The notes: a model not told the origin generated them from the letters alone. Shown: positions 1-40,028, numbered from the stretch's first letter. The stretch: DNA of 40,028 nt from Deltaproteobacteria bacterium RIFCSPHIGHO2_02_FULL_40_28 (GCA_001798135.1 MGRJ01000010.1:1-40028); one strand, 5' to 3'. Numbers and translations: made by a program.

Positions 1-246
1 TCATGGATCCTCCTTGGTATGTTTTGATCCTTTATTGGATCAACTCTGGCTCATCGAAGCCCAAAATCCAGGGCGGGTCCATTCTTTTATTGCAATAACC
101 CAATTAATTGTAGGGGCAGGCCCCTGTACCTGCCCGATTATGGGCAACCACAAGGGGCGCCCCTACTTGTTTTCCTCATCATTTCTAGATGTTTGCCCGC
201 GTGCCTGGCCTGATGTTCGCACAATGTTTCCTCCTAAATAAAATAC
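1..246. other. Gene-free left edge with a palindromic repeat
   Basis: I see no convincing gene here. A short open frame exists but crosses the palindromic repeat at 110-166 and has no recognisable domain or ribosome binding site. The first bases may be the 3' flank of a gene outside the window. Confidence 0.5.
110..166. repeat. GTAGGGGC/GCCCCTAC palindromic element, copy 1
   Basis: The element starts GTAGGGGC and ends GCCCCTAC, with two GC-rich inner hairpins (GGCAGG...CCTGCC and GGGC...GCCC). The same terminal pair recurs at 5105-5171 (degenerate left end), 7408-7462 and 26287-26345, with a half copy at 5986-6010. It is a REP/MITE-like dispersed repeat. I see no coding capacity. Confidence 0.75.
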
Positions 247-247
247 G

Positions 248-274
248 CAACCTTTCCTAAAAGAGACCGATAAT
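248..274 (+). promoter_or_regulatory. Sigma-28-like promoter of the 942-aa gene
   Basis: An AACCTTT box (249-255) precedes ACCGATAA (266-273) by 10 bp. The FliA consensus is TAAAGTTT-N11-GCCGATAA; the -10 part matches 7 of 8 and the -35 part is weak. Bases 249-274 closely match 8612-8637 upstream of the 724-aa gene, including the intervening TTTCCTAAAA, which supports a functional shared site. Confidence 0.5.
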
Positions 275-316
275 AAACTGTGAAGGCGTAAGTCGTCTTC
301 ATTTATAGGAGATTCT

Positions 317-3145
317 ATGGCAACAAGAATAACACCATTTATCAGCGGCGGAATTGATGTTTTTACCACCGGTAAAGACTCTGAAGGAGCCTATGTTGGT
401 GTACAAGAAAACGTTGGAGTTCATGCAACCATGGGCGATGGCCAGGGTGTTGATGTTTACGTAGAAGGTAGCCTTCAATTTGGACAAACCAAACAAGAAA
501 TAGCACATTATTCAAAGCCCGCCGTATGGGCTGGAACCGATGCCAATGGAAACACAGTAGATCAAACCGATCCTTTCGGTAATGCAGCTAGTGGCGAAAA
601 CATTAACAACAAAGATACAAAAACAGCTCAGCTTTTTCGTTATGGCGCTGAAATAGGCGCGGGTGCCGAAATTTACATTCATAATGGAGAAAAGGTTGCT
701 GTAACCCTTCCTGTGGGAGCTTATTTAGAAGGTGGCTTTCTCCGTTCTGCTAACATTACAAATCCCGGTGTTGCTGCTTTCTCTTCAAGTTTAGACGGAT
801 CTCAGCAAACCAATTCTTACTTTGGTTTTGGTGGTAAAGTTGGACCTCATTTTATCTTTAAAGATGCTATTAAAACAGGCAAAGGCAAAGGAGCCATGGA
901 TATCGACGTAGGTTTTTATGGTAAAGTCGGTGGACGTTCCTACCGCTTCAAAAAAGATGCCAGCCAAATTACAAAAAGCCAATTTGGTATGGTTTATGGC
1001 GGTGGTTTGAGTTTTGGCATGAGCTACCATACCATTGCTGATGATACAGGTACTGGTGCTGTTGCTGGAACCAACTCTCAAGTGGGTGAATGGAATACCT
1101 GGCTCGATACACATTTCTCTCAATTAAAACAAGCTGATTTCCCTGGCGAGAGAAGCGATATTCGTGCCACTGAAATGTGGGTACCACTCCATAACGATCC
1201 AGCCGATCCTAAAAAGATTACCGATTGGGCTAAAAAAGTAGTGATTCAAGTTAATGTTCCTACACGGGATGGTTCTGGAAAAGAATGGGTAATTGCCATG
1301 GATGGCTTTAGCATTGCTAATCCAGCAGCTCCTTACACAGATCCTCGAAATACTTTAGAAGTTCGTGACCTCGAAGAAATTTTAGGTGCCTTAGGAATTA
1401 TGGCAACTGATACGGTAACTTCTACGGCAACTTCCACGGGAGTTGCAAGCGCTCAGGTAACAGAAAAACTTGCCGTCATTCAAAGCAACATGAAAAATGT
1501 GTCATTTGAATTTGGCAAGGATGTCTTGACCGCTGACAGTCAGAGAGTATTAACCGAAGTGGCTACCACTTTAAAGAGTTCTGAATTGGCTCCCTACTTC
1601 ATCGTCATCGAGGGCCATACGGATTCCAAAGGAGACGATGCCTATAATTCTGCTCTCTCACAACGCAGAGCTGCTGCTGTAAGAACCTTTCTTATTTCCA
1701 AAGGAATTCCTGACACGAGAATCAAATCTGAAGGTTTTGGTGAAACCAGACCCGTAGTTACAAATAACACTCAAGAAGGACGCGCCCAAAATCGCCGCGT
1801 AGAATTAAGATTAACTAATGCTGATGGAAGCCTAATTTCAACCACACCTACTTCTGGTACTACTACAGGTGGTGTAGCAGGCTCTTCCACAAGTTCAACA
1901 GCCACCACCCGCCCGGCTATTCCTGTGGAATGGAATAAGGCTGTGAGATACAGAACAGTAGCTACTGAGGCTTCAACCAAATCTGGAACCGATACCCATA
2001 TTACCTTTAATGGTCCTAATGGAAGCTGGGGAACCCGCACAGATGATGCCATTCCAGCTACTGGTATTAAAGATGAAGTTTTTGCCGTAGCCACTTCTGT
2101 TGGTGGGGCTTCGAGCACACCTGTTAACCGTTCACGTGGTTACTACAAAGAGCTTATCCATCAAGGAAAAGGCAGTTTAGAAACTAAGGTAGGCCAACTT
2201 GAAGGAAATGCATCTTCAGCAGAAAGACAAAAAGCTAGTGGTCAAACACCTGCCGCTATTACTCGTGCAAATAGCAATCTCCCAGAGGTGCAAAGTACTC
2301 TGGCAACAGTCGAGACCCTTCTCGTAGATGCCTCTGCTGATGCAGCTGGTGATTTTGGATTCTACTCTGGTGGCAAAGACGCCTACGTAGCCAAAATAAA
2401 TGACTTAAAAGGTCGCTTAACTGCAGCTCAGACTAAACTACAGGGCATTATTGGAAGCACTGTAACTACTGGTGCTGGCACCTCTGGTTCCACAAGGGTT
2501 GGTGGGGGGACAGCTGGTACAAGTAGTTCTGCTACTACCACAAGTTATACTTTCATAAACTTTAGTAAAAACCAAGCTTCTGGTACAGCCAGCATTGTCT
2601 ATACAGGTACTCCTGTAACAGCTGATCAAATTAAGATTGTAGGACCCTCTGGCGAAAAATCAGCATCAGACGTAACAGTTTCGGGTAATACAATTACCAT
2701 GAAATATTCAGGAATTGCCGATGGTGGTAGTGCAAGCTACACCGTAAGTAACAGGGGCACAGGTACTGTCATGGGAACCTTTACGGTAACCAATAGTAAC
2801 ACGAGAGCATCTTCAACAGCTTTTTCAATTACTGTCCCAAGTGGAGAACAAGCTAACCCAGCTGGATCAGTAAGCCTTACAGTTAAAAATGCTCCTGTAG
2901 GTGGTATTAAAATCGACGGTGGCGCAGTTCAATTAGCGGCTGGTGGTAATGGAACAATTACTTTTGGCTACTCAGGAATTACAGCAGGTACTTTTAAAAC
3001 ATTTACAGTAACTAACGCTGCTGGTGCAAATATTGGAACTTTCACCATTAAGATGAAAGCAGCTGGTGCACCTCCACCACCTCCTCCAGGCGACGGCGAA
3101 GGAACACCTTCAGGCGGTAGTGGACTGCCCGATGTAGCCAATTAA
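317..3145 (+). CDS. OmpA-domain protein with barrel-like N-terminus, no signal peptide (942 aa)
   Basis: A 942-aa protein with four regions. Residues 1-~360 are rich in alternating Gly/aromatic beta strands typical of outer-membrane barrels. Residues ~393-500 form an OmpA C-terminal peptidoglycan-binding domain: FEFGKDVLTADSQ, EGHTDSKGD, LSQRRAAAVR and NRRVELRL are all recognisable. Residues ~500-740 are Ser/Thr/Ala-rich. Residues ~741-919 contain two Ig-like beta repeats, followed by a Pro-rich tail with six consecutive prolines. ATG 317 follows TAGGAGATTCT, a good ribosome binding site. Upstream in frame there is no alternative start before a stop at 281-283, so a Sec signal is truly absent, which is odd for an OmpA-type protein. 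It is probably cotranscribed with the gene at 3190. The OmpA domain is certain; function and export route are not. Confidence 0.8.
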   Translation: MATRITPFISGGIDVFTTGKDSEGAYVGVQENVGVHATMGDGQGVDVYVEGSLQFGQTKQEIAHYSKPAVWAGTDANGNTVDQTDPFGNAASGENINNKDTKTAQLFRYGAEIGAGAEIYIHNGEKVAVTLPVGAYLEGGFLRSANITNPGVAAFSSSLDGSQQTNSYFGFGGKVGPHFIFKDAIKTGKGKGAMDIDVGFYGKVGGRSYRFKKDASQITKSQFGMVYGGGLSFGMSYHTIADDTGTGAVAGTNSQVGEWNTWLDTHFSQLKQADFPGERSDIRATEMWVPLHNDPADPKKITDWAKKVVIQVNVPTRDGSGKEWVIAMDGFSIANPAAPYTDPRNTLEVRDLEEILGALGIMATDTVTSTATSTGVASAQVTEKLAVIQSNMKNVSFEFGKDVLTADSQRVLTEVATTLKSSELAPYFIVIEGHTDSKGDDAYNSALSQRRAAAVRTFLISKGIPDTRIKSEGFGETRPVVTNNTQEGRAQNRRVELRLTNADGSLISTTPTSGTTTGGVAGSSTSSTATTRPAIPVEWNKAVRYRTVATEASTKSGTDTHITFNGPNGSWGTRTDDAIPATGIKDEVFAVATSVGGASSTPVNRSRGYYKELIHQGKGSLETKVGQLEGNASSAERQKASGQTPAAITRANSNLPEVQSTLATVETLLVDASADAAGDFGFYSGGKDAYVAKINDLKGRLTAAQTKLQGIIGSTVTTGAGTSGSTRVGGGTAGTSSSATTTSYTFINFSKNQASGTASIVYTGTPVTADQIKIVGPSGEKSASDVTVSGNTITMKYSGIADGGSASYTVSNRGTGTVMGTFTVTNSNTRASSTAFSITVPSGEQANPAGSVSLTVKNAPVGGIKIDGGAVQLAAGGNGTITFGYSGITAGTFKTFTVTNAAGANIGTFTIKMKAAGAPPPPPPGDGEGTPSGGSGLPDVAN

Positions 3146-3189
3146 GGAAACAATAATTATTTTTTAAGAATTTTAAGAAGGAGAATATT

Positions 3190-5097
3190 ATGACAACTTT
3201 GAGAACAGTACTAGATCAAGCAGATTTAAATGCAGAACAAGAAACTACCCTAGCTCAACTGTATTCGCGTTACACTAATCAACCCATACCAAATGGTTCT
3301 ATTCCTGAAGGTGGTCTCGATGTTTCAAAACTTGATATTACAACTAATAAAGACAACATCGATGCTTTCAAAACAATTATCGCAGAAAATACAGTCTTAG
3401 CTAAACAATTTCAAACAGCCTTAGATATGTTTACCCCGGTAGCATCAGGTGATCCCTATCCTGTCATGACAAATATTAGAATTTCTCCAACTGCTGAAGT
3501 GCTTGCTACTAACACTGCTGTTGCTATTCCTGCTACCTCTGGTAATCTTGATAGCGAGGGTGCAAAGCAATATGTAATTACAACAGAAGAAATGGCAGCT
3601 TATACTAATGGTAATACAACACAAGCTAGTGGCTTTGTTACTCTGCTCTCAGTTGCCAATTTTCTTGTAGAAAACATCGATGCTGAAGTCACTCCTATGG
3701 TAGCTGATGGTGATGGTATTAATCCTTGGTGGATTGCTGTTGGAGCTGGTGGTGGACTCCTCGTTGGAGGATTTATTGTACACCGTTTTGTAACACCTAA
3801 AGCTCGTTCATCAGCAAGAACCAGAGGGCAAGCCGAAGGCCGTACTGCTGGTGAAGCCGCTAGGCAAGGCGAAGTGGACGTAGCAAATTCTGCTAGAATG
3901 ACTGCCGAAGCCCAATTAGCTGCCTTAAGAACACCTGCAGCTGAATTGCAAACTGCCAGAGGAGAATTAACACGCATAGAAAGTGAATTTCAAAGACGAG
4001 TTGCTGCAGGAGAATCTGAGGCTACACTTCAAGCTGAATTAGGGCCAGGGCATACTATTGCACTTGGAAATGTGGAAGCCAGACTCGCTGCCTTAGAAGC
4101 AGCTTTAGCAGGAACCCCTGCTCCTATGGGTGCACCTCTTGCTGCTCTGCCACTTCCAGCTCCTCTACCCGTATCTGGCGCCCCTGTTGATGCACTCATT
4201 ACCCTAGAACCTCAAGTACGTGCTCTAGAAACCCGATTAGGAATTACTACTCCAGTTGGCGATATGAATGCACGCTTAGCTGCCATTCAAACCCGCGTCC
4301 TAGGTGTTATTCAAACCCGCGTCGATGCTGAAGTAGCTGCAAGAGCTGCTGCTGAAGCCCACGCTGCTGGAACTAGCGGGGGCACAGCAGCAACTGATGC
4401 CGATATTGCTGCCTTGAGACAGTTGCCAACCGCTTTGGAACATCTTAGAAATGTTGAAGGAGATCTTAGAGCTCAAACAGAAGCTTATAGAGCAAACACC
4501 CCCAACACCCAAGATACTCATGGAAGATATACAGCAGGAAATCTCGAAGACACTCACACCGCCTTCGAATTTGGCCGTTCCCTTGAGACAAAAAAAGCTG
4601 AATTAAGAGGTCTTGAGAGCAAATTAGGAGAGAGAAGTTCTTCAAGACCTTCTGATGGTTCTCTCTATGGGGAATTAAAACAGATTGAAGCCAGATTGAG
4701 ACAATTGGGAAGTCAAAGCATGACCCCAGACAATCTAGTTGAGATTGGTCGCTTACAGGCTCGAAAAACTGAGTTGACAACAAAAGTTATTCCTCAATAT
4801 GAGGCACAAAAAACTGTCCTAGCCCAGGAAGTTCGCATTCTTGAGTTAGAAGCTCGTCAAGCTGCTTTGCCTGGGGAAATTACAGCGCTTGAAACACAAA
4901 TTGATAATGTTCGTTATGAATTAGGAGATTCTTGTAAGGCTGACCCAACTGGCGCAAGATCCCCATCACCAGGGGTTGATGTTACAGCAAAAAGAACTGA
5001 ATTAGCTGGCCTTGTAGGTAGACTAAGAGGCTTACAAAGTGAACTTTCTTCCGGAGCTGCAGAACTAGCTCGGTTGAAACCAATAACAACACCATAA
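3190..5097 (+). CDS. Single-TM coiled-coil Ala-rich protein (635 aa)
   Basis: No family is recognised. The first ~175 residues are soluble-looking and lack a signal peptide. One transmembrane segment at ~178-198 (WWIAVGAGGGLLVGGFIV) is followed by a basic stretch and a long Ala/Glu/Leu/Arg-rich region predicted as coiled coil to the end. The C-terminal ~190 residues are homologous to the 319-aa protein at 7588, and the last ~95 are almost identical at DNA level, indicating recent duplication or gene conversion. The start at 3190 follows AAGAAGGAGAATATT, a strong ribosome binding site, 44 bp after the OmpA-domain gene, so the two form an operon. A structural or scaffold role is possible but unproven. 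Confidence 0.75.
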   Translation: MTTLRTVLDQADLNAEQETTLAQLYSRYTNQPIPNGSIPEGGLDVSKLDITTNKDNIDAFKTIIAENTVLAKQFQTALDMFTPVASGDPYPVMTNIRISPTAEVLATNTAVAIPATSGNLDSEGAKQYVITTEEMAAYTNGNTTQASGFVTLLSVANFLVENIDAEVTPMVADGDGINPWWIAVGAGGGLLVGGFIVHRFVTPKARSSARTRGQAEGRTAGEAARQGEVDVANSARMTAEAQLAALRTPAAELQTARGELTRIESEFQRRVAAGESEATLQAELGPGHTIALGNVEARLAALEAALAGTPAPMGAPLAALPLPAPLPVSGAPVDALITLEPQVRALETRLGITTPVGDMNARLAAIQTRVLGVIQTRVDAEVAARAAAEAHAAGTSGGTAATDADIAALRQLPTALEHLRNVEGDLRAQTEAYRANTPNTQDTHGRYTAGNLEDTHTAFEFGRSLETKKAELRGLESKLGERSSSRPSDGSLYGELKQIEARLRQLGSQSMTPDNLVEIGRLQARKTELTTKVIPQYEAQKTVLAQEVRILELEARQAALPGEITALETQIDNVRYELGDSCKADPTGARSPSPGVDVTAKRTELAGLVGRLRGLQSELSSGAAELARLKPITTP

Positions 5098-5104
5098 TTG
5101 ATTC
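4819..5104 (+). repeat. 286-bp near-identical 3'-end repeat, copy 1
   Basis: This segment encodes the last ~93 residues of the 635-aa protein plus a few bases past its stop. It matches 8269-8554 with the same length and only a handful of substitutions, clustered at one Arg codon, one Lys/Arg codon, one Ala/Thr codon and the last five codons. It ends with TAATTGATTC in both copies. Confidence 0.9.
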
Positions 5105-5112
5105 GTGGGGGC
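5080..5112 (+). repeat. 33-bp direct repeat, left boundary of the TA island
   Basis: The last codons, stop and immediate downstream bases of the 635-aa gene recur at 7383-7415 with 30 of 33 identities. The two copies bracket the block of toxin-antitoxin-like genes. Confidence 0.8.
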
Positions 5113-5171
5113 AACCCTTGCGGTTGCCCAGAGAATAATTCAAAAAGGGCAGGCACAAGGCCTGCCCCTAC
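5105..5171. repeat. GTAGGGGC-type palindromic element, copy 2
   Basis: It starts GTGGGGGC (degenerate left end) and ends GCCCCTAC. Inner hairpins are GGGCAACCC...GGTTGCCC and GGGCAGGC...GCCTGCCC. It lies between the 635-aa gene and the DUF4160-like gene. Confidence 0.7.
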
Positions 5172-5287
5172 GTAAGACCTCGTCATGCCGAAGCCCCATT
5201 CCACCACTGTTTTATCTCGGGTTCCAGTTATCTAACACGAAAAAAGACTACTCTTGAGAATTCCAGATAATTCGAGTAATATAATGC

Positions 5288-5548
5288 ATGCCTGTTATTA
5301 GTCGTTTTTTTGGAATTTTAATTGCCATTTATTGGGATGATCATGCTCCACCTCATTTTCATGCAAAATATTCGGGAGAAGAGGCAGTTATTGAAATTAA
5401 AATAGGTCAGGTTATTAAAGGGAATCTTTCAAAAAAAGCGCTTGCTCTAGTGGAAGAATGGCGCCAATCTCATGTGGATGAATTAATGGCAGATTGGGAG
5501 TTGGCAAGGCAAAGAAAGCCACTTAATTATATAGAACCATTGGAGTAA
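5288..5548 (+). CDS. DUF4160 family protein, putative TA component
   Basis: An 86-aa protein whose N-terminus matches the DUF4160 signature: MPVISRFFGI, then WDDHAPPHFHAKYSGEEA and a C-terminal EEWRQSHVDELMADWE helix. It is followed after 5 bp by a DUF2442-like gene. These two families are very often paired and are regarded as a likely toxin-antitoxin-like module, but the activity of this pair is not known from sequence. A possible -35 TTGAGA with a -10 TAATAT at 17 bp lies just upstream of the ATG, leaving almost no leader. Confidence 0.8.
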   Translation: MPVISRFFGILIAIYWDDHAPPHFHAKYSGEEAVIEIKIGQVIKGNLSKKALALVEEWRQSHVDELMADWELARQRKPLNYIEPLE

Positions 5549-5553
5549 TTAAA

Positions 5554-5802
5554 ATGATACTTCATGTGACTAAAGCAAAATATATAAAAGATTTTATGAT
5601 CTGGATTCAATTTAACGATGGAGCAGAGGGTTTTGTAGATTTAAAAAACCAACTTTACGGAGAAATGTTTGAACCTCTTAAAGATTTAAAAAAATTTAAA
5701 AAATTCAAAGTTGATCCAGAATTAGAAACTATTGTGTGGCAAAATGGTGCTGATTTGGCCCCGGAATTTTTCCGTTCCCACCTGGTTGTTAAAGCAGCTT
5801 AA
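5554..5802 (+). CDS. DUF2442 family protein, putative TA partner
   Basis: An 82-aa protein with DUF2442 features: an early beta strand (HVTKAKYIKDFMIWIQFNDG), the central GFVDLKNQLYGEMFEPLKD, and the ending TIVWQNGADLAPEFFRS, where the NGADLAPE stretch is the family hallmark. It lies 5 bp after the DUF4160 gene and is surely cotranscribed. Its role as antitoxin or DNA-binding partner is inferred only from the usual pairing. Confidence 0.8.
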   Translation: MILHVTKAKYIKDFMIWIQFNDGAEGFVDLKNQLYGEMFEPLKDLKKFKKFKVDPELETIVWQNGADLAPEFFRSHLVVKAA

Positions 5803-6098
5803 ATATTAGCCCCTCTTGATCTCCCCCTTATCCCAAAGGGACTATAGGGGATTGTTGAAAAACGTCTCTCCTCTGTCATCCCTGCATCATTTGTCATCCC
5901 TGCCCCTGCCTTCGCAGGGGTAAACTCCGGCAGGGATCCATCTTAAATTCAAAGATGGATTCCCGTTTGCACGGGAATGACAGAAGGGCAGGTTTAGAAC
6001 CTGCCCCTACACATAAAAAAACTGTCATCCTCGCGTCCGCCAGAGGCGGACGAAGGATCTACACAACCTTTTCTCAAATCTGCAGGTAGAAATCACTC
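5803..6098. repeat. Intergenic mosaic of palindromic repeats
   Basis: There is no gene in this stretch. It holds a degraded end of the GG-TTGTTGAA MITE (GGATTGTTGAAAAACG, 5849-5864); a GTCATCCCTGCC...GGGAATGAC element (5893-5981) with inner arms ATCCATC/GATGGAT; a half GTAGGGGC element (5986-6010); and a GTCATCC element with arms GTCCGCC/GGCGGAC (6023-6059). All belong to families seen elsewhere in the window. Confidence 0.75.
6051..6084 (+). repeat. 34-bp direct repeat left of phd-mazF
   Basis: CGAAGGATCTACACAACC and the following 16 bases recur at 6808-6841 with one mismatch. The two copies bracket only the Phd/MazF-like pair. Confidence 0.8.
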
Positions 6099-6142
6099 TT
6101 GACTATCTTGTAAATTTTGTTAAAATTGTACAAAAGGTACAA
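6099..6142 (+). promoter_or_regulatory. Promoter and operator of the Phd/MazF pair
   Basis: TTGACT (6099-6104) and TAAAAT (6121-6126), 16 bp apart, form a good sigma-70 promoter. A perfect inverted repeat TTGTAC-AAAAG-GTACAA (6126-6142) overlaps the -10 and the start site. It is a likely autoregulatory operator for the antitoxin, as is usual for Phd/YefM systems. Confidence 0.6.
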
Positions 6143-6153
6143 ATTAAAATTTT

Positions 6154-6405
6154 ATGAAAATCATTGCAACCTCAGAAGCACGAAAACATTTTTCCGATAT
6201 CATTAACAAGGTTCGCTATTCTAATACTCCTGTAGCCATTGGGAGGCATAATAAAGGTGAGGTCTTGCTCATCAAATTTCCACAGGAGGCCAACCCCTTG
6301 GTTAGTCCGATGAGTAATTTTAATCAGTATGGTGGTTCATTCGATTTTTTAAATGATGAGCCCGATCTTTATTCCATAAACGACATTAAAAAACCCTATG
6401 TTTGA
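6154..6405 (+). CDS. Phd/YefM-like antitoxin
   Basis: An 83-aa protein with the Phd/YefM N-terminal DNA-binding fold: IIATSEARKHFSDIINKV is the diagnostic helix, then a beta strand with VAIGRHNKGEVLLI. The remaining ~40 residues would neutralise the toxin. It overlaps the downstream MazF-like gene by 8 bp, so translation is coupled. The pairing is unusual: Phd/YefM typically accompanies Doc or YoeB, and MazF typically has an AbrB-like or RHH partner, although mixed pairs are known. Confidence 0.8.
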   Translation: MKIIATSEARKHFSDIINKVRYSNTPVAIGRHNKGEVLLIKFPQEANPLVSPMSNFNQYGGSFDFLNDEPDLYSINDIKKPYV

Positions 6406-6745
6406 ACGTGGCAAGATTGTCCTTGTTCCATTTCCATTTACTGATCTCTCTTCCTCTAAAATTAGGCCTGCATTGATCGTGTCAGATCCAAAATATAGTG
6501 ACGAAGATATCAGCGTTGTCTTCATTACCTCAAAACTCTCCCAACGCGCCCAGTCAACAGATTATCATATTAAAACAACCCATACTGATTTTGGACAAAC
6601 TGGTCTCAAAACAGCTTCAATAGTGAGATGCAATAAAATTGCTACCCTCGATAAAAAAACTGTCCTTGGTGAAATTGGGTTTTTATCTCGAAACATCCAA
6701 AAAAAAATTGACCAAAAAATAAAATTATATTTTGGAATAAAATAA
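6398..6745 (+). CDS. MazF/PemK-like endoribonuclease toxin
   Basis: A 115-aa PemK/MazF family protein. The hallmark start GKIVLVPFPFTDLSSSKIRPALIVS contains the conserved Pro-Phe-Pro-F-T-D and K-x-RPALI motifs. The central SVVFITSKL strand and late ASIVRCNKIATLDK (Arg plus the strand near the RNA-binding face) are also typical. The family cleaves mRNA. The length is normal and nothing is missing. It overlaps the Phd-like antitoxin gene by 8 bp. Confidence 0.87.
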   Translation: MFERGKIVLVPFPFTDLSSSKIRPALIVSDPKYSDEDISVVFITSKLSQRAQSTDYHIKTTHTDFGQTGLKTASIVRCNKIATLDKKTVLGEIGFLSRNIQKKIDQKIKLYFGIK

Positions 6746-6807
6746 CACCCCCTCGCCCCTACCATTTAACGCACTGCATCATGAAAAACTGTCATCCTGA
6801 GCGCTAG

Positions 6808-6841
6808 CGAAGGATCTACACAACCTTTTCTCAAACCTGCA
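6808..6841 (+). repeat. 34-bp direct repeat right of phd-mazF
   Basis: Partner of 6051-6084 with one mismatch. It is preceded by a short GTCATCCTGAGCGCTAGCGAAGGAT palindrome in place of the longer one in the left copy. Confidence 0.8.
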
Positions 6842-6860
6842 CCCACAAAATCTACTTGAT

Positions 6861-6890
6861 ATAATTATAATATAATTATATTATAATTAT
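6861..6890 (+). promoter_or_regulatory. AT-only inverted repeat at the brnTA start
   Basis: A 30-bp stretch made only of A and T in which ATAATTAT motifs repeat in both orientations, running into the start codon at 6889. It includes TATAAT-like -10 sequences. This is a probable promoter plus autoregulatory operator for the BrnT/BrnA pair, whose antitoxin binds DNA in known systems. Confidence 0.5.
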
Positions 6891-7176
6891 GATGATTGAG
6901 TTCTTCTGGGATGAAGCTAAGAATAAGGCTAATCAAAAAAAGCATGGTGTTTCATTTGAAGAAGCTCAATCGGTTTTTGCTGATGAGAAAGCAAGATTGC
7001 TTCACGATGTGGATCATTCCGCGGAAGAAGATCGGTTTATTCTGCTCGGCATAAGTATCAAGCTTAAGCTTCTTGTTGTTTGTCATTGTTATCGTGAAAA
7101 AGATCATTTGATCCGTATCATTTCTGCCCGTAAAGCCACATTAAAGGAACAAAAACAATATGAGGAGTTTTTATGA
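6889..7176 (+). CDS. brnT: BrnT family toxin
   Basis: A 95-aa BrnT-like ribonuclease toxin (RelE-like fold). The signature FFWDEAKNKANQKKHGVSFEEA near the start, the central DRFILLGIS and LLVVCHCYRE strands and the ending IRIISARKATLKEQKQYE are all characteristic. Two consecutive ATG codons (6889, 6892) could serve as start. It overlaps brnA by 4 bp (ATGA). In BrnTA the toxin gene precedes the antitoxin gene, as here. Confidence 0.88.
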   Translation: MMIEFFWDEAKNKANQKKHGVSFEEAQSVFADEKARLLHDVDHSAEEDRFILLGISIKLKLLVVCHCYREKDHLIRIISARKATLKEQKQYEEFL

Positions 7177-7382
7177 AAAAAGAATACGATTTTTCAAAAT
7201 CAAAGCAAAATCCCTACAGCCGGATGCTAAAACAGCAAATTACAATCCGTCTAGAAAAAGAAACCATTAGTTACTTTAAAAAACTGGCACAAGAAAAAGG
7301 AATTTCTTACCAAAATTTGATCAATATGTACTTAAGAGATTGCGTATCTTCCCACCGTAAACCAGTTCTAAAATGGGCTTAA
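7173..7382 (+). CDS. brnA: BrnA-like antitoxin
   Basis: A 69-aa protein. Residues ~1-20 are polar and would bind the toxin. The rest, QITIRLEKETISYFKKLAQEKGISYQNLINMYLRDCV, is a ribbon-helix-helix DNA-binding domain of the BrnA/CopG type. The 4-bp overlap with brnT gives coupled translation. The stop codon abuts the 33-bp repeat at 7383-7415. Confidence 0.85.
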   Translation: MKKEYDFSKSKQNPYSRMLKQQITIRLEKETISYFKKLAQEKGISYQNLINMYLRDCVSSHRKPVLKWA

Positions 7383-7415
7383 CCAACAACAACACCGTAA
7401 TTGATTCGTAGGGGC
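7383..7415 (+). repeat. 33-bp direct repeat, right boundary of the TA island
   Basis: Matches 5080-5112 at 30 of 33 positions. It contains a remnant of the 3' end of the 635-aa/319-aa gene family (codons plus TAATTGATTC) directly after brnA, so it does not belong to an intact gene here. Confidence 0.8.
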
Positions 7416-7462
7416 GGGGTTATCCCGCCCTGCTAAATTGGGCACAATGAATTGCGCCCCTA
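7408..7462. repeat. GTAGGGGC-type palindromic element, copy 3
   Basis: Begins GTAGGGGC with inner arms GGCGGG...CCCGCC and ends GCGCCCCTAT. It is the same family as 110-166 and 26287-26345. Confidence 0.7.
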
Positions 7463-7587
7463 TATAAAATGCAATTCCCCCTTTATCTTTTATTTGTATA
7501 AATAGTATATCCCTAATATATTCTGGGTTTAAAAGAGACAATGTTAGTTCAATTGTGTTTCAATTTAAATAATCATGGGAGATTTTT

Positions 7588-8547
7588 ATGGTCAATTTTA
7601 ATGCGCTTGCTAGTACAATTATTCAGTTTTATAAATACGACGGCAAGCTTGATGAGAGGGAAATTCTCCGTATTGAAGAACTGTATAATTTGGATATTTT
7701 TGGCCATGAGGGAGCAACCCAAATCTGTGAGGGTATAAATGATAATGGGGCGCTTGACTCAAAAGATAATCTTGATGAATTTTCGGCAGATGATCAAACG
7801 AACTTGAGAAATATAATTGGCTCAAAACCTCGTGATGCACGCAATGAATTTTTGGCCAGACTATCTGCTGATGCTGAAGCCGCTCGTGAATTTGCGGCTG
7901 CTGTGGACTCTTTAAGAACTCTTCGACAAGACTTAGCAGCTGACAAAGCAGCCTTCGATGGTACTGGACCAGCTCATGATACTGCAGGACGTTACAGCCC
8001 TGCCGACGTTGCTGCTACTCATCCTGCTTTCGCAAGACTTGGTGAATTACGAACCAGCCAAGCCGAGTTAGCTAGTTTAAACAGTCGATTAGGTCAAACT
8101 GCTGATGCCCCTAATGCCAATGGTTCGCTTTATGCTCAACGTAAAGCTGCTGCTGTTGCTCAAATAGCTGCTGCAAGAAGTGGTGATCCCAGAGCAACAG
8201 GTGAGGCAAAAGTTAAATTAGATGCGGTTAATGCTGAAATTGCTAGATTAGAACCTCGTCGTGCAGCTCTAGCCCAGGAAGTTCGCATTCTTGAGTTAGA
8301 AGCCAGGCAAGCTGCTTTGCCTGGGGAAATTACAGCGCTTGAAACACAAATTGATAATGTTCGTTATGAATTAGGAGATTCTTGTAGGGCTGACCCAACT
8401 GGCGCAAGATCCCCATCACCAGGGGTTGATGTTACAGCAAAAAGAACTGAATTAGCTGGCCTTGTAGGTAGACTAAGAGGCTTACAAAGTGAACTTTCTT
8501 CCGGAGCTACAGAACTAGCTCGGTTGAAAGCAGCGGGAACACCGTAA
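7588..8547 (+). CDS. Coiled-coil protein sharing its C-terminus with the 635-aa protein (319 aa)
   Basis: No named family. The N-terminal ~70 residues contain acidic loops resembling degenerate EF-hands (YKYDGKLDEREI at ~15-26 and NDNGALDSKDNLDEF at ~51-65), a weak hint of Ca2+ binding. The rest is Ala/Glu/Arg-rich helix. Residues ~130-319 are homologous to the C-terminal part of the 635-aa protein, and the last ~93 are nearly identical. There is no signal peptide and no transmembrane segment. The start at 7588 has GGGAGATTTTT upstream. TTTAAAAGAGAC at ~7530 partly resembles the promoter region of the 942-aa gene. Probably part of the same accessory set. Confidence 0.72.
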   Translation: MVNFNALASTIIQFYKYDGKLDEREILRIEELYNLDIFGHEGATQICEGINDNGALDSKDNLDEFSADDQTNLRNIIGSKPRDARNEFLARLSADAEAAREFAAAVDSLRTLRQDLAADKAAFDGTGPAHDTAGRYSPADVAATHPAFARLGELRTSQAELASLNSRLGQTADAPNANGSLYAQRKAAAVAQIAAARSGDPRATGEAKVKLDAVNAEIARLEPRRAALAQEVRILELEARQAALPGEITALETQIDNVRYELGDSCRADPTGARSPSPGVDVTAKRTELAGLVGRLRGLQSELSSGATELARLKAAGTP

Positions 8548-8554
8548 TTGATTC
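8269..8554 (+). repeat. 286-bp near-identical 3'-end repeat, copy 2
   Basis: Partner of 4819-5104, at an offset of exactly 3450 bp with no indels. It encodes the last ~93 residues of the 319-aa protein plus the stop and TTGATTC. Confidence 0.9.
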
Positions 8555-8609
8555 TTAACTCCCGGGGAGTTACTTTTAACGCATCGCATCATTCTCTGTT
8601 TTTATTCCC

Positions 8610-8637
8610 ACAACTTTTCCTAAAACAAACCGATAAT
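8610..8637 (+). promoter_or_regulatory. Sigma-28-like promoter of the 724-aa gene
   Basis: ACAACTTT (8610-8617), N11, ACCGATAA (8629-8636). The spacing equals the FliA consensus, the -10 part matches 7 of 8 bases and the -35 part 5 of 8. The whole stretch is shared with 249-274 and, in its two boxes, with 38117-38146 and the - strand site at 34482-34510. Confidence 0.55.
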
Positions 8638-8674
8638 CTTTAAGACGTTGGGGTACATACAAAAAGGATGATTT

Positions 8675-10849
8675 ATGGCTAATTCTACAACCACGGCCCC
8701 TTCCCGCGATTTTCAGCAAGACTACCGTGACCTCCTATCCCCCTATGATTATGACTCAACAGAAAGCCTGTTTGCAGACTTACAGTCCAATACTTTGGGC
8801 TCTGGCCTCATGAACGATACGGCTAGTGGTGTCACCGTTACTGATCTCGGTATAATGCAATCCCCAGAATGGGAGAACGTTGAATACTTTAAAACCTTCC
8901 TTCGACAAGAAGTTGTTGATGAACTAGAATTCATTGAGCGCGATTTTATTAATGCCGATCTCTTTGGAAATAGTGACGGCCTGCTCACCGATGCTGAACT
9001 CGTCACTTATGTAAATGAAATCGGCGATGAAGCAAATGTTGATTTAGCCAATGCTGATGATCCGCTTACGCAAGCCTATTTCGATTATGCCGGCTTAAAC
9101 CAAAATGAACTTTTTGGAGTCTTGATGAGCCTACGCGAGGCTGCCCGTGTTTATTTTTATGTCCTACCCCATTATCTTTCTCAACCCACACTCACTGAGG
9201 CAGAATTTACAAGACTATGTGCGCTTCTTAATTATCATGGTAAGACCAACGCTCAAAAACCAGAAGAAAGTCGGATAACCCATATTTATGGTATTCCCCT
9301 TGAAGGGTTCCCAATAACATTCGACCGCAGGAGAGAGATTGCCCAAGCAACAACTCAGGGGGAACAATTTTTAATTCGCCTCTGGACCTTCATGCATAAT
9401 CCCAATAACGAATTTTATTTAAACTTGAGCGAAGAAGAATGGGCTGGGGTTCGCATGCTGCTTATGACTTATCAATACACCAGTCCCGTTGTTACTGAGG
9501 ATAACTCAGGTTACCAGGCACACAAAGTTGAAGGTGCCGTTCCTTTTAACCATGAGGAACTGGTTGTTCTCACCAATGTTTTAGATGAAGCTGCCAACAG
9601 AGGCGATACCTTTCATGGAATGGTCATTGCTCTCGATCTCGAAAAAGATGAGGTTGTCAATGGCTGTCTCTCCTCCGTAAGCGAGGCATCTGCTGTTGTT
9701 GATGATCTTTCAACAGAACAGAACGAAAGGACACAACAAACAGTCATGGTCCTTCAAGATTGTCAGAAAGCTGCAGCGCAAGCAACGATTAATGAAGCCG
9801 AATATGTCTCTGCTCACCATCTTTACATGCGAGCCAAAGAAGGCATGCTTACCGCCAGCGAAGTAACAGAACTGCGTACCTGGATGCGCGATAAAGCCCG
9901 CGAATATGATTTGGTTTATGTTACCAGTATTCCCGCAGCCATTTCTGAAGGAGCTGAAAGTGTAGGGGAAGGCATTTATGATAACCCCGGCCCCTTCATT
10001 GCTTCTAACGTGGCTTTTATTGGAACCAGCATTGCTTTAAACAGAATGATGGAAAAAGCTTTTCTCGATGCTTTAACCAAGCGTTGTGGTGGTGAAGCTT
10101 TAAGTGCTGGCGCTAGAACAGAAGCTCTGAGAACTTTTCGCCAATTTCAGGCAGCAGAAATGGCCAAACTCCCCTTTGCGCAACGCATGGCTCTAAGGGG
10201 TGCTAATCATTGGATTACAGGCCTTGCAGCTTTTAATTTGGCCGCTATGGGAAAAGATCATTATATAGCCCCCGTGGTTAATGAATATAGCCCTGGCGCC
10301 GATTGGATGGCACAAGAATACCGTGTTCCCCTTCCTTTTACAGATGCAGATTTTGGAGTTTATGGAGACACCCTTTGGTTTGATACCATGGCAGCTTATG
10401 CTTTTTATAGAATGCATAATCTGGGAAAACCAGGTTATCCAAACTTTTTAGATGGCCCAGGCTCTACCCTTTGCAGACCTCTTCCCCCTGTTGAAGTACC
10501 AGTACCAGTTCCTGTTCCTGTTCCTGTTCCTGTTCCTGTTCCTGTTCCAGCACCAGAACCCGTACGTGTCCCAAATGGTGGAGAAGCCGAACCCACCACG
10601 GAGCTCGAGCCCATAGATCCCTTAGTTCCAACTTACACCACAGGTGAATTGGTATGGGTAGGTACAACATTTGCCGTTCTTGCGATAGTAGGTGTGGGAT
10701 TATTATTTGTGCCCTTTGATGGTCCTTTTGGTGAAGCCGCTGCCTGGACAGGAGCTGCTGCCAGGGGAGCCCAATTTATGGCCATGTGGGGTGCCCGTGC
10801 CACCACCGCCTCCCCCGCCCTTGTCCCTGTGGTTGTAAGATATCGGTAA
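8675..10849 (+). CDS. Large accessory protein with EF-hand-like loop and Pro-Val repeat (724 aa)
   Basis: Family not recognised. The N-terminus is polar and Ser/Thr-rich with no signal peptide. An EF-hand-like loop occurs at ~95-109 (DLFGNSDGLLTDAEL), lacking the usual acidic first residue. A long helical region follows, with a hydrophobic stretch at ~439-458. Residues ~606-628 form a Pro-Val dipeptide tract (with Pro-Ala and Pro-Glu) coded by six perfect CCTGTT hexamers at 10511-10546, a rigid-linker composition like that in TonB. A transmembrane segment lies at ~660-681, then a short Gly/Ala-rich tail. Start 8675 follows AAAAAGGATGATTT. Transcription is probably from the sigma-28-like site at 8610-8637. 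It may span or anchor in a membrane through its C-terminus. Confidence 0.72.
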   Translation: MANSTTTAPSRDFQQDYRDLLSPYDYDSTESLFADLQSNTLGSGLMNDTASGVTVTDLGIMQSPEWENVEYFKTFLRQEVVDELEFIERDFINADLFGNSDGLLTDAELVTYVNEIGDEANVDLANADDPLTQAYFDYAGLNQNELFGVLMSLREAARVYFYVLPHYLSQPTLTEAEFTRLCALLNYHGKTNAQKPEESRITHIYGIPLEGFPITFDRRREIAQATTQGEQFLIRLWTFMHNPNNEFYLNLSEEEWAGVRMLLMTYQYTSPVVTEDNSGYQAHKVEGAVPFNHEELVVLTNVLDEAANRGDTFHGMVIALDLEKDEVVNGCLSSVSEASAVVDDLSTEQNERTQQTVMVLQDCQKAAAQATINEAEYVSAHHLYMRAKEGMLTASEVTELRTWMRDKAREYDLVYVTSIPAAISEGAESVGEGIYDNPGPFIASNVAFIGTSIALNRMMEKAFLDALTKRCGGEALSAGARTEALRTFRQFQAAEMAKLPFAQRMALRGANHWITGLAAFNLAAMGKDHYIAPVVNEYSPGADWMAQEYRVPLPFTDADFGVYGDTLWFDTMAAYAFYRMHNLGKPGYPNFLDGPGSTLCRPLPPVEVPVPVPVPVPVPVPVPVPAPEPVRVPNGGEAEPTTELEPIDPLVPTYTTGELVWVGTTFAVLAIVGVGLLFVPFDGPFGEAAAWTGAAARGAQFMAMWGARATTASPALVPVVVRYR

Positions 10850-10875
10850 CACATATACTTGCCACATATACTTGC
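10850..10875 (+). repeat. Perfect 13-bp tandem repeat upstream of vapBC
   Basis: CACATATACTTGC occurs twice head to tail, immediately after the stop of the 724-aa gene and overlapping the -35 of the vapBC promoter. It is a possible operator for the antitoxin-toxin complex, or a recent slippage duplication. Confidence 0.7.
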
Positions 10876-10900
10876 TTTTAATGAGGGTGTATGCTAATCT
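10872..10900 (+). promoter_or_regulatory. vapBC promoter with extended -10
   Basis: TTGCTT (10872-10877), 17 bp spacer, TAATCT (10895-10900) preceded by TG (TGCTAATCT). The ATG of vapB is only 6 bp after the -10, so the mRNA is likely leaderless; no ribosome binding site is visible. Confidence 0.5.
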
Positions 10901-10906
10901 TTTGTT

Positions 10907-11137
10907 ATGCCTCAACTTACAGTCTACATTGATGATAAAACCTTAAAAGGTATTGAGTCAGCAGCCAAATCCTCACGATCTTCCATTTCCAAATGGGTTA
11001 AATTAAAGCTGGCTTACGCCCTTCATAGTTCTTGGCCTGAAGGTTTTTTTGATCTTCTTGGCAGCCTTAAAAACTCTGGACTTAAACGGCCTAAAAAACT
11101 TAAATTTTCCAAAGATACTCGCAGGGTTAAATTATGA
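10907..11137 (+). CDS. vapB: VapB-like antitoxin
   Basis: A 76-aa protein. Residues ~4-40 (LTVYIDDKTLKGIESAAKSSRSSISKWVKLKL) look like a ribbon-helix-helix DNA-binding domain, and the C-terminal basic/aliphatic tail would wrap the toxin. It overlaps the PIN-domain toxin gene by 4 bp (ATGA), the usual vapBC arrangement. Confidence 0.8.
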   Translation: MPQLTVYIDDKTLKGIESAAKSSRSSISKWVKLKLAYALHSSWPEGFFDLLGSLKNSGLKRPKKLKFSKDTRRVKL

Positions 11138-11535
11138 TGTATTTTTTAGATACAAATATCTGTATCTATCTTCTTAAAGGTCAATTTCCAAAAATTAAAG
11201 AAACACTTTCAAAAAAGGTTCCCGAAAATATCAAAATTCCATCCATCGTTAAGGCTGAACTTCTTTATGGAGCCAAAAAAAGCCATTATCCAGAAAAAAC
11301 AATTTTAACTGCTCAGGTTTTTCTGGCCCCCTTTGAAATTATCCCCTTTTGTGAAAAAGCCAGTGATTATTATGCAGAAAACCGGTTCGAACTTGAAAAA
11401 AAAGGCATCCCCGTTGGCCCCAACGATTTAATCATTGCTGCTACAACATTAACTCACAATGGAATTCTTGTTACCAATAATGTTCGGGAATTTAAAAGAA
11501 TTAAATCCTTAAAAATAGAAAACTGGACTACTTAA
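11134..11535 (+). CDS. vapC: VapC PIN-domain ribonuclease toxin
   Basis: A 133-aa type II VapC toxin. PIN-domain acidic residues are visible: D6 in FLDTN, E42 in VKAELLYGA, and D98 in GPNDLIIAA. The C-terminal TNNVREFKRI motif is typical, with Asn at the variable fourth position. The length is standard. The family cleaves specific tRNA or rRNA sites. Its last 8 bp overlap the convergent GNAT gene on the opposite strand. Confidence 0.92.
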   Translation: MMYFLDTNICIYLLKGQFPKIKETLSKKVPENIKIPSIVKAELLYGAKKSHYPEKTILTAQVFLAPFEIIPFCEKASDYYAENRFELEKKGIPVGPNDLIIAATTLTHNGILVTNNVREFKRIKSLKIENWTT

Positions 11536-12130
11536 CCCCTGCAAAATAATTTGCGTACAATTCATCGTAGGTGGATTTTAAAATACAATAGCGCACTTCA
11601 TCTACATATTCCCCATCAACAAGGGCTTCACGTAAAAGAGGCCCTTCAGAAAGAAAACCACCCTTCTCAGAAATACGCCTAATGTGATGATCACTCTCCA
11701 AATATTCCACCACCCCCTTTTGCATCCCCAGACGATAAAACATGTAATCCCCCAAAATAATCAAAGCCTCAATGCAATGGGTTTTGTGCTGAAACTGGGC
11801 ATCAAGCATAATGCCAAACTTAAAAACCCCGCTTTGTTTTTTAATGACACTGTAAGTTAAAAGCCCCATCACTTTGTTAGTGCCCTTTTCTTCAATCACA
11901 AAAACATTCATACGCGCTTGTTTTATAATTTGATCAAAACGCTCACAATCTTCTAAGGTTAAGGGATTTTCAAATTCCCTAAAGTAAAGTTTATAGCCAG
12001 GATCGTAAAACCATTGAAATACATTTATGCCATACTTACTTTCAAAAGGCACAAGCCTCACCATATAGCCTTCTTTAAGACCTGGAATTTTTTTGGGGGT
12101 TAAATTCTGAATGGGTTCTTCTTGCTGCAT
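11528..12130 (-). CDS. GNAT family N-acetyltransferase (RimJ/RimL-like)
   Basis: A 200-aa protein of the Acetyltransf_3 type. MVRLVPFESKYGINVFQWFYDP begins the fold; FVIEEKGTNKVMGLLTYSVI and the KFGIMLDAQFQHKTHCIEALIILGDYMF region correspond to the acetyl-CoA-binding core. The Q/R-x-x-G-x-A pyrophosphate loop is degenerate (FQHKTHCIEA), so activity is uncertain. The late HHIRRISEKGGFLSEG is the typical N-x-x-S-x-x-x-x-E-K-x-GF segment in altered form. The substrate is unknown. It is monocistronic and convergent with vapC. Confidence 0.75.
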   Translation of the reverse strand: MQQEEPIQNLTPKKIPGLKEGYMVRLVPFESKYGINVFQWFYDPGYKLYFREFENPLTLEDCERFDQIIKQARMNVFVIEEKGTNKVMGLLTYSVIKKQSGVFKFGIMLDAQFQHKTHCIEALIILGDYMFYRLGMQKGVVEYLESDHHIRRISEKGGFLSEGPLLREALVDGEYVDEVRYCILKSTYDELYANYFAGVK

Positions 12131-12204
12131 TTGAATATTCTACACTCTGTTCAAAATAAATACAAAAATTCTCTCCTTATTTTGGAGACCACTTCTATAA
12201 ATAC

Positions 12205-13344
12205 TTGAAATTATTATATTTTATTACTTTAATTTTTGGCACCTTACTTGCTTCTATGTCAACTGGGAAGGGGAGTATGCTTCGAGAGCAAGTTAAAAAG
12301 GTTGTAGATTCTTATCTCTTAAAACACGTTCATCAATTTTTTGAAGAGTTTAAAAATAACGATGAAGTGCCATTTAATCTAGCCTTAAAGGAGTGCGCTT
12401 TTACTTTTTTTGTTGAAGAAAACAAAAAAATTGTGGCGGGCATTGTAGGTCATGGTGTTTCTTCCTTGGATAAAAAACTTAAAAACATCTTAGCCATCGA
12501 GCGATTTTCTCAAACCATGGGAAATCATCTTTTAGTAGTAACAACTAAATTTAATCCCAGTTATGAAAGCCCCCATTTATTCCACCTGCTTTTTTTAAGG
12601 TTGCTTGAAGATTGCAGACAAAAAGGGATTGCAAATCTTTTTTATCTTGCTGATTTAAGCCATTGCAAAATTCTTTTTAAACTTGGATTTAGACAGTACA
12701 AAAATAATGTCATTGCACCTTCTGGAAGGTTAACCATTCCTCTTGTTCTTTGCTTAAAAGATTACAACTATCTCAAAAAAATATCTTCCCCCCTCATGAC
12801 TCCTCATTTAAAAGATTTTGCTGATGAAGGGCAATCGGCACACATGCTTTCCCTTTTATTCCAACACTTTCACAACAATCTTACAGGAGATGAAATCAAC
12901 CTGCGCGCTCAAACAAAAAATTTTATAGAATCAAGAATGGGGGGTGTTGGGCACTGCGAGGCAGAAAAAAAATTAAAACTTCTTCTTACCAGAGGGTTAA
13001 CCTTACGTCTCTTTGAAGGGGATAATTTTTCTCTCATCAATGAAAATAAAATTAATGCAGGGATTATTCTTCATGGGCAAATGATTGAAGCACCCCACGG
13101 AAACGGAAACCAAACACACAAGCTGCAAGAAAAATGTCTGGGCCCAGGATCTTCTATTGGGGGCTTATCTACCCTTGCTCATTACTATTCTTTTAAAAAT
13201 TCAGAAGTTTTGTTTTTTTCAGAACGCTGGTTTGATTCAATGACTCCCCTTTCTATTTACCCCATGGGAGCCGAACCAATAGAAACTTTCCGCCTCAATA
13301 ATCTTTGCACTCTTCGTTTTGCAAAAATCCCTCGATTTTATTGA
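12205..13344 (+). CDS. FeeM-like acyltransferase with a cNMP-binding-like C-terminal domain
   Basis: A 379-aa protein from a TTG start; ATG codons at 12256 and 12277 are alternatives, and the true start is undecided. From TTG it begins with a hydrophobic stretch (LLYFITLIFGTLLASM). Residues ~50-200 resemble the GNAT-type fold of N-acyl amino acid synthases (FeeM): SPHLFHLLFLRLLEDCRQKGI, then CKILFKLGFRQY and IPLVLCLKDYNYLKKISSP. I recall this layout from deltaproteobacterial proteins fused to a cyclic-nucleotide-binding domain. The C-terminal ~110 residues (LRLFEGDNF, AGIILHGQMIEA, LGPGSSIGGLSTL) fit a degenerate domain of that kind without a clear phosphate-binding cassette. The acyl substrate and ligand are unknown. 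Confidence 0.55.
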   Translation: MKLLYFITLIFGTLLASMSTGKGSMLREQVKKVVDSYLLKHVHQFFEEFKNNDEVPFNLALKECAFTFFVEENKKIVAGIVGHGVSSLDKKLKNILAIERFSQTMGNHLLVVTTKFNPSYESPHLFHLLFLRLLEDCRQKGIANLFYLADLSHCKILFKLGFRQYKNNVIAPSGRLTIPLVLCLKDYNYLKKISSPLMTPHLKDFADEGQSAHMLSLLFQHFHNNLTGDEINLRAQTKNFIESRMGGVGHCEAEKKLKLLLTRGLTLRLFEGDNFSLINENKINAGIILHGQMIEAPHGNGNQTHKLQEKCLGPGSSIGGLSTLAHYYSFKNSEVLFFSERWFDSMTPLSIYPMGAEPIETFRLNNLCTLRFAKIPRFY

Positions 13345-13376
13345 TTTCATTCTAGTTTCACGTTATCTTGTCCTCC

Positions 13377-14858
13377 ATGCAACCACCTCTTCCAGCAATG
13401 ATTGCTCACATTCATTTTATTGCCATTTGCGGAACCGGCATGGGCTCTTTGGCCATTCTTCTTAAAGAGCAGGGATACAAAATTTCTGGTTCAGACCAAA
13501 ATATATATCCCCCCATGTCCATCCAACTCGAAAAAGCAGACATTACGATTTTACAAGGATACGATCCAAAACATCTTGATCCAACAGTTAACCTAGTTAT
13601 TGTTGGAAATGCAGTTTCTAAAACAAATCCCCTCGTAGAAGAAGTACTTAAACGAAAAATCTCCTACCTCTCTATGCCCCAAGCTTTAAATCATTTTTTT
13701 ATTACAGGGAAAAAATCCATTGTGGTGGCTGGTACCCATGGAAAAACTACAACTACCGCTCTTTTATCTCATGCCTTAAAAAAATTAGGGGCGCGCCCTT
13801 CTTACCTTGTGGGAGGAGTTCCACAAGATGGAGGATCTAGTTGCTGTTTTGATAGTGGAGATTATTTTGTTATCGAAGGCGACGAATACGATACGGCTTT
13901 TTTTGATAAGGGACCCAAATTCCTTCACTACCAACCCTACTACACTCTTATCACTTCATTAGAATTTGACCATGCCGATATTTATCGCGATTTAGAACAC
14001 CTCACCGAAAGTTTTTCAAAATTAGTGCAGGCAACAAACCCAAAAGGTTTTTTACTTCTTTGCTCTGATTACCCAGAACTTTTAAAACTTAAAAAACAAT
14101 TTGTCATCCCCGCGCCCGCCAGAGGCGGGTCCGCCTCTGGCGGAAAGGCGGGGATCCATTCCTCTTCTCTTTTAACTGAAACTTATGGAACCAAAGGAGA
14201 TTGGGAAATTCGAAACCTTCAATTTTCTGATAAAAAAACTCAGTTTGAAGTTTTAGATAAAGGCATCAAAAAAGCCGATGTTGTTATTTCACTTCCTGGT
14301 AAACACAATGCCATCAATGCCTTGGCGTGTTTTGTACTTTTAACCCAATTAGGTTATCAAGCAGAAAAGATTGCAGAAGCTTTGGCTTCTTTTAGCGGAG
14401 TTAAAAGAAGGCAAGAAATTCGTGGTATTGTAAAAGATATTATTGTGATCGATGATTTTGCACACCATCCCACAGCTGTTAAAGAAACCATCAACGCTAT
14501 TAAAAATCGCTATCCCGATTATACACTTTATTCTGTTTTCGAACCCAGATCCAATTCTTCCAAAAGAAATATTTTCCAAAAAGATTATGCCCAGGCTTTT
14601 GGAGGTTCCAACCAGGTTATTTTAGCTGATGTTTTTATGCCTTCAAGCATAACTGATGGAAAAATTTTAGACGTAGACCAACTGGTTTTTGACATTACGG
14701 CACAAGGAATAAAGGCCCAACACATTTCGGGAGTTGATGTAATTACCCAAAAAATAAGTGATGAAGTTAAACCTCATTCGGTGATTCTTATTATGAGTAA
14801 TGGAGGTTTTGGGGAAATACACGATAAAATTTTGCAAAAACTAAAATCGATTCCATAA
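13377..14858 (+). CDS. mpl: Mpl: UDP-MurNAc:L-Ala-gamma-D-Glu-mDAP ligase with in-frame repeat insert
   Basis: A 493-aa ligase that reattaches murein tripeptide, recycled from the wall, to UDP-MurNAc. Features are the N-terminal Rossmann-like UDP-binding motif HFIAICGTGMGSLA, the ATP P-loop GTHGKTTTT at ~118-126, EGDEYDTAFFDKGPKF (the Mpl-type signature distinguishing it from MurC), TSLEFDHADIY, GKHNAINALA, FAHHPTAVKETI and FEPRSNSSKRN. ATG 13377 was chosen over the upstream TTG 13368; 13398 is another option. No clear ribosome binding site is visible. Around residues 243-260 a palindromic intergenic repeat has been inserted in frame and is translated as a Gly/Ala/Pro-rich loop, which helps explain a length above the usual ~455. 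The rest is intact, so the enzyme is probably active. Confidence 0.92.
   Translation: MQPPLPAMIAHIHFIAICGTGMGSLAILLKEQGYKISGSDQNIYPPMSIQLEKADITILQGYDPKHLDPTVNLVIVGNAVSKTNPLVEEVLKRKISYLSMPQALNHFFITGKKSIVVAGTHGKTTTTALLSHALKKLGARPSYLVGGVPQDGGSSCCFDSGDYFVIEGDEYDTAFFDKGPKFLHYQPYYTLITSLEFDHADIYRDLEHLTESFSKLVQATNPKGFLLLCSDYPELLKLKKQFVIPAPARGGSASGGKAGIHSSSLLTETYGTKGDWEIRNLQFSDKKTQFEVLDKGIKKADVVISLPGKHNAINALACFVLLTQLGYQAEKIAEALASFSGVKRRQEIRGIVKDIIVIDDFAHHPTAVKETINAIKNRYPDYTLYSVFEPRSNSSKRNIFQKDYAQAFGGSNQVILADVFMPSSITDGKILDVDQLVFDITAQGIKAQHISGVDVITQKISDEVKPHSVILIMSNGGFGEIHDKILQKLKSIP
14103..14156. repeat. GTCATCCC palindromic element inside mpl
   Basis: The outer arms are ATCCCCGC (14106-14113) and GCGGGGAT (14148-14155). 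The inner arms are a perfect 13-bp inverted repeat (14116-14128 and 14131-14143) with a 2-base loop. The element is about 54 bp, a multiple of three, and carries no stop in the mpl frame. Related elements are intergenic elsewhere in the window (for example 6023-6059). Confidence 0.9.
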
Positions 14859-14870
14859 TCGTAAATATGG

Positions 14871-14971
14871 AAGCTCGGGAGGTGGGTTGCTAGAGCTTCC
14901 GAGGACTGTCTGACGAGCCCTTCGGGGCGAGGAGTTCCGCAGGAAGCGGCAGCAATCCACCTCCCGAGCTT
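14871..14971 (+). repeat. Core-and-arms palindromic element E1 (possible terminator)
   Basis: The outer arms are complementary over 21 bases with one mismatch (14871-14891 and 14951-14971). Inside them, GCTTCC/GGAAGC forms a second stem. The core GAGGACTGTCTGACGAGC, then a GCCC-TTCG-GGGC hairpin, then GCGAGGAGTTCCGCAG follows at 14901-14942. The core recurs at E2 (21187-21287) and E3 (29178-29270). The right arm is followed by TGCGTTTTT, so it could act as a terminator after mpl. Confidence 0.85.
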
Positions 14972-14987
14972 TGCGTTTTTCATAAAA

Positions 14988-17900
14988 ATGAAAAATATTA
15001 GAAAAAAATGGTTCATGAGTTTTGCTGGATTGATGGGATTGATTGTTTTTTTTCTTGTTACCTACCACATTGTTTTTAACTCTAAAACATTTCAAACCCA
15101 TGTTAAAAACACCCTTAATGATTTTTTAAATATCGAAATTTCCTGGGACGAAATGCATTTTAATGGAGCCACGGGCCTTTTTTATGGAAAAAATCTGAAG
15201 CTAGACCTCATTAAACATAATATTCATATTGAACTTAAGGAATTTAAACTTTCGATTAGTCCCATTTACTTACTCATCAAAAAAATACACCTCTTAGAAT
15301 TAACTGCTGATGGTTTAAACATTGACATGCCTCTGCCTGAACAAAAAATAGATCAAAAGCAAAAAAAGGCTCCTCAAAAAAATTTAGAAAATATTCTTGA
15401 TTTGATTTTTATTGAACGAGCTAAAATTTCTCATGTTACCATTAATGGACAGGGAGAATTTGTTCTAAAACTAGAAAATTTAGAGGCTAATACCCTCTCC
15501 ACATTTTTTTTCTACCGCAAGGGATTAGAAGTGGCACTTACCTCGCTAAACTACCGCTCTCCGCGTTTTGATGTTTTCCTTGATCACCTAGAGTTAGAAG
15601 GAAAAGGAGATGTTTTTTATGATATTGGGACTCAAAAGAATAAACCCTTCTTTCAGGGAGGAATGATTTTTACTGGTTTAACTTATGCTTTAAATAAAAA
15701 ACCCAACCCCTGGAATGAAGCCCTTGCTTGGCATCCTTCTCTTACAAATTCTCTTAAACAAATTTACTCCGGCATGATTCCTGAAAATCGCTCGATTGGC
15801 TACCTGGATAAAGTGAGCATTCCCATTAAACTGGATGACAAAAATCTTAATATTAAGAATGCCATTATCCAAGGTTTAAATGGAATTATAGCCATTAATG
15901 GAAATTATGATTTTTCAGGGCAATACCGTCTAACACTTAAAACTTTAAAACCCATCATGATGGCTTATCTTCCTGTGGGCAAAGCTAAATTAAAAAATGT
16001 TTTTGAATTTATGAATATATCGATAGAATCCATGGGAGAAATTGCAAAAAATTTGGAGGGACATGCCAAAGCTAAATTAAACATTAATCTTACACATAAT
16101 TTAGCAAATCCCCTGGGAAGTGATTTAACTCTTACAAGTGAGGGCACATACTACAATGGCCTGGTAAACATACCCGAAACCAAAGTTACTTTAGGATCAG
16201 GAAACTTAAAAGCAAAAACAAGTCTTGATTTAAACAATCAAAAAATTCGTTCGGATATTTCAGGAGAAAATCTTGATGTTCAAACTGTGGTACACTTTTT
16301 CTCCTCCATCGATATCCCAGGAATAGCAGGGCTTACAGGCATGGTGAGTGGTGCACTAAACAACCCTCGTTTCGATCTCGATTTAAAATCGGATGATTTT
16401 GGTTATGAATCTCTTCGTTTTGGTTCTTTTAACGGAAAACTAAATATCTCAGACCAAAATTTAAGATTAACAGGGGAAAGTTTATTGGAAGGAAGTGGCC
16501 AAGGAAATCTGGACCTCAAAATAGAAAGTGTTTTTCGTTCTTCCAACCAAACAGTTAATTTAAACACCACTTTTAATAATCTCCCGGCTGGTCCTCTTTT
16601 GAAAACAAAGGCATTAACAGGTCAGGTGAATGGAAATTTTAATTTAAAAAAACAAAAACAATTTTATGATGGAAACAGCCTAATCGAGGCCTCAGAAATA
16701 AACTGGTATCAAATTCCTCTTAAAAAAGCACAAGCTAAACTTTTTATTAAAGATAAAAATTTAACCATTAAGGATATTGCCTTAGAATGGGGAGAAATTC
16801 CCCAAACTCTTTTTAACGAATCTTTAACTTTCCATATGAATCAAACAGGATCAGATTTTGAAGGCAAACTACTTCCCAACTTAGAAGCTAAGGGGCACTA
16901 CGATAAAAGCCGCCCAGATGAACTTGCATTTTCACTCAAAGCAACAAATGCTTCTCTACTTTTTCTAGCACAAGCTCTCCCTTTTGAGTCAACTCAAACG
17001 GATGTCTCCGGAAATTTTGAAGGAGTGTATCATTTTAAAAATCCCATGAATACCACATTAAAGTCTCAAATCACCCAATTTATACTCATGGGAAACCAAG
17101 AAATGAGACTTGTAAAACCAAGCTCTATCAATTTTGAAAATAGCATCATCACATGGCAAAATACAGCTTTGAAGTGGGGAGATGGGGAATTCACTTTAAA
17201 TGGCCCCTTAGGGTTTGAACAAAATAGTCATCTGCAGGTTAAGGGAAATCTGCCTTTAAAAGAAGCTTCGATCTTTCTTCCCTTTCTTTCTGACGCTGAA
17301 GGAGTTGTCAGAAGTGATTTACTTTGGGAAAATTCTTTTTCTAAACCAAAATATACAGGAAAAATGGGGATGGATCATTCTTTTTTGAGATTGAGAGGTT
17401 TAAGAGGAGAATATGCCGACATTGTAGGCGAACTAGAGCTAGGTGAAAATAAAATCATCTTTCACAATCTTAAAACTCTTTGTGAAGATTCCCCCATGAT
17501 CATTGATGGCTGGATTGAATATGATCGTGAAAATAAAAAACTAATAGGATCAAACGTGGCCATTACTGCCCGTGAAATGCCTCTTTATCAAGCCAATGTT
17601 TGGCGTGCGCTTACAGATGCCAACATTACTCTTATTGGAAGCGGATCCAATATCAAATTAGCAGGATCACTCAATGTGGTTGAAGGGCTTTACTACAAAG
17701 ACTATAGTTTAAGCCAATTTGTTTTAAAACCAGTTGGTATAGAGCAGGGTTCCAAAGAAAATTTACTCCCTGGTTTTTTTGATAATTTAAACTTCGATCT
17801 GGGAATTAAATCCACAGGTGATTTTGAAGTTAAAAATAATCTGGCGCACTTAAGTTTATCAGCCGATCTCAGGTTAAAAGGAACTACCATTGATCCCATT

Positions 17901-18503
17901 TTATCAGGCACTGTTAATGTCACAGAAGGGGAATTTTTGGCCTTTGGTCTTAATTTTGAAAATGCAACCGGCTTTGCCACTTTTAATGAAAATGAAAAAT
18001 TAATTCCTCTTATTGAATTTAATGCCACTTATGACATTCAAGATTATGAAATTATAGCCAAGATTAAAGGGTATGCTCATAATCTCCAAATGGATCTTGA
18101 ATCGAAACCGGCTCTTAATAAAAACGAGATTGTTTCTTTAATTGCCTATGGGCGAACCCCAGAACAATTAACAGGTTCTGAAAGAAATCTTTTTACAACT
18201 TCGGCTATTGCTTCTCAAGTGGTTGGCATGCTACACCGCCCTCTTTCCAAGGCAACCAAGCTCGATATTATTAAACTGGAGTCTGATTACCAGAGACAAG
18301 AAGAAACACCTTCCAGGTTTTCTATTGGCAAAAGAATTTCTGACCGTTTTTCCTTATCATTTACAAGTGATCTTTCATTGGATGAATCTTTTAAGGGGTT
18401 CGATGTTGAATATAAAATTTTAGATAATCTTCTCATGAAAAGCACTAAAGATACCGGTACTCGTTACCACTTTGATTTAACGTGGAGACTAACAGCTTAT
18501 TAA
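14988..18503 (+). CDS. tamB: TamB-like (DUF490) translocation and assembly module protein
   Basis: A 1171-aa AsmA/TamB-family protein. A basic start and one transmembrane helix at ~9-27 anchor it in the inner membrane. It is followed by a very long series of short beta strands with no enzymatic motifs, as in the beta-taco channel of TamB. The C-terminal DUF490 domain (~1020-1171) shows IKGYAHNLQMDLESKPAL, the conserved EIVSLIAYGRTPEQL segment and RFSIGKRISDRFSLSF. TamB-type proteins bridge the envelope and are implicated in lipid transport and outer-membrane protein assembly. The stop is one base before the ATG of the Omp85 gene, matching the usual tamA/tamB pairing but with tamB first. The start lacks a clear ribosome binding site. 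Confidence 0.88.
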   Translation: MKNIRKKWFMSFAGLMGLIVFFLVTYHIVFNSKTFQTHVKNTLNDFLNIEISWDEMHFNGATGLFYGKNLKLDLIKHNIHIELKEFKLSISPIYLLIKKIHLLELTADGLNIDMPLPEQKIDQKQKKAPQKNLENILDLIFIERAKISHVTINGQGEFVLKLENLEANTLSTFFFYRKGLEVALTSLNYRSPRFDVFLDHLELEGKGDVFYDIGTQKNKPFFQGGMIFTGLTYALNKKPNPWNEALAWHPSLTNSLKQIYSGMIPENRSIGYLDKVSIPIKLDDKNLNIKNAIIQGLNGIIAINGNYDFSGQYRLTLKTLKPIMMAYLPVGKAKLKNVFEFMNISIESMGEIAKNLEGHAKAKLNINLTHNLANPLGSDLTLTSEGTYYNGLVNIPETKVTLGSGNLKAKTSLDLNNQKIRSDISGENLDVQTVVHFFSSIDIPGIAGLTGMVSGALNNPRFDLDLKSDDFGYESLRFGSFNGKLNISDQNLRLTGESLLEGSGQGNLDLKIESVFRSSNQTVNLNTTFNNLPAGPLLKTKALTGQVNGNFNLKKQKQFYDGNSLIEASEINWYQIPLKKAQAKLFIKDKNLTIKDIALEWGEIPQTLFNESLTFHMNQTGSDFEGKLLPNLEAKGHYDKSRPDELAFSLKATNASLLFLAQALPFESTQTDVSGNFEGVYHFKNPMNTTLKSQITQFILMGNQEMRLVKPSSINFENSIITWQNTALKWGDGEFTLNGPLGFEQNSHLQVKGNLPLKEASIFLPFLSDAEGVVRSDLLWENSFSKPKYTGKMGMDHSFLRLRGLRGEYADIVGELELGENKIIFHNLKTLCEDSPMIIDGWIEYDRENKKLIGSNVAITAREMPLYQANVWRALTDANITLIGSGSNIKLAGSLNVVEGLYYKDYSLSQFVLKPVGIEQGSKENLLPGFFDNLNFDLGIKSTGDFEVKNNLAHLSLSADLRLKGTTIDPILSGTVNVTEGEFLAFGLNFENATGFATFNENEKLIPLIEFNATYDIQDYEIIAKIKGYAHNLQMDLESKPALNKNEIVSLIAYGRTPEQLTGSERNLFTTSAIASQVVGMLHRPLSKATKLDIIKLESDYQRQEETPSRFSIGKRISDRFSLSFTSDLSLDESFKGFDVEYKILDNLLMKSTKDTGTRYHFDLTWRLTAY

Positions 18504-18504
18504 A

Positions 18505-21189
18505 ATGAAAAAAATTTTCCTATTCCTATTTTTGTTTTTTTCAAGCTCCCAGGTTTTAGCAAACGTGGAATATCAAATTACTTCTATTGAGTGCAAACCT
18601 TTTGTTGTTCATCTTGATTCTAAAAAAGTCTGTGATCTTTGCCCTCTTAAAAAAGGAGATACCGTTACCATCGAAAAAATGAATGAGGTTAAAAATACTC
18701 TTTATGGAACAAGAATGTTTGAATCTGTGCAATTATCCATCACAGGTCAAAAGACAGCTGCCAGACTTCTGTATGAACCTATCGAGGCCAGGCTTATTCG
18801 CAAGGTAGAAGTAAAAGGCAATTATCCCTACTTGGCTAAAAAAGTTCTGCGTTTAAGCCTGTTGCAACCAGGAGATGCCTATCTGGAAGAATTGATAGAC
18901 GAAAGTGAAAAACGCATTCAAACTTTTTTTGAAAAAAATGGATATCTTGGAACTGAAGTTGAAATTTTACCAGAGCTTGAAAAAGAAAACTATGTAGCCA
19001 ATATTTCAATTATAATCTCAAAGGGCAAAACCTATCGCTTAGGTGATGCAACCTTTATTGGAAATCAATATTACACTTCATCTGAACTTAAAAATAAGCT
19101 TTTTAGTTTTACCCATTTTAAAGCTGTAAAAATCAAAAGACAATTGAAGGATATCGAAGAAGATTATGCAAAAAACGGCTTTGTAAGGGCACGCGTGAAA
19201 CTTCTTGATTCCAAAATCAATTTCCAGAAAAAACAAATTGATATTGTAGTTGAAGTTCAAGAACGTAAAAAATTAAAAATTGATTTTACAGGACACTCCC
19301 TTTTCGAATCTGCAACCCTGAGACAACAAACAGCATTTTATGCTGAAAAAGGTTACGATAGTTTTTCTGTCGAAAGAAGCCTCGATCAACTTAAAACCTT
19401 CTATAAGATCAATGGTTTTTTAAATTCCAATGTTATCGCTAAAATGACGGAGAATGAAAATGAGGTCTTGGTTACTTTTTATGTCAAAGAAGGTCCACGC
19501 ACAAGATTAAAACAAATTCAATTTATTGGTTTAAAAGAAATAGATGAGGGAGATTTAAAAAAATCTTTAAATAACGAAACTCATTCCCTCACAAGAAAAG
19601 GTATTTTAAAAGAAGAATTAATTCCCATCGATTTAGAAAACATGTCTACTTTTTTCAATTACCATGGCTTCTTTGATGCCAAGGTTGAAAAATGGGAAAT
19701 GCAATACAACCGTTTTCTTGATCAAGCTACTCTGATTGTTTTGATTCATGAGGGGGCTTTCTACACCCTGGAAGATATAGCCTTTAACGGCCAAACTATT
19801 CTTGAAGGTAAACAACTTCGAAAATTAGCCGATTTAAAAAAAGATCATCACTACCAAGAACAAGACATACGGAAGGCAGAAGATAAAATTTTAAATGAAT
19901 ATTTGGATCGTGGTTATGCCTATGCTACCATTCAACATCATGCCATTTTAGATAGAGAAAATCATAAAGTTTCTCTTACTTTTCAAATTAACGAAGGTCC
20001 TATCGTCAAAGTAAAAAATATTATTATCTCAGGAGATTATAAAACAGATCAATCTACTATCTTGAATGCCTTACGTTTTAAAAGTGGAGACGTTTATCGA
20101 TACAAAAAAATACTTGGAGCTTCCTTAAATCTTAAACGATTGGGTATTTTTGATTATGTGCTTCTAACCCCTGTTGGTATTGAAGAACAAAAAGATAAAG
20201 TAGACATTGCCATTAAACTTTTAGAGAAAAAAACTTTCGTGATGGATGTGCAAGCAGGTTTTGATAGCGACAAACTGGGCTCTGGCCAAATTGTAATAAA
20301 AAAGCATAATATTTTTGGCAAAGCTAAAGAAATCCAACTAAAAACAATTGGAGGTTTTGAATTAAATCGAGGGGAATTAACCCTTTCCTCTCCTCGTATC
20401 TTTGGAGCCAATTGGAATCTCATTAATCAATTTTTTATTCAATACGAAGACGACGAAAATTTTAATGCTTCTTCCTATGGAGGCTCCGTAGGTGTTTTAA
20501 AACAGTTTGGACCTATTTGGACCTTACTTATGAAATCTGAAATAACCCACTTCAATATCTATGAAAGTGAAAGTAATAGCGATACTCTGGATGAAAATTT
20601 ATTTGACTCAACCTTTTCTGAAGTAACTATCTCCGCTGCCATGGATAAACGAGACAATTTTGCAGATCCTGGCAAAGGTTTTTATATTTTTGCATCGAGT
20701 GAATTCGATACCGATTTTGCTGATATTACAAATAATTTTATTATCAATCGCTTCAACACATCTCACTATCTTTCGTTTTTAAACCGTTTTACCCTGGTTA
20801 ATAATCTTCGCTTTAATAAACTTTCTGAAGTGAATAACGATGCGAGAATACCTGTGCAAAAACTTTTTTTTATGGGAGGCAATGATACAGTAAGAGGCTT
20901 TGACGAAGATGCCATTAATAGCTCTGGTGGAACAACTTCATTTATCTATAATGCTGAGCTCCATTACAGACTTTTTAGTTCGTTTAAGTTGGCAGGTTTT
21001 TTTGATACTGGGAGCCTCACTAATTCCTTAGGAGAAATTTCAATGGATACTTTTAGAGAATCAGCTGGTTTTGGAATTCGTTACTTTACACCCGTTGGCC
21101 CCATTAGACTTGACTATGGATTTATTTTAAATAAACAACCAGGAGAATCAGGGCAAAGATTTCATTTTTCATTTGGATATTTCTTTTAA
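18505..21189 (+). CDS. Omp85 family (TamA/BamA-like) protein with ~7 POTRA domains
   Basis: An 894-aa outer-membrane protein. The signal peptide is ~1-19 (KKIFLFLFLFFSSSQVLA). By repeated pattern (strand, helices ending in -FxxxGY/F, strand with V-E-G/E-R-K) I count about seven POTRA-like domains between ~22 and ~573. A 16-strand-type barrel follows from ~574, with the Omp85 hallmark VRGF at ~795 and the ending GIRYFTPVGPIRLDYGFIL with terminal Phe. Three cysteines lie in the first POTRA (CKPF, CDLC). The position one base after tamB favours a TamA-like role, but TamA normally has three POTRAs and BamA five, so assignment to either is open. A separate BamA elsewhere in the genome would support TamA. 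Confidence 0.88.
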   Translation: MKKIFLFLFLFFSSSQVLANVEYQITSIECKPFVVHLDSKKVCDLCPLKKGDTVTIEKMNEVKNTLYGTRMFESVQLSITGQKTAARLLYEPIEARLIRKVEVKGNYPYLAKKVLRLSLLQPGDAYLEELIDESEKRIQTFFEKNGYLGTEVEILPELEKENYVANISIIISKGKTYRLGDATFIGNQYYTSSELKNKLFSFTHFKAVKIKRQLKDIEEDYAKNGFVRARVKLLDSKINFQKKQIDIVVEVQERKKLKIDFTGHSLFESATLRQQTAFYAEKGYDSFSVERSLDQLKTFYKINGFLNSNVIAKMTENENEVLVTFYVKEGPRTRLKQIQFIGLKEIDEGDLKKSLNNETHSLTRKGILKEELIPIDLENMSTFFNYHGFFDAKVEKWEMQYNRFLDQATLIVLIHEGAFYTLEDIAFNGQTILEGKQLRKLADLKKDHHYQEQDIRKAEDKILNEYLDRGYAYATIQHHAILDRENHKVSLTFQINEGPIVKVKNIIISGDYKTDQSTILNALRFKSGDVYRYKKILGASLNLKRLGIFDYVLLTPVGIEEQKDKVDIAIKLLEKKTFVMDVQAGFDSDKLGSGQIVIKKHNIFGKAKEIQLKTIGGFELNRGELTLSSPRIFGANWNLINQFFIQYEDDENFNASSYGGSVGVLKQFGPIWTLLMKSEITHFNIYESESNSDTLDENLFDSTFSEVTISAAMDKRDNFADPGKGFYIFASSEFDTDFADITNNFIINRFNTSHYLSFLNRFTLVNNLRFNKLSEVNNDARIPVQKLFFMGGNDTVRGFDEDAINSSGGTTSFIYNAELHYRLFSSFKLAGFFDTGSLTNSLGEISMDTFRESAGFGIRYFTPVGPIRLDYGFILNKQPGESGQRFHFSFGYFF

Positions 21190-21287
21190 GGGACGGAGGG
21201 AGTGTTTTTTGAGGAGCGAGGACTGTCTGACGAGCCTTTAAGGCGAGGAGTTCCGCAGCGACGAAAGAAATACTCCCTCCGTCCCTT
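21187..21287 (+). repeat. Core-and-arms palindromic element E2
   Basis: The left arm begins at the TAA stop codon of the Omp85 gene (TAAGGGACGGAGGGAGT) and is complementary to 21268-21287. The core GAGGACTGTCTGACGAGC ... GCGAGGAGTTCCGCAG is shared with E1 and E3. The terminal hairpin is GCCTTTAAGGC here. No T-run follows it. Confidence 0.85.
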
Positions 21288-21297
21288 ACACAAAACT

Positions 21298-21702
21298 ATG
21301 CTCTCTTCAGAATCAACCATTACTATTCGTTTCTCCGATTGCGACCCCATGGGTCACGCTAATAATGCTTCTTACTTTACTTTTATGGAAGAATCCCGTG
21401 TGATTCTTTTTCAAGATACCTTTCCCACACCTGCTCTTGATGTTGATGCAGCTACCTCTTATCCTTTTATCATTGCAGAAATTACTTGTCGCTTTTTAGC
21501 TCCAACTTATGCCAACCAGAAAATTATAATTAAAAATCGTATTGCTCATATTGGAAATTCCAGTTTTACCATTGAGTATGATCTTTTGGATGCCAAAACT
21601 CAAAAACCAGTAGCCAGTGGAAAATCAGTTCAGGTTTGGTATGACTACAAATTAAAAACTTCAGCCCCCATTCCAGAAAAAATTAAAAAATTATTTTCAT
21701 GA
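21298..21702 (+). CDS. Hot-dog acyl-CoA thioesterase (YbgC/FadM-like)
   Basis: A 134-aa 4HBT-family protein. RFSDCDPMGHANNASYFTFMEE contains the catalytic Asp and the DxxGHxNN motif of the 4-hydroxybenzoyl-CoA thioesterase class. Later strands (YPFIIAEITCRFLAPTYANQKIIIKNRI, SFTIEYDLLDAKT, VASGKSVQVWYD) complete the hot-dog fold. I place the start at ATG 21298: an in-frame upstream extension from 21202 would translate the palindromic repeat E2 and has no homology to the family. It probably hydrolyses short or medium acyl-CoA; the exact substrate is unknown. Confidence 0.85.
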   Translation: MLSSESTITIRFSDCDPMGHANNASYFTFMEESRVILFQDTFPTPALDVDAATSYPFIIAEITCRFLAPTYANQKIIIKNRIAHIGNSSFTIEYDLLDAKTQKPVASGKSVQVWYDYKLKTSAPIPEKIKKLFS

Positions 21703-21708
21703 TAATAC

Positions 21709-21770
21709 TATTGCAATGACGGAATCTAAAGATGGATCTCTGCCTTCGCAGGGATGACAAAGTGATGCAG
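21709..21770. repeat. Fragment of a GTCAT-type palindromic repeat
   Basis: ATTGCAATGAC, GATGGATC and CTGCCTTCGCAGGGATGAC resemble parts of the repeats at 5893-5981 and 36554-36682, apparently as a degraded copy between two genes. Confidence 0.5.
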
Positions 21771-21859
21771 AAATGACAAACAAAAGAGAATGACAAAAGA
21801 AAATAAAAACAACAAAAAAATCAGTACTCACTTTTCTTAAAATAGTTTACAGATACATT

Positions 21860-22468
21860 ATGTCATTAGATTTCCCTCATAAATCCACATCTTCAAATTA
21901 TTTTTTAAAACCCATTAAATGGATTTTATTTGTTATCATTGTTGCTTTTGTCATCCATTGGCCCGAAGTGGAACTACGCTACAAAACACTTAAAACAACT
22001 ACACAAGTAGAACCAGATCACTACCAACAAACCCACAGACTTATTTTGAGAGAGAGTGACCAAAAAGACGGTCTTCATTCCCGTATGTTTCAAGAACATT
22101 TCTGGCAAGAAGCGCGCACCTCTGGCATAAGCCCCAATGAGCTTATTCTTCAATTTGATAAACCTGTATTGATTGATGGGCTTTTAATCAGTGCTGATTG
22201 TTGGAAAAGTACTCGCTTAGTAGAATTTGCCATTGGTATTAATCCAAAACCAGCGTATCAGCCTAATTCAAACCAAAATATGATCTTTCATGTTAATTTT
22301 GCTACCAATCAAACTGCTGGCAGTATTGATGAACATATTTGGTTTCCAACCCCTTATGAACTTGAACCTCAAGATAGTTTAAATATGGGAGCCTGGATTC
22401 AAAACATCAGTAGCAAACGCCAATTTGTCTCACCTGAAATGATTATCTACTATCGATGGAAGGAATAA
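21860..22468 (+). CDS. Hypothetical membrane-anchored protein (202 aa)
   Basis: No family recognised. A single N-terminal transmembrane segment (~18-36, IKWILFVIIVAFVIHW) precedes a mostly beta, probably periplasmic domain containing a lone Cys in ISADCWKSTRLVEFAIG and a repeated preference for Asn/Gln/Trp. The strand-rich layout (LILQFDKPVLIDGLLIS, IFHVNFATNQTAG, MIIYYRWKE) could be a small beta-sandwich, but that is a guess. It is read toward uvrC, with a palindromic repeat between the converging genes. Confidence 0.6.
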   Translation: MSLDFPHKSTSSNYFLKPIKWILFVIIVAFVIHWPEVELRYKTLKTTTQVEPDHYQQTHRLILRESDQKDGLHSRMFQEHFWQEARTSGISPNELILQFDKPVLIDGLLISADCWKSTRLVEFAIGINPKPAYQPNSNQNMIFHVNFATNQTAGSIDEHIWFPTPYELEPQDSLNMGAWIQNISSKRQFVSPEMIIYYRWKE

Positions 22469-22505
22469 ATTGAGTCGTTGCGAGGAGGTCCTGGCGGGTA
22501 AAATC

Positions 22506-22604
22506 GTCATTGCGAGGAGCTTAGGCGACGAAGCAATCCAGGTTCAATTAAACCTGGATCGCCACGCTTCCCTTCGCTGTACGCTCAGGGTCGCTCGCGA
22601 TGAC
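22506..22604. repeat. GTCATTGCGAG...CTCGCGATGAC palindromic element at the uvrC 3' end
   Basis: Outer arms GTCATTGCGAG (22506-22516) and CTCGCGATGAC (22594-22604) pair with one mismatch. An inner palindrome ATCCAGGTT...AACCTGGAT (22537-22559) lies at the centre. It is 12 bp downstream of the shortened uvrC stop. Confidence 0.85.
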
Positions 22605-22616
22605 AATATAAAAAAT

Positions 22617-24281
22617 TTATCCCTCTCGCAATTTTCTATGATATTTAATTGCAAAACGATGGGCTTCATCACGAATTTTTTGTAAAAGCATCAGCTCTTT
22701 ACAACCACTTTTAAAAGGAATGGGATTTTTTCTTCCAGGAATATAAATTTCTTCTTCTTTTTTACCTTCCCATACTCCCTTGGCCCTGGCGCCTCGTCCC
22801 CTCCCCTTAGCAATGGAAGCAAATGGTAAATTTAAATGCAATTCATCCAAAACACCTTTAACAATATTAAGCTGACCCTTGCCCCCATCAAGGAGTAAAA
22901 GATCAGGTGTATTTTTTTCTTCCAAAGCATGTTCAAATCGCCTTAATAAAACCTCTTTTAACATGGCATAGTCATTTGGCCCATCTGCTAGTTTAATTTT
23001 ATACTGCCTGTATTCTGATTTTTGAGGCACTCCATCATAAAATACTACCCTGGAACCTGTGGCATGCTTACCTGAAATATTAGAAATATCGTAGCATTCA
23101 ATCCGATGTAAAAAATGAGATAAACCCAATTTTTTTCTCACTCCTTCCAAAATTTCTTGGATCTCAAAATTTTTATTTTTTACTCGCGCATACTGGCTTT
23201 GGGCATTTCGTTTGGCAAGAACCAGCAATTCAAATTTTTCCCCCTTTTGAGGAGAAAAAATAATAACTCTCTTTCCTTTTTTTTCAGAAAGTACATCTTC
23301 AGTTAATTGGTAATTTTCAGGTAATTCTTCCATCAAAATTTCATCGGGGATATATTCCATGGTCAGGTAGTATCGGTTTACAAAATTTTCTATGAAAAAA
23401 ACAAGAGGCTCATGCAGGATAAAAAAGTAATAATGAGAATCTATTAATGTTCCTTCTCTTACATTAAAAAGAGAAACTAAAATTTCATCTTCATTTTGAT
23501 AGAAAACAATTACATCTTGATGCCTGCCCATATGTTTCACCACATTTTGTTTTTCTAAAGTGGTAGAAACATTTTGGATAGCATCCCTGATACTAGCTGC
23601 TTCTTCAAAATTTTCTTGAGCTGAGGCCATCTCCATTTTTTGTTTTAAAATCTGGAGTAGCTCATTGTTTTTTCCCTCTAACAAAAGACGTACTGGCGTT
23701 ACCTGGAAAGCATAAGCCTCTTGATCCACATAACCTACACAGGGGGCCGTACATCTTTTAATTTGATATTCTAAACAAGGGCGTGATCGATTTTTAATTT
23801 CATGATCTGAACAAGTTCGCAGTTTAAAATTGCGATAAATAAGATCAAGTGTCCCCCGGCAAGCTTCTGCAGAAGTATAGGGCCCAAAATAAAGAGCCCC
23901 ATCTTTTTTAATATGCCTTGTTACTTCCAATCTAGGAAAAGGATGACTCATTCCAAGTTTTAAACTCACATAGGATTTATCATCTTTAAGTTGAAGATTA
24001 TAGCGGGGCTTATGCTGTTTAATCAGGCTATTTTCCAAAAGAAGGGCCTCTTTTTCATTTTGGCAAACAAGGTAATCAATAGAGACAACCCTTTTCATCA
24101 AGAAACGCAATTGATAGCGGGTTGGATCATTGGTGAGATAACTTTTGACTCTCGATTTTAAGTTTTTTGCTTTTCCTACATAAATAATTTTTTCCCTACC
24201 ATCCTTCATCAGATAAACTCCAGGTACCCCTGGCATGGTAGCTACAAATTCAGAAAAATTAGGTTTGATGGGTGCGATCAT
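22617..24281 (-). CDS. uvrC: UvrC excinuclease subunit lacking the C-terminal HhH domain
   Basis: A 554-aa nucleotide-excision-repair nuclease subunit that makes the 3' and 5' incisions around a lesion bound by UvrB. Present are the GIY-YIG domain (~17-95: [30 protein letters not shown], 3' incision), the Cys cluster C..C...C ([26 protein letters not shown]), the UVR/UvrB-binding motif (~200-240) and the RNase-H-like 5'-incision domain ([20 protein letters not shown] ... [13 protein letters not shown] ... [14 protein letters not shown] ... [16 protein letters not shown]). Translation stops three residues after KLR, where the tandem helix-hairpin-helix domain (~60 residues) normally follows. 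It overlaps uvrB by 4 bp (ATGA), so the two are cotranscribed. Confidence 0.95.
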
Positions 24282-26260
24282 GAAGGTAAACCCAATTTAA
24301 GTTCTAAGGACCTTAAATTTGAAATTTGATCCCTGATTTTTGCTGCTTCTTCAAATTCAAGTTTCTTCACATGTTTTTCCATGAGAACTCGTAATTCTTC
24401 AATTGTTCCTGGAATATTTTCACAAGAACCATCATCCATAAGATCAACATAATCAGCTTCTGCCTCATGATAAAGAGAACCGCTTACTTGCTTAATAATT
24501 GTTTGGGGTGTAATATAATGGGTTTGATTGTAAGCCTCTTGTACTTTGCGTCTTCTGTCGGTTTCCTCGATAGCTCGTTTTAAGGAAGTTGTCATTTTGT
24601 CTGCAAAACACACAACCCTTCCATTTACGTTTCTGGCAGCTCTCCCAAAAGTTTGAATGAGAGATCTCTCAGATCTTAAAAATCCTTCCTTATCAGCATC
24701 TAAAATGGCTACTAAAGACACTTCAGGAAGGTCTAACCCTTCACGTAAAAGATTAATACCTACCAAGATATCAAAACGATCCAATCTTAAATCGCGTAAA
24801 ATTTCTACTCTCTCCAAGGTTTCAATATCTGAGTGAAGATATCGCACACGAAGAGCGGCTTCAGTAAGATATTGAGTTAAATTTTCAGCCATTCTTTTAG
24901 TAAGAGTAGTTACAAGTACCTTCTCTCTTTTGGAAACAACATCCCTAATCTCACCTAAAAGCTCCTCCACTTGATTTTGGGCGGGCTTAATAATAATCAT
25001 GGGATCAAGAAGCCCCGTGGGGCGCACCACTTGTTCCACCACTTGTTTTCCACTCTTTGTAAATTCATAAGAAGCAGGGGTAGCCGAAACATAAATGATT
25101 TGATCAGTTAATTTTTCATACTCCTCAAAACGAAGTGGCCTATTATCTAGGGCCGAGGGAAGGCGAAATCCATATTCTACCAAGGTGGTTTTTCTAGAAC
25201 GATCTCCTTCATACATGGCTCCCAATTGAGAAACAGTAATGTGGCTCTCGTCTAAAAATAAAAGATAATCCTTGGGAAAATATTCCAACAGGCTTGGGGG
25301 CGGCTCCCCTGGCATTCTTCCAGTTAAATATCGAGAATAATTTTCAATTCCTTTACAAAATCCAATCTCCTCAATCATCTCCAAATCATACAGGGTGCGT
25401 TGTTCAATTCTTTGAGCCTCAATTAATTTATTGTGGCTTTTAAAGTGCTCAATTCTTTCTCTCAATTCATCTCTAATTCCATTCATGGCTTTTTTTAAAC
25501 GCCATTCGGGAGTTACATAATGAGAACTAGGATAAATAGGCGCTCTATCTAACGTTTTAAGCCCTTTTCCCGTCAGTGGATCAAAGGCTATAATTTTATC
25601 AACCTCATCTCCAAAAAATTCCATGCGAATGGCTTCACTTTCTTCATAAGCTGGAAAAATTTCCACAACATCTCCACGAACTCTAAAAGTTCCCCGATGA
25701 AAATCGATATCGTTTCTTTCGTATTGAATTTCTACTAACTTTTCTAAAATTTCATTACGAGAAATACTCATGCCCTTTTTTACATCAACAAGCATGCCAT
25801 GGTAAGCCTCAGGTGAACCCAAACCATAAATACAAGAAACACTGGCTACAATAATCACATCGTTTCTTTCTAAAAGAGAACGAGTCGCTGAATGACGCAT
25901 TTTATCGATGGTTTCGTTAATGGAAGAATCTTTTTCGATGTAAGTATCTGTTCTGGGAACATAGGCCTCGGGTTGATAATAATCATAGTAGCTTACAAAA
26001 TATTCTACAGCATTGTTTGGAAATAGTGCTTTAAACTCTGAGTAGAGTTGAGCTGCCAGGGTTTTATTAGGAGCAATAATGAGCGATGGCTTTTGGATTT
26101 GGCAAATCACATGAGCCATGGTGAAAGTTTTGCCAGATCCTGTAACTCCAAGAAGTGTTTGATGCTTGGTTCCAGATTGAATATTTTGAGAAAGTGCTTC
26201 TATGGCTTGTGGCTGATCCCCTTTGGGTTTAAGGGTGGTTACTATTTCAAATTTGGCCAT
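24278..26260 (-). CDS. uvrB: UvrB excinuclease subunit
   Basis: A 660-aa helicase-like damage-verification subunit of UvrABC. Features are [11 protein letters not shown], Walker A GVTGSGKT at 38-45, the beta-hairpin that clamps damaged DNA ([28 protein letters not shown]), the DESH Walker [10 protein letters not shown], the [15 protein letters not shown] and [34 protein letters not shown] helicase motifs, QTFGRAARN, and a C-terminal UVR domain ([12 protein letters not shown]) that binds UvrC. It is full length and intact. The overlap with uvrC gives coupled translation. Having uvrB and uvrC together is less common than scattered uvr genes in proteobacteria. Confidence 0.97.
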
Positions 26261-26286
26261 GAAAAATTACTAACACATTTTCAAAG

Positions 26287-26345
26287 GTAGGGGCAACCCC
26301 CCGTGGTTGCCCTCATAACGGGCGGCCACAGGGGGCCGCCCCTAC
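26287..26345. repeat. GTAGGGGC/GCCCCTAC palindromic element, copy 4
   Basis: Perfect GTAGGGGC and GCCCCTAC ends, with inner arms GGGCAACC...GGTTGCCC and GGGCGGCC...GGCCGCCC. Its right end overlaps the stop codon of the CDP-alcohol phosphatidyltransferase gene: on the - strand the TAG of GTAGGGGC is the stop. Confidence 0.85.
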
Positions 26346-27121
26346 ATTTTCTTATCAAGTTCATGCATGACAAAAAACATGCGCTCGAAAGCTGTAACCC
26401 AAGTCATGATGGCTACAAAAGATAAAGGCAAGAGAAAAAGATTTTCTGGAGTCAAAAGAGGATTGAAGCGAAATAAAAACCATGAAAAAAGTGGGGCAAA
26501 AATAGAACCCACACCCAGGTAAACAATGCGTTCGGGTCTTTGCATGGCTCCGCCTGTGTAGAAAATTCCAGAAGACTCTCCCTTGGCTCTCGTATAGCTT
26601 ACGAGCAAAGATCCCAAAAATGCCATCAGAACAACCCACAAAACCCAGCTATTGCGAAAATAATAAATAAGCCCCATAAAGGTTAAGCCTTCTGATACCC
26701 GGTCCATCACCGAATCATAATAAGCACCCGATGCTGTTGTCTTGTTGGTTAGCCTCGCTACACGTCCATCAAACATATCAAAGGTGGCAGCAAAAATCAT
26801 GAACCATCCCCCTATGCCAAAGTATCCCTGGGTAAAACTAAATCCAGAAACAGCACTCACCATAACACCCAAGGTAGTCAAGGCATTGGGGGTAAAGCCA
26901 AATTTTACAAAAAAACGAATGAAGGGATCGGTAATCCAAAACCAATAGGCTTTCATCCAACGATTAAGAAGTTTGGAAGAGTAACGGCTTTCTACCTCAG
27001 GAAGGGGTGGAAGCCGATGATAAACGGGACGAAAAATAAGAACCGTACACAACAAAAAAATGTTGAAGACTAGAAGAGGAATAAAGCTCACCCAAGGTGA
27101 ATTCCCATTAAAAGCACTCAT
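26342..27121 (-). CDS. CDP-alcohol phosphatidyltransferase family protein
   Basis: A 259-aa membrane enzyme of the CDP-OH phosphatidyltransferase superfamily, which swaps CMP for an alcohol head group on CDP-diacylglycerol-type lipids. The full catalytic motif D-G-x2-A-R-x8-G-x3-D-x3-D is present (D118, G119, A122, R123, G132, D136, D140). About six hydrophobic segments are visible, plus an extra N-terminal helix (~12-30). The acceptor (glycerol-3-phosphate, inositol phosphate, serine or other) cannot be told from the sequence. It starts 5 bp after the radical SAM gene, so the two are almost certainly translated from one mRNA. A palindromic repeat provides its stop codon. Confidence 0.88.
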   Translation of the reverse strand: MSAFNGNSPWVSFIPLLVFNIFLLCTVLIFRPVYHRLPPLPEVESRYSSKLLNRWMKAYWFWITDPFIRFFVKFGFTPNALTTLGVMVSAVSGFSFTQGYFGIGGWFMIFAATFDMFDGRVARLTNKTTASGAYYDSVMDRVSEGLTFMGLIYYFRNSWVLWVVLMAFLGSLLVSYTRAKGESSGIFYTGGAMQRPERIVYLGVGSIFAPLFSWFLFRFNPLLTPENLFLLPLSFVAIMTWVTAFERMFFVMHELDKKM

Positions 27122-27126
27122 GGCAT

Positions 27127-29025
27127 TTACACGTTAAAACCAACAACTTCTTTTGAACCACAACTTTCATGAGCTTCCCTGGCCTTGGCTGAAGCATCAT
27201 AATGAGGCACATCCGGCACAACAAGTGTGTTTTCAAAGGTGTTAAGGTCTACTGGTTTATTATTGGCATAAACCACATGACGTCCATGGGCCCGGTACCA
27301 TTCTCCCACTGATGCATTTTTATAGAAGTGCTCGATGATTTGTCTCCAACCAACGCCTGTATTGTAAGCACAAAAGGAAATTTCACCTTCTTGAGTACCA
27401 TAGGGAATAATACATCTTTCGGTTCTGCGAAAATCATAGTTCCACAGATCCTGAAACCACATCCCGGCTACAAACATCAAAAGCCAGGTATCTTTGCGGC
27501 GCTTTGCACCTTCGCCATAGTTTCCACCAAACGAACCGCCTGTTTGCTTGTCAAATTTTTGAAAAAGATGTTTCAAGTAAAAACCTTTGGGAACAGAATT
27601 TGGATTATAGTTTCGAAGAAGTGCCAAAACCATTTGAAACTTAGAAAAACGAGGTTTTCTGGCCATATCATTAATGAGAGCAACATCTTTTAAAAAACGA
27701 TCAATACGAAGAGCTTCACCCAAAGCTACTTTTTCCTTGGTTTGTTTATTAACAAAAAAAGCAGTGCCTACTCCACAATTGGGATGACAACCGCATTTTA
27801 ATGAGCCCCATTCTGAATCAAGTCCCTTCATCAAATCATTAAAATCTGAAAACACACTGATGGCTGATAAAGGAAACCAATCTCTCAAAGGATCTGTAAA
27901 GCCAGTTTGAGCTTTAAAACCATGAGCCAAGTGAGAAAGAGTGTAACGTTTTTCCATTCTTTCTTCGTTCGAGATATCTTCATCCCGGCCTGTAAATGAA
28001 ACAGGTTGAAAGGAAATAAAACTGATTTTATCGCTATTTTTAATCGCAAAATCAAAAATAGCTCCTACTTGGTGATCGTTAACTGTATTCACCAGGGTAA
28101 CCACCAACACAACAACAACTCCTGCGTGATAAAGATTTTCGATGGCACGCAGTTTAATATCAAAAAGGTTTCCAATTTTACGATGTTCATGGTTTTCGTT
28201 ACCCACTCCATCAAATTGAAGATAGGCAATACGCAAACCTGCATCATAAGCTTGTTTTGCAAACTCAGTATCCTGGGCAAAACGAATTCCATTGGTGGCA
28301 CATTGAACTGAAAAGTAACCAACTTCTTTGGCATACTTAATGGCATCAATAAAAATGGGAGAAATCGTTGGTTCGCCACCTGAAAACTGAACAGAGAGTT
28401 GGCGCTTGGGCTTAATGGAAACTGCATTATTGAGAATTTGTTTTACCTCTTGCATTTCCAACTCGTGCACATAACCAACCTGGTTGGCATCCATAAAACA
28501 GGGCTCACACATCATGTTGCAACGATTGGTGAGATCAACAGTTAAAACCGCCCCTCTTCCATATTTCACTGAAGAAGTGCCATGATTTCGAAGTGTACGA
28601 TCGGGTGCAAAGTAATCGCTGCCTGGATAAAGATCTTCCATCCTTTGTAAAAACTTGGGATCAATGGCCATCACATCTTCAAAGTGGCCATGCTTTACAC
28701 AATCTTTCACCATCATAATTTTTCCATCTTTTTCTAAAATGGTTGCCTTGATTTCACCAGGCTTGCCTTCTCTTAAAATTTCTTTATCAATTTTACCCGA
28801 AAGAATATCTGCACGTACTTCTTTAACGCATTCGGGACAAAGTGAATCGGTTTCTCTGGGCCAACCCAATGTAGGTTTTACTTTTTCATGACTTTTTAGC
28901 ATGGGACGATCGGCCCACTTGGGCGTTACTGTTTTTCCTTCAGGAAAAACACGATTAAAAGATTGAATTACAGGCCAAAGAAGCTTGGCCGTTCTCACTA
29001 AGGTTTTATCAATGAAATGACTCAT
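27127..29025 (-). CDS. Radical SAM enzyme resembling tetraether lipid synthase (Tes-like)
   Basis: A 632-aa protein. An N-terminal CPEC (C63, C66) and KDCVKHG (C109) suggest a metal-binding domain. The radical SAM cluster motif is CNMMCEPC (C169, C173, C176), followed by FSGGEPT. The C-terminal third has Cys-rich GSLKCGCHPNCGVGTAFF and DLWNYDFRRTERCIIPYGTQEGEISFCAYN. This layout matches the archaeal MJ0619/Tes family, which joins lipid tails by carbon-carbon bonds, and its bacterial homologues. ATG 29025 has a GGAGG nine bases upstream; an in-frame TTG at 29046 overlaps that site and is less likely. The phosphatidyltransferase gene follows after 5 bp and a GbsR-like gene lies upstream, supporting a lipid role. 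The assignment to Tes itself, rather than a related family, is inference. Confidence 0.65.
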   Translation of the reverse strand: MSHFIDKTLVRTAKLLWPVIQSFNRVFPEGKTVTPKWADRPMLKSHEKVKPTLGWPRETDSLCPECVKEVRADILSGKIDKEILREGKPGEIKATILEKDGKIMMVKDCVKHGHFEDVMAIDPKFLQRMEDLYPGSDYFAPDRTLRNHGTSSVKYGRGAVLTVDLTNRCNMMCEPCFMDANQVGYVHELEMQEVKQILNNAVSIKPKRQLSVQFSGGEPTISPIFIDAIKYAKEVGYFSVQCATNGIRFAQDTEFAKQAYDAGLRIAYLQFDGVGNENHEHRKIGNLFDIKLRAIENLYHAGVVVVLVVTLVNTVNDHQVGAIFDFAIKNSDKISFISFQPVSFTGRDEDISNEERMEKRYTLSHLAHGFKAQTGFTDPLRDWFPLSAISVFSDFNDLMKGLDSEWGSLKCGCHPNCGVGTAFFVNKQTKEKVALGEALRIDRFLKDVALINDMARKPRFSKFQMVLALLRNYNPNSVPKGFYLKHLFQKFDKQTGGSFGGNYGEGAKRRKDTWLLMFVAGMWFQDLWNYDFRRTERCIIPYGTQEGEISFCAYNTGVGWRQIIEHFYKNASVGEWYRAHGRHVVYANNKPVDLNTFENTLVVPDVPHYDASAKAREAHESCGSKEVVGFNV

Positions 29026-29044
29026 TTTTTTATTCCTCCATACC

Positions 29045-29068
29045 AACGTTTACAAAGTTTTAAACGTT
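29045..29068 (-). promoter_or_regulatory. Inverted repeat upstream of the radical SAM gene
   Basis: AACGTTT (29045-29051) and AAACGTT (29062-29068) form a perfect 7+7 palindrome with a 10-base spacer, 20-43 bases upstream of the start codon. It is a candidate operator in the leader or downstream of the start site. Confidence 0.5.
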
Positions 29069-29130
29069 CTAAATACATGAATTTAAAAGACTTTTTTAAG
29101 TAAGTTCCTTTTAAAAGATAGGGCCTGATC

Positions 29131-29149
29131 TGTCAAACAAAATTTGACA
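29131..29149 (-). promoter_or_regulatory. Palindrome overlapping a perfect -35 of the radical SAM gene
   Basis: TGTCAAA-CAAAA-TTTGACA is a perfect 7+7 inverted repeat. On the - strand it contains TTGACA, followed after 17 bp by TAAAAG as a weak -10. A regulator bound here would block the -35; the nearby GbsR-like protein is the obvious candidate. Confidence 0.5.
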
Positions 29150-29177
29150 ACAAAATTTGATACTCTCTAGGTTGTGA

Positions 29178-29270
29178 GGCCAGGGTGGAGTGTTTCTTGA
29201 GGAGCGAGGACTGTCTGACGAGCAACAGCGAGGAGTTCCGCAGGGACGAAAGAAATACTCCACCCTGGCT
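29178..29270 (+). repeat. Core-and-arms palindromic element E3
   Basis: Arms at 29179-29196 and 29252-29269 are complementary with one mismatch. The core is shared with E1 and E2, with GC-AACA-GC as the terminal hairpin. It lies between the GbsR-like gene and the radical SAM promoter, in the orientation opposite to those genes. Confidence 0.85.
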
Positions 29271-29288
29271 CTAGAAATGATTTTTATT

Positions 29289-29864
29289 TTACGATCTTTT
29301 CAAAATGGGTTTTAAAAGAGAGGTATCAAGGTTTGTTCCTGCGTAGATGGCTTCGATCAAAACATTAGCACCTTCGTAAAAGGAACGTACAGCATCAAGG
29401 CGTGCTTTCATAAATCTCACCTTGGTTTCAGTATCGGGATCAAGGTTTTTATCATCAATTTCTTTTACCAAGGAAGAAGAATCCAAAATCATATCGAGGC
29501 TATCATGAATATTACGTCTGATTTTTTCAAAAAATTCCTGGATAATTTTACTAGGGACTGCAGCTACAGCTACATAATAATCTTTGCGTGTTCCCTTCAC
29601 CCATACTTTTTTAACCAATTGGTAATCTTCTAAAATACGAATGTTAATACTTACATTTCCCTTAGAAACTCCAAGTTCGGTTACAATATCATCGAGGGAG
29701 AGTGCTTCGGGTGACAGGTAGAGCAAAGCATAAATTTGTCCACACACGCGATTTAAAATTCCCAAAAGCGAAACTGCAATACGACCCGACCCTTCAATAA
29801 AATTAGCTTGAGCCTCAAGAAGTTTTTCGGATGAATTTTTTTTTATTTTTAATTTTGTATCCAT
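29289..29864 (-). CDS. GbsR/MarR-like transcriptional regulator
   Basis: A 191-aa winged-helix protein. NRVCGQIYALLYLSPEALSLDDIVTELGVSKGNVSINIRILEDYQLVKKVWVKGTRKDYY reads as a GbsR-type N-terminal domain: the YLSPE-LSLDDI-ELGVSKG-S-N-R-LE pattern and the VWVKGTRKDYY wing are close to the family signature. The C-terminal half is helical and probably dimerises or binds ligand. Known GbsR proteins repress osmoprotectant genes, but the family is broader. Its ATG overlaps the end of the gamma-carbonic-anhydrase-like gene by 16 bp. The ligand is unknown; the neighbouring palindromes at 29045-29149 are plausible targets. Confidence 0.85.
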   Translation of the reverse strand: MDTKLKIKKNSSEKLLEAQANFIEGSGRIAVSLLGILNRVCGQIYALLYLSPEALSLDDIVTELGVSKGNVSINIRILEDYQLVKKVWVKGTRKDYYVAVAAVPSKIIQEFFEKIRRNIHDSLDMILDSSSLVKEIDDKNLDPDTETKVRFMKARLDAVRSFYEGANVLIEAIYAGTNLDTSLLKPILKRS

Positions 29865-30385
29865 TTTTCTTTTTGATAATTTTTAGCTAATTCACAATAA
29901 TGAGCTGCCGAGGCTCTTAAAAATTGAAGCTCCTCCTCACTTAAGGGACGTTTAACACGAGCAGGGCTTCCCAAAGCTAGTGATTTGCCGGGAATAACAG
30001 TACCAGGGCTCACAAGGGAGCCAGCTCCAATAAAGCAATCATCTTCGATAACAGCATTATCGAGAATAATAGAACCCATTCCAATAAGGCAACGATTTCC
30101 AATTTGACAACCATGCACAACCACACGATGTCCAATGGTAACAAAGTCTCCAATGATGATAGGAGCCGGTTTTGCAGATTCTTTTGTTGTAACATGCACC
30201 ATGGTTAAATCCTGAATATTTGTTTTACTGCCTATGCGAATAGAATGTACATCTCCACGAATAACTGCCCCAAACCAAACAGAACAATCCTCACCTAAAA
30301 CCACATCACCAATCACCATGGCATTGGGAGCAATAAAAGTGCCCTTGCCGATTTTTGGACTGATATCTTTAAAACTGGTAATCAT
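29849..30385 (-). CDS. Gamma-carbonic-anhydrase-like hexapeptide-repeat protein
   Basis: A 178-aa left-handed beta-helix protein of the YrdA/CaiE type. The zinc ligands H64 (MVHV), H86 (IGHR) and H91 (VVHG) and the structural residues R44, D46, Q58 and D59 are all present, so metal binding is likely. Carbonic anhydrase activity has been shown for some members only. ATG 30385 (MITSFKDISP) is preferred; the in-frame GTG at 30406 would extend into a palindromic repeat. The 3' end overlaps the GbsR-like gene by 16 bp, an unusually long coupling overlap. Confidence 0.88.
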   Translation of the reverse strand: MITSFKDISPKIGKGTFIAPNAMVIGDVVLGEDCSVWFGAVIRGDVHSIRIGSKTNIQDLTMVHVTTKESAKPAPIIIGDFVTIGHRVVVHGCQIGNRCLIGMGSIILDNAVIEDDCFIGAGSLVSPGTVIPGKSLALGSPARVKRPLSEEELQFLRASAAHYCELAKNYQKEKWIQN

Positions 30386-30392
30386 ACATAAT

Positions 30393-30475
30393 GCGGGTCC
30401 TGTCACTGGGGAAACCTTTTTAATGCTCGCGCTCGTTACCGCTGCGCGTTAAAAAGGTTTCCCCGTGCCACCCGC
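30393..30475. repeat. Long palindrome with a 25-base loop between bfn and the gamma-CA gene
   Basis: Perfect 16-bp arms GGGGAAACCTTTTTAA (30408-30423) and TTAAAAAGGTTTCCCC (30449-30464), plus outer arms GCGGGT (30393-30398) and ACCCGC (30470-30475). The loop is GC-rich (GCTCGCGCTCGTTACCGCTG). The core differs from E1-E3, but the style (locus-specific arms around a GC-rich core) is the same. It could attenuate or process the - strand transcript. Confidence 0.85.
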
Positions 30476-30481
30476 AATTCC

Positions 30482-31000
30482 CTACATCTTATATTTCCCA
30501 AAATCTTCGGGGGCAAGGCTTTCTAAAATTTCAGCCCATTTTTGTTCTTTCATTTCCCCTTCGTCAAGTTTTTTAGAAAGATCAACACGTCTTGATTTTT
30601 CTAAAACTTTTTTGGAAACAAAAATAGGAGCCTGGGTTCTTAAGGCAATGGCAATGGCATCCGATGGTCTGCTATCGAGATCAATTTTTTTGTCATCACG
30701 AGAAAGATAAACACGGGCAAAAAAAGTATTATCTGTTAAATCGTTAATTTCTACTCGATCTACCTTGATACCATAAGAATCCATGATCCGTTTCATCAGA
30801 TCGTGAGTCATGGGTCTAGCTAACTCAATTTTTTCAAGCTCTGTTGCAATAGACGAAGCTTCAATTAAACCAATCCAAATTGGAAGAGCTGTAGCCTCAG
30901 TTGCATCTTTCAAAATAATAATTGGCATATTTGTGAAAGGATCAATTGTAAGTCCTGTCACCTTCACTCGAATGAATTCGTCTGAATCCTGTGGATTCAT
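30482..31000 (-). CDS. Bifunctional nuclease family (BFN/DUF151) protein
   Basis: A 172-aa protein of the BFN/DUF151 family: VKVTGLTIDPFTNMPIIILKD, LPIWIGLIEASSIATELE, RPMTHDLM and the late SRPSDAIAIALRTQAPIFVSKKV are the conserved blocks. Members have been described as nucleases, but the biochemical role is poorly settled. Its ATG has a strong GGGGGAGG site 6-8 bases upstream, which supports this start even though it lies 59 bp inside miaB. In many deltaproteobacteria this family follows miaB, as here. Confidence 0.88.
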   Translation of the reverse strand: MNPQDSDEFIRVKVTGLTIDPFTNMPIIILKDATEATALPIWIGLIEASSIATELEKIELARPMTHDLMKRIMDSYGIKVDRVEINDLTDNTFFARVYLSRDDKKIDLDSRPSDAIAIALRTQAPIFVSKKVLEKSRRVDLSKKLDEGEMKEQKWAEILESLAPEDFGKYKM

Positions 31001-32345
31001 TAAAAACCTCCCCCATCAAAGAAAAATGATTTGCTTTGATAACTTTTACATCGATATACTTTCCGGTCAAATCTTCTTTTACACTTTCTTTTTCCTGTGG
31101 AAAATGCACAATTTTATTGGACCTGCTTCTTCCTGCCCAATTCATTTTTAAAGCATCAAAACTTTCGACTAACACTTCTTCGACTTTTCCTTCTCTTGCT
31201 TTATTTTTTTCTAACGCAATTTGTTTTTGTCTAGTTTGAAGTATATCCAAACGATGTTTTTTTTCTGCCACACTTAAACGATCGGGCATGCGAGCAGCTG
31301 CTGTGCCTGGTCTTTCGGAATAAGCAAAACAAAAACTCATGTCAAAACCAACTTGGTTTAAAAGAGAAATAGTTTCTTCAAATTCTTCTTCTGTTTCTGA
31401 AGGAAATCCCACAATAAAATCGGTGGTAAAAGCCATGTTTGATTTTATCTCTTTTAACTGCTGGATAATTTCCAAATAATGCTCCCGTGTATATTGACGA
31501 CGCATGTCTTTTAACACGCGATTAGAACCAGATTGAACGGGAAGATGAAAAGAAGGACATAAAATAGTAAGCTCACCAAAAAGTTTAATTAAATCACTCC
31601 CCACATCCTTGGGATGTGATGTGGTAAAACGAAGCCTTTCTAAATTTGTTTGATTAGCAATTTCTTGTAGCAGTTCTGAAAATTGAAGTTCTCCCCGATC
31701 TTTTAAACCATAGGAATTTACATTTTGTCCCAAGAGAGTTACCTCTTTAACACCCATACCAACAAGGGCTTTGATTTCCTGGATGATTTCCTGACTTGGT
31801 CTGGAAACCTCACGGCCTCTAACACGGGGAACAATGCAAAAAGAACAAACATTGTCGCAACCCTTTTGAATATTAACAAAGGCTTTAATACGGCTTTCTT
31901 CCTCATGGGGATTTACCAAATTAATAAACTCAAAATCTTTTTGAGAACTAAACTGGGTATTTAAAATGCGAACTTTTTCATTTTTAGTTTTTTCTTGTTT
32001 GGCTTTTGCAATCATTTCAGGCAAATTTTTAATGGCATCGGGGCCAAAAACCAAATCGATAAAAGGAAAACGTTTAAAAAGATTTTCTTTTTCTTGCTGA
32101 GCCACGCAACCACATACCCCCACTAACAGTTGGGGATTATCTTCAAGCCGTTGGCGCACACGCCCCAGATCACTAAACACCTTTTGCACAGCTTTTTCAC
32201 GAATGCTGCAGGTAACAAATAAAACAAGATCGGCTTCCCCATCGTCCTTGGTTTCAAGATAGCCTTGACGAGAAAGCAGACCCTTCATGTGCAACGAATC
32301 TTGCTCATTCATTTGGCAACCATAAGTTTTAATGAGGGCTTTCAC
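30942..32345 (-). CDS. miaB: MiaB tRNA-2-methylthio-N6-dimethylallyladenosine synthase
   Basis: A 467-aa radical SAM methylthiotransferase that thiomethylates i6A37 in tRNAs. N-terminal UPF0004 cluster cysteines are C10 (TYGCQMN), C46 and C80; the radical SAM cluster is C163-x3-C167-x2-C170 (KGCDNVCSFCIVP). The blocks SRP, GQNVNSYG, HLPVQSGSNRVLKDMRR and DFIVGFPSETEEEFE are intact. A C-terminal TRAM domain ends around NHFSLMGEV, and ~19 residues extend beyond it because the frame runs 59 bp into the downstream bfn gene. The start is GTG 32345, 6 bp after the stop of the small Cys/His gene. Confidence 0.95.
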   Translation of the reverse strand: MKALIKTYGCQMNEQDSLHMKGLLSRQGYLETKDDGEADLVLFVTCSIREKAVQKVFSDLGRVRQRLEDNPQLLVGVCGCVAQQEKENLFKRFPFIDLVFGPDAIKNLPEMIAKAKQEKTKNEKVRILNTQFSSQKDFEFINLVNPHEEESRIKAFVNIQKGCDNVCSFCIVPRVRGREVSRPSQEIIQEIKALVGMGVKEVTLLGQNVNSYGLKDRGELQFSELLQEIANQTNLERLRFTTSHPKDVGSDLIKLFGELTILCPSFHLPVQSGSNRVLKDMRRQYTREHYLEIIQQLKEIKSNMAFTTDFIVGFPSETEEEFEETISLLNQVGFDMSFCFAYSERPGTAAARMPDRLSVAEKKHRLDILQTRQKQIALEKNKAREGKVEEVLVESFDALKMNWAGRSRSNKIVHFPQEKESVKEDLTGKYIDVKVIKANHFSLMGEVFNESTGFRRIHSSEGDRTYN

Positions 32346-32351
32346 AGGTTT

Positions 32352-32699
32352 TTAAAAGGTTTCATCAACCTTGATGTGATCGAGTATTTTTTCGACTTCT
32401 ACACCTAAATCAACTTCACCCATCACATCAGAGTAATCGTCATTAGCGCAGTATTCGTCAGCCCGTTCTTGAAAACGGGAGGCATGTTTTAAATCGTGCT
32501 TAATGGTTTCTACATAGCTATCGGGATGCTTTTTCATGATATGCTCAACATACTTGTTGAGATTTTCAGCAGCTTTTTTCTTTTGTTGTTCGCGGATTTT
32601 TTTCCAGTTTTTAAGGTAGTGAAGACGGCAGTAGCCAAGGGTGGTTCCCACATTACGACAATCCTTCATTTTACAAAGCTTCAGTGCTTTTTTGGCCAT
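32352..32699 (-). CDS. Small Cys/His protein upstream of miaB (115 aa)
   Basis: No named family. The N-terminus carries CKMKDC (C9, C14) and GYCRLHY (C24, H27), a C-x4-C-x9-C-x2-H arrangement like the small zinc-binding motif of some phage-type and HNH-associated proteins. A Lys-rich helix (KNWKKIREQQKKKAAENLNKYVEHIMKKH) follows, then an acidic C-terminal helix. The basic helix suggests nucleic-acid contact. It ends 6 bp before miaB and is likely cotranscribed, so a tRNA- or RNA-related role is possible but unproven. CTTTTCTTAAC upstream of the ATG gives no obvious ribosome binding site. Confidence 0.65.
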   Translation of the reverse strand: MAKKALKLCKMKDCRNVGTTLGYCRLHYLKNWKKIREQQKKKAAENLNKYVEHIMKKHPDSYVETIKHDLKHASRFQERADEYCANDDYSDVMGEVDLGVEVEKILDHIKVDETF

Positions 32700-32798
32700 G
32701 TTAAGAAAAGGAGAAGACCTATCATATTAAGGACTTACAACCCTGCCCTCTATTCTTTGTAAAGGACAATTGAAAGATTGTCAAGGTTCTAAGCTTTA

Positions 32799-33728
32799 TT
32801 AGGCAGTGCCACTCTCTTTGCCACCCTTCACATCATTTTTTACTTCAACACCAACTTTGGCTGCTCCTTTTGCAGTTTCACCAGCAGTCATGGCAGCTTG
32901 TGCGTCTTGACCACGCTTACTAGATGCAGCGGTACTTAAAACACCACCGGCAATTCCTCCAGCGGCTTGGGTATAGGTAATACCTTTTTGAACTTTTTTA
33001 ACTGTTTTGGCGTTTTTAGCAAGTTTGGCTGCTTTTTCAGGACTAACTTCCTTTGCTTTATCAGCACTTTTAGCACCTTTGGTTGCATCAGCAACTTTTG
33101 TAGCGCCACCAGCATCTTCGGCGCCTTTAGCTCCCTTGGCAACGGCATCGGCCCCTTCGGCACCATCTGCCACAGCTTCGGCACCTTCAGCTCCTTGAGT
33201 TACTGTACCAGCACCCTCGGCACCATCAGCTACAGTACTTACTCCCTGAACTCCTTCGGTAACAGCATCAGCACCTTGGGCTCCTTCGGCAACTGTTCCT
33301 GCAGCTTCTGCACCTTCGGCTACAGTAGCAGCTGTTTCAGCACCTTCAGCCACGGTTTCAGCTGTTTCAGCAACTTTAGCCACGGTTTCAGCTGTTTCAG
33401 CAACTTCAACTACGGTTTCAGTAGTTTCAGCAACTTTAACAGCAGTGTCAGCACCTTTAATTGCAGTTGAAGTGCCTGTAGTTGCAGCACTTGCACCCGG
33501 CACCCAACAAAGGGCTAAAGAAGCTACATCAAGCGCCAAACAAGCACCTTGTGTTACATCGCCTGCAGTATCCAATTCGTTGGCAGCATTTTCATTTCCA
33601 GCCTCCCAGTCTTTATCCATTTGTACTTTTTGTTCGGCAGCACTTACCGTCACATCACGCTCATCTCTGGGTTGATCAACAGCAGTTTGATCACCACTAA
33701 TTGTTCTAATTGTTCCTGAATCGGCCAT
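32799..33728 (-). CDS. Decapeptide-repeat Ala/Val/Glu-rich protein (309 aa)
   Basis: No family recognised. A polar N-terminus (~1-58) is followed by a short hydrophobic stretch (~61-82, CLALDVASLALCW). Residues 91-200 consist of eleven contiguous 10-residue repeats with consensus E-(T/G)-A-x-(T/A)-V-A-(E/D)-G-A, plus a degenerate twelfth. Then come a Lys-rich part and a Gly/Ala hydrophobic segment (YTQAAGGIAGGVLSTAAS). There is no signal peptide. The ATG at 33728 is preceded by AAGGAGTTTTT. It lies 23 bp after the bilobed-hydrophobic gene, in the same direction, so both are probably read from the promoter at 34482-34510. Confidence 0.75.
   Translation of the reverse strand: MADSGTIRTISGDQTAVDQPRDERDVTVSAAEQKVQMDKDWEAGNENAANELDTAGDVTQGACLALDVASLALCWVPGASAATTGTSTAIKGADTAVKVAETTETVVEVAETAETVAKVAETAETVAEGAETAATVAEGAEAAGTVAEGAQGADAVTEGVQGVSTVADGAEGAGTVTQGAEGAEAVADGAEGADAVAKGAKGAEDAGGATKVADATKGAKSADKAKEVSPEKAAKLAKNAKTVKKVQKGITYTQAAGGIAGGVLSTAASSKRGQDAQAAMTAGETAKGAAKVGVEVKNDVKGGKESGTA
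33129..33458 (-). repeat. 30-bp coding tandem repeat (11 units)
   Basis: DNA counterpart of the decapeptide repeats (residues 91-200 of the 309-aa protein). Units vary at third positions and at several codons, so this is an old repeat under coding constraint rather than a fresh slippage array. It creates long spurious open frames on the other strand. Confidence 0.85.
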
Positions 33729-33751
33729 AAAAACTCCTTATTTAAAAATTT

Positions 33752-34465
33752 TTAAGAATTTAAATCTGACTCCACACTCACCACCCCCGCATCAGAAGGG
33801 GAACTATTTGCATCTTCGGGAGGGATTCCTTCTTCAGCTCCGCTGCCATTTTGTTCGGGCTGTAAAAGTTGTTCCTTCATAAAGGCATCATTTTGATCTT
33901 CTCCTTCAAAAACAGCCCGTCTTCCTGCGCTATTCTGTTCTTCTACTTCCCTTTGAGCCTCTTCTGCCTTAGTTCCCTTATCAATTTGATCCCCTCCAGC
34001 GATACCACAAATTGCGCTTATAATACCTAAAACAGCGGCGAGAGGGGGAATTTCAATGGCAATAATGGCTGCAATACCAAAACCTACTGCTACTCCTGTT
34101 AGGGCATAACCAGCATCTTTATTTCCAGATCCCGCAGCTTTAATACGATCTTCGGCACCTGCGTCTTCATCAGCCAATGTTTTTTCCTTGGCATCCACAG
34201 AACGAGTATCAGTCATCGTGGCTGCAATTTCATTTCCATCAACTTGCTCTATCCCCGTATCTTCGCTAGAATCTCCTCGAAGAGAATCAAGCTCGTCCCC
34301 ACCAGCCGTAGAAGCTGTACCTGCACTTAAGGCCTGATTTCTGGTAGCACGACCACTGGAACTAGAAGTGTAAGTAGAAGTACTTTGATTGGGGCTAGAC
34401 CCTTCAGAAGCACTACCAGTAGAACTCGTTCCATTTGTTGTTGTGCTATTTGCAGTTTCTACCAT
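33752..34465 (-). CDS. Ser/Thr-rich protein with bilobed hydrophobic hairpin (237 aa)
   Basis: Residues 1-~56 are mostly Ser, Thr, Gly and Asn. Residues ~56-117 are acidic and charged. Residues ~120-158 form two hydrophobic helices split by a turn (AGYALTGVAVGFGIAAIIAIEIPPLAAVLGIISAICGIAGG), and the tail is acidic. There is no Sec signal. This pattern resembles membrane-inserting substrates of specialised secretion systems (chlamydial Inc proteins, type III translocators) in composition only; no homology is claimed. I chose ATG 34465 over the in-frame GTG at 34477 because GAGGAGATTT just upstream is its ribosome binding site. Confidence 0.7.
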   Translation of the reverse strand: MVETANSTTTNGTSSTGSASEGSSPNQSTSTYTSSSSGRATRNQALSAGTASTAGGDELDSLRGDSSEDTGIEQVDGNEIAATMTDTRSVDAKEKTLADEDAGAEDRIKAAGSGNKDAGYALTGVAVGFGIAAIIAIEIPPLAAVLGIISAICGIAGGDQIDKGTKAEEAQREVEEQNSAGRRAVFEGEDQNDAFMKEQLLQPEQNGSGAEEGIPPEDANSSPSDAGVVSVESDLNS

Positions 34466-34481
34466 AAATCTCCTCACCCTT

Positions 34482-34510
34482 ATTCTCGGCTATCCACCCC
34501 CTAAAGTTTC
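34482..34510 (-). promoter_or_regulatory. Sigma-28-like promoter of the 237-aa/309-aa operon
   Basis: On the - strand: GAAACTTT (34510-34503), N12, GCCGAGAA (34490-34483). Against TAAAGTTT-N11-GCCGATAA this is 6 of 8 and 7 of 8, the best match in the window. The TTAGGGGGT between the boxes also resembles TTAAGGGGGT at 38117-38146. Confidence 0.55.
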
Positions 34511-34631
34511 TTCAGGGGTCTGTACCCCCCAATAATGAACGAAAAATACTTACTCCAATAGTAGCATGTCCGAAACAAATCCGAAATAGCTCTTTCATAT
34601 TTTTAACTATTTGATTTTATATGTCATTTTT

Positions 34632-34661
34632 TTGACTTTTTCAAAAAAAGATTGATATCTT
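34632..34661 (+). promoter_or_regulatory. Possible rpmB promoter
   Basis: TTGACT (34632-34637) with TATCTT (34656-34661) 18 bp downstream, 40 bp before the rpmB start. The -10 is a weak match. Confidence 0.3.
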
Positions 34662-34700
34662 TGGGTAATTGTTTTAAAAAGCTCACCTCTGGAGGCTTTT

Positions 34701-34988
34701 ATGGCTTATGCATGTGAACTAACAGGTAAAAGAAAACTAAAAGGACATCGAGTGTCTCATGCCAATAATAAAACCATTCATTATCAAATGCCCAACATTC
34801 AAGTGCGTACTTTTTTTCTGCCCGAACTTAAATCGAGAGTGCGAGTTAAAGTTTCTACATCAGCTTTAAGAACAGTAACTAAATTAGGAGGACTCTCTCT
34901 TTTTTTAGTAAAAGCAAATCCTACACAACTTTCAGTACGTCTTCAAAAAATTCGTTCCACACTTTTGCAAAAAGGTTTTAAAAATTAA
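34701..34988 (+). CDS. rpmB: 50S ribosomal protein L28 (bL28)
   Basis: A 95-aa ribosomal protein. YACELTGKRKLKGHRVSHANNKTIHYQMPNIQVRTFFLPELKSRVRVKVSTSALRTVTKLGG carries the L28 signature CxLTGK-x-SHANNKT near the start and the conserved V-x-VS-x-x-LRT segment. A C-terminal extension accounts for the length above E. coli's 78 aa. The start follows CTGGAGGCTTTT, a good ribosome binding site. rpmG does not follow as in E. coli; instead a lipoprotein phosphodiesterase gene begins 5 bp later. Confidence 0.93.
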   Translation: MAYACELTGKRKLKGHRVSHANNKTIHYQMPNIQVRTFFLPELKSRVRVKVSTSALRTVTKLGGLSLFLVKANPTQLSVRLQKIRSTLLQKGFKN

Positions 34989-34993
34989 GTGCT

Positions 34994-36379
34994 GTGAAAA
35001 ACCTGGGTGTCTTTTTTTTCTTTCTCCTCATCGGATGTTACCATCCCTCTGAAGTTGTTAATTTACCAAAAACAAATCTTGTTCATCCACGCACCTTATT
35101 TGTAGCCCTTGATGGAATTGATTATGAGCTTGTAAAAGAATTAAAAAACGAAGGTGCTTTTCAAATTTTTGAAAATCCCATTCCACTTATTTCCACCTTC
35201 CCTTCGGCAACCACCATTGGCTTTACAGGAATTTTCCAACCGTTAAACGTGGGAGCTGTTCCAGGTTACGAGTCTCGTTTTTACACTCCTGAAAAAAATA
35301 AAATTATGGGTGGAACACCCTTTGATGTTTACGACATTCCCATTCGTTATAAATATTACTTCGATGAGTTTCGCCATAAAATGTTTGAAAAAGCCATGAT
35401 GTATTCGCTTCCTGGCCTTGCGGCTAAAGGAGATCTCATTCGTACCAAAAAAGCTTTGTTTGCCTCCAACAAACCTATTGTGATGACTTATATAGGAGGA
35501 ACCGATGGCTTAGCCCATCTTTCAGGTCGCTTGCGAACTAAAAGATACCTTCGCTATTTTGATACTTATTTAACCAAACTCAAAAAAAAATATGAGGAAA
35601 AAAGAAACGAACCTCTTCGTATTATCGTCTATTCAGATCATGGATTTCATCATCAAAAACCCAAAACTGTCTCCAACGAGGAAATAAAAAAGAACCTCAA
35701 AAAAGTAGGACTCCATTTAGATACAAAACAAAAATCCCTTTATGAAATTATTACTGTTAAGTATGGCCTTCTCAGTTCTGGTGTGTTTTTCACACCAAAG
35801 GAAAATCGTAAGAGAGCGGCTTTGGCTGTTTGTGAGGTTAAAGGTATTGATCTTGTATTTTGGAATGATGAAAAAAATCATTCTATCTGGATGTGTAATT
35901 CTAGGGGAGAAAGCGCTCGTTTAGATTATCAATCTCAAAAAATATCTCGCTACGTAGTCCTTAAAGGAGATCCTCTTCACTACTTACCCCTTCTTAAAAA
36001 ACAAGGCTTGGGTCAATCGTGGATTTCTGAAAAAACCTGGCTCACCCTTACTAATCATCAAGAATATCCTGATGCTCCTTATCGTCTCTACGATGCTTTT
36101 TTTAATTTAGTGGAAAATAAGGCCGGTGTTATGTTTAGCACACAAAAAGATTATCAGTTTGGAAGTTTTGCAGCACGATTTGGAAGTCTTTTAAAACCAG
36201 GAGGACATAAGGGAACTCATGGCGGACTTTTTTGGGAAAGCTCAGCGGGAATTGCGATGGTAAGTAAAAATTCCCAAAAAAAATTACCCACCGTTTTACG
36301 ATACGATGAACTTTTTCCTTTTTTTATCCCAGAAGTTACAAATCATTTAAAAAATCACAAAATAAATTTTTTTCATTGA
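34994..36379 (+). CDS. Lipoprotein of the alkaline phosphatase/phosphodiesterase superfamily
   Basis: A 461-aa protein with GTG start. Residues 1-15 (MKNLGVFFFFLLIGC) form a lipoprotein signal with lipobox Cys15. The rest is a type I phosphodiesterase/nucleotide pyrophosphatase-like domain with metal ligands in the expected order: D40 (VALDG), a Thr nucleophile region at ~73 (PSATTIGFTG), TDGLAH at ~170-175, SDHGFHH at ~214-220 and GTHGG near ~407. All key residues are present, so it is probably an active periplasm-facing hydrolase or transferase. The substrate is unknown. It is likely cotranscribed with rpmB. Confidence 0.82.
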   Translation: MKNLGVFFFFLLIGCYHPSEVVNLPKTNLVHPRTLFVALDGIDYELVKELKNEGAFQIFENPIPLISTFPSATTIGFTGIFQPLNVGAVPGYESRFYTPEKNKIMGGTPFDVYDIPIRYKYYFDEFRHKMFEKAMMYSLPGLAAKGDLIRTKKALFASNKPIVMTYIGGTDGLAHLSGRLRTKRYLRYFDTYLTKLKKKYEEKRNEPLRIIVYSDHGFHHQKPKTVSNEEIKKNLKKVGLHLDTKQKSLYEIITVKYGLLSSGVFFTPKENRKRAALAVCEVKGIDLVFWNDEKNHSIWMCNSRGESARLDYQSQKISRYVVLKGDPLHYLPLLKKQGLGQSWISEKTWLTLTNHQEYPDAPYRLYDAFFNLVENKAGVMFSTQKDYQFGSFAARFGSLLKPGGHKGTHGGLFWESSAGIAMVSKNSQKKLPTVLRYDELFPFFIPEVTNHLKNHKINFFH

Positions 36380-36387
36380 AAAAAATG

Positions 36388-36459
36388 TGGCAGGGGGCGG
36401 AATTGAACCGCCGACCAAGGGCTTATGAGTCCCCTGCTCTACCCCTGAGCTACCCTGCC
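36388..36459 (-). tRNA. tRNA with CAU anticodon (Met elongator or Ile2)
   Basis: A 72-nt cloverleaf on the - strand: acceptor GGCAGGG/CCCTGCC with discriminator A, D-arm GCTC/GAGC, anticodon loop CTCATAA, T-arm GGCGG-TTCAATT-CCGCC. CCA is not encoded. The anticodon stem has an A-G mismatch at the loop end (31-39). CAU is shared by elongator Met and the lysidine-modified Ile2 species; the GGTC variable region and AGAGCAGGGGACTCATAA context do not decide between them. An initiator tRNA is excluded by the paired acceptor end. Confidence 0.93.
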
Positions 36460-36760
36460 AAATGCTTTAAGCAACCTCTGTGATTTTACCACCTCGGCCA
36501 GATTTAGCTTTTGCTAAATCTGCCCCCTTCGCTACCCTGCCAAATGCTTTAAGGGCTTGTTGAAAAATGTAGTTTTCCACTAATTCTGTCATTCCCGCGG
36601 AGGCGGGAATCCAGTCTTTTCAATAAGTTCTGGATCCCTGCCTTCGCAGGGATGACAGAGGAATGACATTCTTCAACAGACCCTTTAAGCAACCTCTGTG
36701 ATTTTACCACCTCGGCCAGATTTAGCTTTTGCTAAATCTGCCCCCTTCGCTACCCTGCCA
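36449..36760. repeat. Tandem 82-bp duplications starting inside the tRNA 5' end
   Basis: A unit beginning GCTACCCTGCCAAATGCTTT, whose first 11 bases are the 5' end of the tRNA gene, is repeated. Unit 1 is 36449-36530. Unit 2 starts at 36531, is interrupted by a MITE at 36554-36682, and resumes to 36748. A partial third start follows at 36749-36760. R1 (36465-36542) and R2 (36683-36760) are identical over 78 bp. Each unit contains an inner hairpin AGATTTAGC...GCTAAATCT. No gene is present in this 300-bp stretch. Confidence 0.85.
36554..36682. mobile_element. 129-bp MITE with 7-bp target-site duplication
   Basis: Terminal inverted repeats GGCTTGTTGAAAAATG and CATTCTTCAACAGACC (16 bp, three mismatches) are flanked by a perfect CTTTAAG direct repeat (36547-36553 and 36683-36689). 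The interior is the dispersed GTCATTCCCGC...GCGGGAATCC and GGATCCCTGCC...GGCAGG-type palindromes. There is no coding capacity. A degraded relative starts at 5849. Confidence 0.8.
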
Positions 36761-36761
36761 T

Positions 36762-37976
36762 TTAAAACGTTGGTTTGATGACCATAATCAAACTATCTTG
36801 TTTTTTAAGGGTATCCACATAACCCTTATCGCGCAAAAGAAAAGTTGCCAAAATTTCTTCGCTTCCATCATGATCCCAATCCACTAAGGTAAAATCGGTA
36901 ATGGCTCCATCAAAATGAACTGAACTCCAATTTTCTTGAAAACCATACCCTGTCCAAACCAGCCTTGCTAGAGAACTACTTCGAACAGAAGGAACAGCAC
37001 CTACAACGTTTTTAAGATACCCCTCATTTCTTGGAAGATAAACACATAATTCACTACGCGTGCGTAACAAGGATTTACTGGGCAGTTGAGGTCCCATAGA
37101 TACTCCCTCTTCAAAAGGCCTATTTTCTAAGAGAGGAAGTTGGCCTTTTCCTACAACTTCAAAGTGCAAAGGAACATAAAAACGATGATTGGTAACCTGA
37201 TTCATCATATCCTTCACGGGTAAGTTAAAATAAGTAACCCTGCCCCCATATTCTTGCCCGCTTTTCCAAGTAGACTTCCACTTTCCTTCCTGCATCTGGT
37301 AATGAACCAAAATACCCGTAGGACTTAAAGCTAAAAACCCATCTAATTTTTCAGTACTCTTGGGAAAACCCGACACATCATAAAGAGAAGGTTGCTCCCC
37401 CGCCCATTGCCCTGGAAGACGAATAGAATCTTGAGCAATAAGCTTTCCATTTTGCCCCTTCGGTGCTTGCCAAACCATGCGGAAAAAAGGCCCGCTAAAA
37501 TCCCCTGCACCAAGGCGGTTTTGTGATAATAAAATTTTTTCCCCATTCCATAAAACAACATTGAGATAAGCCGATAAATTGCCCTTCTCAAAATATTTTC
37601 CATCGGTCAAACTAACCACTAAAGAAGTAACCCTTCCCAGGTAAAAACCTGTCAGTAACACCTCATCTAAACCATCACCATCCACATCAAAGGCAGAAAC
37701 CTTCATCCATTGTGCTTTTGATTTATTGTTATATTCAAATGATTTAATAAGTGTTTCTTCGTGTTTTTCATAAAGAATCAAGCCATCGGGGTGAATTACC
37801 ACTAAATCATGGCGATTGGGCGTGATAAAATGGCCTAAAGTTAACCCAATAAGGGTTTTTGGGATACGGTCGGAAGACCAAAGGGTAGAAGGAAAATAGG
37901 CAAAACTCTCCCCTACTACCCCTAAAAAGGAGAAGAAAAATAGGAGGTTTAAAACAAAAATAGGCCTTTTAATCAT
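36762..37976 (-). CDS. Secreted FG-GAP/VCBS-like repeat protein (404 aa)
   Basis: A Sec signal peptide occupies ~1-26 (KRPIFVLNLLFFFSFLGVVGESFA). Two calcium-binding-type repeat loops, SAFDVDGDGLDEVLLTG at ~92-108 and LVDWDHDGSEEILATF near ~375, are typical of FG-GAP/VCBS propeller blades, and intervening strands (IGLTLGHFITPNRHDLVVIHPDGLILYE) fit a beta-propeller. It is probably periplasmic or surface exposed. I do not recognise a more specific function. The stop lies 2 bp from the 36683-36760 repeat. Confidence 0.72.
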   Translation of the reverse strand: MIKRPIFVLNLLFFFSFLGVVGESFAYFPSTLWSSDRIPKTLIGLTLGHFITPNRHDLVVIHPDGLILYEKHEETLIKSFEYNNKSKAQWMKVSAFDVDGDGLDEVLLTGFYLGRVTSLVVSLTDGKYFEKGNLSAYLNVVLWNGEKILLSQNRLGAGDFSGPFFRMVWQAPKGQNGKLIAQDSIRLPGQWAGEQPSLYDVSGFPKSTEKLDGFLALSPTGILVHYQMQEGKWKSTWKSGQEYGGRVTYFNLPVKDMMNQVTNHRFYVPLHFEVVGKGQLPLLENRPFEEGVSMGPQLPSKSLLRTRSELCVYLPRNEGYLKNVVGAVPSVRSSSLARLVWTGYGFQENWSSVHFDGAITDFTLVDWDHDGSEEILATFLLRDKGYVDTLKKQDSLIMVIKPTF

Positions 37977-38116
37977 AAAAACCCTGTAAAATCCTATGCT
38001 TCATACCAAATCCCTCCCAAATGAGCAAAAAAATAATCCTTTAGGCATAGAAAAAAAATATGCTAAAATAAATACTTAAGAACCCAAGGGTTATTTTGGG
38101 GGTTATAGACCTCAAA

Positions 38117-38146
38117 ACAACTTTAAGGGGGTTTGTATCCGATAAT
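38117..38146 (+). promoter_or_regulatory. Sigma-28-like promoter of the three-gene operon
   Basis: ACAACTTT (38117-38124), N13, TCCGATAA (38138-38145). Both boxes match those at 8610-8637. The stretch AACTTTAAGGGGGTTTG also resembles AACTTTAGGGGGTGG on the - strand at 34508. Confidence 0.5.
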
Positions 38147-38162
38147 TATCTTGGAGTAAAAG

Positions 38163-38774
38163 ATGGTAGACAATACACAAGCAACAACAGGAGCCCAAAC
38201 AGCGGGAAGCACAGAAGCTGCCCCAGATGATGGCAATCCCTATCCAGATGCCATGGAAAGCGATCCTTCAAACACAAGTCGCTCCATTATTGACAGCTTA
38301 AATACCTATGGCCGGGACATGAATAGTCCCGAAAATAGTGCTATTGCCAAACATATTTATGATCAAACTCCAGAAGGACAAATTGGAAATCAATTTTCAG
38401 AGGAAGGATTTTTTACCTACTACAGCGAAACCCACCCTACTGAACTCAAAGAAAGCGGGGCCGAAAGAGCCTCACAAAATCCTGATCTGGCTACCTTTGT
38501 TATTAATGGGGGTGAATGGTCTGATTTTGATCAAGCAAGTGCAGGTTACAATGTAGGTGATCCAGAGAAAGGCATTATGGATCCTGAAGGGGAATTGGTG
38601 GCCTACAGTGAATCGGAGGCTGAGTTAGAAATGCAAACCCTGGCTTTTAGTCAATCGGGTTCTGCTACAGTTGATGCAGCAAGTATGGAGGATGAAAGCA
38701 ACTCTGAAACCGAGGATCCCTATGGGGGTCTTATGAGTTCAGAATTTATGCCAACCAACCGAACGAAAGGATAA
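38163..38774 (+). CDS. Acidic Ser/Glu-rich hypothetical protein (203 aa)
   Basis: No family recognised. The protein is strongly acidic, lacks a signal peptide and transmembrane segments, and starts with a disordered Thr/Ala-rich stretch (VDNTQATTGAQTAGSTEAAPDD). The central region (~40-130) has some helix and aromatic content (SRSIIDSLNTYGRDM, GFFTYYSETHPTELKE, LATFVINGGEWSDF). Start 38163 follows CTTGGAGTAAAAG, an acceptable ribosome binding site. It is first in a tight operon (3-bp and 16-bp gaps). Its composition is like the other proteins behind the same promoter type. Confidence 0.65.
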   Translation: MVDNTQATTGAQTAGSTEAAPDDGNPYPDAMESDPSNTSRSIIDSLNTYGRDMNSPENSAIAKHIYDQTPEGQIGNQFSEEGFFTYYSETHPTELKESGAERASQNPDLATFVINGGEWSDFDQASAGYNVGDPEKGIMDPEGELVAYSESEAELEMQTLAFSQSGSATVDAASMEDESNSETEDPYGGLMSSEFMPTNRTKG

Positions 38775-38777
38775 ATT

Positions 38778-39191
38778 ATGGGTAGCGGTTATAATGAGTC
38801 TTACGTCACGGCCACCAGAGACCAGAGCACGGCCAATCAAGCGATTGCTGAAAATGCTGATGCAACCGATTATGATATTGCCAAGCTGCAATCTGATGCG
38901 GTTGTTCAGCAAGCCAAGTATGATTACATGGCCAGAATTTATGAGGCTGATAAAAACTATCAAATCCAGATGGAAGCTTTGCGTGTACGTGAAAAAGAAG
39001 CTGAATTGCAATTTAAGGTTGATTGGAAAAATGCTGAAAATGATAGTATTAGAGCAGAAGCTTCAATGCGAAGTGCCGATGCCGATTATCTTGAGGCCAC
39101 TGCAGAATTAACTGAGGCAGAAAGTGAAGCTGAAATTGATGCGCTGCAGGCAGCACCTTCTAGTTCGATGTCGGGGCATTGGTACGGATAA
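38778..39191 (+). CDS. Small helical Ala/Glu-rich protein (137 aa)
   Basis: No family recognised. After a polar N-terminus (MGSGYNESYVTATRDQSTA), residues ~20-125 form one long predicted amphipathic helix or coiled coil rich in Ala, Glu, Asp and Lys (IYEADKNYQIQMEALRVREKEAELQF and following). The end is GHWYG. There is no signal peptide. Size and helical layout are reminiscent of filament or needle-type subunits and chaperones, but that is composition only. It starts 3 bp after the preceding gene and shares its transcript. Confidence 0.65.
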   Translation: MGSGYNESYVTATRDQSTANQAIAENADATDYDIAKLQSDAVVQQAKYDYMARIYEADKNYQIQMEALRVREKEAELQFKVDWKNAENDSIRAEASMRSADADYLEATAELTEAESEAEIDALQAAPSSSMSGHWYG

Positions 39192-39207
39192 TTAAAGGGG
39201 GAAGGGC

Positions 39208-39927
39208 ATGGAAGACATTAAAGATCCAATGGAGTTTATTTGGGACAAGGTTCCCAAAAATAAACAGGGAGCTATTCACTATTTACCAGGTGATATCCCC
39301 TATCTTTATCGCAATGGTTTTGTTGATTCTACCCGTTACACTTACGACCAGTGGAAAAAAGCCTTTGAAGATTGCAAACAAGACGATGATTCCTACATCG
39401 TTAATAAAAATAAATTTTTATCTCTCAGAACATATCGCTATAATGGTCCTGTCTTTGAACCCTTCGATTCTAACCGAGTACGTGAAGGCGAATGGACGGA
39501 TGAACAACTTAAAAAACTCTTCACCTTAAGTATTAAAGTTTCTTCTACCATCACCGAAGAAATTTTTTGGAACTCGGTTTCTGCCCTTAAAAAACAAGGT
39601 CTTGTTAAAAACGGTAATCTCTTGGTGAACAAGACGGTTAAAACCCAACTGGGGTATTTGATCGAACGCTTCCCCTCCCCCAGACGCCGCTTGGAAAAAG
39701 AAGTATCCAGACTACGAGAAGAAAGAGAAACACAGGTGAGAAACACGGCTAAAAATAGAAATGCCAGCGGTTATGTTATTGGAAAATTATCGAGTGAAGA
39801 TAAAATGGAAAAGTTTCAAAAAATGCAATCAAGCGGACCTCAAAAAACTACCATTCCTCAACCTGCAACAAGTGAAACCATCGATTTAAAAAAACTCAAA
39901 AAACCATCCGGAAGAATTTCTGGGTAA
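39208..39927 (+). CDS. Hypothetical basic-tailed protein (239 aa)
   Basis: No family recognised. The N-terminal half is mixed alpha/beta with many aromatics (MEFIWDKVPKNKQGAIHYLPGDIPYLYRNGF). The middle (~95-150) could be a small winged-helix-like domain (EWTDEQLKKLFTLSIKV, TITEEIFWNSVSALKKQGLV). The last ~75 residues are basic, coiled-coil-like and then disordered (RRRLEKEVSRLREERETQVR). There is no signal peptide or transmembrane segment. AAAGGGGGAAGGGC upstream is its ribosome binding site. Third gene of the operon; no further gene is visible in the last 100 bp of the window. Confidence 0.65.
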   Translation: MEDIKDPMEFIWDKVPKNKQGAIHYLPGDIPYLYRNGFVDSTRYTYDQWKKAFEDCKQDDDSYIVNKNKFLSLRTYRYNGPVFEPFDSNRVREGEWTDEQLKKLFTLSIKVSSTITEEIFWNSVSALKKQGLVKNGNLLVNKTVKTQLGYLIERFPSPRRRLEKEVSRLREERETQVRNTAKNRNASGYVIGKLSSEDKMEKFQKMQSSGPQKTTIPQPATSETIDLKKLKKPSGRISG

Positions 39928-40028
39928 GTATCTTTTGTCCTTAATGTCATCACGAACATCTCAACCAGAAAGTCATACATGGACCCGCCCGTTTGCAAGA
40001 GGAAAGTTTTTGAATAGGAATGGTTTGG

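What the first reader, a model, noticed from the sequence alone, without database searches (positions are those of the whole stretch)
26342..30385. Tes-like radical SAM enzyme coupled to a CDP-alcohol phosphatidyltransferase and near a GbsR-like regulator
Seen: radical SAM CNMMCEPC plus N-terminal CPEC and C-terminal Cys-rich blocks in the order I know from MJ0619/Tes proteins. The phosphatidyltransferase has a perfect DG-AR-G-D-D motif and starts 5 bp later. A regulator gene lies upstream, and palindromes flank the -35. Established: Tes joins lipid tails to make membrane-spanning tetraethers in archaea, and bacterial homologues exist. Inference: this bacterium may make membrane-spanning or cross-linked lipids under dedicated control.
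Basis: partly seen in the sequence, partly recalled or inferred. Interest (0 to 1): 0.72.

Follow-up and report, generated by a model that had tools for sequence, protein, structure and literature searches.

The report
Bacterial lipid-tail coupling enzyme operon
This little-known bacterium carries a regulated gene set for an enzyme closely resembling the archaeal one that welds two membrane lipids tail to tail, so it probably makes lipids that span the whole membrane, and a conserved DNA switch shared by related bacteria suggests the set is deliberately controlled.

Summary
Window 27127-29025 (-) encodes a 632-aa radical SAM protein whose only full-length structural match is archaeal tetraether synthase GDGT-MAS/Tes (7TOM; Foldseek E 2.8e-35). 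The rubredoxin site, radical-SAM cluster, C-terminal cluster, Met439 and Tyr459 are kept, but the N-terminal auxiliary [4Fe-4S] cluster is missing. The same loss marks a 43-member clade in at least four bacterial phyla, on a long, fully supported branch outside canonical Tes and (in the members scored) below NCBIfam's Tes cut-off. So it is Tes-like, but not Tes by that definition.

A single-copy, phosphatidylinositol-phosphate-synthase-like gene starts 5 bp downstream and adjoins the enzyme gene in 17 of 23 loci of the phylum, in both orientations. A box, TTTAGAAYGTTTWRAA(N5)TAAAC, precedes the enzyme gene in 20 of 20 readable loci, is nearly absent elsewhere in these genomes, and also precedes canonical Tes genes in four sister genomes and a distant copy of the phosphatidyltransferase gene. 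The GbsR-like regulator co-occurs with the enzyme (23 of 28 genomes versus 1 of 18).

Best reading: a dedicated, switchable bacterial tail-coupling (membrane-spanning lipid) system. Its activity is untested, and ether linkage is doubtful here. New variant of a known kind.

The parts
27127..29025 (-). Tes-like radical SAM enzyme, 632 aa; rubredoxin site C63/C66/C109/H112, radical-SAM C169/C173/C176, C-terminal cluster C417/C538/C552 with M522, catalytic-pocket Y542; no N-terminal auxiliary cluster
   Evidence: 7TOL E 2e-60; Tes NF045702 322 bits, below cut-off; AF2 pLDDT 84.8 and Foldseek 7TOM E 2.8e-35; ligand mapping
26342..27121 (-). CDP-alcohol phosphatidyltransferase, 259 aa, phosphatidylinositol-phosphate-synthase-like (RPER motif)
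   Evidence: PF01066; PIPS structures 6WM5/6H53 E 3e-21 and 9e-21; adjacent in 17 of 23 own-phylum loci
29289..29864 (-). GbsR/CudC-type winged-helix regulator, 191 aa
   Evidence: NF047500 E 3e-21, below cut-off; 1KU9 E 6.7e-18; co-occurs with Tes in 23 of 28 genomes versus 1 of 18
29047..29075 (-). Conserved box TATTTAGAACGTTTAAAACTTTGTAAACG, presumed operator, 22 bases upstream of the enzyme start codon
   Evidence: 20 of 20 readable own-phylum loci; exact 16-mer and perfect 26-mer nearly confined to this promoter; controls
29131..29149 (.).
   Evidence: no sigma-70-type promoter found

Best explanation
The operon encodes a bacterial membrane-spanning-lipid system. The Tes-like enzyme makes a 5'-deoxyadenosyl radical, takes H from the end of a saturated acyl or alkyl tail, holds the tail carbon on its C-terminal [4Fe-4S] cluster, and joins it to the tail of a second lipid (C-C bond between two sp3 carbons). 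It does so without the surface N-terminal auxiliary cluster of archaeal Tes. The downstream enzyme makes a phospholipid head group of the same membrane, most likely inositol phosphate. A GbsR-type winged-helix regulator binds the box just upstream of the start codon and switches the operon. Shown by computation: homology, fold, conserved catalytic ligands, missing N-cluster, conserved linkage, conserved box, regulator co-occurrence. Inferred: the reaction, the substrate (probably ordinary, ester-linked bacterial lipids), the head group, and binding of the regulator to the box.
For: Full-length match to GDGT-MAS and to nothing else (7TOL E 2e-60; 7TOM TM 0.86 of target against 0.51 for MoaA). 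Radical-SAM and C-terminal cluster ligands, Met439, Tyr459 and the QPVSFTGR SAM-contact motif conserved through the clade (roles from PMC9433317). A phospholipid-making gene adjoins in 17 of 23 loci in two orientations. The box lies before this enzyme in 20 loci, before canonical Tes in four sister genomes, and before an unlinked phosphatidyltransferase gene in G010. The regulator tracks Tes of either type (p 2.7e-7). GDGT-MAS binds ordinary E. coli phospholipids and its head-group pocket is unspecific and could take inositol (PMC9433317).
Against: No member of this clade has a known activity, and bacterial Tes homologues were still described as unconfirmed in 2025 (PMC11868695). The Tes model cut-off is not reached, the branch to canonical Tes is very long (3.36), and a metal centre is missing, so the reaction may have changed. 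The lipid tunnel was not measured. The phosphatidyltransferase also occurs in genomes without Tes (43 of 46). The box is not seen outside the phylum.
Confidence: 0.68

Rival explanations
1. The enzyme acts on lipid tails but does another radical reaction, for example ring closure between two tails of one lipid, an H-shaped cross-bridge like Gms, or desaturation.
For: Long branch, lost N-terminal cluster and an added clade-specific Cys411 next to the C-terminal cluster. MJ0619 itself also makes macrocyclic archaeol (PMC9433317). L015 carries this type and canonical Tes 2.4 kb apart, which suggests the two need not be redundant.
Against: The C-terminal cluster ligands, Met439 and Tyr459 are unchanged. 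The same box stands before canonical Tes in sister genomes, suggesting the same role. Gms has a SPASM-type architecture (PMC11186832).
Confidence: 0.17
2. The phosphatidyltransferase is a general housekeeping inositol-lipid gene that merely lies next to the enzyme gene; the two share no pathway beyond being membrane enzymes.
For: One copy in 43 of 46 genomes of the phylum, with or without Tes. Neighbouring gene order is also partly kept for unrelated genes, such as enolase or uvrB.
Against: Linkage survives orientation change (11 co-directional, 6 convergent). The regulator gene sits beside the phosphatidyltransferase when Tes is elsewhere. The box precedes the unlinked gene in G010 and lies at the start of the convergent one in G011.
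Confidence: 0.35
3. It is not a lipid enzyme but a peptide or cofactor maturase of the wider TrsS/SPASM-like radical SAM group.
For: Distant similarity to TrsS (219 bits) and many maturases; the N-terminal ribbon is named for the old pterin methylase annotation.
Against: Fold matches GDGT-MAS along the whole length. The neighbour is a lipid enzyme, and no conserved precursor-peptide gene was found beside it. The pterin role was not corroborated for MJ0619 (PMC9433317).
Confidence: 0.07

Closest known systems
Archaeal tetraether synthase Tes / GDGT-MAS (MJ0619; PDB 7TOL, 7TOM; NCBIfam NF045702)
   Same: Whole-length fold, rubredoxin site, radical-SAM cluster, C-terminal cluster with labile Met, Tyr459, SAM-contact residues.
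   Different: 30% identity; 322 bits against a cut-off of 450; no [Fe4S4]N ligands; added Cys411; longer N- and C-terminal parts; bacterial, with a phosphatidyltransferase partner.
Bacterial Tes homologues of Zeng et al. 2022 (Acidobacteria, Proteobacteria; including Koribacter and Solibacter)
   Same: Probably the same broad set: Tes-like proteins in Acidobacteria and Deltaproteobacteria, proposed for brGDGTs (PMC8941075).
   Different: The best hits there (40-42% identity) fit the canonical type. The window protein is of the other, N-cluster-less type. The weaker E. aggregans homologue (32%) fits this type or TrsS.
Mss, bacterial membrane-spanning lipid synthase (Thermotogota, Bacillota)
   Same: Same proposed job, joining fatty tails; reported to share the Tes catalytic architecture (PMC13274423).
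   Different: No Mss sequence could be obtained here, so relationship is untested; Mss and Tes are treated as separate sets in the surveys read.
Prokaryotic phosphatidylinositol-phosphate synthase (PIPS; 6WM5, 6H53, 5D92)
   Same: CDP-alcohol signature, RPER motif holding the inositol-phosphate Arg, later invariant Arg247, Ser175.
   Different: 113-153 bits, below the NCBIfam cut-offs; Lys135 equivalent is Arg; N-terminal membrane extension.
GbsR/CudC family regulators
   Same: Winged-helix similarity over most of the length.
   Different: Below the CudC cut-off (76 against 218 bits) and linked to membrane lipid genes, not to choline genes.

Membership tests
Tes / GDGT-MAS (NF045702) | Score above the curated cut-off of 450 bits | tested here: not met
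   322 bits; five clade members from other phyla 292-340; canonical-type bacterial members 512-581
Tes / GDGT-MAS | Rubredoxin-type Fe site CxxC...CxxH | tested here: met
   C63, C66, C109, H112
Tes / GDGT-MAS | N-terminal auxiliary [4Fe-4S] cluster (C73, C77, C80, His) | tested here: not met
   T144, H148, S151, K154; the Cys ligands are absent in all 42 alignable clade members
Tes / GDGT-MAS | Radical-SAM CX3CX2C | tested here: met
   C169, C173, C176 invariant
Tes / GDGT-MAS | C-terminal cluster ligands with labile Met439, and Tyr459 | tested here: met
   C417, C538, C552, M522, Y542 in all 43
Tes / GDGT-MAS | Full-length fold including the lipid-binding C-terminal domain | tested here: met
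   7TOM/7TOL TM 0.86-0.87 of target, 545 columns
Tes / GDGT-MAS | Hydrophobic tunnel that takes two lipid tails | not testable with these tools
   Model coordinates not available for cavity mapping
Tes / GDGT-MAS | Tail-to-tail sp3 C-C coupling activity | not testable with these tools
   Needs expression and lipid analysis
TrsS (NF045646) | Score above the curated cut-off of 490 bits | tested here: not met
   219 bits; TrsS-like proteins fall far outside the clade in the tree
Gms (GMGT synthase) | SPASM domain with two auxiliary clusters and beta-hairpin insert | tested here: inconclusive
   No SPASM match in Pfam and best fold is GDGT-MAS; no Gms sequence compared
Mss | Sequence relationship to Thermotoga/Clostridia Mss | not tested
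Phosphatidylinositol-phosphate synthase | CDP-alcohol signature and the two inositol-phosphate Arg (R155, R195 of MtPIPS) | tested here: inconclusive
   Signature and RPER (R198) met; invariant R247 is a likely but unaligned R195 equivalent
Phosphatidylinositol-phosphate synthase | Score above NCBIfam cut-off (NF045883, 170 bits) | tested here: not met
   113 bits
GbsR/CudC regulator | Score above CudC cut-off of 218 bits | tested here: not met
   76 bits, E 3e-21

The most novel reading that the evidence does not exclude
The [Fe4S4]N-less clade is a separate bacterial tail-coupling synthase, parallel to canonical Tes. It joins ester-linked acyl tails of inositol phospholipids and is switched by a dedicated regulator through a box almost confined to this one operon; in one phylum it shares that regulatory slot with canonical Tes.
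Probability: 0.33. Interest if true: 0.77.

Novelty: new variant of a known kind. Interest (0 to 1): 0.62.

Why it matters
Bacterial membrane-spanning lipids (brGDGTs) underlie widely used palaeotemperature proxies, yet which bacteria make them and with which enzyme is unsettled. This work picks out a multi-phylum enzyme clade with a clear sequence signature (X-H-S in place of the Cys73/77/80 ligands; CGCHPNC) and, in one candidate phylum, a conserved box, a regulator and a head-group gene that tie it to canonical Tes. The operon is compact and easy to express, so the function can be tested directly. It also suggests that the N-terminal cluster of Tes, whose role is unknown, may be dispensable.

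Tried and rejected
Greedy longest-ORF gene calling failed in GC-rich loci and was replaced by codon-usage calling. Neighbours outside the phylum (NnrS, aromatic amino-acid lyase, FabA-like, alcohol dehydrogenase, B12-rSAM) show no shared partner and were not used. Other recurrent neighbours inside the phylum (Mrr-type nuclease, enolase, GreA, HAD) look like plain synteny. The palindrome at TTGACA is not conserved. PlsA/Ger-type DUF2229 does not track Tes (p 0.14). The second exact box match in the own genome lies inside a QueA-like coding gene, scores only 13.5 and is taken as chance. Gms was set aside on architecture. Papers held do not include Sahonero-Canavesi 2022.

Full report
WHAT IS THERE. 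The window is a 40-kb contig (C10) of a 2.16-Mb, 31-contig genome rated 100% complete. On the minus strand lie, in order of transcription, a hexapeptide gamma-carbonic-anhydrase-like gene (29849-30385), a GbsR/CudC-type regulator (29289-29864), the radical SAM gene (27127-29025, 632 aa from ATG), and a CDP-alcohol phosphatidyltransferase (26342-27121) that begins 5 bp after the rSAM stop. uvrB and uvrC follow.

THE ENZYME. By sequence the only strong match in the PDB is GDGT-MAS/Tes of M. jannaschii (7TOL, E 2e-60 over residues 99-587 of P0001; next 5.6e-07). NCBIfam's Tes model gives 322 bits, under its cut-off of 450, and TrsS 219 bits, under its cut-off of 490. The AlphaFold2 model from 27 window and locus sequences (pLDDT 84.8, pTM 0.88) matches 7TOM and 7TOL over 545 columns (TM 0.86-0.87 of the target; next MoaA 0.51). 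The C-terminal domain that binds lipids in GDGT-MAS is therefore present in the fold. I could not measure the tunnel.

METAL SITES. GDGT-MAS has four: a rubredoxin-type Fe (C9, C12, C33, H36), [Fe4S4]N (C73, C77, C80 and a His), the radical-SAM cluster, and [Fe4S4]C with labile Met439; Tyr459 is strictly conserved in archaeal homologues (PMC9433317). On the window protein these become C63/C66/C109/H112, then T144/H148/S151/K154 (cluster ligands missing), C169/C173/C176, and C417/C538/C552 with M522 and Y542. The [Fe4S4]N cysteines are absent in all 42 clade members that align there (pattern X-H-S), while the radical-SAM and C-terminal ligands are kept in all that align. Which Cys bind [Fe4S4]C is my reading of conservation, not stated in the passages read. 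A further cysteine, C411 in CGCHPNC, is nearly invariant in the clade and absent from MJ0619 and from the two canonical bacterial Tes shown.

RELATIVES AND TREE. One scan of GTDB genomes gave 26 loci, titled Acidobacteria, Myxococcales/Polyangiaceae, Deltaproteobacteria, Schekmanbacteria and one 'Nitrospira'. Within it 29 of 46 genomes match: 23 with this type, 5 with a type about 37% identical, and one weak hit. In the tree the 43 proteins of this type form one group at 100/100 on a branch of 3.36 changes, outside canonical Tes; the own-phylum members form one subgroup at 96/96. The program warns of long branches, so the exact sister relation is unsure. Canonical-type members tested (L015 second copy, L102, L104) score 512-581 bits with the Tes model, and the six aligned keep the [Fe4S4]N cysteines; five members of this clade from other phyla score 292-340.

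NEIGHBOURHOOD. The phosphatidyltransferase is the next gene in 17 of 23 own-phylum loci, co-directional in 11 and convergent in 6, so the link survives rearrangement. It is, however, a one-per-genome gene found in 43 of 46 genomes, Tes or no Tes: a general lipid enzyme that has become tied to this system. Its nearest solved relatives are phosphatidylinositol-phosphate synthases. It has the CDP-AP signature, the RPER motif holding one inositol-phosphate Arg (R155 of MtPIPS, PMC4634129), and an invariant later Arg, R247. None of the other five transferases recovered by motif in this genome has RPER. The genome has an inositol-phosphate synthase. Lloyd et al. note that the head-group pocket of GDGT-MAS could take inositol.

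CONTROL. Upstream of the rSAM gene sits a box, window 29047-29075, TATTTAGAACGTTTAAAACTTTGTAAACG. A like box occurs in 20 of 20 own-phylum loci of this type whose upstream DNA is held (the L088 copy is weak, 19.1 bits), though the surrounding intergenic DNA is not conserved. The exact 16-mer TTTAGAAYGTTTWRAA has 21 matches in 20 of 46 genomes: 16 upstream of the rSAM gene, 2 at phosphatidyltransferase genes, 3 elsewhere; the reversed control pattern gave 4 in all. With the longer 26-mer the only perfect site in the own genome is this one; its other eight matches all have three mismatches, against four for the control pattern. Of 265 other upstream regions scored, the only two at 18.9 bits or more belong to genes divergent from the rSAM gene that share its promoter region.

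TWO TELLING PLACEMENTS OF THE BOX. First, in G010 the rSAM and phosphatidyltransferase genes lie on different contigs and both carry the box; in G011 an exact box lies at the start of the convergent phosphatidyltransferase gene, overlapping its likely start. Second, in G005, G008, G009 and G022, which have canonical Tes instead, that gene carries the box (30.6, 18.9, 19.0 and 20.5 bits; 0 of 2000 shuffles each), whereas G023, in which no regulator was found, shows none. I read this as two Tes types in the same regulatory slot. No box was seen in the Acidobacteriota or Myxococcota loci.

REGULATOR. Homologues of the window's regulator occur in 23 of 28 genomes with either Tes type and in 1 of 18 without (Fisher p 2.7e-7, not corrected for shared ancestry). 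Where it is not beside Tes it is often beside the phosphatidyltransferase (G005, G006, G008, G009, G022, G025, G036). In G045 no regulator was found and no box was seen at the locus; only a broken fragment of the rSAM gene remains, next to an intact phosphatidyltransferase gene. That is what joint loss of one system would leave. Binding of the regulator to the box is inferred; two genomes (G011, G034) have the box but no detected regulator.

PRODUCT. A DUF2229 protein, which I use from memory as a proxy for PlsA/Ger-type ester-to-ether enzymes, was not found in the own genome but is present in its four order-mates that have this enzyme. The proxy is loose, since it also rings in Lactococcus. 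An ester-linked spanning lipid is therefore at least as likely here as a tetraether. Bacteria are known to make such tetraesters (PMC13274423).

KNOWN OR NEW. Zeng et al. reported 456 bacterial Tes homologues and proposed a role in brGDGTs (PMC8941075); a 2025 study notes that this is still unconfirmed (PMC11868695), and Solibacter has two homologues (PMC10087280). The single homologue reported in the brGDGT producer Edaphobacter aggregans is 32% identical to archaeal Tes at E 4e-61. That lies within the range of this clade (28-35%) and outside that of canonical Tes (37-42%), although TrsS-type proteins fall there too and the reference sequence differs. In the papers read I found no mention of the missing N-terminal cluster, the box, the regulator or the phosphatidyltransferase link; the library holds open-licence papers only, and Mss could not be compared.

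VERDICT. The most likely function is lipid-tail coupling (0.68) under dedicated control (strong computational support, binding untested).

Noticed in passing
L178 3889-6216, L179 5627-7945, L191 4376-6649: In several genomes of the phylum the phosphatidylinositol-phosphate-synthase-like protein is fused to a PF01663 phosphodiesterase/phosphatase-superfamily domain (757-775 aa). It is a candidate for the unidentified phosphatase that turns PIP into PI.
   Followed up: partly
L186 about 6708-6923: G045 carries a broken remnant of the Tes-like gene beside an intact phosphatidyltransferase gene; no regulator homologue was found in that genome and no box at the locus.
   Followed up: partly
L015 9983-12136 and 14491-16149: A Terriglobia genome has this enzyme type and a canonical Tes about 2.4 kb apart, which may explain the two Tes homologues reported in Solibacter.
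   Followed up: partly
L027 8276-9595, L028 7659-9116, L029 13680-14978: In three Acidobacteria a B12-binding radical SAM protein (DUF4070) lies close to the Tes-like gene; a possible lipid-tail methylase or ring-forming enzyme.
   Followed up: no
window 29179-29269, 30408-30464, 21180-21295: Long intergenic hairpins with 19-31-nt arms (84-95% complementary). One lies between the regulator stop codon and the Tes-like promoter and folds at -41 kcal/mol.
   Followed up: no
window 32799-33728 and 33752-34477 (-): Two adjacent proteins of 309 and 241 aa with no Pfam or NCBIfam match.
   Followed up: no
L021 / L083: A contig titled 'Nitrospira sp.' (SBBF01000092.1) has the same length as a contig of a genome placed in the window's own order, so the record title is probably wrong.
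   Followed up: partly
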